From: Peptococcaceae bacterium | GTDB lineage: Bacteria > Bacillota > Peptococcia > DRI-13 > PHAD01 | Direction: 5' to 3' | Assembly: GCA_024655825.1 (NCBI GenBank) | Contig: JANLFJ010000011.1 | Location: 1 to 64,000, forward strand | DNA length: 64,000 nt | Shown: in pieces, positions 1 to 64,000 of the stretch | Numbering within the stretch: the stretch's first letter is position 1 | Layout of the letters: each line of letters opens with the position of its first letter | Notes under the pieces: generated by a model | What the model saw: the letters and a program-made list of their open reading frames with translations, nothing else | What the model was told of the DNA's origin: nothing | The model's database searches: none | Position numbers and translations under genes: made by a program

Positions 1-207
1 ATATAAAGCGCAGACACCGCCGAATTCATGAACAAGACTGTATTTTGGGTTGCCAAAACCTCCTTCTTTATCGAAGGCCTGAACAATTCGTTCGGCCCGG
101 CCCAGATATTTTTGGTAGACAACACGCGGTTTGCCGTCAATCCTGGCTGATTCGACGTAGTAATAATAGAGCTGATTTTTCTTTTTCTTAGATATGATAG
201 TACCCAT
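1..207 (-). CDS. IS1634-like transposase, N-terminal fragment cut by window edge
   Basis: Reading leftward from an ATG at 207, the frame gives a protein beginning MGTIISKKKKNQLYYYY, followed by a segment ending VYQKYLGRAERI. This N-terminal pattern (a lysine-rich start, a Tyr run, then RIDGKPRVVYQKYLG) is typical of IS1634-family transposases of the DDE/IS4 superfamily. The catalytic core lies beyond the left edge, so it cannot be said whether the gene is intact. A purine-rich site (GGGGG at about 213-217 on the complementary strand) precedes the ATG. The assignment rests on remembered family sequence. Confidence 0.7.
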   Translation of the reverse strand, partial: MGTIISKKKKNQLYYYYVESARIDGKPRVVYQKYLGRAERIVQAFDKEGGFGNPKYSLVHEFGGVCALY

Positions 208-224
208 TCAATCCCCCCGTCAAT

Positions 225-240
225 TAGTAGGGTAATACAT
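225..240. repeat. 16-bp direct repeat, copy 1
   Basis: The 16-mer TAGTAGGGTAATACAT occurs here just upstream of the transposase start and again, same orientation, at 348-363. The copies are 123 bp apart. Copy 1 may be part of the insertion-sequence end. The rest of the 208-599 gap holds a short inverted repeat (GATATTG/CAATATC near 307-328) and no convincing gene. Confidence 0.6.
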
Positions 241-347
241 TAATTCGACGAGGGTTATATTAATTCCTTCTTTGCTAAGAAAAATTTACTGAATAAAAGC
301 CTTATGAGATATTGATCAGTAACAATATCAATTATACCACGAGAACA

Positions 348-363
348 TAGTAGGGTAATACAT
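348..363. repeat. 16-bp direct repeat, copy 2
   Basis: Exact second copy of TAGTAGGGTAATACAT, in direct orientation to the copy at 225-240. It could be a second IS end of the same family left by an earlier insertion, or a duplicated fragment. Confidence 0.6.
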
Positions 364-599
364 CTGGTTAACATTTATTCCAAAATATACTATTACGTGA
401 ACCACTGAATTGGCGCCACTTTTCTGAATGGACATTAATAATTATTGAGATTTTATTCCCATATTTTATGGTTATTTCGTAAACTCACGCTAGGGCAGTC
501 TGGTAGGAAAGCGGTTTCAAATCAAGGGGGGGGTGATAAAAGCATAGAATAATAACTGTCTTGAATTAAAAAAGCAATTAAAAAAATGGAGGTGGAGTT

Positions 600-1769
600 A
601 TGTATTTTAAGTCAAGTGTATCCTCCAGGGTTGTAGTACTAATCGTGCTGATTTGTTTTATCGCCACGATCGGTTTGATGGGTTGCAGCAAGAAAGCGGA
701 GGAAAAGGCTCAAGCGAGTGTGATCAAAGTTGGCTGGATTGCGCCGTTTTCCGGCAACTATGCCTGGGCAGGCGAGTACTTGCTGAACGGGGCGAAACTG
801 GCCGCCGAGGAAATTAACGCCAAAGGCGGGGTCAACGGGGTAAAAATTGATATTGTTTATGAAGATGACGGCGGAGATCCGACGAAATCTGTAAATGCTA
901 CCATTAAACTCATTGAAAAGGATAAAGTAAACATCATCATGGGGCCGTTTAACAGTTCCTGCACCCTGGCCAATATGAAGGAAACGGAACGGCGGCAGAT
1001 GCCCCAGATCACATTCTCCCTAAGCCCCGTTATAACCAAGCAAAATAACCAATGGATCTTCCGGATGAGTCCCTCTGACGAAGTGACAATGACCAGCATA
1101 CTGGAATACGCCGTAAAGGTTCAGGGCAAGAAAAATATTGCATTCTTGACCGATACGACTGATTATGGGACAGGCGGGTATATTGTTGGGGCTCCTTATC
1201 TGGAGAAAAACGGGCTGAAGCCTTTAACCAACGAAAAATTTAATATTCCGGATAAAGATTTCACAGCCCAGCTTCTCAATATAAAAAAGGCAAATCCTGA
1301 TGCTCTATTACTGCACGGCGATGAAGCGGACTGCGGCCTGATCGCCAAGCAGAGAATACAGCTGGGAATGAAAGACCTGGAGATCATTGGCGGGCTGCCC
1401 TTGACAGGAACCAAATACCTTGAAACAGGCGGCGCCGAGGCAGTAGAGGGAACAATTGTGGCCACCTCATTCCTGGCCTCCAATCCTAGCCCCAAAGTGC
1501 AAGATTTTGTAAAGAATTTCACCCAAAAATATGGGTATGCTCCCGAAGCTCGCTGCGCTGCTGCTTATGACGGCATGTATATCCTGGCGGAGGCACTCAA
1601 GCACAGCCAAGGAAAGATTGACAATATATCACTGCGTGACGCTATTCGCAAGGTACAGAACATGGAAGGCGTACAGGGAGTGTTTAATTTCGACGAGGTT
1701 GGAGAAGGACTGCATACTGTCTTGAAAGGAATCTACCGCAGCGGAAAAATAGAATTCTTGGCCAAGTAG
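600..1769 (+). CDS. livK: ABC transporter substrate-binding lipoprotein, LivK-like
   Basis: This is the extracytoplasmic ligand receptor of a branched-chain amino acid/amide-type (HAAT) ABC importer. The 389-residue product starts with a basic segment and a hydrophobic stretch ending in a lipobox (LMGC, Cys about residue 29), so it should be lipid-anchored. The remainder is a periplasmic-binding fold type I (GWIAPFSGNYAWAGEY, then NAKGGVNG, both typical of LivJ/LivK). A GGAGGTGG site lies just before the ATG. The next four genes give the two permeases and two ATPases. Ligand specificity in this family is broad (amino acids, amides, urea, aromatic or short carboxylates), and the reductase that ends the operon makes a non-amino-acid ligand possible. 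Confidence 0.9.
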   Translation: MYFKSSVSSRVVVLIVLICFIATIGLMGCSKKAEEKAQASVIKVGWIAPFSGNYAWAGEYLLNGAKLAAEEINAKGGVNGVKIDIVYEDDGGDPTKSVNATIKLIEKDKVNIIMGPFNSSCTLANMKETERRQMPQITFSLSPVITKQNNQWIFRMSPSDEVTMTSILEYAVKVQGKKNIAFLTDTTDYGTGGYIVGAPYLEKNGLKPLTNEKFNIPDKDFTAQLLNIKKANPDALLLHGDEADCGLIAKQRIQLGMKDLEIIGGLPLTGTKYLETGGAEAVEGTIVATSFLASNPSPKVQDFVKNFTQKYGYAPEARCAAAYDGMYILAEALKHSQGKIDNISLRDAIRKVQNMEGVQGVFNFDEVGEGLHTVLKGIYRSGKIEFLAK

Positions 1770-1785
1770 CGGATACCAAAAGCAT

Positions 1786-1848
1786 AGAAGCCGGGGGAGA
1801 TACGGCCTATCTCCGGATAGCGGGGAATCGATATCTTCTCCGGCTTTT
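1786..1848 (+). terminator. Intercistronic hairpin between livK and livH
   Basis: An imperfect inverted repeat (AGAAGCCGGGGGAGAT against a right arm ending TCTCCGGCTTTT) with a small internal hairpin sits in the livK-livH gap and ends in a short T run. Such leaky terminators or mRNA-stabilising stems are common behind binding-protein genes and would allow more receptor than permease to be made. Confidence 0.5.
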
Positions 1849-1890
1849 ATCTACGACTTCGTAAACTATGAGGAAAGGATGAAAGGCAGA

Positions 1891-2769
1891 ATGAATTCCT
1901 TCCAGATGTTCGCGCAACAGGTTATTGGCGGTCTTGCTATCGGAAGCATGTATGCCCTTATCGCCCTTGGGTTCACTCTGATTTATTCCGGAATGAGGGT
2001 CGTGAACTGGGCCCAGGGGGAATTCTTTATGGTCGGGGCATATGTGGGTCTAACCGCTTATGTTTCGTGGAAGTGGCCGTTTTTTCTGGCGTTTCTCTTC
2101 AGTGCCGCGGTGATGTTCGTTGCCGGCTTGATCACGGAAAGGGTTGCCATTAAGCCGGTCAGGAGGGCGATTGACCTTACCCTGTTGATGATTACCATTG
2201 GCATCAGCATTGTGGTGAAGCAGCTGGCTATCCTGATCTGGTCACCGATTGGCGCGTCTTTTCCATCGGTATTTGGAGATGCCCCATATGAGTTTTTAGG
2301 ATTATATGTGGTTCCCGAGGATGTCTGCGTCTTTTTGATCGGCATTCTGTTGATGCTTGTTCTTTATCTGCTGTTGTTTAAGACCAAACTGGGAATGGGT
2401 ATGCGCGCTGTCGCTCAGTCCAGGGATACGGCGGCGATTATGGGCGTAAACATTGAGAGGATAGATTTGTTAACCTTTGGCGTGGCTATTGCTCTCGCCG
2501 CGGCAGCGGGGGTAATAATGGCTCCCCTGGCTTATGTTGAGCCCGCCATGGGAGCTTCGGTGGGCATTAAAGGTTTTGTGGCCTCCGTGCTGGGGGGGTT
2601 CGGTAATCTCTTTGGCGCTATTTTTGGCGGGTTGTTCCTGGGCCTGGCCGAGACAATTGGGGCCTACTTTATTTCTTCGGGATACAAGGATGCGATAGCC
2701 TTCAGCATTTTAATAATCGTTTTAGCCTTTAAACCAACAGGTTTATTCTATAGAAAGTCGCAAAGGTAG
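1891..2769 (+). CDS. livH: ABC transporter permease, LivH-like
   Basis: This is an inner-membrane permease of the branched-chain amino acid importer class. The sequence from ATG 1891 opens with FAQQVIGGLAIGSMYALIALG, the usual LivH start, and carries about eight hydrophobic segments plus the GMGMRAVAQSRDTAAIMGV cytoplasmic loop that contacts the ATPase. An upstream in-frame ATG at 1879 directly abuts the AGGAAAGG site, leaving no spacer, so 1891 is the better start. Length (about 292 residues) is normal. It lies between the receptor gene and livM. Confidence 0.9.
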   Translation: MNSFQMFAQQVIGGLAIGSMYALIALGFTLIYSGMRVVNWAQGEFFMVGAYVGLTAYVSWKWPFFLAFLFSAAVMFVAGLITERVAIKPVRRAIDLTLLMITIGISIVVKQLAILIWSPIGASFPSVFGDAPYEFLGLYVVPEDVCVFLIGILLMLVLYLLLFKTKLGMGMRAVAQSRDTAAIMGVNIERIDLLTFGVAIALAAAAGVIMAPLAYVEPAMGASVGIKGFVASVLGGFGNLFGAIFGGLFLGLAETIGAYFISSGYKDAIAFSILIIVLAFKPTGLFYRKSQR

Positions 2770-2778
2770 GTGAAACGA

Positions 2779-3780
2779 ATGGCAAGATTGGCTGAATTGG
2801 TGGAAACGATAAAAATAAAAAAATGGCTGGGTGTTCTGTTGCTGCTGGCAGTGCTGTTGATGCCATATATTGCCGATTCTTACTGGCTTCACGTGCTGAT
2901 CATCGTGGCCGTGTATATTATTTTGGCAATAGGACTGAACATGCTGACAGGTGTCACCGGATTGCTTTCTATAGGGCATGCGGCTTTTTTCGGGATTGGC
3001 GCGTATACCTCCGCGCTGCTGGCGATTAAACTTAATCTCTCCTTTTGGATAACCCTGCCCCTGGCGACGATACTTGCAGGAATTCTTGGCCTTCTTCTCA
3101 GCCTGCCGTGCCTGAGGCTGAAAGGGCCTTACCTTACAATAACAACTATCGGGTTCGGGCAGATCATCTATACTTTTTTCGTGGAATGGAGAGAACTAAC
3201 CAAAGGACCGATGGGTTTAACGGGTATTCCCTCTCCTAAAATAGGAAGCTTTTCAATTGCCAGCAGCCAGGCGTACTATTACCTGATTTTAGTCTTTGTT
3301 TTCTTGGCCATATTTGTGGCGATGAGAATTGAGAACTCCATCTATGGAAGATCGATGAAGGCTATCAGGGATGATGAGTTATCCGCCGAGATTTCAGGAG
3401 TTAACGTCATCTATTATAAAATGTATGCCTTTGCGCTGAGCGCTGTCTATGCGGGTTTGGCAGGCGGTCTTTATGCGCATTACCTTTGCTTTTTAAGCCC
3501 GGACAGTTTTACTTTTGATTTTTCCACAATGATGCTGATGATGATTTTGATCGGCGGACTTGGTTCCGTGCAAGGGGCAATTATCGGCGCATTCATTGTG
3601 GCGCTTCTTCCGGAAATGTTGCGGGAATTCAAGATGTACCAGATGATAATCTACGGGCTTCTTCTCATTTTGGGGATGATTTACATGCCTAAAGGAATTG
3701 TACAACTATACCATAATGTTGTCGGCGCATTAGGACGCAAGGATAGTGACGGGCAGATTTCTAGGGCCACTAAACAATGA
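2779..3780 (+). CDS. livM: ABC transporter permease, LivM-like
   Basis: Second permease subunit, about 333 residues, with the LivM hallmark segments GLNMLTGVTGLLSIGHAAFFGIG (split across membrane helices 2-3) and YGRSMKAIRDDELSAEISGV, the ATPase-contact loop. A GTG at 2770 is in frame, but the AGGTAGG at 2764-2770 is well placed for the ATG at 2779. The gene starts 9 bp behind livH and its stop overlaps a spurious ATG of the next frame, consistent with tight co-transcription. Confidence 0.9.
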   Translation: MARLAELVETIKIKKWLGVLLLLAVLLMPYIADSYWLHVLIIVAVYIILAIGLNMLTGVTGLLSIGHAAFFGIGAYTSALLAIKLNLSFWITLPLATILAGILGLLLSLPCLRLKGPYLTITTIGFGQIIYTFFVEWRELTKGPMGLTGIPSPKIGSFSIASSQAYYYLILVFVFLAIFVAMRIENSIYGRSMKAIRDDELSAEISGVNVIYYKMYAFALSAVYAGLAGGLYAHYLCFLSPDSFTFDFSTMMLMMILIGGLGSVQGAIIGAFIVALLPEMLREFKMYQMIIYGLLLILGMIYMPKGIVQLYHNVVGALGRKDSDGQISRATKQ

Positions 3781-3797
3781 AAGGGGGTAAGCAAAAC

Positions 3798-4577
3798 ATG
3801 GATAATATGTTAGTCGCTCAAAATATAACTAAAGAATTCATAGGACTTACCGCACTGTCCAATGTTAGTCTAGAAGTTAAACAAGGAGAAATTCACGGTT
3901 TAATTGGGCCCAATGGTTCCGGCAAAACGACTTTTTTTAATGTGATCTCGGGGGTTATGCTCCCAACGAAAGGCGAAATTTTTCTAAGAGGAGAAAATAT
4001 TGTTGGACTAAAGGCAAATGAGATTTCGAAAAAGGGCATTGCGCGCACCTTTCAAAACATCAGGCTTTTTAAGGAATTGACCGTGCAGGACAATGTAAAA
4101 GTTGCAGCAGGCAGCAGGTACAACGTGTCTTCTATAGACATAATATTTAAAACCGTAAGAGCCAGGAAATATGAAAAGGAGATCCAGGAAAAGACAGACT
4201 CTATATTAGAGGCCGTTGGACTTGCCAGTTTCAGGAACACTGTTGCCGCGAATTTACCCTATGGTAGGCAAAGAGTGCTGGAAATAGCCCGCGCCTGGGG
4301 GACAGAGCCGCTGCTGTTACTGCTGGATGAGCCAGGGGCCGGGATGAACCCCAAGGAAAAGGAGGAACTGATTTCGCTCATTTACCTGTTGAACAATGCT
4401 CACATCACGATCATACTTGTGGAACATGATATGAAGCTAGTCATGCAAGTAACAAAAACGATTACCGTTTTTGATTCCGGTGAAAAAATTGCGGAAGGTA
4501 CTCCCCAGGAAGTCAGCAATAATCCGAAAGTAATTGAGGCCTACCTTGGGAAGGAGGGTCACCGTGTTAAAAATTGA
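3798..4577 (+). CDS. livG: ABC transporter ATP-binding protein, LivG-like
   Basis: ATPase subunit of the importer. It has a Walker A (GPNGSGKTT), a Walker B with LLLLDEPGAGMNP, and the H-loop ILVEHDM. The signature region reads LPYGRQRVLEIARA, a Liv-type variant in place of canonical LSGGQ. The C-terminal tail ends EAYLGKEG as in LivG proteins. The ATG at 3798 has GGGGG at 3783-3787; an earlier ATG at 3777 overlaps the livM stop and lacks a site. The livF start lies inside its last codons. Confidence 0.9.
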   Translation: MDNMLVAQNITKEFIGLTALSNVSLEVKQGEIHGLIGPNGSGKTTFFNVISGVMLPTKGEIFLRGENIVGLKANEISKKGIARTFQNIRLFKELTVQDNVKVAAGSRYNVSSIDIIFKTVRARKYEKEIQEKTDSILEAVGLASFRNTVAANLPYGRQRVLEIARAWGTEPLLLLLDEPGAGMNPKEKEELISLIYLLNNAHITIILVEHDMKLVMQVTKTITVFDSGEKIAEGTPQEVSNNPKVIEAYLGKEGHRVKN

Positions 4578-5268
4578 TAGTATTGATGTATTTTATGACA
4601 AGATTCAGGTCTTGCGGCAGGTAAGTTTGGAAGTCAAAGAAAAAGAAACGGTAACGATCATTGGAGCGAATGGGGCGGGAAAAACCACTTTGCTTAAAAC
4701 AGTCATGGGTCTGTTAAAACCTGCCAGGGGAAAGATAGAATTGTTCGGCGAGCCTTTGCACGGCCTGGACCCCTGGCTTATTGTGCAGCGTGGAATTTCT
4801 CTTGTTCCGGAAGGAAGACAGGTTTTTCCCGAGATGTCGGTTTTAGAAAACCTATACATGGGCAGTTATGCCAGAAAAGATAAAGACGGTATCCAAAATG
4901 ATCTGGAAAACGTTTTTAGACTGTTTCCCAAATTGAAAGGAAGGTCCCAGCAAATGGCAGGAACTCTCAGCGGCGGGGAGCAGCAGATGCTGGCTATTGG
5001 CCGCGCGCTGATGTCAAAACCCAAGCTGCTTTTGCTTGATGAGCCATCCATGGGGCTGGCTCCGATCATCGTTGAAGAGATTTTCGATATCATCAGGGAT
5101 ATCACAAGTGCCGGCACAACCGTGCTGCTGGTCGAGCAGAACGCGCGCCTGGCCCTCTCCATTGCCAACCGCGGGTATGTTCTGGAAACTGGTAAAATTA
5201 TCATGGAAGACAAAGCTGAGCTGCTTTTGAACAACAGGCAGGTTAAGGAGGCTTATCTCGGAATATGA
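4564..5268 (+). CDS. livF: ABC transporter ATP-binding protein, LivF-like
   Basis: Second ATPase of the importer, about 234 residues. Walker A is GANGAGKTT, the signature is LSGGEQQML, and Walker B is LLLLDEPSMGLAP, all characteristic of LivF. The start is GTG 4564, preceded by AAGGAGG at 4551-4557; the frame runs further upstream through livG without a better start. The gene overlaps livG by 14 bp and its stop overlaps the start of the following reductase gene (ATGA), so the reductase is translationally coupled. Confidence 0.9.
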   Translation: MLKIDSIDVFYDKIQVLRQVSLEVKEKETVTIIGANGAGKTTLLKTVMGLLKPARGKIELFGEPLHGLDPWLIVQRGISLVPEGRQVFPEMSVLENLYMGSYARKDKDGIQNDLENVFRLFPKLKGRSQQMAGTLSGGEQQMLAIGRALMSKPKLLLLDEPSMGLAPIIVEEIFDIIRDITSAGTTVLLVEQNARLALSIANRGYVLETGKIIMEDKAELLLNNRQVKEAYLGI

Positions 5269-7184
5269 GCATGCTTTTCTCCCCAATTACTATTGGGAAT
5301 ATGAAACTGAAAAACCGTATTGTTATGGCGCCTATGGCGACTCATTTCGCCAATAAAGAAGGCAGAGTCACCAAAAAAATAATTGATTACTACGCAGAAC
5401 GGGCTCGCGGAGGCACAGGACTCATAATTACTGAATCCTGCTATGTAATCCCCCAGGGAAGAGGTGGGAATCAACGGTTAGGCATCCATGAGGATGGTTT
5501 AATTGATGGTTTGTCTCAGCTGACTGATGCTGTCCATGCCAATGGGGCAATGATTGCGGCCGAACTGCATCATGGAGGACCCCAGGTCCCGCGGATGGTG
5601 ATTGGCGAGATGCCGGCGGCCGCTTCGAACGTGTATTATCAGGCAGGTGTAATACCGCCGCCGCGCGCTCTTTCTAAAGAAGAAGTAAAACAGGTGGTGG
5701 CCGCTTACGCTGCAGCAGCTGGTAGAGCGGTAAAAGCCGGCTTTGACGCCCTGTTGATTCATGGCGGTCATGGTTATTTGATTAACAGCTTTTTATCCCC
5801 TGTAACGAACAGGAGAACGGATTGCTACGGTGGGGACCTTTCGAACCGGATGAGGTTTTTGCTGGAGATTATTGGCGCTATTCGAGACAGAGTAGGCGAT
5901 AGCTTGCCTGTCATGGTCCGGTTGAATGCTGAAGACTTTGTGGAAGGAGGGATAAGGCTGCCGGAATCCCTGGAAATGGCCAGGATGCTGCAGGATGCTC
6001 ATGTGGACTGCATCCATGTCACGGCAGGGACTCATCTCTCCATGGAAATGATGGTTCAACCCATGGCAATTCCCCGGGGTGTTCTGGTTCCCTTTGCCGC
6101 CGCTATAAAAAAAGAAGTTGCGGTTCCTGTGGCGGTGGTGGGACGTATCAACAACCCGGAATTAGCCGCTAAAATCCTGGAAGAGGGGAAGGCCGATTTG
6201 ATCACATTAGGCCGGGCCCTCATTGCCGACCCGTATTTTCCCCAGAAGGCAGCCCAGGGCAAGGCCGATGAAATCAGGCCGTGCATAGCCTGCAACCAGG
6301 GATGCAATTACCAGCTGCATCAGGGCAGGAATATTACCTGTTTTGGTAATCCCTCTGTTGGCAAAGAAGAGGAATGGAGGATCAGTTCCGCCCCGCACCC
6401 CAAAAATGTCCTGGTAGTGGGCGGCGGGCCTGCCGGTATGCAGGCCGCCCTGACAGCCGCAGCGCGAGGCCATAAGGTAGTACTTTGCGAGAGAAACCAG
6501 CAATTGGGCGGACAGTTATATTTAGCCTCTAAACCGCCCTGCAAGGATGAGATCGCCAACCTGTTGAGTTATATGTCTGCTCAGCTTGCCAGGCTTAACG
6601 TTGATATAAGGTTAAACCAGGAAATAGGACTTGAGGACATAAAGAAGATGCAGCCTGACGCCGTTGTGGTGGCGACCGGCTCAATACCTTTTATCCCACC
6701 AATTGAAGGGGTGAATTTACCTCATGTAGTAACCGCTCAGGCTGTTTTGCGCAAACCGGAAATAGTGGCGGGGAAGACGGCAGTGATCGGCGGCGGCGGC
6801 ACGGGTTTAGAAACCGCCGAATTTCTAGCAGAAAAAGGACTCAGTGTTATTGTTATAGAGATGATGGAAGATATTGCTGGTGATATGGAACCGACAAGGC
6901 GAAAGCTGATCCTGAACAGGTTAAGCGAAAAAGGGATCAGGATTCTGATAAAAGCAAAAGTGAAACGAATTAATCCAGGCTGCGTAGTGATTGAATGGTT
7001 GGGAAATGAACAAAGTATAGACGCGGACAGCGTGGTGCTGGCAACCGGCGCCCTGCCAGTTAAGAAACTGGGTGAAGAGCTGCGGGAACTAAATCTTGAA
7101 GTGCATTTTGTTGGCGACTGTCTGAATCCGCGTACCGGCCTGGATGCAATCAGCGACGGGTTCCAGGCGGGTCTAAGCATATAG
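5265..7184 (+). CDS. OYE-family FMN/FAD/4Fe-4S oxidoreductase (2,4-dienoyl-CoA reductase-like)
   Basis: A 639-residue flavoprotein of the FadH/trimethylamine dehydrogenase type. Residues about 1-340 form the FMN-binding Old Yellow Enzyme barrel (start LFSPITIGNMKLKNRIVMAP; LIHGGHGYLINSFLSP active-site region). Then comes a Cys cluster (CIACNQGCNYQL, with a later Cys) for a 4Fe-4S cluster. The C-terminal half has two nucleotide-binding GxGxxG folds (VVGGGPAGMQAAL and VIGGGGTGLETAEF). Relatives reduce 2,4-dienoyl-CoA, enoates or cyclic enones with NAD(P)H. Coupling to a Liv-type importer suggests that the imported compound or its CoA ester is the substrate. The substrate itself is not visible from sequence. 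Confidence 0.85.
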   Translation: MSMLFSPITIGNMKLKNRIVMAPMATHFANKEGRVTKKIIDYYAERARGGTGLIITESCYVIPQGRGGNQRLGIHEDGLIDGLSQLTDAVHANGAMIAAELHHGGPQVPRMVIGEMPAAASNVYYQAGVIPPPRALSKEEVKQVVAAYAAAAGRAVKAGFDALLIHGGHGYLINSFLSPVTNRRTDCYGGDLSNRMRFLLEIIGAIRDRVGDSLPVMVRLNAEDFVEGGIRLPESLEMARMLQDAHVDCIHVTAGTHLSMEMMVQPMAIPRGVLVPFAAAIKKEVAVPVAVVGRINNPELAAKILEEGKADLITLGRALIADPYFPQKAAQGKADEIRPCIACNQGCNYQLHQGRNITCFGNPSVGKEEEWRISSAPHPKNVLVVGGGPAGMQAALTAAARGHKVVLCERNQQLGGQLYLASKPPCKDEIANLLSYMSAQLARLNVDIRLNQEIGLEDIKKMQPDAVVVATGSIPFIPPIEGVNLPHVVTAQAVLRKPEIVAGKTAVIGGGGTGLETAEFLAEKGLSVIVIEMMEDIAGDMEPTRRKLILNRLSEKGIRILIKAKVKRINPGCVVIEWLGNEQSIDADSVVLATGALPVKKLGEELRELNLEVHFVGDCLNPRTGLDAISDGFQAGLSI

Positions 7185-7213
7185 CGGCAGCTTTCGCCGA
7201 ATGGCAATCTTCC

Positions 7214-7471
7214 CTAATAATTCATGGCGATCAGCTGGTGGAAGGTTTGAAGGTCGATTTCCTTGCTTACTCCCCCGGAGGTCATGATGATCAGGACCTG
7301 ACCCTTTTTGTCTTTTTTAACCTCGATGAGATAATGCTCGTGGAAACGGACCAGGACTTTTTCCACCCCGGCATCTCCTTTTCCTGTGGAACTGCCGATT
7401 TCCAGCCTGTTTTCCAGGCGGCTTACGGGGACATCGCGTTCAAAATTTAGCAAGACCTGGTTAATTGACAT
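7214..7471 (-). CDS. Small hypothetical protein (85 aa)
   Basis: The minus-strand frame begins MSINQVLLNFERDVPVSRLE and is preceded by a strong GGAGGTGG site. The product is charged, without membrane segment or Cys motif, and ends QTFHQLIAMNY. An opposite-strand frame (7238-7450) has no ribosome site and is taken as a shadow. The gene sits alone between the reductase and aminotransferase genes, facing left. I do not recognise the family. Confidence 0.65.
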   Translation of the reverse strand: MSINQVLLNFERDVPVSRLENRLEIGSSTGKGDAGVEKVLVRFHEHYLIEVKKDKKGQVLIIMTSGGVSKEIDLQTFHQLIAMNY

Positions 7472-7519
7472 GTAAAACCACCTCCAACTCTATTATAATA
7501 TAAAAGAGGTGGTGGAAAA

Positions 7520-8932
7520 ATGAGTAAGGAAAAGGCAAATGCTAAGAATGACTTGCTGACACTGGAGGATGCCCTGGAGCTGGACCGGCAGGAGATACGC
7601 GATTACTACCGGCGATACATCAATCCGGGGCTGGCCAACATGATGGCCCTGATCGATTTTGACAAGAGGTTCGTGCGTGCCGAGGACTGCACCGCCTGGG
7701 ACGCCGAGGGAAAAGAATATCTCGATTTTTTAGGCAGCTACGGTTCCGTCAACCTCGGGCACAATCCCCCGGCAGTCCAGGCCGCGGTTGAAAAAGTCCT
7801 GGAACGTCCCAATCTCCTCCAGGCTTCGTTGAACCCCTTGGCTGCGGCCCTGGCTCATAACCTGGCGCGCGTGACCCCGGGGGATTTGGAAAAGGTCTTT
7901 TTCTGCAACAGTGGTACCGAAGCGGTGGAAGGCGCTTTGAAGCTGGCTCGCGCATATAACAGCGGTCGGACAGGCATCGTCTACTGTGAAAATTCTTTTC
8001 ATGGTAAAACATTTGGCTCGCTGTCGGTGACAGGCCGCGAAAAGTACAGGAAGCCTTTTCTACCGCTGCTGCCCGGCTGCGAAGCGGTTCCTTTCGGAAA
8101 CCTCCAGGCGCTGGAAGAAAAGCTCTCCGCAAAGAATGCGGCGGCCTTTATTGTGGAACCGGTCCAGGGCGAGGGCGGCGTTGTTGTGCCGCCTTGCGGC
8201 TACCTGGCTGGAGCGAGGGAACTGTGTGACCTTTACGGGGCTTTGATGATAGTCGATGAAATACAGACGGGATTCGGGCGGACAGGCAGCCTCTTTGCCT
8301 GTGAACAAGAAAACGTCACGCCCGACATCATGTGCCTGGCCAAGTCGCTCGGCGGCGGGGTAATCCCGGTTGGCGCTTACATAGCACGCTCCGCTGTCTG
8401 GGAAGCGGTGTACGGCGGGATAGACAAATATGCTGTGCACACATCCACTTTTGGCGGCAACACCCTGGCGATGGCCGCCGGGCTGGCCGCCCTGGAGAGT
8501 CTCATAGAACAAGACCTGCCTGCTCAGGCGGCTGAAAAGGGCGCCTATCTTCTTGATAAGCTCAAAGCATTGGAGAAAAAATACGAACTGGTAAAAGAAG
8601 TGCGCGGGAGAGGGCTGCTCATCGGCGTGGAATTCAACCAGCCGGTCCCGGGGCTCCTGGACAGGCTGACGGGGGGAAGGGCCAACAAGTTGGCCGGTGA
8701 GTATTTTGGTTCTCTCGTGGCTGGTGAACTAATGAACAAATACCGGATAATTACCGCGTACACCCTTAATAATCCCAATGTCATCCGCCTGGAACCGCCG
8801 CTGACGGTCAGCAGGGCGGCACTGGACAGGGTTGTCGATTGCCTGGAGGAGATCCTGGCCCGCAGTTTTTCCGGGGTGGTAAAAAACAGCGTGGGTACGG
8901 CGGCCAGGTCGGTTTTAAAACGCGGGCGGTGA
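7520..8932 (+). CDS. Class III PLP-dependent aminotransferase, putrescine/ornithine type
   Basis: A 470-residue fold-type I enzyme. Visible motifs are the PLP phosphate-binding [17 protein letters not shown], the [12 protein letters not shown] segment with the PLP-contacting Asp, and [10 protein letters not shown] with the Schiff-base Lys (near residue 278). The N-terminal region resembles the putrescine aminotransferase (PatA/YgjG) branch, which converts putrescine to 4-aminobutanal. Ornithine, acetylornithine or 4-aminobutyrate cannot be ruled out. A GAGGTGG site at 7506-7512 fixes the ATG. Polyamine-forming genes lie 24 kb away, so a shared role is only a possibility. Confidence 0.85.
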
Positions 8933-8956
8933 CAAACAGATTAATATTTTTATTGT

Positions 8957-8985
8957 GTCCCCGCAAGGCCGGGGTTTTTTCTTTT
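8957..8985 (+). terminator. Intrinsic terminator after aminotransferase
   Basis: A CCCCG/CGGGG stem with a six-base loop is followed by a run of T. It ends the aminotransferase transcript. The 136 bp from here to the next start hold no supported gene. Confidence 0.75.
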
Positions 8986-9127
8986 ACAGTTCATATATTC
9001 ATGGCATCTTGTTATATATCTAAAAATATTTTAACATTTCACGGAGGAAAAAAAGTAGGGGCGGAGAATATACAAATTACTTCTTAAAAATAAGAACTGA
9101 GCTAAAAAATGAGGAGGAGGTATGTTG

Positions 9128-9778
9128 ATGGGAGGGCAGCTTGGGATTTTAGTTGCCGTACTCGGGTACGACACGGTAAACGAGGATGAATTCAACGACT
9201 GGTACGAAACCGAGCATATACCCGAAAGAATGAAAATTCCCGGTTTTCTTTCCGCTGAGCGCTATCTGGCGATAAACAAGGAGAAGACATCCGTGGCCAT
9301 CTATGACCTTTCCAGCGTGGATGTGCTGCGGGGGCCGGAATACAAGGCCATCGCCGGAAACAATTACTCGCCGTGGACCAAGCGCATCCAGTCAAGAGTA
9401 AGCGGTTTCCTGCGCTACGAGGCTGTGCAAGTCAATCCCGGCACGCAGGTGGCGCCCGGGGGAGCTGGAGGCCTTTTGCTGGTGGGATACAACGTCGGGC
9501 CGGAAGCGGAAGACGAGGTTAACCGCTGGTATGAGACGGAGCACATTCCCGCCCTGCTGCAGGTTGAAGGGGTTCTTTCCGCCCGCCGCTACCGCTGCGT
9601 AGACGGGCCTCACAAGTACCTGGCCGTCTATCATTTGACCGCTCCGGAAGTCTGCAAAAGCGAAATGTGGAGAAAAGCGGCGGAAACGCCGTGGACGCAT
9701 GCTGTGCGACCGAAGATGGGAGAACGTTTGTGGTTGGAATGCAGGCTGTTCCGGCGCTATGAACGACAGGAGAGGTGA
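9128..9778 (+). CDS. Tandem-duplicated dimeric alpha/beta-barrel protein
   Basis: The product (about 216 residues) is two copies of one domain. Residues about 1-100 contain NDWYETEHIPERMKIPGFLSAERY and residues about 115-215 contain NRWYETEHIPALLQVEGVLSARRY. The pattern (a hydrophobic strand, then WYxTEHIP and a strand ending in SARRY) matches ferredoxin-like dimeric alpha/beta barrels of the EthD/ABM-like group. Those bind or convert small hydrophobic molecules. The ATG at 9128 is 7 bp behind GAGGAGGAGG; ATG 9122 is too close. It leads an operon with metV, metF and a DUF362 gene. Exact function is unknown. Confidence 0.75.
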   Translation: MGGQLGILVAVLGYDTVNEDEFNDWYETEHIPERMKIPGFLSAERYLAINKEKTSVAIYDLSSVDVLRGPEYKAIAGNNYSPWTKRIQSRVSGFLRYEAVQVNPGTQVAPGGAGGLLLVGYNVGPEAEDEVNRWYETEHIPALLQVEGVLSARRYRCVDGPHKYLAVYHLTAPEVCKSEMWRKAAETPWTHAVRPKMGERLWLECRLFRRYERQER

Positions 9779-9784
9779 ATTGAC

Positions 9785-10468
9785 ATGATGATGATCAGCC
9801 GCCTGAAACCACTGGAAGAAATGTTCGGCCGGCTCAAGAGCAGCGAGTCCCTGCTCTTGCTGGCGTGCAACGGCTGTGCGGAGAGCTTCGGCAGCGCCGA
9901 GCCCGGCCAGTTGAACTTGCTCAAAAGTGAAGCGGAACAACGGGGCCATCACGTTGCTGACGTTGTCACCATCGAATTCTTGTGCGAAGAAGTGCTGGTG
10001 AGACACTGGCTCCGCAAGGCCCGCAGCAAAGAGAGTTTTGACGCCGTGCTTGCCGTCTGCTGCGGGGTGGGCGCCCAGGTTGTGGCTAAAGTCAGCCAAG
10101 GGGCGGTTTATCCCGCATGCGATACCGTCAGCATGGGTGGCAGGTTCGGGCAGCCGTGGGGCGCCGAATTGTGTAAAGAATGCGGCGAGTGTTTGCTGCC
10201 TTATACCGGCGGTATTTGCCCCCTGACAGCTTGCAGCAAGGGGCTTTTAAACGGGCCGTGCGGCGGGAGCCAGGACGGAAGGTGCGAATTCCGGCCGGAA
10301 TCAAGAGAATGCGGCTGGCAAAAAATATACCGGCGGTTGGAAGAGCGGGGCGGCAAAGAACTCCTTGTGGGTCCGCCCTTGATAAAAGACCATTCCAGGA
10401 ACGAGCCGCCCGAAGAACTGGTTGTCTTCAAAACACAGCTCCTTGAAGGGCAGGTGGAGACCTTATGA
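9785..10468 (+). CDS. metV: MetV-like methylenetetrahydrofolate reductase partner (MTHFR_C domain)
   Basis: A 227-residue protein with two Cys-rich parts. An N-terminal segment LLACNGCAE is followed by a central alpha/beta region, and the C-terminal part reads CKECGECLLPYTGGICPLTAC and then GPCGG, the conserved zinc/iron-sulfur-type C-terminal domain of acetogen methylene-THF reductases. In acetogens MetV pairs with MetF in the methyl branch of the Wood-Ljungdahl pathway. Here the stop overlaps the metF start (ATGA), supporting a complex. The gene is not next to CO dehydrogenase or other carbonyl-branch genes in this window. Confidence 0.85.
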   Translation: MMMISRLKPLEEMFGRLKSSESLLLLACNGCAESFGSAEPGQLNLLKSEAEQRGHHVADVVTIEFLCEEVLVRHWLRKARSKESFDAVLAVCCGVGAQVVAKVSQGAVYPACDTVSMGGRFGQPWGAELCKECGECLLPYTGGICPLTACSKGLLNGPCGGSQDGRCEFRPESRECGWQKIYRRLEERGGKELLVGPPLIKDHSRNEPPEELVVFKTQLLEGQVETL

Positions 10469-11367
10469 CGATTACGGAACTGGCTGGTAAAAAAAGTTTC
10501 CTGGTAACGGCGGAGTTGACCCCGCCCAAGGGGACTGATTACGGCAAAGTTTTAGAGGCGGCAGAGAACCTGGTCCAGGCGGTGGATGCCGTCAATGTAA
10601 CCGACGGCCAGAGTGCGGTGATGCGCTCCGGTTCCCTGGCCCTTTCCCATTTTTTGCTGGATAAAGGCATTGAACCGGTTTTTCAGCTCAACTGCAGGGA
10701 CCGCAACCGGATCGCCCTGCAGTCGGAATTATTGAGCGCGTTCAGCCTCGGAATCAAAAACGTGCTGTGCATCACGGGCGATCATGTCGGGTTAGGCGAC
10801 CATAAGGACGCCAAGCAGGTTTTTGACCTGGATGCCGTATCGCTCCTGGCGGTCGTGAGCAGGTTAAACGAAGGCTGCGACATGAAAGGCAATCCCCTTG
10901 CCGGGGCTACCAACCTGTGCCCGGGGGCAGTCGTTAATCCCAACGCTTCACCGGTTGAGCCCCAGCTGTTGAAGATGAAAAGAAAAATACAGGCCGGCGC
11001 GCGCTTTTTCCAGACCCAACCCGTTTTTGAAATCTCTTTGCTGAAACCGTTTGCGGACGAGGCCGCCAGGATGGGCGTTCCCCTGCTGGCAGGGGTGATG
11101 GTTTTAAGGTCCGCCGGGATGGCCCGGTATATAAATAAGCATATTTCGGGCATCAGCGTTCCGGTAAAACTGGTTGAATACCTGGAAAAATCAAGGGACC
11201 CGGTCATAACCGGCCTGGAGATAGCCGCCGGTTTAATAAACGAAGCGCGAGGCGTTTGCCGGGGGGTCCATTTGATGACGATTGGTGCGGAAGAATTGGT
11301 GCCGCAAGTACTTGAAAAAGCGGGGATAAAGAAAGAAAAGCGGTTTTCCGAAACGGAGGTGGAATAG
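10465..11367 (+). CDS. metF: Methylenetetrahydrofolate reductase, MetF
   Basis: A 300-residue FAD-dependent TIM-barrel enzyme that reduces 5,10-methylene-THF to 5-methyl-THF. The family signatures are near the start (VTAELTPPKGTD), in the middle (NVLCITGDHVGLGDH) and at GARFFQTQPVF. Length is that of the short bacterial form. It is translationally coupled to metV and followed with no gap by a DUF362 gene. The enzyme serves either methionine synthesis or C1 oxidation/reduction of the Wood-Ljungdahl pathway; the MetV partner favours the latter. Confidence 0.92.
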   Translation: MTITELAGKKSFLVTAELTPPKGTDYGKVLEAAENLVQAVDAVNVTDGQSAVMRSGSLALSHFLLDKGIEPVFQLNCRDRNRIALQSELLSAFSLGIKNVLCITGDHVGLGDHKDAKQVFDLDAVSLLAVVSRLNEGCDMKGNPLAGATNLCPGAVVNPNASPVEPQLLKMKRKIQAGARFFQTQPVFEISLLKPFADEAARMGVPLLAGVMVLRSAGMARYINKHISGISVPVKLVEYLEKSRDPVITGLEIAAGLINEARGVCRGVHLMTIGAEELVPQVLEKAGIKKEKRFSETEVE

Positions 11368-12576
11368 ATGGCTTCCCCCAAGAAAACGGTGGCGGTCGTC
11401 AAGTGTAATGACCCGGGTGAAGGGGTCCTGAGGGCTTTGGCATTGCTGGAAGCGGAGGGCGATTTTAAACCTTCCTCCGACGTGGTGTTTATCAAACCAA
11501 ATATTGTGGCTACCGTTCCTTCGGAGAATTCCCCTGAAGTCACGGAGCAAAGAACAGTCGCCGCGCTGGTGCGCTACTTCTACGAACGTGGGGCCCAAAA
11601 GGTGGTTGTGGGTGAAGGACCGGCCTGGGGCGCGTTGAGCCGCGACGCGTACCGGGTTTCAGGAATGGAAAAGGCCGTCCTGGAAAACGGCGGGTTTTTG
11701 TGCGACATGGATGAGGAGCCTGAAGTGGCGGTCCCGGTTGACGGCTACGTGCTCAAAGAAATACGCCTCCCCAGGGCTCTGGCGGAGGCCGATATGGTGG
11801 TCAATGTCCCCAAGGCAAAAACCCATTTCTTGACAGGCGTTACCCTGGGGCTGAAAAATGTTTTAGGGGCAATCCGCTACGAGTATCGGAAAAAATACCA
11901 CCGGGAATTTGACCAGGCCTTCTTTATCGCCGATCTCCAGAAGGCTTACAAGCCTGATGTGACCGTCATTGACGCCGTAATGGCCATGGAAGGTTTCGGG
12001 CCGCACGGGGGTACGCCCCTTGAACTCGGAGTGGTCCTCGCCGGCACGGATACCATGGCGGTCGACACTGTGGGCTGCCACCTTATGTGCATCAATCCCC
12101 GCAGCCTGGCTTTGATGCAGGCTGCTGAAAAACTGGGAATAGGCACAACGGACATGAGCCTGATCAAGGTTGTGGGGGAAGATATTGAGAAGGTAAAACA
12201 GCCCTTTTCTCCGCCTCTTTTCCAGTATGTGAGCAAGTATGACAATGTCAGCGTGTACGCGGGGGGCGTCTGTCCCGGATGCAAACCGAGAATACCAAGC
12301 GTGCCTTTAGGCTGGGACCCTTCGAAAAAATACGCGGTGATCATCGGAAGAGAGCCAATCGCCGTCAGGCCCGATGTGGAAGCCGACGAATTTTGGCTGG
12401 TGGGAAACTGCGGGGTGAAGGCGGGAATGGCTTATCTCCTGCGGAGGGCTTTCCAGGGAGGTTTTAAAAGCGGGATGCCTAGAATAGCCAAAGTGCCCGG
12501 TTGTCCGCCGCTTGATTGGTATTCGCAGAAGTCCGTCTTCCCGCCGTTGCGGGAAAAAGGCTGGATGACCAATTAA
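11368..12576 (+). CDS. DUF362 domain-containing protein
   Basis: A 402-residue protein whose first 280 residues follow the DUF362 pattern (VVFIKPNIV, a Gly-rich VVVGEGPAWG, and MVVNVPKAKTHFLTGVTLGLKNVLG). A C-terminal part has scattered Cys motifs (CPGCKPR, NCGVKAG, PGCPPLDW) in place of the usual 8Fe-8S ferredoxin. The ATG directly follows the metF stop, so the gene belongs to the same transcript. DUF362 proteins have no settled function; the context suggests a role linked to one-carbon or redox chemistry, which is inference. Confidence 0.8.
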   Translation: MASPKKTVAVVKCNDPGEGVLRALALLEAEGDFKPSSDVVFIKPNIVATVPSENSPEVTEQRTVAALVRYFYERGAQKVVVGEGPAWGALSRDAYRVSGMEKAVLENGGFLCDMDEEPEVAVPVDGYVLKEIRLPRALAEADMVVNVPKAKTHFLTGVTLGLKNVLGAIRYEYRKKYHREFDQAFFIADLQKAYKPDVTVIDAVMAMEGFGPHGGTPLELGVVLAGTDTMAVDTVGCHLMCINPRSLALMQAAEKLGIGTTDMSLIKVVGEDIEKVKQPFSPPLFQYVSKYDNVSVYAGGVCPGCKPRIPSVPLGWDPSKKYAVIIGREPIAVRPDVEADEFWLVGNCGVKAGMAYLLRRAFQGGFKSGMPRIAKVPGCPPLDWYSQKSVFPPLREKGWMTN

Positions 12577-12590
12577 AAAAAACAAAAAAA

Positions 12591-12972
12591 GCGCATGAGT
12601 ATGCCTGTAAGCCGAGTTCTGTGCCCCCTCGTTTGAGGGGCGGCGACCATTTATCTGGGATGCCGGTTACCCGGCACCTCTAGCGACCTAACCCGGGAGC
12701 GGAACGGGCCGTTCCACAGCTCCCCTATTCGGTCTTGCTCCAGGTGGGGTTTACCGAGCCAGCCAGTCACCTGGCTGCTGGTGAGCTCTTACCTCGCCTT
12801 TCCACCCTTGCCTGTGCCGCAAAATACGGCCATCGGCGGTATGTCTCTGTGGCACTTTCCTTGGAGTCGCCTCCACTGGGTGTTACCCAGCACCCTGCCC
12901 TGCGGAGCTCGGACTTTCCTCAGGCCCGGCCTTTCGGCGATTGGGCCCGCGGTCGCCCGGCATACTCATGTG
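12591..12972 (-). ncRNA. rnpB: RNase P RNA, bacterial class A
   Basis: Read on the minus strand, the sequence starts with a P1 helix (CATGAGTATGCCGGGCG, closing with GGCATACTCATG at the 3' end). It contains the conserved GAGGAAAGTCCGAGCTCC, the CAGGGTGCTGG region, GAAAGTGCCACAGAGA, and near the 3' end GATAAATGGTCGCC followed by ACAGAACTCGGCTTACAG. These are universally conserved parts of the ribozyme that matures tRNA 5' ends. Length, about 380 nt, is normal. Open frames across it are shadows. Confidence 0.96.
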
Positions 12973-13061
12973 CGGAACTATATATTATCACATTAATATC
13001 AAAAATGAAAGCGGGATTCGCTGGAAGACCAGCGGAATGCTCTTGAAAATCGTTAAAACCG

Positions 13062-13091
13062 TTGACAAAACAGATTGAATACAACTATAAT
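13062..13091 (+). promoter_or_regulatory. Sigma-A promoter of ilvN
   Basis: TTGACA at 13062-13067 and TATAAT at 13086-13091 are both perfect matches with an 18-bp spacer. The start codon lies 41 bp downstream of the -10. No T-box or leader peptide is seen in that short leader. Confidence 0.8.
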
Positions 13092-13132
13092 ACGTCGTAA
13101 TAAGAGCAAACGGGCAAACTGGAGGGATCCTT

Positions 13133-13636
13133 TTGGCTAACATGATTCATACCCTGGTTGTGCTGGTGGAAAACCGTCCCGGTGTGCTTACCAGGATTTC
13201 CGGTTTAATCAGCCGGAGGGCTTTTAATATTGAAAGCATTGTGGCCGGCTACACGGAGGAGCCTAACATGACCAGGATTACCATAGCGGTTAACGGTGAC
13301 GACCGGGAAATAGAACAGGTCGTCAACCAGCTTTCCAAACTGGTTGATGTCATCAAAATTGTAGACCTGACCGAAGTGGACAGTCTCGAACGCGAACTGG
13401 CCATGATCAAGGTGAAAGCCAGCCCGGAGAAGCGTTCCGATATTGTGGACATTGTTGACATTTTCCGGGCCAGAATAGTGGATGTCAACCGTGAAACGAT
13501 GGTCATAGAGCTGACCGGCGACCAGAGTAAAATCGACGCTCTTTGTGAAGTGATGAAAGACCACGGGATCATAGAAATTGTGCGGACCGGCAAGACCGTC
13601 ATTTCCCGCGGGCCTTTGCCGGCCAAAAAAATGTAG
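13133..13636 (+). CDS. ilvN: Acetolactate synthase small (regulatory) subunit
   Basis: A 167-residue regulatory subunit of acetohydroxyacid synthase. The N-terminal ACT domain shows the family pattern (HTLVVLVENRPGVLTRISGL, then RRAFNIESI), and the C-terminal domain follows from about residue 80. The valine-sensing subunit normally pairs with IlvB, which is not in this window. The TTG at 13133 is 7 bp behind GGAGGGA; the ATG at 13142 would be 16 bp away, so TTG is preferred. It has its own promoter and terminator and so forms a single-gene unit. Confidence 0.92.
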   Translation: MANMIHTLVVLVENRPGVLTRISGLISRRAFNIESIVAGYTEEPNMTRITIAVNGDDREIEQVVNQLSKLVDVIKIVDLTEVDSLERELAMIKVKASPEKRSDIVDIVDIFRARIVDVNRETMVIELTGDQSKIDALCEVMKDHGIIEIVRTGKTVISRGPLPAKKM

Positions 13637-13638
13637 TG

Positions 13639-13666
13639 AAAATCCCCGGGCGGGGATTTTTGTTTT
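13639..13666 (+). terminator. Intrinsic terminator of ilvN
   Basis: AAATCCCC/GGGGATTT stem with a GGGC loop, followed by TTGTTTT, starts just behind the ilvN stop. Confidence 0.85.
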
Positions 13667-13728
13667 ATATTAGCAGGTAAATGCCTTTTCTGAGCAGAAT
13701 TAAACAAATGGAAAGGGAGGAGGCAAGC

Positions 13729-16700
13729 ATGTCCCTGCGTTTTATTATTGGGAGGGCCGGGTCGGGGAAAACCCGGCAGTGCCTGGCGGAGATAAAACAA
13801 CATCAACAACAGAAGCCGGAAAAGCCGCTCGTTTACCTGGTGCCTGAACAGGCCACCTTCCATATGGAAAAAAACCTTCTTGAGTTCTGCGGGCTGGACG
13901 GGACCATGCAGGTACATGTTTTGAGCTTTCAACGCCTGGCCTGGCGCGTTTTGCAGGAAACGGGAGGCGGGATTTACCCGGTGCTGGATAAGGTGGGAAA
14001 GGCCCTGATTTTACGCCGCATCCTGGAAAAAAACAGGAAACAAATGAAGGCTTTTGCCCGGGTAATGGATACCCCGGGTTTTTTAGAAAAACTGGCGGAG
14101 GTAATGGCCGAGTTTAAGGCATACAACACAACTCCCGGGAAGTTTGTTTCCTGCCTGGAAAGCCTGGCCGGCCCAAAGGAGGATGCTTTGCGGGGCAGGC
14201 TGGAAGACCTGGTTCTTGTTTACAGCGAATACGAGGATTACCTGGCGAACAAATACCTTGACACGGAGGATTTGTTGCGCAAGCTGGCCAGGAAAGTTCC
14301 CCTTTCCGTGTTTTTGGACGGCGCCGGCATCTGGCTGGACGGCTTCCATGGTTTTACTCCCCAGGAATACAAAGTGATCCGCGAAATACTCTTAAAAACG
14401 TCCGGGGTGAGCATAACGCTTTGCCTGGACCGGGAACACCTTAATAAGAGCCTGACGGAAACGGACACTTTTTATCCTCCCTGGGAAACCTGGCGGAAGC
14501 TGGTGGAGATTTCCCGGGAAACAGGCTGCCGGGAGGAATACCTGTTTTTGGATTACGGAATGGCACACCGCTTTTCGCGGCGGGAAGAACTGGCCCACCT
14601 GGAAAAAAGCTTCTTTGAAGCGGTTGCTCCCTTTGCCGGGGAGGCCGCAGGCCTTAAACTGACGGCAGCGGCCAACCGCAGGGCCGAACTGGAAGGGACA
14701 GCCCAGAGAATACTCAATTTATGTCGTGAAAAGGGGCTGCGTTTCCAAGATATTGCCGTGCTTTTCCGCGACATTTCCCCGTATGAAAGCCTTTTGCCCG
14801 CGGTTTTCAACGACTACGGCATCCCTTATTTCCTGGATAAAAAAAGACCGCTTCGCCATCACCCGCTCCTTGACCTGCTTGAAGGAGCCCTGGAGGTGGT
14901 GGAGTCCGGCTGGAATCATGAGCCCCTGTTTCGCTGTCTTAAAACCGACCTTCTTCCCGTTTCTCGCCGGGAGGTCGACCTGCTGGAAAATTATTGTCTT
15001 TCTCATGGAATCAGGGGCAGCCGGTGGACTGACGGAAAGCCCTGGGGCTACATGCGCCGCTGTACGCTGGAAGAAGAATACCGGCAAGAGGAAGCGGGAA
15101 CGGCCAGCGAGGAAGAAACCGAACTGAAAAGGATCAACAGGGCCAGGGAAAAAGCGATACCGGCCCTGGGCCGGCTGGAAGCCGGCCTGCGGAAGGCGCG
15201 CACGGCCAGGGATTTTGCCGTTTCCATTTACAACCTGTTGGAAGAGCTGGCTGCGGCCTGTAAACTCCAGTACTGGAGCCGCAAGGCGGAGGAAGAGGGG
15301 GAACTGGAAGAAGCACAGCTGCACAGCCAGGTATGGCAGAAAGTCATGGAGCTGCTGGAACAGTTTGTGCAGGTCCTGGGAGAGCAGGAAATAAACGTAC
15401 GGGAGTTCAGCCGCGTGCTGAAAAGCGGCCTGGAAAGCATTGAGCTCGGCCTGATCCCGCCCCGCCTCGACCAGGTGCTGGTAGGAACACTGGATCGCTC
15501 CCGCAACCCCGACCTGAAGGCGGTTTTTGTGCTGGGCGCAAACGAGGGTGTCTTGCCTAAACGGATCAGTGAAGAGGGATTTTTTAGCGATGATGAAAAA
15601 GAAATCCTGGGAAAAATGAGAGTGGAACTGGCCCCCACCAGTGAAAAAAGGCTTTTTGCCGAACAGTTTCTGGTTTACCTGGCCCTGACCAGGGCAAGCG
15701 ACTTCCTGCAGGTTAGTTTTCCCGCGTCTGATGAAGAGGGGAGGGCTTTAAGTCCCTCGTTTCTTTTTGAACACCTGGGGAGGATTTTCCCTTCAGCCAG
15801 GGAAAGTAACGGCTGGCCAGGCGGACAGGCCAAAGAGGTGACCGACATGGCCCTTGATTGTCTCGTGAATCCAAGGCCCGTCATGGGCTGCCTGGGCGCA
15901 AACCTCCGCCGGGCCGCTGACGGCGAACCGGTTGAACCGCTCTGGTGGGATGTCTACAACTGGTTTTTGAACGAGAAGGAATGGCAAAAGCCCCTGGCCC
16001 TTGTAGTGAATGGACTGTCCCAAGCGAACAGGGAGGAGCGCCTTCCGTTGCCTCTCGTGCGCAGATTGTACGGCAGCAGTTTATTAACCAGCATTTCCAG
16101 GCTGGAAAGGTTCAAAGCCTGTCCCTTTTCGTATTTTTTGAATTACGGGCTCAAGTTGAAAGAAAGGGAAGAATACAAGCTTAAAGCACTCGACCTGGGA
16201 CGGTTTTTTCATGCCGCCATCGAGCGGGCATACCGCCGCCTGGAAGGGGAGGGGTTGGACCTGGCCGGTTTAGACGAGCACCGGCTTTCCGGCCTGGTGG
16301 AAAGCACCGTGGATGAAATTGTTCCCCAGCTGCAGAACGAACTGCTGTTGAGCACTTCGCGGTATCGATTCCTAACCCGCAAGTTTAGACGCACCGTGAC
16401 AAGGGCGCTGCGCGTTTTGCGTGAGCATGAGCTTCGCGGTACTTTTCGCCCGGTGGGCTTGGAAATGTCTTTCGGACCGGAAGGCCGCCTGCCTGGTCTC
16501 CGGTTAAAACTGGCCAGCGGAGGGACTATCGTTCTCCAGGGGAGGATAGACAGGGTTGACGCCGCAAGGGGAGAAAACGGGTATTACTTACGGGTTATCG
16601 ACTACAAATCGGGGAACCCCACTTTAAGCCTTATGGAGATCTTCTACGGCCTTAAAATACAGCTCGTTGCTTACCTGGACGTGGTTATGACTCATGCCCG

Positions 16701-17220
16701 GGAGCTTATCGGTGAAGAGGCCCTGCCGGCAGGCGTCTTTTATTTTACAATCCAGGATCCCATTGTGGCCGGGGATAAACCCCTGGAAAGGGGCGAAATT
16801 GAAAGCAGAATCCTGAAGGAGTTACGAATGAAAGGCTATTTGCTCAAAGACCCGCAGGCCATTATGCTTATGGATTCATCGATTAACGGCCGTTCCGAGC
16901 TCATTCCCGCGGCTATGAAAAAAAACGGGGAGTTATACAAGGACTCCGGTTGTCTTCTAACGCGGGATGAATTCAGTAGCCTGCGCCTTCATGTGGAGAA
17001 CCTGTTGACAGAAATAGGAGAAGAGATCATGGCCGGGGAGATTTCCATTCAGCCATACCGCTATAAGGGCAGCAGCCCTTGCGCGTACTGCTCTTACCAG
17101 GCGGTTTGCCGGTTCGATCCGGCAGTTGCGGGTGAGACCTACAGGGTCTTGCCGGTCAGGGAGCCAGGCGAGATATGGCGCGAGCTCGGGATAAGAAAGG
17201 AGGCCGTGGATAATGGTTAA
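13729..17220 (+). CDS. addB: ATP-dependent helicase/nuclease subunit AddB
   Basis: About 1,163 residues; one half of the AddAB enzyme that resects double-strand breaks for RecA. Visible are the Walker A GRAGSGKT at the N-terminus, the UvrD-like body, the nuclease motif VIDYKSGNP, and the Cys of the iron-sulfur staple (FKACPFSYF before the nuclease domain, then SPCAYCSYQAVC near the end). The start at 13729 follows GGGAGGAGG; an upstream ATG at 13681 lacks a site. The stop overlaps addA. Confidence 0.95.
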   Translation: MSLRFIIGRAGSGKTRQCLAEIKQHQQQKPEKPLVYLVPEQATFHMEKNLLEFCGLDGTMQVHVLSFQRLAWRVLQETGGGIYPVLDKVGKALILRRILEKNRKQMKAFARVMDTPGFLEKLAEVMAEFKAYNTTPGKFVSCLESLAGPKEDALRGRLEDLVLVYSEYEDYLANKYLDTEDLLRKLARKVPLSVFLDGAGIWLDGFHGFTPQEYKVIREILLKTSGVSITLCLDREHLNKSLTETDTFYPPWETWRKLVEISRETGCREEYLFLDYGMAHRFSRREELAHLEKSFFEAVAPFAGEAAGLKLTAAANRRAELEGTAQRILNLCREKGLRFQDIAVLFRDISPYESLLPAVFNDYGIPYFLDKKRPLRHHPLLDLLEGALEVVESGWNHEPLFRCLKTDLLPVSRREVDLLENYCLSHGIRGSRWTDGKPWGYMRRCTLEEEYRQEEAGTASEEETELKRINRAREKAIPALGRLEAGLRKARTARDFAVSIYNLLEELAAACKLQYWSRKAEEEGELEEAQLHSQVWQKVMELLEQFVQVLGEQEINVREFSRVLKSGLESIELGLIPPRLDQVLVGTLDRSRNPDLKAVFVLGANEGVLPKRISEEGFFSDDEKEILGKMRVELAPTSEKRLFAEQFLVYLALTRASDFLQVSFPASDEEGRALSPSFLFEHLGRIFPSARESNGWPGGQAKEVTDMALDCLVNPRPVMGCLGANLRRAADGEPVEPLWWDVYNWFLNEKEWQKPLALVVNGLSQANREERLPLPLVRRLYGSSLLTSISRLERFKACPFSYFLNYGLKLKEREEYKLKALDLGRFFHAAIERAYRRLEGEGLDLAGLDEHRLSGLVESTVDEIVPQLQNELLLSTSRYRFLTRKFRRTVTRALRVLREHELRGTFRPVGLEMSFGPEGRLPGLRLKLASGGTIVLQGRIDRVDAARGENGYYLRVIDYKSGNPTLSLMEIFYGLKIQLVAYLDVVMTHARELIGEEALPAGVFYFTIQDPIVAGDKPLERGEIESRILKELRMKGYLLKDPQAIMLMDSSINGRSELIPAAMKKNGELYKDSGCLLTRDEFSSLRLHVENLLTEIGEEIMAGEISIQPYRYKGSSPCAYCSYQAVCRFDPAVAGETYRVLPVREPGEIWRELGIRKEAVDNG

Positions 17221-20200
17221 CTGGACGCCAGAACAGGAAACCGCGATCACTGCAAGAGGCCGTAACCTGCTGGTTTCAGCGGCGGCCGGCGCCGGTAAGA
17301 CGGCTGTCCTGGTGGAAAGGATTATCCGGCGCGTTCTTGACCCGGTTGATCCTGTTGATATTGACCGCCTGCTGGTCGTTACCTTTACCAATGCTGCGGC
17401 CCAGGAAATGAAAGAGCGTATAGCCGGAGCGCTGGCGGCGCGCAGCCGGGAGAAACCGCAGGATAAAAACTTGCAGCGGCAGCTTCTTTTGGTAGGGCGC
17501 GCGTCGATTTCTACGCTTCATTCATTTTGCCTGGACATGATCAGGCAAAACTACTACCGGCTTTCCCTGCCTGAAGGGCTTGTCCTGGACCCCCGGTTTC
17601 GCGTCGCTGGCGATGTTGAGGCGGCGCTGATAAAACTTGAGACACTGGAGTCGCTTTTTGAAGACAGGTATGCGGCGGAAGACAGCCGGTTTTTGGAACT
17701 GGTGGAGTGTTTCGGGGGCGAGAGGGATGACCGGGTCCTGCAGGAACTGGTTTTAAAGCTTTACGATTTTTCTCGCAGTCAGCCGGATCCTTCTTCCTGG
17801 CTGCGAAAGGCGACAGCGGCCTTCAGGAGCAACCTTGACGACCAAGCGATTCAAGCCCTTTTTTCTCAGGTGAAAGAAAGCATCATCCTCCCGCTGGAAG
17901 AAGCGGTAGAGAAGCTGAAAGACGCTGCCGCCCTGGCGGCCAGGCCCGGCGGCCCCGGGGTTTACTGCCAGGACCTGGAGATGGAATCGGAAATGCTGCA
18001 GCGGTTGCTGCTTATGTTTTCAGAACTATCGTGGCAGGACTGTTTAAGAGCCTTGGGGGAGGTGCGTTTCGCTTCCCTTAAGCCGTGCCGGGACAAAAAC
18101 GTGGCTGAAGAATTGAAGAACGAAACGACAACCTTGCGCAGCGAAGCCAAGGAAATCATTAAGAAACTGCAGACAGTATTCCTGGCGCGCACGCCCCAGG
18201 AATACATAGAAGACATGTGGAAGATCGCTCCATTGATGGATTCGCTTTGCCTGCTGGTTGAAGATTATTCGCGGCTTTATCTGAAAGCCAAGCTGGAGCG
18301 GAACGTAATCGATTTTGCAGACCTGGAACATTTTGCCATAAACCTGCTTTCCGTTGAGGAGAAAGAGGGACATCACAGGTCGGAACTGGCGGAGAAATTG
18401 AGAGACCGCTACGTGGAAATACTGGTCGACGAGTACCAGGATATAAACAGCGTGCAGGAAACCATCCTCAAGCTTGTTTCCAGGGAAGAACTTCCGGGCA
18501 ATATGTTCATGGTGGGAGACGTGAAGCAGAGCATCTACCGCTTCCGGCTGGCCGAACCCGGCCTCTTTTTGGCCCGGTATCGTGAATACGGCGGGCTTCC
18601 TGCAGGCCAGCGCTTTCCTGGCCGGAGGATTGCGCTTTCGCGGAATTTCCGCAGCCGGGATTTTATCATCAACGGGGTCAATTACTTGTTTCGCCAGATA
18701 ATGAGCGCCAAGCTGGGGGGGATCGACTACGGAGCGGACGCGGAGCTGGTGCAGGGAGCATCTTATCCCGAATACCCGGCTGAGGCAGGTTCCGTTCTGC
18801 CAGGAATGATTGAGGTGCATATCGTAAACCGCCGGGCAGAAGCCCTCGCGGAGCCTGGTGAAGAGGAGGACCGGCAGGAGGCGGAAGCACAAGCGGATCG
18901 AGAAGGAGAAGAAGAACTGGACACCGTACAGTATGAAGCCAGGATAGCGGGCAGGAGAATCCTGGAACTGGTGAAAAGGCAGGTCTGGGACGGGGAGATG
19001 AAGGCCTACCGGCCGGTGAGGTTCAGGGATATTGTGGTTCTGATGCGTTCCACCAAGAATGCCGGAGAAGTGTTTATAGAAGAACTGCGGCGGTTGGGTA
19101 TCCCGGTGTACGCGGAAACGGGCGCCGGTTACCTGGAGGTCCAGGAAATTAAAACGATGCTGTCCCTCCTGAAAATTATAGATAACCCGCGGCAGGACAT
19201 TCCCCTGGCCGCCGTACTGCGCTCGCCCATCGTTGGCCTTACGGCGGAAGAATTGGCTTGTATCCGCATGGGAATGCCCCGGGCAGATTTTTACAATGCG
19301 GTATGCCTTGCTGCCCGGCGAGAGAAAGGTGAGCTGGGGGAGAAACTGCGCCGTTTTATGCGACGCCTGAGACGCTGGCGCACTTTTTCCCGCCGCAAGT
19401 CCCTGGTGGAACTGATCTGGCTCTTGTTCCGGGAAACGGGATATTACGACTGCGCGGGCGCCATGCCGGGAGGCAGCCAGAGGCAGGCCAACCTGCGGGC
19501 CCTTTATGACAGGGCTAAACAGTATGAAGAAACGACGATGAAAGGCCTGTCCAGGTTTTTGAGATTTATGGAAAAATTGGAAGAGACCAGCCAGGACCTG
19601 GGAACAGCCCGCCCGCTGGGAGAAAAAGAGGAAGTTGTCCGCATCATGAGCATCCATAAAAGCAAGGGGCTTGAGTTCCCCATCGTAATTCTGGCCGGGC
19701 TCGGCCGCCGCTTCAATTTTCGGGACTTGCGGGAAGACATCCTGGTTGACAGGGACCTGGGGCTGGGGCCGGTCATAGTGGATTACGAAAAGCGCCTTAA
19801 GTACCCGACCTTGGCCAGGATAGCCGTGAGGAACAGGCTGAAAAACGAGCTTCTGGCGGAAGAAGCGCGCATCCTTTATGTCGCTTTGACCAGGGCCAGG
19901 GAAGGACTTGTCCTTGTTGGCACTGTCGACGGCCTGGCCGGGAAATTAAGGAAATGGCGGCGGGTTACTCGCCTGAAGGGATGGGAATTTACACCAGGCA
20001 TCCAGGTGGGAGCGAACTGTTTCCTGGATTGGCTGGGGCCCGCCCTGCTGCGGCATAAGGATGGCAGGGCGTTGCTGGAAGCAGCGGGGATAGCAGGGAA
20101 CGGCGAGAATAAAGAGGACCCTTCCAGGTGGCAGATTACCGTTTGGCACCAGCAGGCCGCACCGGGGCGGGAAAAGGCGGCAGAAAAAAAAGATAGGGAA

Positions 20201-20962
20201 AAGCTGGCCAGGGTTGCCGCGCTTTTGCCTGTGGAAGGAACCGGCGGGTACCGCCAGGCGGTCAGTGACAGGCTGGGATGGCGCTATCAGTATGCCGCGC
20301 TTTCGTCCATACCGGCCAAGCTTTCAGTTACGGAGATCAAGCACCGCTTTCACCAGGCAAACGAGGATGAGATGAGCGGCAGCACTTTTAGCCGGCAGTG
20401 TGATTTCTCCCGGAGGCCGGTCTTTTTACAGGAGGAAAAAGGCCTCTCGGCAGCGGAAAAGGGCGCTGCATTTCACCTGGTCATGGGACATCTTGACCTT
20501 TCCCAGAGCCTTACGGAAGAAAACATCCGGGAACAGGTGGGTCTGCTGGTGAAAAAGGAAATAATCACCCCGGCCCAGGGAAACAGCATATCCTGCCGGG
20601 CAATTGAGATGTTTTTTCGCTCCTCGCTGGGAAAACGGCTTGCCGGCAGCCCGCAAATCATGAGGGAGACGCCGTTTATCATGCTGCTCCCGGCAGGTGA
20701 AGCGCTGGGCATAAAAGGGGTGCCTGCAGGCGAGAAAATACTTGTCCAGGGGACGATTGACTGTCTTTTTGCCGAAGGTGACGATTATGTTTTGCTGGAC
20801 TATAAGACTGATCTGGTAACACGTGAAACCAGGGAAATGTTTATAGAACGTTACAGGATGCAGCTTGACTTGTACGGGCGCGCGGTAGAAGCGGTTTTTG
20901 GCAAACCGGTGAGGGAAAGAATTCTCTACTCCGTTGCGCTGGGCGAGGCGATAGTGTTATGA
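17213..20962 (+). CDS. addA: ATP-dependent helicase/nuclease subunit AddA
   Basis: A 1,249-residue UvrD/RecB-type helicase with a C-terminal nuclease. Motifs in order are SAAAGAGKTAVLVERI (Walker A), LVDEYQDIN (Walker B), GDVKQSIYRFRLAEP (motif III), IMSIHKSKGLEFP (motif V), YVALTRAREGL (motif VI) and LLDYKTD (nuclease). It partners AddB, whose gene it overlaps by 8 bp. A low-complexity acidic stretch (about residues 545-570) lies between helicase motifs. Length matches Firmicute AddA. Confidence 0.95.
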   Translation: MVNWTPEQETAITARGRNLLVSAAAGAGKTAVLVERIIRRVLDPVDPVDIDRLLVVTFTNAAAQEMKERIAGALAARSREKPQDKNLQRQLLLVGRASISTLHSFCLDMIRQNYYRLSLPEGLVLDPRFRVAGDVEAALIKLETLESLFEDRYAAEDSRFLELVECFGGERDDRVLQELVLKLYDFSRSQPDPSSWLRKATAAFRSNLDDQAIQALFSQVKESIILPLEEAVEKLKDAAALAARPGGPGVYCQDLEMESEMLQRLLLMFSELSWQDCLRALGEVRFASLKPCRDKNVAEELKNETTTLRSEAKEIIKKLQTVFLARTPQEYIEDMWKIAPLMDSLCLLVEDYSRLYLKAKLERNVIDFADLEHFAINLLSVEEKEGHHRSELAEKLRDRYVEILVDEYQDINSVQETILKLVSREELPGNMFMVGDVKQSIYRFRLAEPGLFLARYREYGGLPAGQRFPGRRIALSRNFRSRDFIINGVNYLFRQIMSAKLGGIDYGADAELVQGASYPEYPAEAGSVLPGMIEVHIVNRRAEALAEPGEEEDRQEAEAQADREGEEELDTVQYEARIAGRRILELVKRQVWDGEMKAYRPVRFRDIVVLMRSTKNAGEVFIEELRRLGIPVYAETGAGYLEVQEIKTMLSLLKIIDNPRQDIPLAAVLRSPIVGLTAEELACIRMGMPRADFYNAVCLAARREKGELGEKLRRFMRRLRRWRTFSRRKSLVELIWLLFRETGYYDCAGAMPGGSQRQANLRALYDRAKQYEETTMKGLSRFLRFMEKLEETSQDLGTARPLGEKEEVVRIMSIHKSKGLEFPIVILAGLGRRFNFRDLREDILVDRDLGLGPVIVDYEKRLKYPTLARIAVRNRLKNELLAEEARILYVALTRAREGLVLVGTVDGLAGKLRKWRRVTRLKGWEFTPGIQVGANCFLDWLGPALLRHKDGRALLEAAGIAGNGENKEDPSRWQITVWHQQAAPGREKAAEKKDREKLARVAALLPVEGTGGYRQAVSDRLGWRYQYAALSSIPAKLSVTEIKHRFHQANEDEMSGSTFSRQCDFSRRPVFLQEEKGLSAAEKGAAFHLVMGHLDLSQSLTEENIREQVGLLVKKEIITPAQGNSISCRAIEMFFRSSLGKRLAGSPQIMRETPFIMLLPAGEALGIKGVPAGEKILVQGTIDCLFAEGDDYVLLDYKTDLVTRETREMFIERYRMQLDLYGRAVEAVFGKPVRERILYSVALGEAIVL

Positions 20963-21061
20963 CCCCTTCTTGAACTACCGGGCGCGCAGGAATTATAATT
21001 TAGTCGTTAAACCGGCGGTATTGATACTGGGGCGGCAGTTAAAAGCAAGGAGGTAGAAGCG

Positions 21062-22147
21062 TTGAAGATAGGTCTGGTTGGCCTGCCCTTAACAGGCAAG
21101 ACGACCCTTTTTAACCTGCTTACAAGTTCCAGGGCTGAGACGGGGACCTTTTCCGGGAAAACAGGGACGAATGTAGGCGTGGCCAGGGTACCTGACAGGC
21201 GTGTTGATTTTTTAAGCAAGCTGTATAAACCTAAAAAAACAACCTATGCCCAGATTGAGTTTGTTGATATAGCCGGCCTGCTGGTCACCCAGGAAGGGCA
21301 AAAATCTGGCGCCGCCAAATTCCTCAACGATGTACGCGCTTGCGATGCCCTTGTCCATGTCCTGCGGGCTTTCCGCAGCCGGGATGTGGTTCACGTGGCA
21401 GGAACCCTTAACCCTGCCCGTGACCTGGAAACGGTCGAGACGGAGCTTCTTTTCGCCGACCTGGAACTTGTGGAAAAGAGGATTGAAAGGATTAAAAGCG
21501 GGAAAAAGATTACCAAGGAGAACGCCGTAGAATTGGAACTCCTCCGGAAGTGTTATGCCGTGCTGGAGACGGGTGTTTCCATGCGGGAGGCGGCTTTAAG
21601 CATTGAAGATAAGCTGGCCTTGAGGAACTACGCCTTTTTAACCGAGAAGCCCCGCCTGGCCGTGGTTAACCTTGACGAAGAGCAGTTTAAGGTTAAGGAA
21701 TACCCGCAAAAAGACGAGCTGGCTGGCTTGTGCAGGGAAAAAAACATACCGCTCCTGGAAGTGTGCGCCGGGATGGAGCTGGAAATAAACGAACTGCCGG
21801 AAGAAGACAAGCGCGTCTTCATGGACGACCTGGGAATTAATCAAACGGGTATCGAGATGCTGGCTCAAGCCGTTTATGAACTCATGGGCCTGATTTCTTT
21901 CTTTACTGTGGGCGAGGATGAAGTCAAAGCCTGGACGATTGCCCGGGGATTAAGCGCCAGGGAGGCCGCGGGCAAAATCCATTCCGACTTGGAAAGGGGT
22001 TTCATCAGGGCGGAAGTGGTTAAATACAGCGATCTTGCAGAACTGGGCACGATGGCCAGGGTTAAAGAAAAAGGGTTGTTCAGGCTGGAAGGAAAAGACT
22101 ACCGCGTGGCGGACGGCGACATCATGCATATACGTTTCAATGTCTGA
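21062..22147 (+). CDS. ychF: YchF/OLA1-type P-loop ATPase
   Basis: A 361-residue member of the Obg-related YchF family. The G1 motif GLPLTGKTTLFNLLT, the G3-like IEFVDIAGL, and the C-terminal TGS domain (FFTVGEDEVKAWTIARG, ending DGDIMHIRFNV) are visible. The protein interacts with ribosomes and is linked to stress responses in other bacteria; it uses ATP more than GTP. G1 here reads PLTGKT rather than PNVGKS, as in several clostridial copies. The start is TTG 21062 behind AAGGAGG. Confidence 0.88.
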   Translation: MKIGLVGLPLTGKTTLFNLLTSSRAETGTFSGKTGTNVGVARVPDRRVDFLSKLYKPKKTTYAQIEFVDIAGLLVTQEGQKSGAAKFLNDVRACDALVHVLRAFRSRDVVHVAGTLNPARDLETVETELLFADLELVEKRIERIKSGKKITKENAVELELLRKCYAVLETGVSMREAALSIEDKLALRNYAFLTEKPRLAVVNLDEEQFKVKEYPQKDELAGLCREKNIPLLEVCAGMELEINELPEEDKRVFMDDLGINQTGIEMLAQAVYELMGLISFFTVGEDEVKAWTIARGLSAREAAGKIHSDLERGFIRAEVVKYSDLAELGTMARVKEKGLFRLEGKDYRVADGDIMHIRFNV

Positions 22148-22255
22148 AACCCAACGGCGCTGTCACTAAAAAGCTTTATTATTTATTCTTGCTGCTGCTA
22201 AATGTCCTCCTGTTGGGAAAAACTAAGAGTATAAATTCCAGCAGGAGGCGTTGTT

Positions 22256-22432
22256 ATGCAAAGGGTGTATTCGCGCATAGCGGGCATTTGTCCCTTGTTC
22301 GAGTCAGTTCGCTCGGCAAGAGGTATTGAAATGGGGCCGGTTCACTCCCGGGACCTTACTCCCCGCTGCGACCACTGCACGTATTGGTCGGGAGGCGCCT
22401 GCGGGCTGTTTCTGGCCAGGACCAGGGGTTGA
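22256..22432 (+). CDS. Small Cys-rich protein (58 aa)
   Basis: A short frame behind a near-perfect AGGAGG (22243-22248, 7-bp spacer) encodes MQRVYSRIAGICPLFE and further. Four Cys are at residues 12, 38, 41 and 49; CDHC followed by a Cys eight residues later could bind a metal. Basic residues dominate and there is no membrane segment. It lies between ychF and the Nudix gene, all rightward. I do not recognise a family. The good ribosome site and Cys pattern are the only support. Confidence 0.5.
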   Translation: MQRVYSRIAGICPLFESVRSARGIEMGPVHSRDLTPRCDHCTYWSGGACGLFLARTRG

Positions 22433-22538
22433 GCGCCGGGCATTATTTGGCCGTTATTAATTTTGCAGCAGGAGAACTCATTTGTTTTGTCGAATTAAAT
22501 ATATAGAATTCCCAGTATGAATAAGGGGAGGTTATGCG

Positions 22539-22979
22539 ATGTTAACGAGAGTGTGTGCCGGCGGCGTGGTTTTTCAGGAAGACCGGGTGTTTATCCTGAA
22601 GAATGATAAAGGAGAGTGGGTCCTGCCCAAAGGCGTTGTCCGGAGCAACGAGATGACCAGGGATGTAGCCCTGCGTCGGGTCAAGCATGAGGGAGGAGTC
22701 GAGGCCGAAGTCATTTCACCCGCCGGCGAGACAAACTACGAGTTCTACTCATATTCGCGCAAGATGCCGGTCTGCAATATAATTGATTGGTTTATTATGG
22801 AAGCAACCACTGATAACGTTTCCATCAACAAAGAGGAAGGGTTTCAGGACGGGGGCTTTTTTCCTATAGATGAGGCGGTGGATAAAATAACTTACAGCCA
22901 GGATAAATCCCTGATTCGTCTTGCTTACAAGAAGTACCAGGACTTTCGGAAGATGGAGCTTGCGGCGACGGCGGGCTAG
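22539..22979 (+). CDS. Nudix hydrolase-fold protein with altered Nudix box
   Basis: A 146-residue protein with the fold pattern of Nudix enzymes (VCAGGVVFQEDRVFILKN, WVLPKGVVRSNE). The box, expected as G-x5-E-x7-R-E-U-x-E-E-x-G-U, reads GVVRSNE-MTRDVAL-RRVKHEGGV. The REUxEE core is changed to RRVKHE, so two of the usual acidic residues (one Mg-binding) are replaced by Arg and His. It may be catalytically weak or a sensor of a nucleotide ligand. The ATG follows a GGGGAGG site. The gene is convergent with pabC. Confidence 0.75.
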   Translation: MLTRVCAGGVVFQEDRVFILKNDKGEWVLPKGVVRSNEMTRDVALRRVKHEGGVEAEVISPAGETNYEFYSYSRKMPVCNIIDWFIMEATTDNVSINKEEGFQDGGFFPIDEAVDKITYSQDKSLIRLAYKKYQDFRKMELAATAG

Positions 22980-23029
22980 AGCCGTCAAGACAGGATTTAG
23001 CTTTTAAAAAGCTTTGGCCGCTGCAGCCG

Positions 23030-23884
23030 CTATAAGCAATTATTTCTGGTGAGTTTTTGGTAATAATGGAGAAGTTCTCTGGTGACTCTTCCCGGCTTTC
23101 CACGGTCGATGTATTGGTTTTCGATTTTTACCAGCGGCATGATCTCCATTAACGAATTGGTCAGAAAGGCTTCGGTAGCCGTTAACAAATTGTCCAGCGC
23201 ATACTCTCCCTCTATTACCCGGTATCCCATGTCGCTGGCCAATCGAATAACGGTTTGCCTGGTTATTCCATTGAGGAGACCGCAGGATATGGAGGGTGTA
23301 AAGATGGTGCGGCCGTAAACGAAAAACAGGTTGCTCATGGTACCCTCTGTCAATAAATGATTGGTGTTAAGAAACAGGGCCTCATTTGCACCCTTCCGGC
23401 GAGATTCTTCCAGTACCATAATGTTTTCCAGGTTGTTAAGGGTTTTATGGTAAACCAGCAAAGAGGTTTCATTTTTTTTGTGCGGGGAAACAACTGCCCG
23501 AAATCCTTTTTCGTAATCCTGGGGACTGTAACTCAAATCACGCGAAGTAAGAAAGAACAGCGGTTCAACACCTTTTGAGGGGTCGCCTTTGGTAATGGAA
23601 AGACGGAGGGCTCCCTCTTCAAGGTTTGTAGTAATTACGTATTCCTGAACGATGCTCTTCAGATCGAGCCAAAACAGGTTGTCAACGATATTTAAGCGGT
23701 GGCAGGAGCTCGCCAAACGCTGGAGGTGTTCTTCCAACGCCAGGATTGTTTTCCTGTGCACCCGCATTGTTTCAAATAAACCATACCCGTAAAGTATGCC
23801 CTTGTCCCAGCAGGATATGGACAAGTTGGTACCCGGGAGAGGCTTGCCGTTTATTATTCTTCCCATGTATGGCTGATAACTCAT
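23030..23884 (-). CDS. pabC: 4-amino-4-deoxychorismate lyase-like class IV aminotransferase
   Basis: A 284-residue PLP enzyme of fold type IV. It shows WDKGILYGYGLFETMRV near the start (the D-x-G-x-x-x-G-x-G-x-F-E pattern), YHKTLNNLENIMVLEE with the PLP Lys, and NHLLTEGTMSNLFFV. With PabB it makes p-aminobenzoate for folate. Its ATG overlaps the pabB stop (ATGA), which supports PabC rather than a branched-chain or D-amino acid aminotransferase. No pabA (glutamine amidotransferase) gene is present in the window. Confidence 0.88.
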   Translation of the reverse strand: MSYQPYMGRIINGKPLPGTNLSISCWDKGILYGYGLFETMRVHRKTILALEEHLQRLASSCHRLNIVDNLFWLDLKSIVQEYVITTNLEEGALRLSITKGDPSKGVEPLFFLTSRDLSYSPQDYEKGFRAVVSPHKKNETSLLVYHKTLNNLENIMVLEESRRKGANEALFLNTNHLLTEGTMSNLFFVYGRTIFTPSISCGLLNGITRQTVIRLASDMGYRVIEGEYALDNLLTATEAFLTNSLMEIMPLVKIENQYIDRGKPGRVTRELLHYYQKLTRNNCL

Positions 23885-25299
23885 TGTGGAAAGATTCTCC
23901 CTCTCAATGCCCTGATTAAAGCCCTGGCCTTATCCAGGGTTTCTTCATATTCTCGTTCGGGTTCGGAATCGGACACGATCCCTCCCCCCACCTGGAGGTA
24001 TACCTTGTTGTCTTTAAAAATCAAGGTTCTGATTACAATGTTGAGGTCAGCATCTCCGTTGAAGCCCATGTACCCGATAGAACCTGTATAAATATTTCTT
24101 TTATGGGGCTCTAATTCTTCAATGATTTCCATGGCCCGTATTTTCGGGGCTCCGGTAACAGAGCCTCCCGGAAAAGCTGCCCTCAATAAATCAATGATGT
24201 CTTTTCCTTCCTTTAGCCTGCCTTGAATGTTTCCGATAAGATGAAAAACCGTAGCGTATTCCTCGATAGTGAACAGTTCCGTTACTTTGATGCTACCCGG
24301 TATACAGACACGGCCCAAATCGTTTCTTTCCAGGTCAACAATCATTAGTAATTCAGCCTGGTCTTTTACGCTGTTGATGAGTTCTTCCTTGCTTCTCAAG
24401 TCCTCCTGCAATGTCTGTCCCCGGGGACGCGTTCCTTTTATCGGGCGGGTTTCCGCCATTCCATTCCTCAGTTTAAGAAACCGCTCAGGTGAACTGCACG
24501 CTACTGTTACATCGGAAAAATTAAGAAAACAGGCAAAGGGCGCAGGATTGATTTCTCTCAAATATCCATATATTTCAAGAGGGTTCCCCGCAAAATCGGC
24601 GCAAAACCTTTGGGAGAGATTCACCTGGTAAATGTCCCCGGCATAAATGTGCTTCAGGGCGCGCTTGACGGCTGCCAGGTAAGATTCCCTGGTAAAGTTG
24701 GAGTAAAGCCAAGTATTCTTGCGGCTCGCCGGTGTCAACTCAGGACTGCGCGCAGGGCCGGTTGCTATTTTCTTTTTGAGCCTGGATATTTTCATTTCCG
24801 CGTCTTGTAATGCTTTGCCCTGCTCCGTCTCCGGCAGGCCTGTGGCTGCGATATATGCCCGGTTTTTCAAATGGTCAATAATTACCACTGAATCATAAAA
24901 ACCAAGCACGCAGTCGGGGACAGACGGGTTGTCCATATTAATAGAAGGCAGGGTTTCAATTTGCCGGTTCAGGTCATAAGCGAAATATCCAACGCAGCCG
25001 CCCACAAACGGTAGGGTTGAAGGGTTTTTTATCTGGAATCTTCTGTAGTATTTTTCCAAAATGTCAAAAGGATTTGCCTCATAGTATCGGCTTTTATTTT
25101 CTTGAATTATTTCAACCTGTTTTCCCTTGCTTTTAAAAACTAAAAACGGCCGGCTGCCGAGAAAAGAATACTTGCCGAGCACCCCGCGAATGCCGCTGTC
25201 CAAGAAAAAACTGTAAGGCTCATCCTTGAAGATTTTGAACAATTCAAAAGGCTCAAGCCCGGTTTCGATTGGTTCTATCAATGCCTTGACTGCCTGCAC
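23881..25299 (-). CDS. pabB: Aminodeoxychorismate synthase component I
   Basis: A 472-residue chorismate-using enzyme of the TrpE/PabB family. The N-terminal half is the PabB-type lid (GKYSFLGSRPFLVF). The C-terminal chorismate-binding domain shows IYQVNLSQRF, RPIKGTRPRG, LLMIVDLERNDLGRVC, FPGGSVTGAPKIRAMEII and YTGSIGYMG. The RPIKGT lysine and the coupling to pabC favour PabB over TrpE. The start is a GTG (25297-25299) behind GGAGG. The divergent gene begins 112 bp away on the other strand. Confidence 0.9.
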   Translation of the reverse strand: MQAVKALIEPIETGLEPFELFKIFKDEPYSFFLDSGIRGVLGKYSFLGSRPFLVFKSKGKQVEIIQENKSRYYEANPFDILEKYYRRFQIKNPSTLPFVGGCVGYFAYDLNRQIETLPSINMDNPSVPDCVLGFYDSVVIIDHLKNRAYIAATGLPETEQGKALQDAEMKISRLKKKIATGPARSPELTPASRKNTWLYSNFTRESYLAAVKRALKHIYAGDIYQVNLSQRFCADFAGNPLEIYGYLREINPAPFACFLNFSDVTVACSSPERFLKLRNGMAETRPIKGTRPRGQTLQEDLRSKEELINSVKDQAELLMIVDLERNDLGRVCIPGSIKVTELFTIEEYATVFHLIGNIQGRLKEGKDIIDLLRAAFPGGSVTGAPKIRAMEIIEELEPHKRNIYTGSIGYMGFNGDADLNIVIRTLIFKDNKVYLQVGGGIVSDSEPEREYEETLDKARALIRALRGRIFPQ

Positions 25300-25411
25300 C
25301 TGCTGTTTATCCTCCGTTATCTTTTTATATTTCTGGCGGTTTTATAAAGTATTATATCATGAAAGGGAAAAGCTTATCATGTGTAGAATTTCTCTGGCGG
25401 GAGGTGAAAGC

Positions 25412-26659
25412 ATGGAGACCCTTAAGTTGAGGATCCGTTTCGAGGACCGGATCGGGCTCGTGATGGATGTTTCGGCAATCCTTTTCCACTACGGTCTTAA
25501 TATTGTCGCACTCCAGCTGATGAACAACATGATGTTTTTGGAAATTGACAAACACGGGCCGGAAACATGGAGTCCGTTAAAAAAGGACCTGGAATCCGTA
25601 CCGTATATCCTTTCGGTGGAGCAGATTCATTACATGCCCTACCAGTCGAGGGAAAACCAGATCGAGGCCATAATCAACTCCATGACGCCTGCCGAGGCGC
25701 CCCAGCATGCTTTTTCGGAAATCATCGGCCAAAGCCCTGCCATCAGGGGAGCGATAAACCTGGCCAGGCAGGTGGCTTCAACGGACTCCGCCGTTATGCT
25801 GAAGGGAGAAAGCGGCACGGGAAAAGAATTGTTTGCCAAGGCTATTCACCAGGCCAGCAAAAGGCGGGAAAAGGTTTTTGTGCCAATCAACTGCGCGGCC
25901 ATTCCGGAAAACCTCCTGGAGAGTGAGCTTTTTGGCTATATGGAAGGAGCTTTTACCGGCGCGAAAAAGGGGGGACGTGTCGGGCTTTTCCAGTTTGCCA
26001 GCGGTGGAACCATCTTTTTGGATGAAATTTCCGAGCTGTCCATGCGCCTGCAGGTGAAACTTTTAAGGGTGCTGCAGGAAAGCAGGATCAGACCGGTGGG
26101 AGCCAATGAGGAGATAGCGGTTGACTGCCGCGTGATCGCGGCGACGAACCGGAACATTGAAGAAATGGTGCAAAAAGGCCTCTTCAGGGACGACCTTTAT
26201 TACCGGCTGAACGTGATCCCCATTCAGATCCCTCCGCTTCGCCAGAGGAAGGAAGATATCAGGCTGCTGGCCGAGAATCACCTGGCCAAGTACCGCCAAA
26301 GGTCCGGGTTGGAGAAAAAACTAAGCCCGGAGGCGCTGGAAAAGCTAATTGATTATAACTGGCCCGGCAATGTGCGGGAACTTGAGAATGTCCTGGAAAG
26401 GGCGCTCCACTTGTCAGGCGGCAGGAGCATTACGGCGCGGGACGTCATTTTTGACAGCACGGTTGAAAGCGTTATCCAAAGCAGGGACTGGGAACCTGAG
26501 AGGGAGCATTTGAAATCCGCAGCGGCCCGTGCCGAAAGAGAACTTATTTTGAGCGTCTTGAAATCCCAGGGAGGGAGCATGCGGCGAGCCGCCAAGGTCC
26601 TGGGCGTTTCTCACACCACGGTGGCCAACAAGGTAAGGAAATATGGCATTGTAATATAG
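25412..26659 (+). CDS. Sigma-54-dependent activator with N-terminal ACT domain (TyrR-like)
   Basis: About 415 residues. An ACT domain (about 1-80, starting METLKLRIRFEDRIGLVMDV) is followed by a short linker and a sigma-54 AAA+ domain: Walker A GESGTGKE, the sigma-54 contact loop ELFGYMEGAFTGA, Walker B GGTIFLDEI and WPGNVRELENV. The protein ends in a TyrR-type helix-turn-helix (GGSMRRAAKVLGVSHTTVA). Unlike enteric TyrR there is no PAS domain and the GAFTGA loop is intact, so it should open sigma-54 promoters. The ATG at 25412 follows GGGAGGTG. The ald gene behind it has a -24/-12 promoter and a TyrR-like box. Confidence 0.92.
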   Translation: METLKLRIRFEDRIGLVMDVSAILFHYGLNIVALQLMNNMMFLEIDKHGPETWSPLKKDLESVPYILSVEQIHYMPYQSRENQIEAIINSMTPAEAPQHAFSEIIGQSPAIRGAINLARQVASTDSAVMLKGESGTGKELFAKAIHQASKRREKVFVPINCAAIPENLLESELFGYMEGAFTGAKKGGRVGLFQFASGGTIFLDEISELSMRLQVKLLRVLQESRIRPVGANEEIAVDCRVIAATNRNIEEMVQKGLFRDDLYYRLNVIPIQIPPLRQRKEDIRLLAENHLAKYRQRSGLEKKLSPEALEKLIDYNWPGNVRELENVLERALHLSGGRSITARDVIFDSTVESVIQSRDWEPEREHLKSAAARAERELILSVLKSQGGSMRRAAKVLGVSHTTVANKVRKYGIVI

Positions 26660-26710
26660 ATTGTATTGTTATAAAAAGGATAATAACAAAGATTCTTGAA
26701 GCGATGTAAA

Positions 26711-26754
26711 CAATACTTGCCGGCGGCAGATTTTCTTGCCGCCGGCAAGTATTG
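26711..26754. repeat. 18-bp perfect inverted repeat behind regulator gene
   Basis: CAATACTTGCCGGCGGCA and its exact complement are separated by eight bases. No clear T run follows on either side, so it may be a weak terminator of the regulator gene or a DNA site. Confidence 0.7.
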
Positions 26755-26767
26755 TATTTCCACCCGG

Positions 26768-26785
26768 TGGAAAATATTCTTTACA
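26768..26785 (+). promoter_or_regulatory. TyrR-box-like activator site
   Basis: TGGAAA-N6-TTTACA differs from the TyrR consensus TGTAAA-N6-TTTACA in one base. It lies about 64 bp upstream of the sigma-54 promoter. Half sites TGTAAA occur at 26705 and 26804. It is a likely enhancer for the ACT/AAA+ activator. Confidence 0.6.
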
Positions 26786-26848
26786 AAAAGGTTTGTCAGC
26801 TGGTGTAAAAAGTTCGATAAATCCCGGCAATATAAGGCGAAAAGAGTA

Positions 26849-26864
26849 TGGCACGCTTTTTGCA
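26849..26864 (+). promoter_or_regulatory. Sigma-54 promoter of ald
   Basis: TGGCAC-N5-TTGCA matches the -24/-12 consensus exactly. The expected transcription start is near 26876, about 74 bp before the ald ATG. It lies between a sigma-54 activator gene and ald. Confidence 0.88.
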
Positions 26865-26949
26865 ACCATATTAGCAATAAAAAGAAGGCTGGTAAATAAC
26901 TACGCCTGTCAGAAAGGCAAACGCAGTTAGAATAAGGAGGCTAAGGAAG

Positions 26950-28065
26950 ATGATCATAGGTGTGCCCAAAGAAATAAAAAACAATGAAAACAGGGTGGGC
27001 ATTACGCCGGCAGGCGTAAAGGCCTTGATAAATGCCGGCCACAAGGTTTTAATCGAAAAGAATGCCGGGGTCGGCAGCGGCATATCTGATGACGACTACG
27101 CCGGGGCCGGAGCGATTATTCTGGAAAACGCCCGGGACATTTATATGGAGGCGGAAATGATAATAAAGGTAAAGGAACCGCTTCCTCCTGAGTACAACCT
27201 CTTTAAAGAAGGCCAGGTCCTTTATGCCTACCTTCATCTTGCTCCCGAGCCGGAGCTGACCAGAGCGCTCATGGAAAAGAGAGTGGTGGCGATTGCTTAT
27301 GAAACCGTCCAGTTTCCCAACGGTCAGCTGCCCCTTTTGACGCCTATGAGCGAAGTGGCGGGAAGGATGTCGGTCCAGATAGGAGCCCATTTTTTAGAAA
27401 AGCTGTATGGCGGAAGCGGTGTGCTTTTAGGCGGCGTCCCCGGAGTGGAACCGGGATATGTCGTAATCATCGGGGGCGGCATTGTGGGGACAAACGCAGC
27501 CAGAATGGCTGCGGGTATGGGGGCCCAGGTTGCCATCATCGAAAAAAACCCCGACCGTCTGATTTATCTTGATGATTTATTTATGGGCCGGGTGAAGACG
27601 ATCATGTCCAATGCTTACAACATTGAAAAAGAGGTGGCTAAAGCCGACCTGTTGATTGGAGCGGTGCTTGTTCCGGGGGCCAGGGCGCCGAGGCTGGTAA
27701 CCGAATCCATGGTAAAGCAAATGAAGCCGGGGGCGGTTATTGTGGACGTGGCCATTGACCAGGGTGGGTCCATTGAGACCATTGACCGCGTGACCACTCA
27801 CAGCGACCCCGTTTACCTGAAACACGGCGTGCTGCATTACTCTGTGGCCAACATGCCGGGAGCGGTAGCCAGGACATCGACCTTTGCGCTGACCAATGTC
27901 ACCATACCATATGCCGTGGAGATAGCCAGCAAGGGCTGGAAGAAGGCTGCCCAGGAAAACTCCGCCCTGGCTAAAGGAGTGAACGTGGCCTGCGGCCGGA
28001 TTACTTACCAGGCGGTGGCCGAGGCTCACAACCTGGAGTACACGCCGCTTTCCCAGGTTATTTAA
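26950..28065 (+). CDS. ald: Alanine dehydrogenase
   Basis: A 371-residue NAD-dependent enzyme that interconverts L-alanine and pyruvate plus ammonia. The start [20 protein letters not shown] and the pyruvate-binding region, the nucleotide fold [22 protein letters not shown] and the stretch [13 protein letters not shown] are signatures of Ald. A GGAGG site precedes the ATG at 26950. The promoter is of the sigma-54 type. With dsdA and the alanine symporter downstream, the unit should take up alanine and D-serine and feed them to pyruvate. Confidence 0.95.
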
Positions 28066-28150
28066 GCCATGCTAATGTATTTTCAATGAAACTGGAATAT
28101 GGTAAAATGAAACAGTGATTTTCTATATTTTTCCTAAGAAGGGGTCAGTC

Positions 28151-29503
28151 TTGAAAACGACGGCAGGTAAAACAAGCGAGCAGTGGTATCTGAAGGAAAT
28201 AGCCGCCGCCCGTGAGGTTTTTTGGTTGAACCCGCGGCTTCAAAAAGGCATTTCCGATCGCAGCTTGAGATTAAACGCAAGGGATGTTCAGGATGCAGAA
28301 AGAAGGCTGCTCAGGTTTGCGCCGTACATGGCAAAAGCGTTCCCGGAGACGAAAAACGCGGGAGGTATAATTGAATCTTCCCTTGTTCCGGTTCCTAAAA
28401 TGCAAGAAGAGATTGAACGCCTTTATGGACAAGAGATTATCGGTAGGTTGTATGTAAAGTGCGACAGCCATCTTCCCGTTGCCGGTTCTATAAAAGCAAG
28501 GGGCGGAATTTATGCGGTATTAAAAATCGCCGAAGATTTGGCTGTGAATAATAAAATGTTGAAAAAAACAGATGACTATTCCGTCTTGGACAGCGATGCT
28601 TTCAAAAGATTTTTTTCGCTTCACACGATTGTCGTTGGGTCGACCGGAAACCTGGGGCTCAGTGTGGGCATAGCAGGAGCCCGGTTAGGGTTTAAGGTGA
28701 TCGTTCACATGTCCTCAGAGGCGAAAGAATGGAAAAAGGAACTGTTAAGGACCCAAGGCGTAGTTGTCGTGGAGCATGATGCAGACTACACCAGGGCCGT
28801 AGAAGAGGGCAGAAAACAGTCGCAAAAGGACCCACGCAGCTTTTTCATTGATGATGAAAACTCTCCGGACCTTTTCTTGGGGTATTCCGTTGCCGCGGGC
28901 AGGTTAGCGCGACAACTGGCTGAATTAAAGATCACTGTCGATGATGAACACCCGCTGTTTGTTTATCTTCCCTGCGGCGTCGGGGGAGGACCGGGAGGCG
29001 TGACCTTCGGCCTGAAACTTTTGTTTGAAGACAATGTTCACTGCTTTTTTGCAGAGCCGACCCATTCCCCGGCCATGTTGATAGGGCTGCTTACGGGTTT
29101 GCATGATGCTGTATCGGTGTACGACTTTGGCCTCGACAACATTACCGAGGCGGACGGCCTGGCCGTGGCAAGGGCGTCGGGATTCGTGAGCAAGATGATG
29201 GAATGCATGCTCAGCGGTGTATACACGGTGGAAGACAGCCGGCTTTATTTATTGTTGAAAACCCTGGCTGATTCAGAACGAATTTTTTTGGAGCCATCTG
29301 CACTGGCCGGGTTTTATGGTCCTGCCAGGTTGTTTTCCAGCCCAGCGGGGCGTGAATACCTGGAGCGGCATAATCTCAAAGGCCGTATGGCGAACGCCGT
29401 TCACCTTGCCTGGGCGACAGGGGGCGGCATGGTGCCGCGAGAGGTCATGGACCGCTTTTATGAAAAAGGGGAAGGAGGGAATATACGTTATCAAGCAAAA
29501 TAA
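28151..29503 (+). CDS. dsdA: D-serine dehydratase
   Basis: About 450 residues; PLP fold-type II enzyme that deaminates D-serine to pyruvate. Visible are [16 protein letters not shown] (PLP Lys), [13 protein letters not shown] (substrate loop), [15 protein letters not shown] (phosphate-binding Gly loop) and [14 protein letters not shown], all typical of DsdA. The TTG at 28151 has GAAGGGG ahead of it; a GTG at 28115 is in frame but lacks a site. It lies 85 bp behind ald and is probably in the same transcript. Confidence 0.93.
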
Positions 29504-29575
29504 AAAACAGAATTGTCCTTACATTGTAAATTATTTCAGGAAGCATGGAAATAATTGTTTAAGGAGAGTGGCTTA

Positions 29576-30958
29576 ATGGAAGCGATCGCAAGCTTTGTTG
29601 GAAAGGTAAACTCACTGGTCTGGGGACCATACATGCTGGTTCTCCTGGTAGGAACAGGGTTGTTTTTAACCATCAGGCTTAATTTTTATTCATTCAGGTA
29701 TCTTCCTTATGCTTTGAAACTGGCTTTCAGCAAACACCAGGACGAAAAATCGCAGGGTGACATCAACCATTTCCAGGCGCTGATGACCGCGCTGGCTGCG
29801 ACAATAGGGACCGGCAACATCGCCGGGGTGGCTACGGCGGTGTGCCTGGGAGGACCGGGCGCCGTGTTCTGGATGTGGGTAACAGCCCTGGTCGGCATGG
29901 CTACCAAGTATTCTGAGGCCATCCTTGCCGTAAAATACCGTATTGTTGACGAAAGAGGAGAGATGGCGGGGGGTCCCATGTATTTCCTGGAGCGGGGACT
30001 CAACATGAAATGGCTGGGGGTTCTTTTTGCCCTGTTTGGCGCGCTGGCGGGCTTTGGCATCGGAAACATGGTCCAGTCCAATTCCGTGGCTGCAGCTATC
30101 GAAACCACCTTTAAGGTTCCGCCCATCGTCTCCGGCCTTGTCCTGGCCATTTTAACAGCCCTGGTCATTCTCGGGGGCATCAAGAGCATCGGCCGTGTAA
30201 CCTCGGCGCTAGTTCCAATTATGGCGGTCTTTTATATTCTCGGTGGCCTGGTTATTATCTGCATGTACATTACAAGCCTCCCGGCGGCCATCGTTTTTAT
30301 CCTGAAAGCCGCATTTTCCGGCGCGGGACCGGTAGCCGGCGGGTTTGCCGGAGCTACCGTGGCCCAGGCTATCCGCTTTGGTGTGGCCAGAGGCGTTTTC
30401 TCCAACGAGGCCGGGTTAGGAAGCGCTCCTATCGCCGCCGCTGCCGCCAAGACGGACCACCCCGCCCGCCAGGCGCTGGTCTCGATGACCGGCACTTTCC
30501 TGGACACGATTGTCGTTTGCTCCATCACCGGCTTGGTGTTGGCCATTACCGGAATGTGGGAACAGGCCAACCCGCAAAGTCTCACCGGAGCGGCTCTTAC
30601 CACCGCCGCTTTCAGCAAGGGGCTGCCGGGGTCATGGGGCGGTATTATCGTCTCGATAGGCATTATTCTCTTTGCTTACTCCACTATTTTAGGGTGGGCC
30701 TATTATGGCGAAAAATGCGCCGAGTATTTGCTTGGTGTAAAAGCGGTGCTGCCCTACCGCTGGCTGTGGGTCATCTTCTGCGCCCTGGGCTCCGTTGCCA
30801 AGCTCTCCTTTGTTTGGGACCTTGCCGACACCTTGAACGGGCTGATGGCCGTGCCTAACCTGATCGGTTTGCTCCTGCTAAGCGGCGTGGTTGTATCGGA
30901 AACAAAGGACTTTTTCCAAACAATCTACGCCAAGGAGAAGGGACAAAAAGCGGTTTGA
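29576..30958 (+). CDS. Sodium:alanine symporter, AGCS family
   Basis: About 460 residues with around eleven membrane helices. The family signature is seen in [31 protein letters not shown] (in parts), [13 protein letters not shown], and the Na+-site region [19 protein letters not shown]. It imports alanine or glycine with sodium. The ATG at 29576 is 7 bp behind AAGGAG; an upstream TTG is ignored. Position behind ald and dsdA fits a transporter for the substrates of those enzymes. A terminator follows. Confidence 0.93.
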
Positions 30959-31005
30959 AAGCCGGAACATAAGGCCGGCAGGCGTGTAGATATGACAAAT
31001 CGCCA

Positions 31006-31044
31006 GGGCCGAACCTGGAAAACGCGGGGCGGCCCCATTTTTTT
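31006..31044 (+). terminator. Terminator after alanine symporter gene
   Basis: GGGCCG (31006-31011) pairs with CGGCCC (31030-31035) and is followed by a run of seven T. Confidence 0.65.
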
Positions 31045-31141
31045 AAACAGCGGCCTCTTGTGGGACCTTTTTTTTTGGCCGCTTTTTATATATAATTAAC
31101 TCTGTCCTGTCATGCATTAACCATCTCAAGGAGGCGGTAAT

Positions 31142-31600
31142 ATGTTACCGTTACCGACTGTTTACAAGCTGGCGGCGGCAAGCAGCGAGGGAGAAAGCCC
31201 CCTGACTGCTTTTGACCGGGCGCTCCTGAAGGCGGGAATTGGCAATGTCAATCTTGTCCGCATCAGCAGCATCTTGCCGCCTGGAGCAGTCTACAGGCCG
31301 GACATGGAGATACCGCCTGGTTCTATGGCGCCGACGGCTTACGGGCATATCATTTCCGAAAAGCCCGGCCAGGTCATTTCGGCGGCGGCAGGAGTCGGGA
31401 TAGCTGAAGATGGTTTCGGAGTGATTATGGAACACTCCGGATTCATCACCAAAGATGAAGCCGAACAGGATGTGCGACGCATGATAGAGGAGGCTTTCCG
31501 GGTGAGGGGCCTGGAACTGAAAGAAATCAGGGTGGCAGCGACCACGCACCGGGTGGATAAAGTCGCCTGCGCATTAGCGGCGGTAATACTCTGGTACTAG
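31142..31600 (+). CDS. Pyruvoyl-dependent arginine decarboxylase
   Basis: A 152-residue proenzyme that self-cleaves to beta and alpha chains and decarboxylates arginine to agmatine. The expected Ser-Ser processing site lies in NLVRISSILPPGA (about residue 44), and the downstream PPGSMAPTAYG and GVIMEHSGF are conserved. Length is typical of the archaeal/Chlamydia/clostridial type. It is followed after 14 bp by speE and then speB, giving arginine to agmatine to putrescine in one operon. An AAGGAGG site precedes the ATG. Confidence 0.92.
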   Translation: MLPLPTVYKLAAASSEGESPLTAFDRALLKAGIGNVNLVRISSILPPGAVYRPDMEIPPGSMAPTAYGHIISEKPGQVISAAAGVGIAEDGFGVIMEHSGFITKDEAEQDVRRMIEEAFRVRGLELKEIRVAATTHRVDKVACALAAVILWY

Positions 31601-31614
31601 GAGGGTAATAGGGA

Positions 31615-32466
31615 ATGAAGAATGATTTGTGGGCTACGGAGAAACAAACGGAGGATCTTGTTATTTCTTTTCGGATTAAAAAGATACTGCATGAAGAGCA
31701 AACAAACTACCAGCTGCTGTCGGTTGTCGACACCTATGCTTATGGACGCATGCTGTTTTTAGACAACTGCGTTATGACCAGCGTGAAAGATGAATTTGTT
31801 TACCACGAGATGATCAGCCTGGTGGCGCTGAATACTCACCCTAATCCGGAGAACGTTCTCGTCATCGGGGGCGGCGACGGGGGAACGGTCCGTGAGGTTA
31901 TCAGGCATACCAAGGTAAAAAAGGTTACACTGGTGGAGATTGACCCCAGGGTTATCGAAATCTCGCGCCAATATTTCCCGGAAATAGCGGTCGCCTTGAA
32001 AGATGATAATGAAGATGTCAAAATAATCGTCGATGACGGGATAAAATTTGTCAGGGAGAATAAAAACAAATATGATGTAATTCTGATTGATTCAACAGAC
32101 CCGGTCGGACCGGCAGAGGGCTTGTTCAGCGCTGAGTTTTATAAAGATGTTTATGAAGCGCTTAAAGAGGACGGAATTATGGTGGCCCAGAGTGAATCGC
32201 CTTTTTTAGGCCAGGACCTGATTAAACGTATCAATAATTATCTAAAAGATGTTTTTCCCATTGTCAGGCTCTATTTGGCCAATATACCCACCTATCCCAC
32301 CGGGCTGTGGAGTTTTACCCTGGCCTCAAAGCGCTATGACCCGCTGGACGTCAACCCACAGGACATTCGCGCCGCCAGGACCCGCTATTATAACAAGGAG
32401 ATGCATTTTGCATGTTTTGTTCTTCCCAACTTTGTGGCCGAAATATTCGAAACGCCGGGGGAATAA
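31615..32466 (+). CDS. speE: Spermidine synthase
   Basis: A 283-residue aminopropyltransferase (putrescine plus decarboxylated AdoMet). It has the beta-rich N-terminus (YGRMLFLDNCVMTSVKDEFVYHEM), the AdoMet-fold motif VLVIGGGDGGTVREV, LVEIDPRVIE, and DVILIDSTDPVGPAEGLF with the catalytic Asp. A GGAGGGTAATAGGG leader provides the ribosome site. No speD (AdoMet decarboxylase) is found in the window, so the aminopropyl donor must come from elsewhere. Confidence 0.95.
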   Translation: MKNDLWATEKQTEDLVISFRIKKILHEEQTNYQLLSVVDTYAYGRMLFLDNCVMTSVKDEFVYHEMISLVALNTHPNPENVLVIGGGDGGTVREVIRHTKVKKVTLVEIDPRVIEISRQYFPEIAVALKDDNEDVKIIVDDGIKFVRENKNKYDVILIDSTDPVGPAEGLFSAEFYKDVYEALKEDGIMVAQSESPFLGQDLIKRINNYLKDVFPIVRLYLANIPTYPTGLWSFTLASKRYDPLDVNPQDIRAARTRYYNKEMHFACFVLPNFVAEIFETPGE

Positions 32467-32469
32467 GCT

Positions 32470-33342
32470 TTGGATAGATTTTTTTTCCAATTGACGGGGT
32501 TCATGGGCGCTTCTCATGACTATAAACAGGCGAACGCCGTACTGGCGGGTGTTCCCATGGATTATACCGCAAGTCATCGCCCCGGTTCGCGCGCCGCACC
32601 CCAGGAAATAAGGACAATTTCTTACGCCTTGGAAGAATACAGCCCGTACCAGGACAGGAACCTGCTTGAACTGGATTTCTATGATGCTGGCGATTTGATG
32701 CTGCCATTTGGCAATGTTGCCGAGAGTTTAAGACGCGTTGAAGAGGCTGCTGGTCATTTCTATGCGGATAAGAAGTTTCCGCTGTTTATCGGGGGCGATC
32801 ATCTTGTCACTTATCCGCTGGTCAAAGCCTGCCTGGCAAAATACCCGGACCTGGCAGTGCTGCATTTCGACGCCCATGCCGATCTGCGGGCCAGTTATGA
32901 AGGGGAAAAAAATTCACATGCCACAGTAATGCACAGGGTGGTAAATCTCCTGGGTCCAGGGCGGGTTTATCAGTTTGGCGTTCGCTCCGGCACGAAGGAA
33001 GAGTTCGCTTTCGCCGGCAATAACACGGTTCTTTTTTTCGACGAAATCTTCCCAGGTTTGAACAGGACCGTGGAAGCGCTTAAAGACAGGCCAGTATATC
33101 TTACATTGGATATTGATGTGCTTGACCCGGCTTTTGCTCCGGGTACTGGAACGCCGGAACCTGGCGGTTGTGATTCGCGGGAAATACTCTCGGCGATCAG
33201 GACGGCGGGGGCTTTGAATGTTGTGGGTATGGACCTGGTGGAGATTTTGCCGGCGGCAGATCAGAACGGGATTACTGCGGTTTTAGGCGCGAAAATTGTC
33301 CGGGAGGCTTTACTGGCTTTTTCAGGACGAAGAAAAGAGTAA
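32470..33342 (+). CDS. speB: Agmatinase
   Basis: A 290-residue ureohydrolase that cleaves agmatine to putrescine and urea. The Mn-binding motifs are GGDHLVTYPL, VLHFDAHADLR and TLDIDVLDPAFAPGTGTPEPGG. The start is a TTG 3 bp behind the speE stop; the first residues match other agmatinases, which supports this start over the ATG about 33 bp downstream. It completes the arginine decarboxylase route to putrescine. Confidence 0.95.
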   Translation: MDRFFFQLTGFMGASHDYKQANAVLAGVPMDYTASHRPGSRAAPQEIRTISYALEEYSPYQDRNLLELDFYDAGDLMLPFGNVAESLRRVEEAAGHFYADKKFPLFIGGDHLVTYPLVKACLAKYPDLAVLHFDAHADLRASYEGEKNSHATVMHRVVNLLGPGRVYQFGVRSGTKEEFAFAGNNTVLFFDEIFPGLNRTVEALKDRPVYLTLDIDVLDPAFAPGTGTPEPGGCDSREILSAIRTAGALNVVGMDLVEILPAADQNGITAVLGAKIVREALLAFSGRRKE

Positions 33343-33406
33343 TAGAGGCTCCAGCCAGGCATAATTGTGCCAAGAAAAAGAAGCGCCAGATGTCAGGAAA
33401 AAGAAG

Positions 33407-33436
33407 TTGACATGACTTGCGGGTCCATGATAGAAT
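33407..33436 (+). promoter_or_regulatory. Promoter of tRNA-Phe/tRNA-Gly
   Basis: TTGACA at 33407-33412 and TAGAAT at 33431-33436 with an 18-bp spacer lie 26 bp before tRNA-Phe. Confidence 0.75.
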
Positions 33437-33462
33437 ATCACTTGCCAACTCGGCAAACACCT

Positions 33463-33538
<76 letters not shown>

Positions 33539-33566
33539 TTATTTACAAGTTGGGCATCTTAATTAT

Positions 33567-33641
33567 GCGGAAGTGGCTCAGTGGTAGAGCATCGCCTTGC
33601 CAAGGCGAGGGTCGCGGGTTCGAATCCCGTCTTCCGCTCCA
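33567..33641 (+). tRNA. tRNA-Gly (GCC)
   Basis: Acceptor GCGGAAG/CTTCCGC, anticodon loop TTGCCAA and GTTCGAATC T-arm; CCA is encoded. It lies 28 bp behind tRNA-Phe. Confidence 0.97.
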
Positions 33642-33653
33642 TTTTTCATGATA

Positions 33654-33680
33654 AAAAAACCTGGCCCGGCCAGGGTTTTT
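33654..33680 (+). terminator. Terminator after tRNA-Gly
   Basis: CCTGGCC/GGCCAGG stem with a one-base loop followed by GTTTTTG. It separates the Phe-Gly transcript from the Cys-Leu transcript. Confidence 0.75.
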
Positions 33681-33758
33681 GTCTCTATTCCCAAGCCGGT
33701 CAATTCTGGACAGACATAAACACGGCAGAAGGTTTCAGCCGGCTGCGTTTTGCAGAGC

Positions 33759-33786
33759 TTGACAGGGACTGGCCGTGTTTGATAAA
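33759..33786 (+). promoter_or_regulatory. Promoter of tRNA-Cys/tRNA-Leu
   Basis: TTGACA at 33759-33764 with GATAAA at 33781-33786 (16-bp spacer). tRNA-Cys begins 21 bp later. Confidence 0.6.
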
Positions 33787-33807
33787 ATTACTTCTGCGCT
33801 AGTTGAT

Positions 33808-33883
33808 GGTGCGGTGGCGAAGAGGCTAACGCTGCGGACTGCAAATCCGCCATCCGTCGGTTCAAATCCGACCCGCACCTCCA
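33808..33883 (+). tRNA. tRNA-Cys (GCA)
   Basis: Acceptor GGTGCGG/CCGCACC, anticodon loop CTGCAAA and GGTTCAAATCC T-arm; CCA is encoded. Confidence 0.95.
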
Positions 33884-33911
33884 TTTTGTTTTGCTGAATA
33901 ACTAAGGAAAA

Positions 33912-34000
33912 GCCCGGATGGCGGAATAGGCAGACGCACAGGACTTAAAATCCTGCGGGACTCAACTCCCGTGCCGGTTCAAGTCCGGCTCCGGGCACCA
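33912..34000 (+). tRNA. tRNA-Leu (TAA)
   Basis: Acceptor GCCCGGA/TCCGGGC, anticodon loop CTTAAAA, a long variable arm (GCGGGACTCAACTCCCGT) as in class II tRNAs, and encoded CCA. Confidence 0.96.
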
Positions 34001-34028
34001 AGTGAAAGCGATGCCGGAAGGCGATTAA

Positions 34029-34059
34029 AGACACTTCAAAAATGTAAGTGTCTTTTTTT
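34029..34059 (+). terminator. Terminator behind tRNA-Leu
   Basis: AGACACTT/AAGTGTCT stem followed by seven T. Group II intron-like sequence begins directly behind it. Confidence 0.85.
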
Positions 34060-34416
34060 GTTCGCCCGGCATGCCTGCCGAACCGATGGGTTGAAAGAAA
34101 CCCTGTCACCCGACCAGCGGGAAGACAACCCGTAAGCAAGGGCGTCACCGGCGACGGTGGGGTCCGAAGGAAGCCGAAGGGGGAGCTTGGAACATAGCGC
34201 AAGCGAACCGAGGATGGCCCACTAGGAGGGTAACCTTGCATAAAGTGGGAAAGCCCAATAGCTGGATAACCTAGTAGGTTAGGACGGATGCGTTCAAGCT
34301 CAGGGAAGCAGGCTTAACCGGGGAAGCCCTGTATCATCCTGTTAAAACAGGTAAGCTCAAACAAGTGGAAACACAAGGGAGAGAAGAAGTGGTGCAGGGT
34401 GGCAGATGAGTCCGTA
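34060..34416 (+). ncRNA. Group II intron, 5' fragment (domain I-like)
   Basis: The stretch starts GTTCGCCCGGCATG immediately behind an intrinsic terminator. It continues with structured segments (GCAAGGGCGTC, GGTCCGAAGGAAGC, GGAACATAGCG, CCTTGCATAAAG) that resemble, from memory, the 5' part of a bacterial group II intron family starting GTGCGCCCGGCATG. No matching 3' part or maturase follows before a second intron-like 5' end at 34417. The call is based on recalled resemblance and the terminator-proximal position that group IIC introns prefer. It could also be extra 5' sequence of the next element. Confidence 0.45.
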
Positions 34417-35527
34417 GTGTGCGCGTGGCAGCGTAGTTGTCAGGTGGGTTAAAGTCCCACTGGGTCTCGGACTAGGAGACCCATATCCAAATCCGGGGGT
34501 AATGCCTCGGGGGCCGGGTAACACCCGGAAGGCAGGGCGCCCATCGCGAGGTGGGGTCCGAAGGGCTTGAGGAGAAGTACCAGGCCGTAATCAATGGGGG
34601 CTGCCCCAAAGATGAACTGGTCGGCCAAAGACGGGGCAAGGTCGAGCCTGCACTATGGAAGCGAAGGCGTTCTAGTCCACCCGTCGTACCAAGGTGTGTG
34701 CGGGCGGCATGGTACGGAAGACAACTGCGTGACCCACGGAGGCCTCGTATCGTCCGGTTGGTGGCACCGAAATGGGCCGGTGGGTAAAAATAGCCGGGAT
34801 GGAGGTAGTTTGTGCACGTCCGTCCTGTTCAGACAAGCACAATAACCGGTAAGGCATTCTATAAGGTAACCCCGAAGTGAATGCCCAAGCGATGCGAGGA
34901 GTCGGAGAATCGAATAGTACTCGAACCGGCGAACAACAGAAACGCTGGGACCGCCTGGAAGAAGGGGCGGCTCAAGGTTACCCAAAAGGCAGCCTGTGAG
35001 GGGAAGGCGATTCGCTTAACTGAGGCCGAAAACCCAGAGGGAGCAGTGAGTATGTTACAAGGGAAGGATAGTTCTCTAAGTGAAAGACCCGGAACTTGTG
35101 ACGGAGGAGACTGGTAACAATGGAGCTAGTAGGCACGACCCAAAAGACCAAGGTCCATTCACTGATCGACAAGGTGTATAACCCGACCAACCTAAGATTA
35201 GCCTGGGAGAAAGTCAGGGAGAACCGCGGAGCGGGCGGAGTTGATGCAGTAAGCATAACGGAGTTCAATGCAGTAGCGCCTGAAGAGCTAAAGGAGCTGC
35301 ACCAAGAACTAAAAACCAATACGTATAAACCCATGCCCGTACGTAGGGTCTACATACCGAAACGCGGCAAACCAAACGAAAAGCGGCCGCTAGGTATCCC
35401 GGCCATCCGCGACCGAGTTTGCCAGCAAGCACTGAAGAACCGGCTGGAACCAATCTTTGAACCAGAGTTTAATGATTGCAGTTTTGGATACAGACCCCGG
35501 CGTTCTCCCCACCATGCGCTGCGAAAA

Positions 35528-36290
35528 AGGCGTAGGCATGGCGAAAATCATGGACCCGCGGGCCTTTGCCCCTGCCGCCATGTGAAATGCCGGCGTGCCA
35601 GAGAAATCTCCTGAAGTTATGATAAACATTCGTTATCGTCATTGGGTTCCCATCCGCTGCCGGAAAGAAATACGCCTTTCCGTCCAGGAACGGATGGACT
35701 TTCCTGGCATAATCACGGCACCGCTCCGTAAGAGAGCTGGACATAGGAACCAGCCTACTGTTATCCTTCTTTGAATGGTTAATGATGAGAATCCCGTTGT
35801 CAAGATCCACATCGCCAACCTTAAGGAGTCTAGCTTCCGACACTCGCAGACCGCAGATGTATATCATCCGGAAGAACACTGGCATGATTAGGTGCCTGTC
35901 AGGACACTCGCTGCAGTAGTGGCATTTATCCGTTTCTGCAAAGAAACGTTCAAGTTCATCCTGGGTATAAATATACGGGACGTACTGTTCCTCTGTTCGA
36001 TAGTAGCCTTTCGGGATGATGTAAGCATCAAGTCCAAGGGAATCCATATATTTTCCGAACTGACGTATGATGGAAGCCCGCGAGCACTGGTTGGCCTGCG
36101 ACTCGTATGATTGCTTTTTGCCCCAGTCGAGGACGATTTCTTTCGTAAGACTATCTGCTGACGGATATTTTACCAGGGTAAACCGGTCAAAGCGCTTCAG
36201 ATGTCCAGCCTCAGAGTCGTATTTGTAGCCTATTGCCTTCTTCAGTTGCACAAAATCCTGGATGTACTTTCCAAAAGTAAAGTAGGAAGG
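35528..36290 (-). pseudogene. Tyrosine recombinase/integrase, C-terminally truncated
   Basis: On the minus strand the frame reads from about YIQDFVQLKKAIGYKYD (its first residues have no ATG; a GTG at 36251 is available). Then come GLRVSEARLLKVGDVDL (box I Arg) and GPRVHDFRHAYA (box II His-x-x-Arg). The open frame runs on into antisense of the maturase gene, so the normal end with LGH and the nucleophilic Tyr is absent. It should not cleave DNA. The right-hand neighbour fragment is a second recombinase in the same direction. Confidence 0.8.
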
Positions 36291-37318
36291 TGTGCTTCGA
36301 CCATGTATTGTTTGATCAGCTGGTTAAGATGGTCTCCTTCCGAAAATGGAAGGAACGGCGCTGTATGCCGGATAAAGATATATGGGATGTCTACCTTTGG
36401 ACGGCCGTACCGGAGATAATCAATGACTGCCCATCCTACTTCCGGGATAAGGGGAAGCACGAGCGGTTCCTTTGTCTTGGACTGCGTTAATACCAGTTTT
36501 TTCTCTTCCCAATGGAAGTTTTCCGTTTTCAGTTGTTTGATATCGGTACACCTAAGACCAAGGGAGCAGGCTAGAAGGATAATGGCATAATCACGTTTTC
36601 CCTTTGGGCTTCCACGGTCAATAGCGTTGATGAGTGCCTTAAGTTCGTCCTTTGTCCATACAGATGGTATTCGTGTTTGTTTCCTCGCCTGAACCATTGG
36701 CGTTTTTGACGCAAAATCCGTGCTGACGATTTCCCTTTCCAAAAGGAAACGGAAGAATGCTCGCAGGGAGCAGATGTTCTGCTCTACTGTTTTATAGGTA
36801 TAACCGGCAAGTGTCCGAATATATCCGTTGATTAGGTCCAGGGTAATGTCGCTGCAGTTGCTGATTCCCTGGGATGCAAGATAGTCCATGAAATACGCAG
36901 ACTGCTTCACATAGTGGTCAATAGTGACTTTTGAATAACCTTTTTCTTTACAGTACTGCTGGAAGTCATCACTGATTACGATGTAATACGCATCTGTCAG
37001 GATTTCCTTGTGCTTGTAATAGCGCCGCAGCACGGAATGGTGGAGTTGGAAGTCGCCCACCATCCGGATGACACGCAGCTCCTGAGTATCGTTCTGAGAA
37101 AGAGTTTTATCAAAATCTTTTTCCAGAATGTTAAAGTGTTTTTCAACGAAGTCGATTCCAAGTTGTTCGCTGAAGTAGTTTTCGCCGCGTGACTTGGCAA
37201 AATCCAAAAGCATCTGCCAACGGCGGCGATAAAACTTCAATGTGGCTTCTGTATAGCCAAGACGCTTCAGTTCCTGCTCAAGTTCTTCCAGCAGTTCCGG
37301 TAATGGTTTGCTCCACAT
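36242..37318 (-). pseudogene. Tyrosine recombinase/integrase, C-terminally truncated
   Basis: The start is at ATG 37318, six bases behind GGAGGA. About 357 residues include two N-terminal SAM-like core-binding parts (EQELKRLGYTEATLKFYRRR; YCKEKGYSKVTIDHYVKQ) and the catalytic domain's first half (YAIILLACSLGLRCTDIKQLK, with box I Arg). The frame ends after MVEAHLPTLL with no His-x-x-Arg or Tyr. It therefore lost roughly the last 70 residues where it abuts the second recombinase. The pair resembles the tandem recombinase sets of Firmicute mobile elements. Confidence 0.8.
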
Positions 37319-37373
37319 AATCATTCCTCCAAAATGATATTTGGGTGTTAAACCCTGCTATCATGTTGGAAGA

Positions 37374-37438
37374 TTATGCAAAGTAAATCAATAAAAAGCT
37401 CAGTAAACATCGGCATTTGAAGAATTTACTTTGCATAA
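37374..37438. repeat. 15-bp inverted repeat at right end of recombinase block
   Basis: TTATGCAAAGTAAAT (37374-37388) is exactly complementary to 37424-37438, with a 35-bp spacer. A further direct copy of CTTTGCATAA ends at 37455, precisely where the maturase reading frame resumes. It looks like the recombination end of the inserted block. Confidence 0.75.
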
Positions 37439-38228
37439 CTACTTTCTTTGCATAAGGCGGACCAATCTCACCACTGCTTATGAACATCTGCCTTGATGAA
37501 TTTGACCAAAAGATGAAGGCAACCGGGATACGAATGGTGCGATATGCCGATGATATCCTGATTTTCGGGAAAAGCCGGAAACAGGTTGGGCAATACATGG
37601 CCTATGCCATAAAGGTACTGGAAAAAGACCTGAAGCTAAAGGTGAACCGGGAAAAGACCTGCATAACCAGCGTATACCAAGGTGTGGCCTTTTTGGGGGT
37701 CAACATATACGAAAAGTGGGTGACCGTACATCCAAAAAGAATCAAGCGGTTTAAGGACAAAATCAGGAAACTGACCCAAAGGAATCAGGGAAAGAGTCTG
37801 GAGAACGTCATAAAAGAACTCAATCCCGTATTGCGCGGCTGGGGTAACTATTTCAGGATAGCTAACTGCAAGGGACTGCTGGAGGAACTGATGGGCTGGA
37901 TAAGAAGGCGGCTCCGGATGATAAAGATGAAGGAATGGAAGACATGGAAGGCGCTGCATAAGCAATTACGCCGAATGGGCTATAATGGGGACTTTGAAAA
38001 AATCTCGGTAACACGTTGGAGAAACTCAGCGAGCCCGTTAATCAGCATGGCACTTCCAAACCGATGGTTCGACACTTTGATATGACAAAGGTAAAAGTCG
38101 GGATTTTGCCTTGTTATTATGAATGATAACAACCGAGGTTTGTCAGGAGCCGTATACGAGGCCCGTACGTACGGTTCTGTGAGAGCGAAGAAGTCGGGAT
38201 TAATTTTCCCGACTTCTAGCTACTCGAT

Positions 38229-38704
38229 TTTTTACTTTATCAGCTTGTCTCACCTCTCTGACAAAAAAGGCATATAACATATAATATGGCGAAAGAATTC
38301 AAAAACACCCAAATAACCCCAGGCAGATAATGGTAAATAGTAATAATGAGGGATAGTAAAAGAGATATACTTACCGAAGAGTTGGTGAAGAAAGACTCAA
38401 GAGAGCATGGCGGAATACAAGAGGGAAAAAAGAGAATAACGAAGCAAACCCTTAAACGCAAGGATTTAGAAATAACTGGTATAGTAAGAAAGTGGTGCTA
38501 AGCGGCGATAGATATATCAAAGACCTTTCCACTTTCTTATTTCTTTTACAATATTTATCCATGTGAATGTTTAAAAATCCCGCAAACCCGATATATTGAA
38601 ACATGAATAAAAGGATCTTGTTGAACGGAAAGGCTTTTAAAAAGTAGTGTCATCTAACGACAAACCCCGCAAATTTAAATAATTCTATCCTTCGCTGCAA
38701 ATAT
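38229..38704. other. Intergenic region between intron and acyl-CoA dehydrogenase
   Basis: About 475 bp without a supported gene. A 51-codon frame (38346-38501, MRDSKRDILTEELVKKDS and further) has no ribosome site. Its stop lies in an 11-bp inverted repeat (TAAGAAAGTGG at about 38486-38496 against CCACTTTCTTA at 38529-38539) followed by a T-rich stretch, so it might be the tail of a lost gene with its terminator. The sigma-54 promoter begins at 38705. Confidence 0.4.
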
Positions 38705-38720
38705 TGGCACGGTTATTGCA
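38705..38720 (+). promoter_or_regulatory. Sigma-54 promoter of acyl-CoA dehydrogenase-etf operon
   Basis: TGGCAC-N5-TTGCA is a perfect -24/-12 element, 48 bp before the ATG at 38769; the expected start of transcription is near 38732. No activator gene is adjacent. Confidence 0.88.
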
Positions 38721-38768
38721 TGCAATACTTTGTGAATGTAAACACAAGCCCTATAAGGAGGAAGATTT

Positions 38769-39908
38769 ATGAATTTTACTTTAACACCGAAGCAGCAGAT
38801 GTTAAAAAACTTCTTCAGGGAGTTTGCTAAAAAAGAGGTGGAACCCCTTGCTGCGAAAATTGATGAAAGTGAAGAATTTCCCTGGTCGACAGTAAAAAAA
38901 ATGGCCAAGCTAGGTATTATGGGTATCCCTTTCCCGAAAGAGTATGGAGGAGCAGGAGGAGACACCCTAAGCTATACGATTGCCGTTGAGGAAATTTCCA
39001 GGGCTTGCGCTGCCACTGGTATTATCCTGGCCGCGCATGTTTCTACCGCTTGTCACCCTATTTACCAGTTTGGCAACGAAGAGCAAAAACAGAAATATCT
39101 TAAACCCATGGCCCAGGGACAACTGCTGGGAGCGATTGCCCTTACCGAACCCAATGCAGGGTCTGACGCATCAAACCAGCAGACAACAGCGGAATTAGAT
39201 AGAGATGCCTACGTTATTAACGGTACGAAAATGTTTATAACCAATGGCGGTGTTGCCGATGTATATATAGTTTTTGCAGTAACAAACCGCAGCAAAGGAT
39301 TAAAAGGCATCAGCGCATTTATTGTCGAAAAAGGGCTACCGGGTTTTTCTTTCGGGATTAAAGAGAATAAAATGGGCATCCGGGCTTCCAGCACTACCGA
39401 GTTGATTTTTCAGGAATGTCGCATTCCCAAAGAGAACTTGCTAGGGAAAGAAGGAGAAGGTTTTTATATTGCTATGCAAAGCTTAAACGGCGGACGTATC
39501 GGTATCGGCGCGCAGGCGCTTGGAATAGCCCAAGCAGCGCTTGACGAGTCTATTCGTTATTCGAAGGAAAGATATCAGTTTAAAAGACGAATCGGCGACT
39601 TCCAAGCAATCCAATGGATGCTGGCAGATATGGCTACCGAAATTGACGCCGCCAGATTTTTGGTTTACAGGGCGGCCTATCTAAAAGACCAAAAAAAACC
39701 TTTCGGCAAAGAATCTGCCATGGCTAAACTCTATGCCTCGGAAGTGGCAATGAAGAGCACTGTAAAGGCTGTCCAGATTCACGGCGGGTATGGGTATATG
39801 AAGGAGTATAAGGTGGAACGTTTGATGCGCGATGCCAAAATAACACAGATATATGAAGGGACGTCCGAGATTCAGCGAATGATTATTTCCGAGAGCCTGT
39901 TGAAATGA
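38769..39908 (+). CDS. Acyl-CoA dehydrogenase
   Basis: A 379-residue flavoenzyme (butyryl-CoA dehydrogenase size and type). Motifs are ITEPNAGSDASNQQT in the form LTEPNAGSDAS (FAD-proximal), the C-terminal YQFKRRIGDFQAIQWMLADMATE, QIHGGYGYMKEYKVERLMRDAKI and IYEGTSEIQRMII. The catalytic base Glu is expected in IYEGTSEI, the short-chain enzyme position. It is the first gene of an operon with etfB and a ferredoxin-bearing etfA. The substrate may be butyryl-, aryl-acrylyl- (caffeyl) or another acyl-CoA. An AAGGAGG site precedes the ATG. Confidence 0.92.
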   Translation: MNFTLTPKQQMLKNFFREFAKKEVEPLAAKIDESEEFPWSTVKKMAKLGIMGIPFPKEYGGAGGDTLSYTIAVEEISRACAATGIILAAHVSTACHPIYQFGNEEQKQKYLKPMAQGQLLGAIALTEPNAGSDASNQQTTAELDRDAYVINGTKMFITNGGVADVYIVFAVTNRSKGLKGISAFIVEKGLPGFSFGIKENKMGIRASSTTELIFQECRIPKENLLGKEGEGFYIAMQSLNGGRIGIGAQALGIAQAALDESIRYSKERYQFKRRIGDFQAIQWMLADMATEIDAARFLVYRAAYLKDQKKPFGKESAMAKLYASEVAMKSTVKAVQIHGGYGYMKEYKVERLMRDAKITQIYEGTSEIQRMIISESLLK

Positions 39909-39923
39909 AAGGGGATGTTAATT

Positions 39924-40712
39924 ATGAAGATTATTGTTTGTATCAAACAAGTCCCTAATACAAATGAAGTTAAAATAGATCCCAAAACCGGCACCCTAAT
40001 CAGAGAAGGGGTTCCAAGCATTATTAATCCGGATGATAGAAATGCCCTGGAAGCTGCTCTAGTCCTGAAAGAGGAAAATGATGCCGAAGTAATCGTTTTA
40101 AGCATGGGACCTCCCCAGGCTGAATTTGCGATTAGAGAAGCCCTGGCCTTGGGGGCCGACAGGGGTATACTTTTATCCGATAGTGCCTTTGCCGGGTCTG
40201 ATACCTGGGCTACTTCCTATATTTTGGCCGCAGCCATTAGAAAAATTGGACAATTTGACCTTGTCCTTTGCGGCCGCCAGGCAATTGACGGGGATACCGC
40301 CCAAGTAGGTCCGGAGATTGCGGAGTTTTTAGATATTCCCCAGGTAACATATGTGAAAAAAATAACAATGATGGAGCATCGCAAAGTTGTGATAGAAAGA
40401 ATGCTGGAAGATGGATACGAGGTTGTGGAAACCAGCTGTCCGTTATTATTGACGACTGTCAAGGAATTGAATGAACCGCGTTATCCCACGGTCGGCGGGA
40501 TTATTGACGCTTTCGACAAACAAGAAATTACATTATGGACTGCAACAGACATTGGAGTCGATCCAAAAAAAATAGGCCTTAAAGGATCGCCTACCCGTGT
40601 TTTGAAAACCTTTACACCGCCTCCGAAAGGAAAAGGTAAAATTTTGCAAGGCTCCCCCAAAGAAATGGTTTTCCAGCTGATACAAGAATTAAGCGCTAAG
40701 AATGTTTTGTAA
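39924..40712 (+). CDS. etfB: Electron transfer flavoprotein subunit beta
   Basis: About 262 residues. The family start MKIIVCIKQVPNTNEVKIDP, the loop GADRGILLSD, and the flavin/AMP-site region LVLCGRQAIDGDTAQVGPEIAE are clear. The ATG at 39924 is 9 bp behind AAAGGGG; ATG 39915 abuts that site. With EtfA it passes electrons to or from the acyl-CoA dehydrogenase encoded just upstream. The ferredoxin-like extension of its partner suggests an electron-bifurcating type, though this cannot be proven from the beta subunit by eye. Confidence 0.92.
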   Translation: MKIIVCIKQVPNTNEVKIDPKTGTLIREGVPSIINPDDRNALEAALVLKEENDAEVIVLSMGPPQAEFAIREALALGADRGILLSDSAFAGSDTWATSYILAAAIRKIGQFDLVLCGRQAIDGDTAQVGPEIAEFLDIPQVTYVKKITMMEHRKVVIERMLEDGYEVVETSCPLLLTTVKELNEPRYPTVGGIIDAFDKQEITLWTATDIGVDPKKIGLKGSPTRVLKTFTPPPKGKGKILQGSPKEMVFQLIQELSAKNVL

Positions 40713-40723
40713 GGAGGACAAAA

Positions 40724-41923
40724 ATGAGTATTCTGATTGACAGGAAAAAGTGCGCGGGCTGTGGAGCATGTATTGAAGCATGTCCTTTTCAGGCCATCAA
40801 TCTAACAGACGGCGTTGCTGAAATAAATGAAAATTGCAGGGTATGCGGCGCCTGTATTAAAGTATGTCCCGTTGAAGCAATTATGCTTGTAGAAAAGGAA
40901 AAACAACAAAAAACAGAGATGGAGACTTACCGCGGTGTGTGGGTTTTTGCAGAACAGCGAGCAGGCAAGATTTCGAATATTGCATTTGAACTTCTAGGCG
41001 AAGGGCGAAAACTGGCGGATGCATTAGGAGTTGAGTTGTCTGCGTTTTTAATTGGTCATGAGGTGGCGGGCAGAGCAGCAGAACTCTTCTCCTATGGCGC
41101 CGATAATGTTTATCTCACCGAGGATCCGGAATTGAAGGACTACCGGACTGAAAGCTATGCGGGAGTCATTTGTGCGGCAATCGAAAAGTATAAACCGGAA
41201 ATAGTTTTGATTGGAGCGACAAATATTGGAAGAGACCTGGGACCACGCGTTGCCGCGCGGATCGGGACAGGGCTGACCGCAGACTGCACGGGGTTAAGCA
41301 TTGACCTTGAAAGGAGGCTCCTTTTGCAGACCAGACCGGCATTCGGCGGAAACCTAATGGCTACTATTATTTGCCCCGACAGCCGGCCGCAAATGGCTAC
41401 TGTTCGCCCGGGTGTGATGAAAAAAATAAACAAAGTCTCTTTCCAGAACGGCAAAGTAATAAGAGTTGATTATCCTAAAAGCATCTTGAATGTACGCACC
41501 CGTGTGAGAGAAATAATCAGGGAAACAAGCAAGGTTGTTAATTTGGAAGAGGCCCAGATTATTGTCTCGGGGGGACGCGGCCTGGGTGGACCCGATGGTT
41601 TTTCCCTTCTGGAAAAGGTGGCCGAGAAACTGGGAGGTGTTGTGGGAGCTTCGCGCGGGGCTGTGGATTCTGGCTGGATTGACAGTTCCCATCAGGTTGG
41701 GCAGACAGGTAAAACGGTTCACCCTAAAATTTATATAGCCTGTGGAATTTCAGGAGCTATCCAGCATGTGGCAGGTATGCAGAACTCGGGCATCATCGTG
41801 GCAATAAACAAAAACCCGCTTGCGCCAATTTTTGAAATCGCGGATTATGGAATTGTAGGCGACATCTACCAGGTTCTACCAATATTCCTGGAAGCGCTTG
41901 AAGCTAAAAGAAAAACCAGTTAA
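40724..41923 (+). CDS. etfA: Electron transfer flavoprotein subunit alpha with N-terminal 2x[4Fe-4S] ferredoxin domain
   Basis: A 399-residue fusion. Residues about 1-60 are a bacterial ferredoxin with two CxxCxxCxxxC clusters (CAGCGACIEACPF and CRVCGACIKVCPV). The rest is EtfA: WVFAEQRAGKISNIAFELLGE, then the FAD domain GASRGAVDSGWIDSSHQVGQTGKTV and CGISGAIQHVAGM. The same architecture is known in CarE of the Acetobacterium caffeyl-CoA reductase complex (CarCDE). Gene order here (dehydrogenase, etfB, etfA) matches CarC-D-E. A GGAGG site lies 7 bp before the ATG. Confidence 0.94.
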   Translation: MSILIDRKKCAGCGACIEACPFQAINLTDGVAEINENCRVCGACIKVCPVEAIMLVEKEKQQKTEMETYRGVWVFAEQRAGKISNIAFELLGEGRKLADALGVELSAFLIGHEVAGRAAELFSYGADNVYLTEDPELKDYRTESYAGVICAAIEKYKPEIVLIGATNIGRDLGPRVAARIGTGLTADCTGLSIDLERRLLLQTRPAFGGNLMATIICPDSRPQMATVRPGVMKKINKVSFQNGKVIRVDYPKSILNVRTRVREIIRETSKVVNLEEAQIIVSGGRGLGGPDGFSLLEKVAEKLGGVVGASRGAVDSGWIDSSHQVGQTGKTVHPKIYIACGISGAIQHVAGMQNSGIIVAINKNPLAPIFEIADYGIVGDIYQVLPIFLEALEAKRKTS

Positions 41924-41981
41924 TCTATACCAAAGCGGTTGCAGGCAAAGGAGATTTCTATAACTAATTCTTGCCTCTATG

Positions 41982-42020
41982 ACAAAGAACCAAGCCGTTT
42001 TGTCTGGCTTGGTTCTTTGT
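41982..42020 (+). terminator. Hairpin behind etfA
   Basis: A 15-bp perfect stem (ACAAAGAACCAAGCC and complement) with a nine-base loop lies 58 bp behind the etfA stop. The following sequence is AT-rich rather than a clean T run. Confidence 0.6.
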
Positions 42021-42050
42021 ATATATAAATTTTGGTGAAGGGAATCGAAA

Positions 42051-42170
42051 TCAATAATTTTTCCTGACTTTATCAGTTGAAATCCTTCTTCCCTGGACGA
42101 AATGCGGTTTTACCTTCCCGAATACCGGAAAATGCGGATAAAATGAACTCCTGATTACTCCGAAATATTT
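42051..42170 (-). other. Start-less open frame behind the riboswitch terminator
   Basis: On the minus strand, directly behind the terminator of the c-di-GMP riboswitch, a 39-codon open frame runs without ATG (containing FYPHFPVFGKVKPHFVQ) to a stop at 42051. It may be the remnant of the gene once controlled, or chance. I do not recognise it. Confidence 0.25.
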
Positions 42171-42173
42171 TGT

Positions 42174-42218
42174 TAAAAAAGGCTCACTGGTGCCTTGAAT
42201 AACAAAGCACCAGTGAGC
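42174..42218 (-). terminator. Intrinsic terminator behind c-di-GMP riboswitch
   Basis: GCTCACTGGTGC and its exact complement form a 12-bp stem with a 13-base loop. On the minus strand it is followed by CCTTTTTT. It is placed as the expression platform of the riboswitch at 42228-42315. Confidence 0.85.
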
Positions 42219-42227
42219 TAAATAGCT

Positions 42228-42315
42228 TCCTACGGCAGTCCGGCGCTCATCGAGATACAGGTGCTCACATTAGATTCGTGATTTTGCGTCCCTGTCTTTC
42301 GAGCAGGGTTGATTT
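42228..42315 (-). ncRNA. c-di-GMP-I (GEMM) riboswitch, orphan
   Basis: Minus-strand reading gives a P2-like stem CCCTG-CTCGAAAGA-CAGGG with a GAAA tetraloop, then the conserved GGGACGCAAA, CACGAATCTAATG, and a second arm ending GATGAGCGCCGGACTGCCG. This order (GAAA tetraloop, GACGCAAA, TCTAA, CCGG-CTGCCG) is the GEMM-I aptamer. A perfect intrinsic terminator follows after 9 bp. No intact gene lies downstream on this strand before the convergent etfA. Its promoter side borders an IS remnant. Confidence 0.83.
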
Positions 42316-42375
42316 TTCGGTAAAAAATATTCGTTTTTTATTTCGCTATAACTAGGACTATTTTATATATTTTAT

Positions 42376-43240
42376 CACTAGCGTTGCAAGAAACTGAAAT
42401 CTATTTGTCGACCGGGGATACGTGGACTATCGCAAGTTCAATCAATACTGCCAAGAGGGCACCCTTTTCGTAAGCCGCCTCAAAACAAATGCCGTAGCGG
42501 ATGTACAAAAAGAACTTCCAATAGCCCCAGGAAGTGCATTAATAGAGATTGCATCGCCATTCTGGGCGGTTATTTAACAAGAATGGAATACCCTCTGCGC
42601 TTGATTGAAACAAGGGATACCGAAGGGAAACCTGTTACAATTGTGACGAACGTATTCACCATGAGCGCCGAAGAAATCGGGGAATTGTACCGCTATCGCT
42701 GGCAGATTGAGATTTTTTTCAAATGGCTCAAGCAGCATTTGCATGTAAAGCATCTGTACGGCTTAGGTCAACAGGCGGTGGAGAACCAGTTGTATATTGC
42801 GTTAGCAACCTACTGCCTATTAATGATGCTCCGGCTTGAGTCCGGCTTTTGAAGGCCCACTGCTCACCGTCAAACGACTGCTCTGTGCCTGTCTTTACGA
42901 ACCCTTTGAGGTATTCATCCAAAAAATCACTCACAAGAGCAAACGAAGCTCTAAGGGTCGACGAAGATTGAACCATGAACTAGTATTTAAGCAGCTACTA
43001 ATCCAGGTCGTGGCAGGCGAAACAGACTTTCTTGATGATTTAACTTATGACCCCGTAATTCTCTAAACAAGCATATGTTGGTAAAATGTGGAATGGGACT
43101 ACTCTCTATTAGTTCTAGTCCTTTTAGCCACCGGTGAGAAGGAGTTGTTAACATATATTATTATATATGGTTAATATAGTAAGTCGAGGTCTAAAATATT
43201 GTGATTTATTTTTTTGTTTGGTTTTTATGCAACGCTAGTG
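42376..43240. mobile_element. Internally deleted IS with 13-bp terminal inverted repeats
   Basis: CACTAGCGTTGCA at 42376-42388 is exactly complementary to 43228-43240. Between lie the C-terminal third of a DDE transposase in broken frames and non-coding sequence. At 865 bp it is shorter than a full IS of this type and lacks the transposase N-terminus. No clear target duplication flanks it (TATATTTTAT left, AATCAGAATA right). Confidence 0.75.
42412..43066 (+). pseudogene. IS4-superfamily transposase remnant
   Basis: The first frame (from about 42412) reads VDRGYVDYRKFNQYC and later LFVSRLKTNA, the region around the second catalytic Asp; it ends at a stop near 42575. The next frame (42583-42852) carries the Y-(2)-R-(3)-E signature as LYRYRWQIEIFFKWLKQHL. 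A third frame (about 42845-43066) continues with the tail. The N-terminal two thirds and the first Asp are missing, and at least two frame breaks are present, so it is inactive. Confidence 0.85.
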
Positions 43241-43257
43241 AATCAGAATAGAAGATA

Positions 43258-43543
43258 ATAAAAACCCGGCTCCCAAGACCTGTAGGTTCGGCTGTTACTA
43301 TTGTGGGCGCTCTGGTCCTCGGGGAGGCTGCTGTAAATGCCGGCCTTGTCAGCGCTCCTAGCGGTTCAGGCGGTCTCGTTGCGTTCCTTTGGCCTACCCT
43401 ATACGTCTTCTATGGCTCCTTATGACATGGAAGGCCTAAAGGATTATGGTTTAAAGCTTCCTCTGTGGTTATTGAAGAAAAGACCTGGTTCTCTTGCCAA
43501 AGAGAATAAAATAAGGCAGGGCGGGACAAGAAATAACTCATGA
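43258..43543 (+). pseudogene. GerA-family spore germination protein remnant
   Basis: The first part (43258 to about 43365) translates as RLPRPVGSAVTIVGALVLGE and AAVNAGLVSAP, the conserved membrane segment of GerAA/GerBA/SpoVAF proteins. In another frame (to 43543) it continues VSLRSFGLPYTSSMAPYDM and PLWLLKKRPGS, the conserved C-terminus (SFGVPYLSP, PLWxxxxRP). About 65 residues between the two are missing and the frame shifts, so the piece is non-functional. No other ger gene is nearby. It marks a sporulating ancestry. Confidence 0.85.
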
Positions 43544-43563
43544 AGGCAAATAGATGACGCAGC

Positions 43564-43600
43564 CGCAGGAATTCAATTCACACCGCAGGAATTCAATTCC
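43564..43600. repeat. Two 17-bp direct repeats, 20-bp period
   Basis: CCGCAGGAATTCAATTC occurs at 43564-43580 and 43584-43600, directly upstream of the promoter at 43602. Two copies only; not a CRISPR. It may be a local duplication or a binding site. Confidence 0.7.
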
Positions 43601-43601
43601 T

Positions 43602-43630
43602 TGTAGTGAGGGGATTTCTGTGCTATAATC
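43602..43630 (+). promoter_or_regulatory. Promoter of LysM/M23 peptidase gene
   Basis: TTGTAG at 43602-43607, a 17-bp spacer and TATAAT at 43625-43630. The start codon is 86 bp downstream. Confidence 0.6.
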
Positions 43631-43716
43631 GCTGTAGCTTTCTTTCGGAAATTTGTTTTAAGATGAGGATGTGAGCAGCCCTAAGGCCGGGTGGTTGATC
43701 CGGACCCTGGGAAAGT

Positions 43717-45129
43717 ATGAATCCTGTTTTTAATTACATACGAAAAATTAAATTGAAAAAATGCATAACGATTATGTCAACGCGCACCGGTCTTGCCTGT
43801 TTGGGAATTCTCCTGGCCGCCTGGGGCGTGTCATACGCCTGTGCAGTGAGAGAGGACGGCCCTCGAGCGCTGTTGGCCGACGGCAGCCGGATAGCCGTGG
43901 TGGTTAATGAGAGCCAGGTTAAAGAAGCTGTTGAAAAAGCCAGGGCTGAGATGGCCCAAGAGAGCGGATTAACGATCACGGGGTTTAAGACGGTATTAAG
44001 CTGCGAGAAAGATGAGGGGCAGCCGGAAGGCGAGCCGCTGGCGGAGAAAGAACTGGTCGGCCTGCTGAAAGAAAGGCTGGAATGGAAGGTTGACGCTTTT
44101 GCCATCTGCGTTAACGGTAAAAGCATCCTCTGCCTGGCTGATGAATCTTCAGCCAGGGAAGCCCTGGAAAGACTAAAAGAGCGGTACCTGTCCCAGGAAA
44201 AGGAAGAGTATGCCTTGGATGCTCTTGGTTATGCCGAAGAGGTGAATATAAAAGCGGAGGAGTGTCTCCTTAAAGACATCAAGACCCCGGAGCAAGCTGA
44301 AGAAGTTTTAGCCCGGGGCCTGGATAGGATGGAGCAATACATTGTAAAAAGCGGCGATACCTTATGGACGATTGCCCGTGACAACAACACGACGGTGGAG
44401 GAGTTGAGGGAAGCTAACCCGCAAATAAACGGCGACCTCTTGAGGATCGGGCAGAAGATAGAGTTAAAACGGTTGGAACCTCTGCTTAACGTTGTTTATA
44501 CGCTGACCACAACAGTCATAGAGAAAACACCTTACAGGGTGGTTTATGAAAACGATGCCGGCATGTACCGTCACCAGCAAAAAGTTAAGCAGGAAGGCGC
44601 TTATGGGTCTTGCAGGGTAACATACCGGATAACCAAGTCCAACGGTTTGGAAACAGCAAGGCAAGTGCTTGCGGAAGAGGTGCTTGCGGAGCCTGTCGCC
44701 CGGGTAGTGGTCCGGGGGACTAGAAGCATGGTCGTATCCTCCCGCTCAGGAAACTGGCAGGGACAGCTTGAATGGCCCATCCAGGGACCTGTTACTTCCG
44801 GGTATGGTTACCGGGGGCGGGAGTTCCACGCCGCTATCGACATAGACGGCGTGACGGGAGATCCAGTTTATGCGGCGGCAAGCGGAACTGTTATTTTTAC
44901 CGGCTGGGCAGGAAACCTGGGGAAGTGTATTGCCATTGACCACGATTATGGGCTGGTCACCCGGTATGCCCATCTGGAGAGTATAAATGTTTCTGCCGGT
45001 CAAAAAGTCAGCGGCGGCAGTTTAATCGGCCAAGTTGGTTCTACCGGCCGGAGCACCGGTTCACACTTGCACTTTGAGGTTTGGGACAACGGGCAGCCGC
45101 AGAACCCCTTGCGCTACTTGAATAAATAA
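43717..45129 (+). CDS. M23 peptidase with LysM and G5-like domains
   Basis: A 470-residue exported protein. An N-terminal hydrophobic anchor (about residues 24-42) is followed by a long charged region, a LysM domain (YIVKSGDTLWTIARDNNTTVEELREANP, in parts, about 208-252), a G5-like region (about 255-330), and a C-terminal M23 domain. The zinc ligands are seen in GREFHAAIDI and HLHFEVW. The type cuts peptidoglycan cross-links in the wall, often in sporulation or growth. The leader has a promoter but the ATG lacks a strong ribosome site (GGGAAAG). Confidence 0.9.
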   Translation: MNPVFNYIRKIKLKKCITIMSTRTGLACLGILLAAWGVSYACAVREDGPRALLADGSRIAVVVNESQVKEAVEKARAEMAQESGLTITGFKTVLSCEKDEGQPEGEPLAEKELVGLLKERLEWKVDAFAICVNGKSILCLADESSAREALERLKERYLSQEKEEYALDALGYAEEVNIKAEECLLKDIKTPEQAEEVLARGLDRMEQYIVKSGDTLWTIARDNNTTVEELREANPQINGDLLRIGQKIELKRLEPLLNVVYTLTTTVIEKTPYRVVYENDAGMYRHQQKVKQEGAYGSCRVTYRITKSNGLETARQVLAEEVLAEPVARVVVRGTRSMVVSSRSGNWQGQLEWPIQGPVTSGYGYRGREFHAAIDIDGVTGDPVYAAASGTVIFTGWAGNLGKCIAIDHDYGLVTRYAHLESINVSAGQKVSGGSLIGQVGSTGRSTGSHLHFEVWDNGQPQNPLRYLNK

Positions 45130-45151
45130 CGTTCAATAGTAAATTGCCTGT

Positions 45152-45184
45152 AAATCTCCTGTTTGTACAAGCAGGAGATTTATT
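45152..45184 (+). terminator. Terminator of M23 peptidase gene
   Basis: AAATCTCCTG/CAGGAGATTT stem with a ten-base loop, followed by ATTATT, 23 bp behind the stop. Confidence 0.8.
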
Positions 45185-45235
45185 ATTGACATATGTTCAT
45201 AAACAATTTATAATTAATAATGAACATATGCCAAT
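45185..45235 (+). promoter_or_regulatory. Consensus promoter flanked by a 16-bp inverted repeat (operator)
   Basis: ATTGACATATGTTCAT (45185-45200) is complementary at 15 of 16 bases to 45220-45235. The left arm contains the -35 TTGACA (45186-45191) and the -10 TATAAT (45209-45214, 17-bp spacer) lies between the arms. A repressor bound here would block the promoter. The ATATGTTCAT half resembles ArsR-type sites, but the regulator is not in the window. Confidence 0.75.
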
Positions 45236-45288
45236 AATAAATGAGGGTTAAAACCGTAGAAACAAGCAGAAAAAGGAGGTGAAACAGG

Positions 45289-45621
45289 ATGCCGAGAGGA
45301 GACGGAACAGGTCCAATGGGGTTTGGTCCAATGACCGGTCGCGCTGCGGGCTATTGCGCCGGTTACCCTGTCCCCGGTTTTGCCAACCCCGGTTTTGGTT
45401 TTGGCGGTTTCAGCAGAGGACGTGGTTTCCGGCGCAGGAACATGTACTTTCTGACCGGAATGCCGGGCTGGGCAAGATTTGGATATAATCCCTATTACGG
45501 GGTCGGGGTTGTCCCGGCAGTCGATGAAAAAACATATTTAAAGAATCAAGCCCAGTTTGTGGAACAGGAACTCCAGCAGATAAAAAAGCGGCTGGATGAA
45601 CTGGAAAAGGAATCAGAATAA
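45289..45621 (+). CDS. DUF5320 domain-containing protein
   Basis: A 110-residue protein starting MPRGDGTGPMGFGPMTGRAA, the hallmark of DUF5320. A Gly/Phe/Arg-rich middle is followed by a C-terminal coiled coil (VEQELQQIKKRLDELEKES). Such genes often occur near NifX/NafY-like iron-molybdenum cofactor proteins and Mrp ATPases in anaerobes; none is adjacent here. Its role is unknown. A strong AAAGGAGGTG site and a consensus promoter within a palindrome suggest high but repressible expression. Confidence 0.88.
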   Translation: MPRGDGTGPMGFGPMTGRAAGYCAGYPVPGFANPGFGFGGFSRGRGFRRRNMYFLTGMPGWARFGYNPYYGVGVVPAVDEKTYLKNQAQFVEQELQQIKKRLDELEKESE

Positions 45622-45631
45622 TGAAAAAGGG

Positions 45632-45662
45632 GAGAGCAGGTAAAAAACCTGCCTCTTTTTTT
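45632..45662 (+). terminator. Terminator of DUF5320 gene
   Basis: GAGCAGGT/ACCTGCCTC stem with an AAAA loop and a run of seven T. Confidence 0.8.
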
Positions 45663-45721
45663 GCAAAAAATGGTGGAAAAACCCGGTCTATGTATTATAG
45701 AATAAATATGGTGATGCATGA

Positions 45722-47812
45722 ATGTTTAAAGAGATCATTAAAAGGGACGGGAAAATAGAAAAGTTTAAGCCGGAAAAGATTACCTGGGCTATCTTTAAAG
45801 CGGCTATGGCCTGCGGAGGCAGTGATTTTGGGCGCGCCGAGTTCCTGTGCCAGCAGGTTTTGGAACTGGCCAAAAAGAAATACGGCGACCAGAGGCCGGA
45901 TGTGGAAGGCATCCAGGACTTGGTGGAAAAAGTCCTGATTGAAAACGGCCATGCCCAGACCGCCAAAGCATATATACTGTACCGCGAGAAGAGGAAAAGC
46001 GCCCGTGAATTAAACGCGCTCATCGGGGCGACCATTGACATGTTCGCCGATTACCTGGGAGAAAGAGACTGGCAGGTCCAGGAGAACGCCAACACCCAGC
46101 GAAGCATAAACGGGTTGAATAACTATGTGCGCGAGACTTTTACCAAAAAATACTGGCTGCACGAGATCTACCCCGTGGAAGTGAGAGAGGCTCACGAGAA
46201 CGGCGACTGCCATATCCATGACCTCGGGTTTTTCGGGCCCTACTGTGCTGGATGGGACCTTCGCCAGCTTCTGGTGCATGGTTTCGGCGGTGTTGACGGC
46301 AAGGTGGAGAGCCGGCCGGCTAAGCACCTGCGCTCATTTTTAGGGCAGATTGTCAACTCCACTTTCACGACCCAGGGTGAAACGGCGGGCGCCCAGGCCT
46401 GGTCCAGCATCGACACATACTGCGCCCCGTTCATACGCTACGACGGCCTTACGTATCAACAGGTGAAGCAGTCGCTGCAGGAGTTTGTCTTCAATATCAA
46501 TGTGCCTACGCGCGTGGGCTTCCAGTGCCCGTTTTCCAATCTTACCTTTGATATAAATGTGCCGGAAACCTTGAAAGGGCAGGCTGTCATCTGCGGGGGA
46601 CAGCCAACGGGAGATGTTTATGGCGATTTCCAGGCGGAAATGGATGTTTTTAACAAGGCTTTTTGCGAGGTTATGCTGGAGGGAGACGCCAAAGGGCGGG
46701 TCTTTACCTTTCCCATTCCCACCATTAATATTACCAAGGGATTTGACTGGAACAACCCGGTGGTTGACGAGTTCATGAAAATAACCTGCAAGTATGGCAT
46801 ACCATATTTTGCTAATTATATCAATTCAGACCTTTCGCCTGATGATGCCGTCTCCATGTGTTGCCGCCTTCGCCTGAACACGAAAGAACTCCGAAAAAGG
46901 GGAGGAGGGCTTTTCGGCAGCAATCCCATGACCGGTTCCATCGGGGTTTTTACCATCAATCTGCCCCGTATAGGTTATCTTTCCTCATCGGCCAGCGAAT
47001 TTAAAACGAGGCTTTGGAAAATGGCCTGTATCGGCAAAACATCACTGGAAATAAAGAGGAAGATCATAGAAAAATTGAGCGATGACGGGTTGTACCCCTA
47101 TTCAAGCTTCTTCTTGCGAGACATTAAAGAAAGGACAGGCCAGTACTGGTACAACCACTTCAGCACCATTGGCATCGTGGGCATGAACGAGGCACTCCTC
47201 AACTTCATGGGTAAGGACATAACCACCAGCGAAGGCCAGGAGTTTGCCGTCGAAATACTGGAGTACTTGAGGGAGATTCTCGTGGAATTCCAGGAGGAAA
47301 CGGGACACGTATACAACCTGGAAGCAACACCGGCGGAAGGGACTTCCTACCGCCTGGCCCAGCTTGATAAGATGAAATACCCCGATATTATCACCGCCGG
47401 CGTAAATGTGCCATATTATACCAATTCCAGCCAGGTGCCGGTGGGGTACACCGATGACATATTCCAGGTATTGGAGCTTCAAGACAGGCTGCAGAGTCTT
47501 TATACAGGGGGCACGGTCCAGCACCTTTACCTGGGCGAAAGCATCGAAGACATCGAAACCTGCAAAAACTTGATCAAAAAAATCTTTGAGCGCTATAAGA
47601 TGCCGTATATCTCTATTACTCCCACCTTCAGCATTTGCAAGGAACATGGTTATCTAAAGGGCGAGCAGTTCAGCTGCCCCCAGTGCGGCCAGCCGGCCGA
47701 GGTCTGGTCCAGGGTAACGGGCTATTTAAGACCGGTGCAGAATTACAACAAAGGGAAGAAAGAAGAGTATTTCAACCGCAAAAAATTCAAGCTTCCCTCC
47801 ACGTTATCATGA
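45722..47812 (+). CDS. nrdD: Anaerobic ribonucleoside-triphosphate reductase
   Basis: A 696-residue glycyl radical enzyme that makes deoxynucleotides without oxygen. An ATP-cone (about 1-95, KRDGKIEKFKPEKI) is followed by the barrel domain (GDCHIHDLGFFGPYCAG). The C-terminal part has a zinc site including CPQCG and the glycyl radical loop SRVTGYLRPVQNYNKG. It needs NrdG for activation, and the nrdG ATG overlaps its stop. The ribosome site is weak (GGTGA). No NrdR box pair is obvious in the short leader. Confidence 0.96.
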   Translation: MFKEIIKRDGKIEKFKPEKITWAIFKAAMACGGSDFGRAEFLCQQVLELAKKKYGDQRPDVEGIQDLVEKVLIENGHAQTAKAYILYREKRKSARELNALIGATIDMFADYLGERDWQVQENANTQRSINGLNNYVRETFTKKYWLHEIYPVEVREAHENGDCHIHDLGFFGPYCAGWDLRQLLVHGFGGVDGKVESRPAKHLRSFLGQIVNSTFTTQGETAGAQAWSSIDTYCAPFIRYDGLTYQQVKQSLQEFVFNINVPTRVGFQCPFSNLTFDINVPETLKGQAVICGGQPTGDVYGDFQAEMDVFNKAFCEVMLEGDAKGRVFTFPIPTINITKGFDWNNPVVDEFMKITCKYGIPYFANYINSDLSPDDAVSMCCRLRLNTKELRKRGGGLFGSNPMTGSIGVFTINLPRIGYLSSSASEFKTRLWKMACIGKTSLEIKRKIIEKLSDDGLYPYSSFFLRDIKERTGQYWYNHFSTIGIVGMNEALLNFMGKDITTSEGQEFAVEILEYLREILVEFQEETGHVYNLEATPAEGTSYRLAQLDKMKYPDIITAGVNVPYYTNSSQVPVGYTDDIFQVLELQDRLQSLYTGGTVQHLYLGESIEDIETCKNLIKKIFERYKMPYISITPTFSICKEHGYLKGEQFSCPQCGQPAEVWSRVTGYLRPVQNYNKGKKEEYFNRKKFKLPSTLS

Positions 47813-48513
47813 AAATAGCGGGCCTTGAAAGGAATTCATTTGTGGATTACCCCGGAAAGATTGCGGCCGTTGTGTTTGCTCCCGGATGCAATCTTGGTTG
47901 TTATTACTGCCACAACCGCGTCCTGCTGTCGGCGGAAGGAACCCGCAGTCTCATACCGGTAGGGGAAGTGCTTGCCTTTCTCGAAGAACGGAAAGGTTTC
48001 CTGGACGCCGTCGTGATCAGCGGCGGAGAGCCGACCCTGCAGGACGGCCTGGAAGGATTCGCCTCGGCCGTTAAAAAAATGGGGTACCTGGTGAAGCTGG
48101 ATACAAACGGCACTAACCCGCGGGTGCTGGAAGAACTTATGGGGAAGGGGCTGCTGGACTATGTCGCCATGGATATAAAGGCGCCCTTTTCCAAGTACGA
48201 GGAAATATGCGGGACCGGCGCTTACCTGGAGGAGATCCAAAAAAGCATTGCCTTGCTGCTGGAAACAGACAAGGGGGACTACGAGTTCAGAACAACGATG
48301 GTCCCCGACCTGGATGAGGACGATGTGGAGTCTATCGCTGCAGAGATTGCGGGAGCGAAACTCTATGTCCTGCAGCAGTACCGGCCGCCGGATACGCCGG
48401 GCGGGAAAAGAACTCCCGGGGCTTGGCCCCGGCCGCACAGCGCCGAATATATCCGGCGGGCTGCCGGGAAGGCTGCCAGGCTGGTAAAAAAATGCATCAC
48501 GAGAGGTATATGA
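47809..48513 (+). CDS. nrdG: Anaerobic ribonucleotide reductase activating protein (radical SAM)
   Basis: About 234 residues from the ATG at 47809, which overlaps the nrdD stop. The start KIAGLERNSFVDYPGKIAAV and the cluster motif CNLGCYYCHN (C-x3-C-x2-C), followed by VISGGEPTLQ, show a radical SAM activase. It uses AdoMet to form the glycyl radical on NrdD. A longer frame upstream (from 47635) lies within nrdD and is not used. Expression is by translational coupling, as no ribosome site is seen. Confidence 0.93.
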   Translation: MKIAGLERNSFVDYPGKIAAVVFAPGCNLGCYYCHNRVLLSAEGTRSLIPVGEVLAFLEERKGFLDAVVISGGEPTLQDGLEGFASAVKKMGYLVKLDTNGTNPRVLEELMGKGLLDYVAMDIKAPFSKYEEICGTGAYLEEIQKSIALLLETDKGDYEFRTTMVPDLDEDDVESIAAEIAGAKLYVLQQYRPPDTPGGKRTPGAWPRPHSAEYIRRAAGKAARLVKKCITRGI

Positions 48514-48530
48514 TGTAAAGATCAAGCAAG

Positions 48531-48580
48531 AAAAGCTGTGCCGTTTCTGACTTGCAAGTCAAAACCAGCACAGCTTTTTG
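48531..48580 (+). terminator. Terminator of nrdDG
   Basis: AAAAGCTGTGC and its complement enclose a smaller GACTTGCAAGTC hairpin; TTTTTG follows. Confidence 0.8.
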
Positions 48581-48705
48581 TCTGAGAATAAATAAATAAG
48601 CAGGTGAAGTACTTTAAAAAATTGAAAAAAGCGTATATAATAAAAGTGGCTGAGCCAATCAGCCATTAGGACACTAAATCTAATTTATCAGAAAGGAGAA
48701 TCTGT

Positions 48706-49509
48706 ATGGTGTTTGTTGACTCTCACACCCACCTTACGGAAGTCACATTCGAAAACCTGGAGTGGATGTACCTGGTAGGCATCAGGGAAGTGGTGGCTCC
48801 GGCGCAGCTTGTGGCCACGCAGCGCGTTTCCTGCAAAACGATCAAGGACGTGTGGGACCACCAGCTGGGGATGCAGACGGGCAGGGCGGCAAGCAACCTT
48901 ATTAAGGTCTACACGATGATTTCCATCAGCATGGTCAGCATGCCGGCTGAAGACCCGCAAGAGCTGTACGAGGCAATGCCCGGCTATTTGAAAATGCCCC
49001 AGGTGGTGGCGGTAGGAGAGATCGGTTTTGAGCCGGCTTCTAAATCCTGCCCGGACTTAGGTTTCCAGGAGGAAGTGGTGAGGAACCAGGTCATGATTGC
49101 CAGGGATGCTTCCGTGCCGGTAGACTTTCATGTCCCGCACCCGCCGGATAAGAAGAAAATGTTCACGGAAAAGACGCTGAAGATATGCCAGGAGATAGGA
49201 ATCCCTTTTTCCAGGGTGATCATCGACCACTGCTCTGAAGCGAATATCGAAATGGTGCTGGAGGCGGGCGCAGCGGCAGCCATTTCCGTGCAGCCCTGGC
49301 GAGGCCTGACCCCGGAAATTGCCGCTGACCTTGTAATTAAATACGGACCAGAACGGGTCATGTTGAACAGCGACTGCGGGACAAACCTATCGGATCCTTG
49401 TGCCGTGGCCAAAGCGGCCTTTGCCCTGAAGAAAAAAGGCGCGGCGGATGAAATAATAGATAAGGTGTGCAGGGCCAACTGCAAAAAAATACTGAATCTT
49501 CCGGACTGA
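48706..49509 (+). CDS. TatD-like metal-dependent hydrolase
   Basis: A 267-residue amidohydrolase-fold protein. The metal motif DSHTHL is at residues 5-10, a second-shell GEIGFEP near 105, DFHVPHPP near 145, VIIDHCSEANIEM near 175 and LNSDCGTN near 225. This is the TatD/PHP-related barrel, but the protein lacks the usual TatD ending and is closer to uncharacterised TatD paralogues of anaerobes. It opens an operon with redox, PrpD and lactonase-like genes, so its substrate is probably a small metabolite rather than DNA. An AAGGAGA site precedes the ATG. Confidence 0.8.
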   Translation: MVFVDSHTHLTEVTFENLEWMYLVGIREVVAPAQLVATQRVSCKTIKDVWDHQLGMQTGRAASNLIKVYTMISISMVSMPAEDPQELYEAMPGYLKMPQVVAVGEIGFEPASKSCPDLGFQEEVVRNQVMIARDASVPVDFHVPHPPDKKKMFTEKTLKICQEIGIPFSRVIIDHCSEANIEMVLEAGAAAAISVQPWRGLTPEIAADLVIKYGPERVMLNSDCGTNLSDPCAVAKAAFALKKKGAADEIIDKVCRANCKKILNLPD

Positions 49510-49525
49510 TTGGGGATGATAAACG

Positions 49526-51013
49526 ATGCTGGAGGTAAAAGGAAGTTACGACGTTATTGTTATCGGCGGAGGCATAGCAGGCGCCGCAGCGCTCAGGGAG
49601 CTTTCCAAGTATAAGCTGTCTATGGCCATGCTGGAAAAGGAAGCCGAGGTTTGCTTCGGGCAGACCAAGGGAACACACGGCGTGATCCACTGCGGGTTCC
49701 CTGGCTTTCGCTCCGTTACCCCGCTGCGGAACATCGGCGAGATCAAGGGCAGTATCATGATGGAGGAGCTGTGCCGGCAGCTTGATGTCCCCTATAAGCG
49801 GGTAGGAAAACTGTTTGTTGCTTTTGATGATGAAGATATATCCATCCTGAGGGAATATGAGTACAATGCCAAAAGAAACGGGGTGCAGGGCGTCGAATTT
49901 ATCGCTGACAGGGACAGGATCCGGCAAATGGAACCAAACATCTCCCCGGAGATAATTGCCGCCCTGTATACTCCCACTACTGCGGTAACCAGCCCTTGGG
50001 GACTTGTTCACGGGCTGGTGGAAAACGCTCTTGACAACGGGGCTCATCTTTTTGTCGATACCGAAGTGCAGGCCGTTGAAACCCTGTCCGGTGGGGATAT
50101 GCTGCTGAGGACTGGGAACGGGATTTTCCAGGCCAGGTATGTGATCAATGCAGCGGGCCTTTACGCGGACAAGGTTGCCAACATGGCGGGCGACTTCAGT
50201 TTCAAAATAAGCGGCACCAGGCAGCAGAGAATCATCATGGATAAGAAAGCGGAAGGCATAGTCAGGCATTTTGTGCGAGACCTTAGAAAAAGCGGTGACG
50301 GCGGCGACTTTGTATCGCCTACTGTTTACGGCGACATCATGGTCGGGTCGAAAGTGGAAACGATTGAAGAACTGGGGGATAACAGAACAACCAGGGAAGG
50401 ACTGGAGGAGTGGGTGATCCCGCGTTATCTGAGGCTGGTTCCCTCCCTGTCTCCTTCCATGTCGATTAAACCATTTGGCGGTTTTATCCCGAAAGCGGGG
50501 AACGACTATCACATCAAACCGGCGCCCGGCAATCACAGGTTTATCAACATGGTTTTGGGAGCGCAGGGTCTGACGGCCTCGCCGGCGATGGGAGAATACG
50601 TCGTCCAGGTGGTCCTTTCCTCCGTCGGGCTCAACCTGGAATTGAAAAAGGATTTTAACCCTTACCGGAAAGGCATTCCGCACATTTGTGAAATGGACGA
50701 TGAAGAAAAGGTGAAACTCCTGGCCAAGGACCCGAGATACGGGCATATCGTCTGCCGCTGCGAATACGTTTCGGAAGGGGAAATTGTGGAAGCGATAAGA
50801 AGGGGAGCCAGGACGCGCGACGGGGTCAAGTTCAGGACGCGTTCGGGAATGGGCAGGTGCCAGGGCGGATTTTGCGGGCCGCGGGTCTTGAAAATACTGA
50901 GCAGGGAACTGGGAATACCGTTGGAGCAGGTGACTCGCAGGGGCAAGGGCTCGGTCGAAGTCCCGTACAGGCTTAAAGAGCTGTTAATCGACGAGGGGAA
51001 GGGTGACGCCTGA
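49526..51013 (+). CDS. FAD-dependent dehydrogenase with C-terminal BFD-like [2Fe-2S] domain (GlpA-like)
   Basis: A 495-residue protein. The N-terminal FAD fold is YDVIVIGGGIAGAAALRELS, followed by a DAO/glycerol-3-phosphate dehydrogenase-like body (GTHGVIHCGF, YVINAAGLYADKVANMAG). The C-terminal part has four Cys in VCRCEYVSEGEI and GRCQGGFCGP, the BFD-like fold also present in GlpA. It probably oxidises a 2-hydroxy or similar acid together with the next two gene products. The stop overlaps the next start, so the subunits are coupled. Confidence 0.85.
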   Translation: MLEVKGSYDVIVIGGGIAGAAALRELSKYKLSMAMLEKEAEVCFGQTKGTHGVIHCGFPGFRSVTPLRNIGEIKGSIMMEELCRQLDVPYKRVGKLFVAFDDEDISILREYEYNAKRNGVQGVEFIADRDRIRQMEPNISPEIIAALYTPTTAVTSPWGLVHGLVENALDNGAHLFVDTEVQAVETLSGGDMLLRTGNGIFQARYVINAAGLYADKVANMAGDFSFKISGTRQQRIIMDKKAEGIVRHFVRDLRKSGDGGDFVSPTVYGDIMVGSKVETIEELGDNRTTREGLEEWVIPRYLRLVPSLSPSMSIKPFGGFIPKAGNDYHIKPAPGNHRFINMVLGAQGLTASPAMGEYVVQVVLSSVGLNLELKKDFNPYRKGIPHICEMDDEEKVKLLAKDPRYGHIVCRCEYVSEGEIVEAIRRGARTRDGVKFRTRSGMGRCQGGFCGPRVLKILSRELGIPLEQVTRRGKGSVEVPYRLKELLIDEGKGDA

Positions 51014-52269
51014 TGAGTGGGATAATCAGCAAACCGGTGGATATAGCGGTGATTGGAGGAGGACCTGGGGGCATCGGGGCGGCTATCAGGGCCAGGGAAG
51101 AAGGAGCCGAAAGGGTTGTCCTTCTGGAACGTTCCGAAGAACTGGGCGGAATGCTGACGCAGTGCATTCACAACGGGTTTGGCTTGCATTATTTCAAAGA
51201 GGAGCTGTCCGGACCCGCTTATATTTATAAACAATTAAAGAAACTTGAAACTTCGGGTGTGGAAGTGATGACCCGAACCATGGCCATAGAACTGGCGGGA
51301 ACGAAAATCAAGGCCCTGGCGGAAAACGCGGTGGTAAACATTGAGGCGAAGGCCGTGATTTTGTGCATGGGCTGCCGTGAACGGGCCAGGGGCAGCATAA
51401 GGATACCGGGCCACAGGCCGGCTGGAGTGTTTACGGCTGGGACGGCTCAGCGGCTGATCAATATTGATGGTTACCTGCCGGGTAAAAAGGTCGTCATCCT
51501 GGGGTCGGGCGATATAGGCATGATCATGGCGCGCCGCCTGACCCTGGAGGGGGCGGAAGTCGTCTGCCTGGTTGAATTGCTGCCGTTTATCGGCGGGTTG
51601 ATCAGGAACGAGGTGCAGTGTCTCCAAGATTTCAACATTCCGGTGTATACAAGCCACACCGTCAGCAACATAATCGGTAAGGACAGGGTGGAAAAAATAG
51701 TGATAACCGAGGTTGACAGGCAGAACAGGCCTGTTCCCGGGACGGAAAAGGAGTTTGAAGCCGATACGCTGCTTTTGTCCATCGGCTTGATCCCCGAAAA
51801 CGAGCTTTCTTCGATGGCCGGGGTGGAGTTGAATCTCCTCACGGGCGGGTCGGTGGTGGATAACCTGTGGCAAACAAGCGTTGCTGGTATTTTTGCCGGC
51901 GGCAATGTTGTCCATGTTCATGATTTGGCCGATTATGTTACTGAATCGGCCGAAATGGCGGCTTCCAATGCTGTCAGGCGCATTGAGGGAAGGTTAAAAA
52001 CTGAAAAGAATGTGCCGGTCAGAGCGGGGCAGAACATCCGCTATGTGGTGCCCAACAGGATTGTGAGCAATGACCCGGTGAGTTTTTACCTGCGCGTGTC
52101 CTGGCCGCTGGAAGAGGCTACCGTACACATCGGCGGCCTATACCGGAAAAAGTTTCCTTTCGTAAGGCCCAGCGAGCAAATCAGGATAGATGTTCCGGCG
52201 GAAAAGCTCAAGAATACCGGGGAGGAAATAGTTGTAAGCTGCGAGGGGAAGGAGGCTGTGGCCAGGTGA
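51013..52269 (+). CDS. FAD/NAD(P)-binding oxidoreductase subunit
   Basis: A 418-residue pyridine-nucleotide-disulfide reductase-like flavoprotein. It has an FAD motif (VDIAVIGGGPGGIGAAIRA), a Cys in GGMLTQCIHNGFG that may be redox-active, and a second nucleotide fold (KKVVILGSGDIGMIMARRL). In the three-gene sets of Thermotoga and clostridia this protein accompanies a GlpA-like dehydrogenase and a DUF1667 protein. It is coupled to both neighbours (1-bp and 4-bp overlaps). Electron acceptor unknown, perhaps NAD+ or a quinone-free carrier. Confidence 0.85.
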   Translation: MSGIISKPVDIAVIGGGPGGIGAAIRAREEGAERVVLLERSEELGGMLTQCIHNGFGLHYFKEELSGPAYIYKQLKKLETSGVEVMTRTMAIELAGTKIKALAENAVVNIEAKAVILCMGCRERARGSIRIPGHRPAGVFTAGTAQRLINIDGYLPGKKVVILGSGDIGMIMARRLTLEGAEVVCLVELLPFIGGLIRNEVQCLQDFNIPVYTSHTVSNIIGKDRVEKIVITEVDRQNRPVPGTEKEFEADTLLLSIGLIPENELSSMAGVELNLLTGGSVVDNLWQTSVAGIFAGGNVVHVHDLADYVTESAEMAASNAVRRIEGRLKTEKNVPVRAGQNIRYVVPNRIVSNDPVSFYLRVSWPLEEATVHIGGLYRKKFPFVRPSEQIRIDVPAEKLKNTGEEIVVSCEGKEAVAR

Positions 52270-52646
52270 GCGTGACGAAAGAGGTTGTTTGCTTGCAGTG
52301 CCCTTTCGCCTGCAAGGTCTTGGTGGAAATAAACAACAGCAGCAGGAACGAAATTGTGTCCATTTCCAATCACAAGTGCCCGCGGGGAGAAACATATGCC
52401 CGGCAGGAGGTAATCAGCCCGGTCCGGGTGCTTACCACAACCGTGAGGATTTTGAGCCGGGACAGCGACCACCCGCTGATGCCGGTGCAAACCGCGGGGC
52501 CCATTCCCAAAGAACTGTTGGGCAAGGCCATGAAAGAGCTGTCCAGGGTTGTTTTGAAGCCCCCGGTCAGGTACGGCGACACTGTTGTTTCCAATATCCT
52601 GAGGACAGGCGTTGATGTGAAGGCAACCTTTGAAGTGTTGGAGTAA
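52266..52646 (+). CDS. DUF1667 domain-containing protein
   Basis: A 126-residue protein. Four Cys sit in VCLQCPFACKV and NHKCPRGE and may hold an iron-sulfur cluster or zinc. The body ends with VKPP-like LKPPVRYGDTVVSNIL, then a short tail. DUF1667 proteins are small partners of GlpA-like and NADH-oxidase-like flavoproteins. It starts within the last codons of the preceding gene. No catalytic residues are known. Confidence 0.88.
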   Translation: MSVTKEVVCLQCPFACKVLVEINNSSRNEIVSISNHKCPRGETYARQEVISPVRVLTTTVRILSRDSDHPLMPVQTAGPIPKELLGKAMKELSRVVLKPPVRYGDTVVSNILRTGVDVKATFEVLE

Positions 52647-52664
52647 TAAAGGGGGCGGTATTAG

Positions 52665-54026
52665 ATGGATATGACCGGGGATCTTTCCAGGCACTTGGAG
52701 GCCGTCAGTTATGAGAAACTGCCCGGAGAGCTGGTGGAGACCACTAAAAAATTCATCATGGACACGATCGGTGTTGGCCTGGCCGGTATTAACGCCCCAG
52801 GCTGCGAGGAGATGACCGCGATACTGGCCGGCCACGGCGGCAGGCAGGAAGCAGCCGTTATCGGCAAAGGCATAAAACTCCCCTCGCCGGCAGCAGCCTT
52901 CCTTAACAGCCTGTATTGTCACGCGCTGGATTTCGACGATACGTTTGACGACTCGGCCATGCATTGTTATGTAAATGTCCTTCCGCCCGCCATGGCCCTG
53001 GCTGAAGCCGAAAGGGGGGTGCACGGCCGGGAATTTATCGCGGCCATAGCGGCGGGGGTGGATTTGTGTGCGAGGCTTGGTGCGGCCATAACTACACCCT
53101 TAAGCTGGATCAGGACAGCGACCTGCGGTTCATTTGCCGCAGCCGCCTCGGCCGCCAAGGTTTTAAAACTGGACGACGAGGGCATCCAGAATGCGCTGGG
53201 TATTGTCTACAGCCAGACTGCAGGCAATGCCCAGGCCTTGATTGACGGGGGGCTGACCAAACGGATGCAGCCGGCGTTTTCCACCAGGGCGGGCGTGCTG
53301 TCGGCTCTGATGGCCAGGAAAGGGATAACGGGAGCGCAGGAAGTGTTTGAAGGGCGGTACGGGTTTTATAATCTTTATGAACGGGGAGAATATGTGCGCG
53401 AGAATGTGTACAAAGGACTGGGAAAGGATTTTTACGGGATGAGGTTGAGCATAAAACCATACCCGTCCTGCCGGATGACCCACTCTTCCATTGATGCCGC
53501 TCTCAAGGCAAAGGAAAAGCACGGCTTCTCATTTGAAGAAATCGAAAAGGTGGAGGTCCGTGTTTCCAAGATGTGCCGGGAGATGGTGGGAGAGCCGTTC
53601 AAGGTCAGGGAAAACCCGCAGGTGGATGCCCAGTTCAGTATTCCTTACACGGTGGGTGTCGCTCTGAAATATGGAGAACCATTTATTCACGATTTTGATG
53701 AACAGGCGGTGCGCGAAAGGGAAAGGATTGACGCTGCGGGGAAGGTCGATGTTTTTGCCGATGAAAAAATAGAGGTCAGGGATTTAAAACCCGCCGCGAT
53801 CAAAGTTGTTTTAAAAAATGGAAAAATTCTGCAGGAAAGAGCGGAATACCCGAAAGGCCATCCCCAAAACCCCATGAGTTGGGACGACTGCATCACCAAG
53901 TTCAAGAAGTGTGTTTCCCGGTGCGAAAAAGAGTACAGGCCGGAAAAGATAAACGAGATGATTGAATTCATCATGAATATTGAAAAATTTGAAGACGTGG
54001 GAGCGTGTATCGGGGTTCTGTTCTAG
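52665..54026 (+). CDS. MmgE/PrpD family protein
   Basis: A 453-residue member of the family that includes 2-methylcitrate dehydratase, cis-aconitate decarboxylase and iminodisuccinate epimerase. Recognisable are TIGVGLAGI, the HALDFDDTFDDSAMHC segment with active-site Asp/His, FSTRAGVLSALMARKG and IKPYPSCRMTHSSIDA. The family does dehydration, decarboxylation or epimerisation of small carboxylic acids. Nearby FAD dehydrogenase genes suggest that it handles a hydroxy acid. A GGGGGCGG site precedes the ATG. Confidence 0.88.
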   Translation: MDMTGDLSRHLEAVSYEKLPGELVETTKKFIMDTIGVGLAGINAPGCEEMTAILAGHGGRQEAAVIGKGIKLPSPAAAFLNSLYCHALDFDDTFDDSAMHCYVNVLPPAMALAEAERGVHGREFIAAIAAGVDLCARLGAAITTPLSWIRTATCGSFAAAASAAKVLKLDDEGIQNALGIVYSQTAGNAQALIDGGLTKRMQPAFSTRAGVLSALMARKGITGAQEVFEGRYGFYNLYERGEYVRENVYKGLGKDFYGMRLSIKPYPSCRMTHSSIDAALKAKEKHGFSFEEIEKVEVRVSKMCREMVGEPFKVRENPQVDAQFSIPYTVGVALKYGEPFIHDFDEQAVRERERIDAAGKVDVFADEKIEVRDLKPAAIKVVLKNGKILQERAEYPKGHPQNPMSWDDCITKFKKCVSRCEKEYRPEKINEMIEFIMNIEKFEDVGACIGVLF

Positions 54027-54055
54027 TGAGTTTGATAAAACGAGGGGGTATCGAA

Positions 54056-54787
54056 ATGAGAAAGTATTCCATCAGGCCTATCCCGCTGTGTGAAGGCGAA
54101 AGGGATATGTCGCAGTGGACGTATCGCTGGAACATGGGGAAAAAGACAAAGACGGCCTGTTTTATCTGGTATCTTGAGGGTTCGGATCCTGTAACCCTGG
54201 TCGATGCCGGCGCTCAGGCGGAGCACTTTACGAACCCGGAATTTCCCATGAAAACGCGCGTTACTCTGGAAGACGGGCTAAAAAGGTTTGGCCTTGCCCC
54301 GGAAGATGTAAAACAGGTAATTCTTACACACTTGCATTTTGACCATGTCGCCCTGGCCAAACGTTTCAGCAGTGCCGTATTCATAGTCCAGAGAAAGGAA
54401 CTGGAGTTTGCCCGCAATCCCCATGTTTTCTGCGCTGTGGATTACAATCCCGCCTATTTTGAAGGTCTCAACATGAGACTCGTTGACGGCGATGTCCAGA
54501 TAATGCCCGGGGTAAAGGCGCTTTTCACACCAGGTCACAGCCCGGGGGGGCAGTCGGTTCAGGTGGAGACCGGGAGCGGCCGGGCGATTATAGCCGGGTT
54601 ATGCACACAAATGATAACCTTTGAACAAACTCCCTTCATGAAAGAACGGGGGCTGGAAGTGGCGGCCTGCGGGCTGCACACAGACTGCCGCGAAGCCTAT
54701 GACAGCGCCCTCAGGATTAAACGGGAAGCGGAGGTCATAGTAGCACTCCATGATCCGGTGTTCATCGAAACGGAGAAGATTGGCTAA
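54056..54787 (+). CDS. Metallo-beta-lactamase-fold hydrolase (lactonase-like)
   Basis: About 243 residues. The zinc motif THLHFDHVA (HxHxDH) and later FTPGHSPGGQSV, and an Asp/Cys region IAGLCTQM in place of the usual D, are visible; LHDPVF gives the last His. The architecture is that of N-acyl-homoserine-lactonase relatives (AttM/AiiA-like) which open lactones. The usual bridging Asp is expected in AGD, here AGL, an unusual change. The ATG at 54056 follows GAGGGGG; an upstream start overlaps prpD. Probable substrate is a sugar-acid or hydroxy-acid lactone. Confidence 0.8.
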   Translation: MRKYSIRPIPLCEGERDMSQWTYRWNMGKKTKTACFIWYLEGSDPVTLVDAGAQAEHFTNPEFPMKTRVTLEDGLKRFGLAPEDVKQVILTHLHFDHVALAKRFSSAVFIVQRKELEFARNPHVFCAVDYNPAYFEGLNMRLVDGDVQIMPGVKALFTPGHSPGGQSVQVETGSGRAIIAGLCTQMITFEQTPFMKERGLEVAACGLHTDCREAYDSALRIKREAEVIVALHDPVFIETEKIG

Positions 54788-54849
54788 CAGCGGCTTGTCT
54801 GGTATAATGAACCGGGAAGTTTATTTAAATTGTGGGAGGGTCACAGGAG

Positions 54850-55545
54850 TTGGACGTATCAGGTTATGTGTCTCCAATCAACAAGAACAGGCTGCACCAG
54901 GAAGTGATCTGGAGGATCAAGGAACTGATAGCCCAGGGCTGTTTCAAGCCTGGGGATAAACTGCCTTCAAACAGGGAACTGGCGGAACAGTTCTCCGTCA
55001 GCAGGGCGGTCATAGCCGAAGCCATGGCCCTGTTAGAAGTAATGGGTATTGTCAAAATAAAACCGGGCAGCGGGACATATGTAAATTCTTTAAACAAGGA
55101 AGGGATTGAGCAGGAGGTCCTGAACTTTATCCTGACCTCTAAGAAATACCTGCTGGAAGACTTAAACGAACTTCGCTTCATACTGGAGCCGGAAATTGCC
55201 AGGCTGGCCGCGGAAAAAAGAAATGACCCGGATATTGAAAAAATGCGGAGCGTACTGCAAAGGATGGAAGAAAAAGCCGCAAAGGACGAAAACGTGACCG
55301 ATGAATCCATGAATTTTCACCTTTTACTGGCGAAAGCCGCACAGAACCAGATAATTGTCAGGATACTGGTTTATTTGCACATCATACTCAGGGAGAGCCG
55401 GGACGCCTCGTTAAAAAGGAAGGAAAGGCCCAAACTAGCGGTCAAGGAACACATGGCGATACTCGATGCTGTTATTGAAAAAGACGGTGAAAAGGCGAAA
55501 AAGCTGATGAAAAAGCACTTGGAGGAACTGCCCAGGTTTTTGTAA
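54850..55545 (+). CDS. GntR/FadR-family transcriptional regulator
   Basis: About 231 residues. The N-terminal winged helix shows IAQGCFKPGDKLPSNRELAEQFSVSR and GIVKIKPGSGTYV. The C-terminal FCD helical domain follows (LLEDLNELRFILEPEIARLAAE), a ligand pocket for small carboxylates in relatives. The TTG at 54850 has GGGAGGG ahead of it; a GTG at 54832 overlaps that site. It is the last gene of the 48.7-55.5 kb unit and is the natural candidate to control it. Confidence 0.9.
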   Translation: MDVSGYVSPINKNRLHQEVIWRIKELIAQGCFKPGDKLPSNRELAEQFSVSRAVIAEAMALLEVMGIVKIKPGSGTYVNSLNKEGIEQEVLNFILTSKKYLLEDLNELRFILEPEIARLAAEKRNDPDIEKMRSVLQRMEEKAAKDENVTDESMNFHLLLAKAAQNQIIVRILVYLHIILRESRDASLKRKERPKLAVKEHMAILDAVIEKDGEKAKKLMKKHLEELPRFL

Positions 55546-55572
55546 AGACATCAGGAAGCAGCCATGGGGCAA

Positions 55573-55616
55573 GCGGGGGAGGTTCTGGTTTGTCAGCAAA
55601 TCAGAACCTCCCCCGC
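55573..55616. terminator. Bidirectional terminator between gntR and mcp
   Basis: GCGGGGGAGGTTCTG and its exact complement form a 15-bp stem with a 14-base loop between convergent genes. A second CCCC/GGGG hairpin followed by TTTTTT lies at about 55623-55646. Confidence 0.75.
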
Positions 55617-55676
55617 GGAATAAACCCCAAGGGGCCGTTTTTTAAAAAATGGGCGCTGGGCTTGTACGAGCGATCC

Positions 55677-56510
55677 TCAGATTAGTTTGGCAAAATTGGC
55701 CAGGGTTTCAAGCTGTGCGGTCATCTCCTGCATTGAGGCCGCTATTTCTTCCGTGGCTGCGGCCTGCTCCTGGCTTATGGCATGGGTTTCCTGCGAATTA
55801 TCGTTTATGTTTTCGATTGCCTGGGAGATCTCTTTAAGGATGGCGGCCACGTTTTTGGCCGAAAGATTGCTTTCCTCAGAGAGGCGCCTTATTTCTTCAG
55901 CCACAACGGCGAATCCCCGGCCGTGTTCGCCGACCCGGGCTGCTTCGATGGCGGCGTTCAAACCGAGGAGTTTGGTCTGATCGGCCACGTGCCTGATCAT
56001 TTCGATGATTTCATCGGTTTTGTGCAGGCCGTCTTTGGTTTGGCCGGTCAGCGACGACAGCTTTTCTCCTATCTTGGACAGGTGTTGGGCTCCGCTGGCG
56101 ATTTCCTGTATACTGCTGTTAACTTGCTGGAAAGAAGCGCTGAATTGGTCAATGATTTCCTGGAGCCTGTTCTGGTTGTCCAGGCTCATTCCGAAGATCA
56201 CTGTCCCGATCACCTGATTGTTTTCATCAAAAATGGGTTCAGCGATCGCTTTATAAGGTATGCCGTATAATTCTTTCGGAATTACGGCCGTTTCTTTTTG
56301 CCGGTTCTTTATGGCCAGGGAGGCCGAACTGCCTTCTTTAATGGGATCGTTTACTTTTAAGCCTATGTCGATGGTTTTACCCGGTTCATATGCGATGTAT
56401 TTCTCGGTATCGGAAACGGTTACAAAAACATCCACGGAAAGCATTTCTTTAAGGTACGGGGTAAGCGTTACAAAAGCGTCCATGATATTTTTCCCCACAA
56501 ACTTGTTCAT
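55677..56510 (-). CDS. Soluble methyl-accepting chemotaxis-type receptor
   Basis: A 277-residue protein without membrane segments. The N-terminal 120 residues look like a small PAS/cache-type sensor ([18 protein letters not shown], later [19 protein letters not shown]). The C-terminal half is a short MCP signalling domain with the conserved hairpin tip [29 protein letters not shown] (read in parts). It should bind CheA/CheW in the cytoplasm. No chemotaxis kinase is present in the window. A GGGGAGGA site precedes the ATG. Confidence 0.9.
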
Positions 56511-56702
56511 GCATGATTCCTCCCCTTTTTAGTGATTGTTATATACTTATTATATATTATAAAAATATTGTTTTTAAGGTATTGGACCAAATTTTCCGGG
56601 CGGTGCCGGTATTGCATTTTTTACCTGGCTGGACTACAATTGTTTTGTTTATAAAAATTGTTTCAACGGTTAGTGGTTGACGAAAACGGCTGGTGACGCG
56701 AT

Positions 56703-58007
56703 TTGCCCGAACTTAATAAACTGCCGGTACACACGGAACAAACCACCAATGATAACCAAAAAAACAAAGCGGCTGCCGGAATAAACGTGAACAGTTACCG
56801 CTGGACTGCTCTTGTTATGAATACGGCACTTCAAACCATGCAGTCCGTCGTTTCCACTTCCACCGGTGTGCTGGCGCCTTTTGTTGTAGCGGACCTGGGA
56901 TTGACCAAGGCGATGATCGGTTTTGCGGGCGGCGCCGTCAATATAGGCATGTCCGGCACAGCACTTTTGGCGGGAAGGCTGGCCGATAAAAAGGGAGAAA
57001 AGCCGGTCCTGGCCGTGGGGGCAATAATGGCGGGCTTGGCGATTACGTTGGCTTCGCGCGCCGTTTCTTTTTACACGCTTGCGGCAGCTCTTCTTTTTAC
57101 CGGGCTGTGGAGTTCCACGACCACACCGGCGGGAAGCAAGGCAATGATGAAGTGGTTCCCGCCCGACAGGCTTGGCCTGGCCCTGGGCATCAGGCAGACA
57201 GGGGTCCCCCTGGGTGGTTTTATCGGCGCCCTGCTGCTGCCAGTCTTGGCCCAGAACTGGGGCTGGAGGACGGCGATGGCCGCAGCAGGCTGTATAGTTA
57301 TTATCGGTGGTGTCGGCTTTTACATATCATACAAGGATTTTCCCGCTCCGGTTGAGCAGGCGGGAAAGGAAAAAGAACAGTCACCGGGGGGAAGCTGGAC
57401 CTTCCTGCGCAATGCCGGTATTTGGCTGGCCATCTTGGCTGGTCTTGTTTTCCAGGGGTCACAGTTTATCATGCTGACCTATCTTGTTTTGTACCTTCGT
57501 GACAGCGTGGGTTTGAAAGTTGCCGTGGCCAGTCTTTGCCTGGCCGCCGCCCAGCTGGGGGGAATAGCGGGCCGTGTTGGACTGGGATATTTCAGCGACG
57601 TTTTTTTCCACGGCGCCCGTAAGCCCGTTTTAATAATGGAAGGGGTTCTCCTTACCGCGGTGACGGTTTCCCTCTCCGCCTTTCATGCGGGAACCCCTTT
57701 TGGGGTCATGGCGCTGGTTTCCTGGTTTTTCGGCTTGTCGGCTATGGGCTGGAGCGGTCTGCACATTGCGCTTATTACTAAACTGGCTGGCCAGGAGCAG
57801 GGAGGAGCGGCGGTGGGACTGTGCATTGCCTTGCTTCAGGCGGGAACACTTTTATTCCCTCCCCTGTTCGGACACATAATAGACATGACCGGCTCGTATC
57901 GTTTAAGCTGGCTGGGCCTGGCTTTTGCTGCGCTGCTTGGGACGTCCCTGGTTTTGAGGGTCAGGGAGCCGGCCGGAAAAGAAAAGGGAGAAAGTTTACA
58001 GGCATGA
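56703..58007 (+). CDS. Major facilitator superfamily transporter
   Basis: About 434 residues with around twelve membrane helices. The helix 2-3 loop GRLADKKGEKPVL and the later FGLSAMGWSGLHIALI match oxalate/formate- or monocarboxylate-type MFS carriers. The TTG at 56703 gives a 35-residue soluble tail with no clear ribosome site; a later ATG at 56817 is possible but would cut into helix 1. It may import the substrate of the neighbouring catabolic cluster, but is separated from it by the receptor gene. Substrate is unknown. Confidence 0.85.
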   Translation: MPELNKLPVHTEQTTNDNQKNKAAAGINVNSYRWTALVMNTALQTMQSVVSTSTGVLAPFVVADLGLTKAMIGFAGGAVNIGMSGTALLAGRLADKKGEKPVLAVGAIMAGLAITLASRAVSFYTLAAALLFTGLWSSTTTPAGSKAMMKWFPPDRLGLALGIRQTGVPLGGFIGALLLPVLAQNWGWRTAMAAAGCIVIIGGVGFYISYKDFPAPVEQAGKEKEQSPGGSWTFLRNAGIWLAILAGLVFQGSQFIMLTYLVLYLRDSVGLKVAVASLCLAAAQLGGIAGRVGLGYFSDVFFHGARKPVLIMEGVLLTAVTVSLSAFHAGTPFGVMALVSWFFGLSAMGWSGLHIALITKLAGQEQGGAAVGLCIALLQAGTLLFPPLFGHIIDMTGSYRLSWLGLAFAALLGTSLVLRVREPAGKEKGESLQA

Positions 58008-58023
58008 AAGGATTAATGGTTTA

Positions 58024-59250
58024 TTAATGCTTGGGATTAGGAAGGAGCACCGTGAAAGTGGTCCCCTGGCCGGGGATGCTGGAGGCCCTGATGTTTCCCC
58101 GGTGTTCTTTAACTATGCATTCGGCGATGGCAAGCCCCAGCCCGGTTCCGCCTTTCTCCCGGTCCCTGGCCTTGTCAACCCTGTAAAAACGTTCAAATAT
58201 TCTCGTCAAATGTTCCGGCTCGATACCCTCGCCTGTATCTTGAACGGTGATTTCAACCTTTGACCCTATATCCCTGAGGTTTACGGAGATGCGGCCGCCG
58301 GCTGGCGTGTATTTGAGGGCGTTGTCGATAAGGATGCCCAGGAGCTGTTTTATACGGGTTTCGTCTCCCGTAAAACAAAGGGCAGGAAGAGTAAAATCAA
58401 ATTTAACCCCTTTTTTTACGGCAAGCGGTTCAAACGACTGGAGCGCTTCTTGCAGCGCCTTGCCCAGGGAAAAGAGGCGGACATCGCGAGAATCATGGTG
58501 AGAGTCGGCCCGGGCCAGGAAAAGCATGTTATCAACCAGTTTAGTCAGGCTTTTCAATTCGGTTTTGATATTATCCAGCCATTTGCCCTGGCTCTTGACT
58601 GTTTCCAAGGGATTTCCCATCACCAGGTCCAGGTTTGTCTGGATTACCGCAAGCGGGGTGCGCAGTTCGTGGGAGGCGTCGGCCAAAAAGTTTTTTTGCT
58701 GCTCCCAGGCTTTTTTAACAGGTATTAGCGCCCGGTGGGCAAGAAAAAGACTGCCGAAAAAGGTAAGGCCAAGCCCGGCCAGCCCGGTTATAGTCAGCGC
58801 AGCAAGCAGGTTCCGCAGGATTTCTTTTTCCTGCCTGGTGCTGATAAACACGTAGGAGGTTTCCCCGCTTGGGGCCGGGTATTTCAGAAAGCGGTACGTG
58901 TCGGCGCTGTCCTCCACGATCCTGTTTTTGCCGCTCCCTGCACGAGCGGCTTTTGTTGTGAGGAGTTCAAGCTGTTCTGAAGTCAAGGGCAGGTTTCCCG
59001 AAAAGTCGATTAACTGCCCAGAGGTGCCGGTCCTGACGTATACATAATTGAAAGCGCGTCGGTAGCGTTCCCTGATGGGGGCTGGCGAACCGGCCGCCTC
59101 TTCAGCGACAATAAGCCGCATCATTTGTTCGGAGCCGCGGACAATATTCTTTTCCATAACCAGGTATACGCCCGACAGGATGACGACCAGGATCAGGCCA
59201 ACTACCAGGACGTTGATCATAGTTAGACTCATCCTTAACCGGTTGAACAT
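58024..59250 (-). CDS. Sensor histidine kinase
   Basis: A 408-residue membrane kinase. Two hydrophobic helices (about 9-31 and 150-175) enclose an extracytoplasmic loop. The H box is ADASHELRTPLAV, the N box LIDNALKYTPAGG, and ATP lid motifs are VQDTGEGIEP and GGTGLGLAI. There is no obvious HAMP domain between the second helix and the H box (only about 15 residues). The response regulator gene lies directly upstream, 1 bp away, and the pair is divergent from the HlyD/ABC efflux operon. Confidence 0.92.
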   Translation of the reverse strand: MFNRLRMSLTMINVLVVGLILVVILSGVYLVMEKNIVRGSEQMMRLIVAEEAAGSPAPIRERYRRAFNYVYVRTGTSGQLIDFSGNLPLTSEQLELLTTKAARAGSGKNRIVEDSADTYRFLKYPAPSGETSYVFISTRQEKEILRNLLAALTITGLAGLGLTFFGSLFLAHRALIPVKKAWEQQKNFLADASHELRTPLAVIQTNLDLVMGNPLETVKSQGKWLDNIKTELKSLTKLVDNMLFLARADSHHDSRDVRLFSLGKALQEALQSFEPLAVKKGVKFDFTLPALCFTGDETRIKQLLGILIDNALKYTPAGGRISVNLRDIGSKVEITVQDTGEGIEPEHLTRIFERFYRVDKARDREKGGTGLGLAIAECIVKEHRGNIRASSIPGQGTTFTVLLPNPKH

Positions 59251-59251
59251 G

Positions 59252-59926
59252 TCAGACCTCCTTCAGGGAATAACCGATGCCCCTGACTGTTTCGATGCGA
59301 ACGGGGCAGCCGGGAATGTTAAGTTTTTTACGAAGAAAATGGACATATATCTCCAGGTTGTTGATTTCAACATCGGAGCAAGGTCCCCAGACGCGGCTGA
59401 AAATCTGGTCCCTGGTGATCACCTGGCCGGGATTTCGCAGGAATAGTTCCAGGAGCTTCGTTTCCTTGTAGGTTAGCTTGATTGTCCTGCCGCCGGCCAC
59501 GGCTTCGCAGCGCAGGGGATCAAGAGTTAGGGTTGAAAGCTGCAGCAGTTCATCTTGGTATTGTCCTGCCTTTCTGCGGCTGAGGGCGCGCAGGCGTGCC
59601 AGGAGTTCCTCCGCCGCGAACGGCTTGACCAGGTAATCATCAGCACCGGCGTCCAGGCCTTCTACCCTGTCCCTGACGGAGTCTTTGGCCGTGAGTAAAA
59701 TAACGGTGGTCTCGATGCCCTGGGCTCGCAGTTCTTGCAGCACCGAGATGCCGTCTTTGCCGGGGAGCAGGCGGTCAAGGATTATCAGGTCATAAATGCC
59801 TGTTTCCGCCAGGGCTAGGCCGCTGCAGCCGTCGTAAGCGGCATCGGCATCGTAGCCGTTTTTGTTTAAAATATAGAGAAGCGCTTCCGAAAGGCGTTTT
59901 TCATCCTCGATTAAAAGAACCCTCAT
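59252..59926 (-). CDS. OmpR-family response regulator
   Basis: A 224-residue protein. The receiver domain has the phosphorylation site in DLIILDRLLPGKDG, with Thr in LTAKD and Lys in VKPF, and the C-terminal winged helix follows (LTYKETKLLELFLRNPGQVITRDQI, in parts). It is the partner of the kinase encoded just behind it. Its ATG follows GAGGAG. The upstream region, shared with the HlyD gene, holds two TTTTAAG boxes 11 bp apart that could be its binding site. Confidence 0.95.
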   Translation of the reverse strand: MRVLLIEDEKRLSEALLYILNKNGYDADAAYDGCSGLALAETGIYDLIILDRLLPGKDGISVLQELRAQGIETTVILLTAKDSVRDRVEGLDAGADDYLVKPFAAEELLARLRALSRRKAGQYQDELLQLSTLTLDPLRCEAVAGGRTIKLTYKETKLLELFLRNPGQVITRDQIFSRVWGPCSDVEINNLEIYVHFLRKKLNIPGCPVRIETVRGIGYSLKEV

Positions 59927-60013
59927 TGTTATAACTCCTCGAAATATAACCTGTTAATTTTAAAATAGCTTAAAAAATGCCGTTAAGCAATTTTTGAGGA
60001 AAAACATTTTGCT

Positions 60014-60031
60014 TTTTAAGGAAATTTTAAG
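60014..60031 (+). promoter_or_regulatory. Two TTTTAAG direct repeats, 11-bp phasing
   Basis: TTTTAAG at 60014-60020 and 60025-60031 are one helical turn apart, the usual spacing for OmpR/PhoB-type regulators. They lie 46-63 bp before the HlyD start. A weaker GTTAAG occurs at about 59983. Confidence 0.5.
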
Positions 60032-60076
60032 CTTGATATTAGAGAATAGAGAGTAGTCCGAACGAGGAGGAATGAC

Positions 60077-61690
60077 ATGGTTATCAGCTTGAAGCGGTGG
60101 GGCAAAAAAACTCTCCACTACTGGAAAGGTTTGCGGACCTGGCTTAAATTGGCGTTCCTGCTGGGTCTTGTTTTGGTGATAGCAGGTTCGGGTTATGTTA
60201 TATCCAGCAAAACAAAAAACGCTGAAGTAGCCGTGCGGTCTACGGTAAAAGTGGAAAGAGGAGCCATCAGGGTCACGGTTTCGGGGAGCGGCCCGGTTCT
60301 GGCCACCAGGGAGCAGGTGATCAAGTCTCCAGGCAGCGGCACACTCCAGGAGATGCTGGTGAAAGACGGCCAACGGGTGGAGGAGGGGCAGACGATTCTC
60401 ACTCTTTTGAGCGCCGATGTGGAAGCCCGCATCGCCGAAGTAAGGGACCTTGAGCGGCAGGTCAACGACCTGTATTACAGGGCTCCCGACGCAGCAGTCG
60501 TAACGACGGTTCATGTTAATCCGGGCCAGAAAGTGAGTGCCGGGACACCGATTTTGTCCCTAACCGATTCGAAAAAGGTGAATCTCAACGTACCTGCCGC
60601 AAGTTCGGGAGATTTCCAGCCGGGGAGCAGGATAACCATGACCCTGCTCGAATACGGCCGGCAGGTCACGGGAAAAGTGCTGGCCGTTGGAAACCCCTAT
60701 TCCATTAACGGCAAGGACCTCGTTTCCCTTTCCGTCTATCTTGACAGCGGCGCTGTCGTGCAGGCCAACACGCTGGTAGAAGCGGCGCTGGAGAAAGGAG
60801 GGCAAGCGACGCCCGGTTCACTTAATCCCGGTCTGACCCTCGAAGTTAAAGCTCCTGCCGAAGGGATTGTCAAGGAGATTTTGGTTAACAAGAACGATAT
60901 GGTGGAAAGCGGCGAGCATTTGTTTACTATCGAAAGCCCGGCCTTGTTGAGCGAATATGCCGCCAAGCTGGCGGCGCTGGGAAACGTTAAGCCAACGGAC
61001 AGGGGAATTGCCGTGACGGCGAATTATACCGGGTATTTTTACGCGCCGGTGGACACAGCAGGACCCAAGAACACCTATCTTCAGACAGGTGATGAAATAA
61101 CCGCCGGCCAGGAACTGGGCAAAGTCGTCAGCAAGGAAGGAGTGCAGATTTCCTTCACCGTGGACGAACTTGATGTGGGCAAGGTGCAGATCGGGCAAAA
61201 GGCGACGGTCACAGCAGGAGCACAGCCCGGGAAAACATATGAGGGAGAAGTGGTGCGAATAGCCGGTGAGGGAATTGTCCAAAACGGCGTGGCTTTTTAC
61301 TGGGTTACGGTGGAAGTCAAGGACTGGCAAGGATTGATGCTGGGGATGACGGCTGATGTGGAAATTGTGGTCGCCGAAAAAGAAGATGTCCTGGTTCTTC
61401 CCATTACGGCCATCCAGGACATGCGCGGCCGCAAGTACGTTCTTCTCAAAGAAGCGCCGGACCGGAGCAAAACGAATGCGCCCGCTGCCCAGGGCCAAAG
61501 ACAGCTGCCGGAAAACGCGGTACCCGTGGAAATAGGGCTGCATAATGAAAACATGGTGGAAATAGTCCGCGGACTTGAAGCCGGCCAGGAAGTCCTGCTT
61601 CCTGGAGCCGCCAGGACTTCCAACAACAGCACAGGGGTTCCCCGGATGGGCGTTCCCGTTCCGGGAGTCGTGCGCCCGGCGGGGCGTTAG
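60077..61690 (+). CDS. HlyD/MacA-type membrane fusion protein of an ABC exporter
   Basis: A 537-residue membrane-anchored adaptor (anchor [20 protein letters not shown] in parts, about residues 32-52). It has several biotinyl-lipoyl-like half motifs ([22 protein letters not shown], near 85; [20 protein letters not shown] near 258) and a beta-barrel region ([19 protein letters not shown]). It seems to lack the long coiled-coil hairpin of Gram-negative MacA and is longer than usual because of an added lipoyl/barrel unit. An ATPase and permease follow at once. A GAGGAGG site is 6 bp before the ATG. Confidence 0.85.
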
Positions 61691-61701
61691 GAGAGCAGAC
61701 G

Positions 61702-62379
61702 ATGTTAAAAATGGTTGATATCAGCAAGGTTTATAAAATGGGAGATATTGAGGTGCCGGCCTTGAGGGCTGTCAACCTTGAGATGGAGGAAGGAGAATTC
61801 GTGGCGATCATGGGGCCTTCCGGATCAGGCAAATCCACCCTGATGAACCTGATCGGCTGCCTCGATACTCCGACCCAGGGCAAGTACTGGCTGGACAGCA
61901 GGGAGGTAAGCCTGCTTTCCGATGATGAACTGGCCGATATAAGGAACATGAAAATCGGGTTCGTCTTCCAGGGGTTTAATCTCTTGCCCAGGCTCACGGC
62001 CCTGGAAAACGTGGAACTCCCTTTGATTTACCGGGGCGTAGGCAGCAGGGAAAGAAGGGAAAAGGCCATGGAAGCGCTGGCCAGGGTGGGACTGGAGAAC
62101 AGGATGAACCATAAACCGAGTGAACTTTCGGGAGGCCAGCAGCAGCGGGTGGCCATTGCCAGGGCCCTGGCGGGAAACCCGCCGCTCATTCTGGCAGACG
62201 AACCGACGGGCAACCTGGACAGCGCATCAGGGAAAGAGGTCCTGGCCACCCTTGGCGAACTCAACAGGCAGGGACACAGCATAGTGCTGATTACCCATGA
62301 CCCGGACATCGCCGCTCAGGCGGCGCGGATAGTGAGAATTCAGGATGGAATAATCGTCAGTGACGAAAGGAGAACATAA
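61702..62379 (+). CDS. ABC transporter ATP-binding protein, MacB/LolD type
   Basis: A 225-residue ATPase. Walker [16 protein letters not shown], the signature [15 protein letters not shown], Walker [13 protein letters not shown] and the His loop LITHD are complete. The DEPTGNLDS segment is the mark of the MacB/LolD/FtsE group. The gene stops right at the permease start. It powers export of a hydrophobic compound or peptide by the neighbouring permease. Nothing in sequence fixes the substrate; an antibiotic peptide or lipid would be in keeping with the two-component system nearby. Confidence 0.92.
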
Positions 62380-63549
62380 ATGGAATTCTGGCAGGCGATT
62401 CGCCTGGGGCTGAACGGCATCATGGGCAATAAACTGCGCTCCTTTTTGACAATGCTGGGGGTGATCATGGGAGTGGCGGCAGTTATTGTGCTGGTAGCGC
62501 TGGCCGAGGGTTCCACCCAGCAGGTAACGGAAAGGATACAGAGCATGGGCTCCAATCTTCTTTCCGTAAACATCAGGGGCAGGGGTGATACGGGTTACCT
62601 TACTTATGACGATGTTTTGAAGTGGGAAGATTTTGAGGGGGTGGCCAGGGTCGCTCCCAGCATAACGACACAGACCCAGGCCAAGTTTGGCAATAAAACC
62701 AAGGATATTATGGTTGAGGGAACGAACGAGTCCTATCACGAGGTGCGCAACACCCACGTCACGATGGGGCGGGAAATGAGCGCCATCGATGTGGAATTCC
62801 GCGAAAAAGTGGCCCTTATCGGGGCCAACGTGGCCAAGGAACTGTTTGGCGAATTCAGTCCCCTGGGTGAAACTATTAAGCTGAGAGGGATAAATTACCG
62901 GGTAATCGGCGTCCTGGAAAGCAAGGGAAGCACGATCGGAGGTTCAGGAGACGATAATGTGCTCATTCCCCTGACCTCGGCGGAAAGGTTTGTGGGAACC
63001 CGCGGCATAAGGCGAGTCTATGTGCAGGCTGAAAGCCCGGAAACTGTTGACCAGGTTATGTCAAAATTGACGGAAGTCTTGACTGACAAGTTCAAGGATC
63101 CTGATAATTTCAATGTCTTCAACCAGGCGGAAATGCTGGAAACAGTCAACCAGGTGACAGCCATGCTTACCATGATGCTCGGCGGCATTGCCAGTATCGC
63201 CCTGGTGGTTGGGGGTATAGGGATCATGAATATAATGCTGGTGACCGTGACGGAAAGAACAAGGGAAATCGGGATTCGAAAAGCCATAGGAGCCAAGAAA
63301 CGCCACATACTGTACCAGTTCCTGGTGGAGGCCGTAGTAATCAGCTCGACAGGCGGGGTCATCGGGATTTTTGCCGGGCTCGGAATGGCGAGGCTTATAG
63401 CGCTCTTTACTTCCATCGCTGTTAAATTTTCTCTCTCCGTAATAGCCATCGCTTTTTCTTTCGCCGTTCTGGTAGGAATTGTGTTTGGCGTTTATCCCGC
63501 CAGCAAGGCGGCCCGGCTCAATCCTATCGAAGCGCTGCGCTACGAATGA
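62380..63549 (+). CDS. ABC transporter permease, MacB-type
   Basis: A 389-residue permease. The N-terminal helix ([25 protein letters not shown]), a large extracytoplasmic MacB_PCD domain (about 45-260), and three C-terminal helices of the FtsX fold ([21 protein letters not shown], then [20 protein letters not shown]) are seen. It is the membrane part of the efflux pump encoded with the HlyD adaptor and ATPase. Its ATG directly follows the ATPase stop. Length matches stand-alone MacB permeases. Confidence 0.92.
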
Positions 63550-63558
63550 GATTGGGGT

Positions 63559-64000
63559 TCAATTCATCTCATCCAGGGTGAGGCTGAAGCTGGGAATGAA
63601 TTTGTCCATGAAATACCTGACTTCCGGGCAATCATAGCGGTCTATTTCCGCCTTGATGGCCTTTTTTGCTTCAATAAACTCATTATTTCCGGCTTTAAGT
63701 TCTTCCAGGCATTTTAGGTAGGCGCTTATCTTATCGGAGACTTTCACTATTCTCAGGTGCTCGCTGTCTTCATCCCCGTAAAAAAACAGTGAGGCGTAAT
63801 CAGGCTTGAGTTCTGGAGGGAGCATGTTTAAAAGCCTTTCCCGGGCGACTTCTTCAATACCACTGAATACTTGTTTTATTTGCGGGTTAAAATGCTTGAT
63901 GGGACTGGCCAGGTCCCCGGTGATGATTTCACTGACCTCGTGATAGATGGCCAGGAGCGCGATCCGTTCAGGATTAACATTACCCTGAAAAAAGCGGTTT
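63559..64000 (-). CDS. YfbR-like HD-domain phosphohydrolase, 5' end beyond window
   Basis: The frame runs left from the window edge and ends at 63559. It covers the C-terminal two thirds of a YfbR-type 5'-deoxynucleotidase: ALLAIYHEVSEIITGDL, KHFNPQIKQVF, VSDKISAYLKCLEELKAGNNEF and FIPSFSLTLDEM. These are close to E. coli YfbR. The residue corresponding to the HD Asp reads Glu (YHEVSE against YHDASE). The N-terminus is not seen. The enzyme type removes phosphate from dNMPs. Confidence 0.85.
   Translation of the reverse strand, partial: NRFFQGNVNPERIALLAIYHEVSEIITGDLASPIKHFNPQIKQVFSGIEEVARERLLNMLPPELKPDYASLFFYGDEDSEHLRIVKVSDKISAYLKCLEELKAGNNEFIEAKKAIKAEIDRYDCPEVRYFMDKFIPSFSLTLDEMN

Follow-up and report, generated by a model that had tools for sequence, protein, structure and literature searches.

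The gene at 25412-26659 on the forward strand of the window, the whole 64,000-nucleotide stretch of DNA analysed here, most probably encodes a one-component TyrR-like sigma-54 enhancer-binding protein (EBP) that has an ACT domain as its only sensor and switches on ald, the gene for alanine dehydrogenase. It is very likely that this activator drives ald from a predicted sigma-54 promoter. The activator gene lies immediately upstream of the box, the promoter and ald, and the complete order on the one strand is EBP gene, hairpin, box, -24/-12, ald, dsdA and an agcS-type symporter gene. The domains, contact loop, rpoN, box, promoter, spacing and conservation described below are drawn from sequence and comparison.

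The activator protein

The open reading frame, Pfam matches, alignments and ACT fold describe a protein of 415 residues composed of an ACT domain (residues 1-72), a linker, an AAA+ domain (104-346) and a TyrR-type helix-turn-helix, HTH_50 (367-414). Pfam Sigma54_activat (PF00158) covers residues 104-272 with an E value of 2e-71, as expected of an AAA+ domain with Walker motifs, and HTH_50 (PF18024) matches with an E value of 1e-13. The helix-turn-helix is encoded at 26510-26653 (+) and is paired with an 18-bp palindromic box; its recognition helix, SHTTVANKVRKYG, is close to that of E. coli TyrR, SHTAIANKLREYG. The sigma-54 contact loop GAFTGA occupies residues 179-184 (25946-25963, +) within an intact EGAFTGA at 178-184, a hallmark of sigma-54 EBPs, while the alignment shows a gap at this position in E. 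coli TyrR, as the original prediction had held for the enteric protein. Sigma-54 itself (rpoN) is encoded in the same genome, and a -24/-12 element stands at the presumed target.

The N-terminal domain, whose coding part is 25412-25627 (+), gives a weak Pfam ACT_4 match (E 0.006, below the cut-off). Its profile finds weak matches among PDB sequences, to formyltetrahydrofolate deformylase and others (E 0.7 or worse), so a structure model was used to settle the fold. A full-length AlphaFold model built from three sequences was poor (pLDDT 51), and the N-terminal domain alone was used. For residues 1-95 the model reaches a pLDDT of 85 and shows a beta-alpha-beta-beta-alpha-beta fold with a DRxGxVxD loop. 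Among PDB structures the model is closest to 2jhe, the N-terminal part of E. coli TyrR (E 2.9e-5), with further ACT domains ranking next, and a pairwise BLASTP comparison with E. coli TyrR 1-76 gives an E value of 1e-5. The model thus points to the N-terminal ACT domain of a TyrR-like EBP. Searching the genome contigs with the ACT alignment returned two loci, both already among those found. Pfam finds no PAS domain in the activator between ACT and AAA+, the latter beginning at residue 104. The proposal of a TyrR-like, PAS-less ACT protein with GAFTGA is therefore upheld by Pfam, the intact EGAFTGA and the match of the model to 2jhe.

Two named families were considered and rejected. The protein scores 318 bits against the equivalog model for TyrR proper (NCBIfam PRK10820, cut-off 576) and has GAFTGA, and it scores 384 bits against PrdR (NCBIfam NF041552, cut-off 795).

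Promoter, box and target genes

A pattern search places the -24/-12 promoter, TGGCACGCTTTTTGCA, at 26849-26864 (+), and the element is conserved before ald or pntA in relatives. Its form, TGGCAC-N5-TTGCA, has 2 matches in the whole window against 0.03 expected. From its position, transcription of ald is expected to start near 26875. Upstream, separated from it by 63 bp, lies the proximal 18-bp TyrR-type box TGGAAA-N6-TTTACA (26768-26785), likely the enhancer (UAS), with p 0.006 against shuffles of the same DNA and with counterparts in relatives. Both elements of the original prediction are thus in place, although in its right arm, TTTACA, the box is one base off the family form TGGnAA-N6-TTnCCA.

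Further upstream, an imperfect distal box of uncertain status, TGTAAACAATACTTGCCG at 26705-26722, is poorer than the proximal one and overlaps a hairpin at 26710-26755 (+). The latter, a 20-bp hairpin followed by a T-rich tail (fold z = -8.7, also found by a terminator scan), is likely the terminator of the activator gene and likely insulates ald from it. The hairpin does not reach the proximal box, which is the single good one upstream of ald; EBPs often have two or three. An Rfam search of 25000-31200 gave no matches, which leaves no known riboswitch family as an alternative there. Box-like matches at 50019 and 50113 were discarded, both being within a coding region.

Box and -24/-12 within 45-75 bp of each other occur once in the 3.16-Mb genome, at the ald site, and not at all with the reversed control. 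The strict promoter form TGGCAY-N5-TTGCW has 30 genome matches against 1 for its reversed control, indicating that it marks real promoters in this genome. In the same genome (G000) this form follows within 1.4 kb, on the same strand, 16 of the 25 EBP genes, where 0.17 are expected, so that an EBP gene followed by its own promoter is the local rule. Such pairs could reveal most of the sigma-54 regulon of the genome. The window also holds a second perfect -24/-12 (TGGCACGGTTATTGCA, 38705-38720), 48 bp 5' of an acyl-CoA dehydrogenase gene (38769) with EtfB/EtfA-like genes downstream. Neither a TyrR-type box nor an EBP gene is nearby, suggesting that its activator is encoded elsewhere.

The presumed target, ald (26950-28065, +), is assigned by TIGR00518 with 554 bits (cut-off 392). 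Two further genes on the same strand may belong to its transcript: dsdA, D-serine ammonia-lyase (28151-29503; TIGR02035, 644 bits, cut-off 368), and agcS, a sodium:alanine symporter gene (29576-30958; TIGR00835). A role in D-serine breakdown, as originally proposed, looks weak, since a search of the order's 24 other genomes found no dsdA, and a sigma-A-like site may be present between ald and dsdA (28080-28108). Farther downstream, a group II intron reverse transcriptase is apparently split into 35120-35614 and 37480-38085 (region 35120-38085) by an insertion with two tyrosine-recombinase-like ORFs on the minus strand (35469-36251 and 36242-37324).

Relatives, the gene-blind search and the proposed switch

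Orthologues of the activator are 67-70% identical in three genomes of the order (L047, L048 and L049, the contig of the last ending just inside the downstream gene) and 45-49% identical in three distant genera (L050, L086/L087 and L088). None has a PAS domain, and the gene directly downstream of each is ald or pntA, the latter encoding a transhydrogenase subunit paralogous to Ald. The stretch between regulator and target gene holds, at each locus, a -24/-12 together with an 18-bp inverted repeat, the centre of the repeat being 70-83 bp from the -24 in 7 of 7 relatives examined. The repeats include TGGCAATAAAAGTTGCCA, TGGCAAAAAAAGTTTCCA, TGG(C/T)AACTATAGTTACCA and TGGTTACTAAAGTTACCA, and many relatives carry a second, distal repeat 112-173 bp from the promoter. 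By eye, the arm-internal bases tend to vary between branches in parallel with the recognition helix (SHTT-NK in some, SHSA/SHPA-KK in others).

It is extremely unlikely that the TyrR-like protein is mainly a repressor or linked to sigma-A, as in enterics, with the -24/-12 fortuitous or silent. Sigma-70 promoters are the targets of enteric TyrR (PMC1173090), but this activator retains the GAFTGA missing from E. coli TyrR in a genome that encodes rpoN, the -24/-12 is kept in relatives despite diverged flanks, and the only sigma-A-like match before ald scores 9/12 and stops 16 bp short of the ATG.

A search blind to gene information, for TGGNNA-N6-TNNCCA followed at 50-80 bp by TGGCAY-N5-TTGC in 398 Firmicutes genomes, gave 21 matches, while the reversed-pattern control gave 1. 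Six matches, each from a different family, are followed by ald, two by pntA and ten by a methionine/cystathionine gamma-lyase-like gene, together 18 of the 21; the other three (L127, L129, L130) look like chance. For thirteen of the 21, a separate protein search places a TyrR-like EBP gene no more than about 350 bp away. The family pattern misses the window itself because its box has TTTACA as right arm, and the window was judged instead by the genome search and by score. Where a locus was known from the protein search only, the box in most cases beats nearly all shuffles of the same DNA. Among ald-linked loci, L068 and L083 have no good box 40-110 bp upstream of the -24/-12, and L035 has no -24/-12 core in the region scanned. 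Taken with the relatives, the blind search gives a clearly positive answer on the conservation of box and -24/-12 upstream of ald. The ten gamma-lyase loci (L123, L124 and L131-L138), mostly beside an ACT-PAS TyrR-like EBP gene, are probably an MdeR-type regulon wider than described.

These results bear on the view that the box is terminator or leader DNA rather than an enhancer and that ald is activated from some other, distant site or by another EBP. The distal half-box does overlap the hairpin and the genome has 25 EBPs to choose from, but the proximal box is clear of the hairpin, keeps a fixed distance from the promoter in relatives with differing terminators, and is tied by the blind search to TyrR-like EBP genes. 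This makes such a role for the box very unlikely.

The seven PAS-less proteins form one clade in a tree of the AAA+-HTH part (support 88/83, or 92/82 when E. coli TyrR is in the tree). This moderate support is consistent with a single loss of PAS in the clade. PAS is detected in relatives L042, L043, L038 and L065, and the remaining regulators linked to ald or mdeA have an ACT-PAS-AAA+-HTH layout and a length of about 520 residues. One branch of ald-linked TyrR-like EBPs (L043, L045, L076, L083) has GTFTGA in place of GAFTGA and an agcS-type symporter gene beside the regulator on the opposite strand. In the PAS-less locus of G154 (L088), agcS adjoins the regulator upstream and is accompanied by a -24/-12-like site of its own (TGGTATGATTCTTGCT) with a degenerate box (L088:2900-3440), which suggests a two-target local regulon. 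Tentatively, and with slightly more doubt than confidence, a broader history can be proposed. The PAS-less branch would have arisen once in Firmicutes, with ACT alone sensing, and would control ald or its paralogue pntAB according to lineage. Nicotinamide redox balance would in this way be tied to the amino-acid level by one box that evolved in step with its regulator.

From this evidence we infer binding, activation, the ligand and the extent of the operon. Read by analogy with GcsR, a TyrR-like activator of Pseudomonas aeruginosa, binding, ACT sensing, ring formation and promoter opening should occur in the following way. Activator dimers would bind 18-bp inverted repeats, at the proximal box and perhaps at the weaker distal site at 26705. 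The ACT domain would bind an amino acid, for which L-alanine or something closely similar is the likeliest candidate. In the ligand-bound state the AAA+ ring would form and contact sigma-54 through GAFTGA, and ATP hydrolysis would then remodel RNA polymerase at the -24/-12, turning on ald and perhaps dsdA-agcS too.

L-alanine is the best guess because the target gene is ald and a symporter gene stands beside the regulator in G154. A real, though less probable, possibility is that activator and sigma-54 promoter are as described while the ACT domain senses a ligand other than alanine, such as serine or glycine, and ald is one of several targets in trans. The same regulator family serves methionine gamma-lyase-like genes and pntA in relatives, glycine is sensed by GcsR, and ald-type targets occur away from any adjacent EBP gene in G161 and G164. 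Against this possibility, box and promoter stand together only at ald in this genome, the neighbours are ald, D-serine lyase and an alanine symporter, and a symporter gene adjoins the regulator in G154. Local control of ald, probably in response to alanine, is the preferred reading.

Comparison with known systems

The original prediction saw in this arrangement a different regulatory logic. That claim is too strong, since TyrR-like sigma-54 activators with 18-bp boxes are known (GcsR, PhhR and Azospirillum brasilense TyrR) and a sigma-54 regulator of ald has already been predicted in Desulfovibrio. Among open-licence papers, what looks new is the PAS-less form, a single clade also linked to pntAB, and the broad ald/pntA/gamma-lyase signature in Firmicutes. 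The outcome is a sequence-predicted TyrR-like sigma-54 regulon of anaerobic Firmicutes, with a single box-promoter signature common to ald, pntAB and methionine gamma-lyase-like genes. It adds support to the published view that the sigma-70-type TyrR derives from a sigma-54 ancestor, and the ACT-only activator offers a simple case for asking how an ACT domain can drive an AAA+ ring when no PAS relays the signal.

A characterised parallel in mechanism is GcsR, which responds to glycine by activating an RpoN promoter from bound 18-bp repeats (PMC4894688). Both are TyrR-like sigma-54 activators of small-amino-acid catabolism, GcsR of an operon, with 18-bp inverted repeats 5' of the promoter. GcsR, however, has ACT and PAS, responds to glycine and uses TGTAACG-N4-CGTTCCG at three sites (PMC4894688), whereas the present activator is without PAS, has a TGGnAA-N6-TTnCCA-like box and is directed at ald. 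TyrR of A. brasilense, a TyrR-like protein with GAFTGA, has TyrR boxes and a -24/-12 by dadA, and its mutant fails on D-alanine as sole carbon source (PMC6375630). It differs in its ACT-PAS-AAA+-HTH layout and in serving D-alanine rather than L-alanine dehydrogenase. Pseudomonas PhhR, another TyrR homologue, likewise uses a sigma-54 promoter to activate a catabolic operon (PMC1173090), but for aromatic amino acids. E. coli TyrR shares the ACT N-terminus, the TyrR-type helix-turn-helix and an 18-bp palindrome, TGTAAA-N6-TTTACA, but has PAS, lacks GAFTGA and partners sigma-70.

Outside the named TyrR proteins, the MdeR-mdeA regulon of Clostridiales is under sigma-54 EBP control of methionine catabolism, and the survey that describes it notes ACT-domain EBPs (Nie 2019, PMC6615313). 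It is likely related to the gamma-lyase matches of the blind search; the 39 groups in the survey's Table 1 include neither ald nor pntAB (PMC6615313). DVU0569 of Desulfovibrio, a predicted sigma-54 regulator of ald (Kazakov 2015, PMC4641369), resembles our activator in having an EBP gene 5' of ald, a conserved motif and a sigma-54 promoter, and differs in phylum and in its loop, GAFTGG. That study classes its one-component sensors as mostly PAS or GAF (PMC4641369). Set beside these systems, the wiring at ald is real and local, recurs across Firmicutes and represents a variation on an already known kind of switch.
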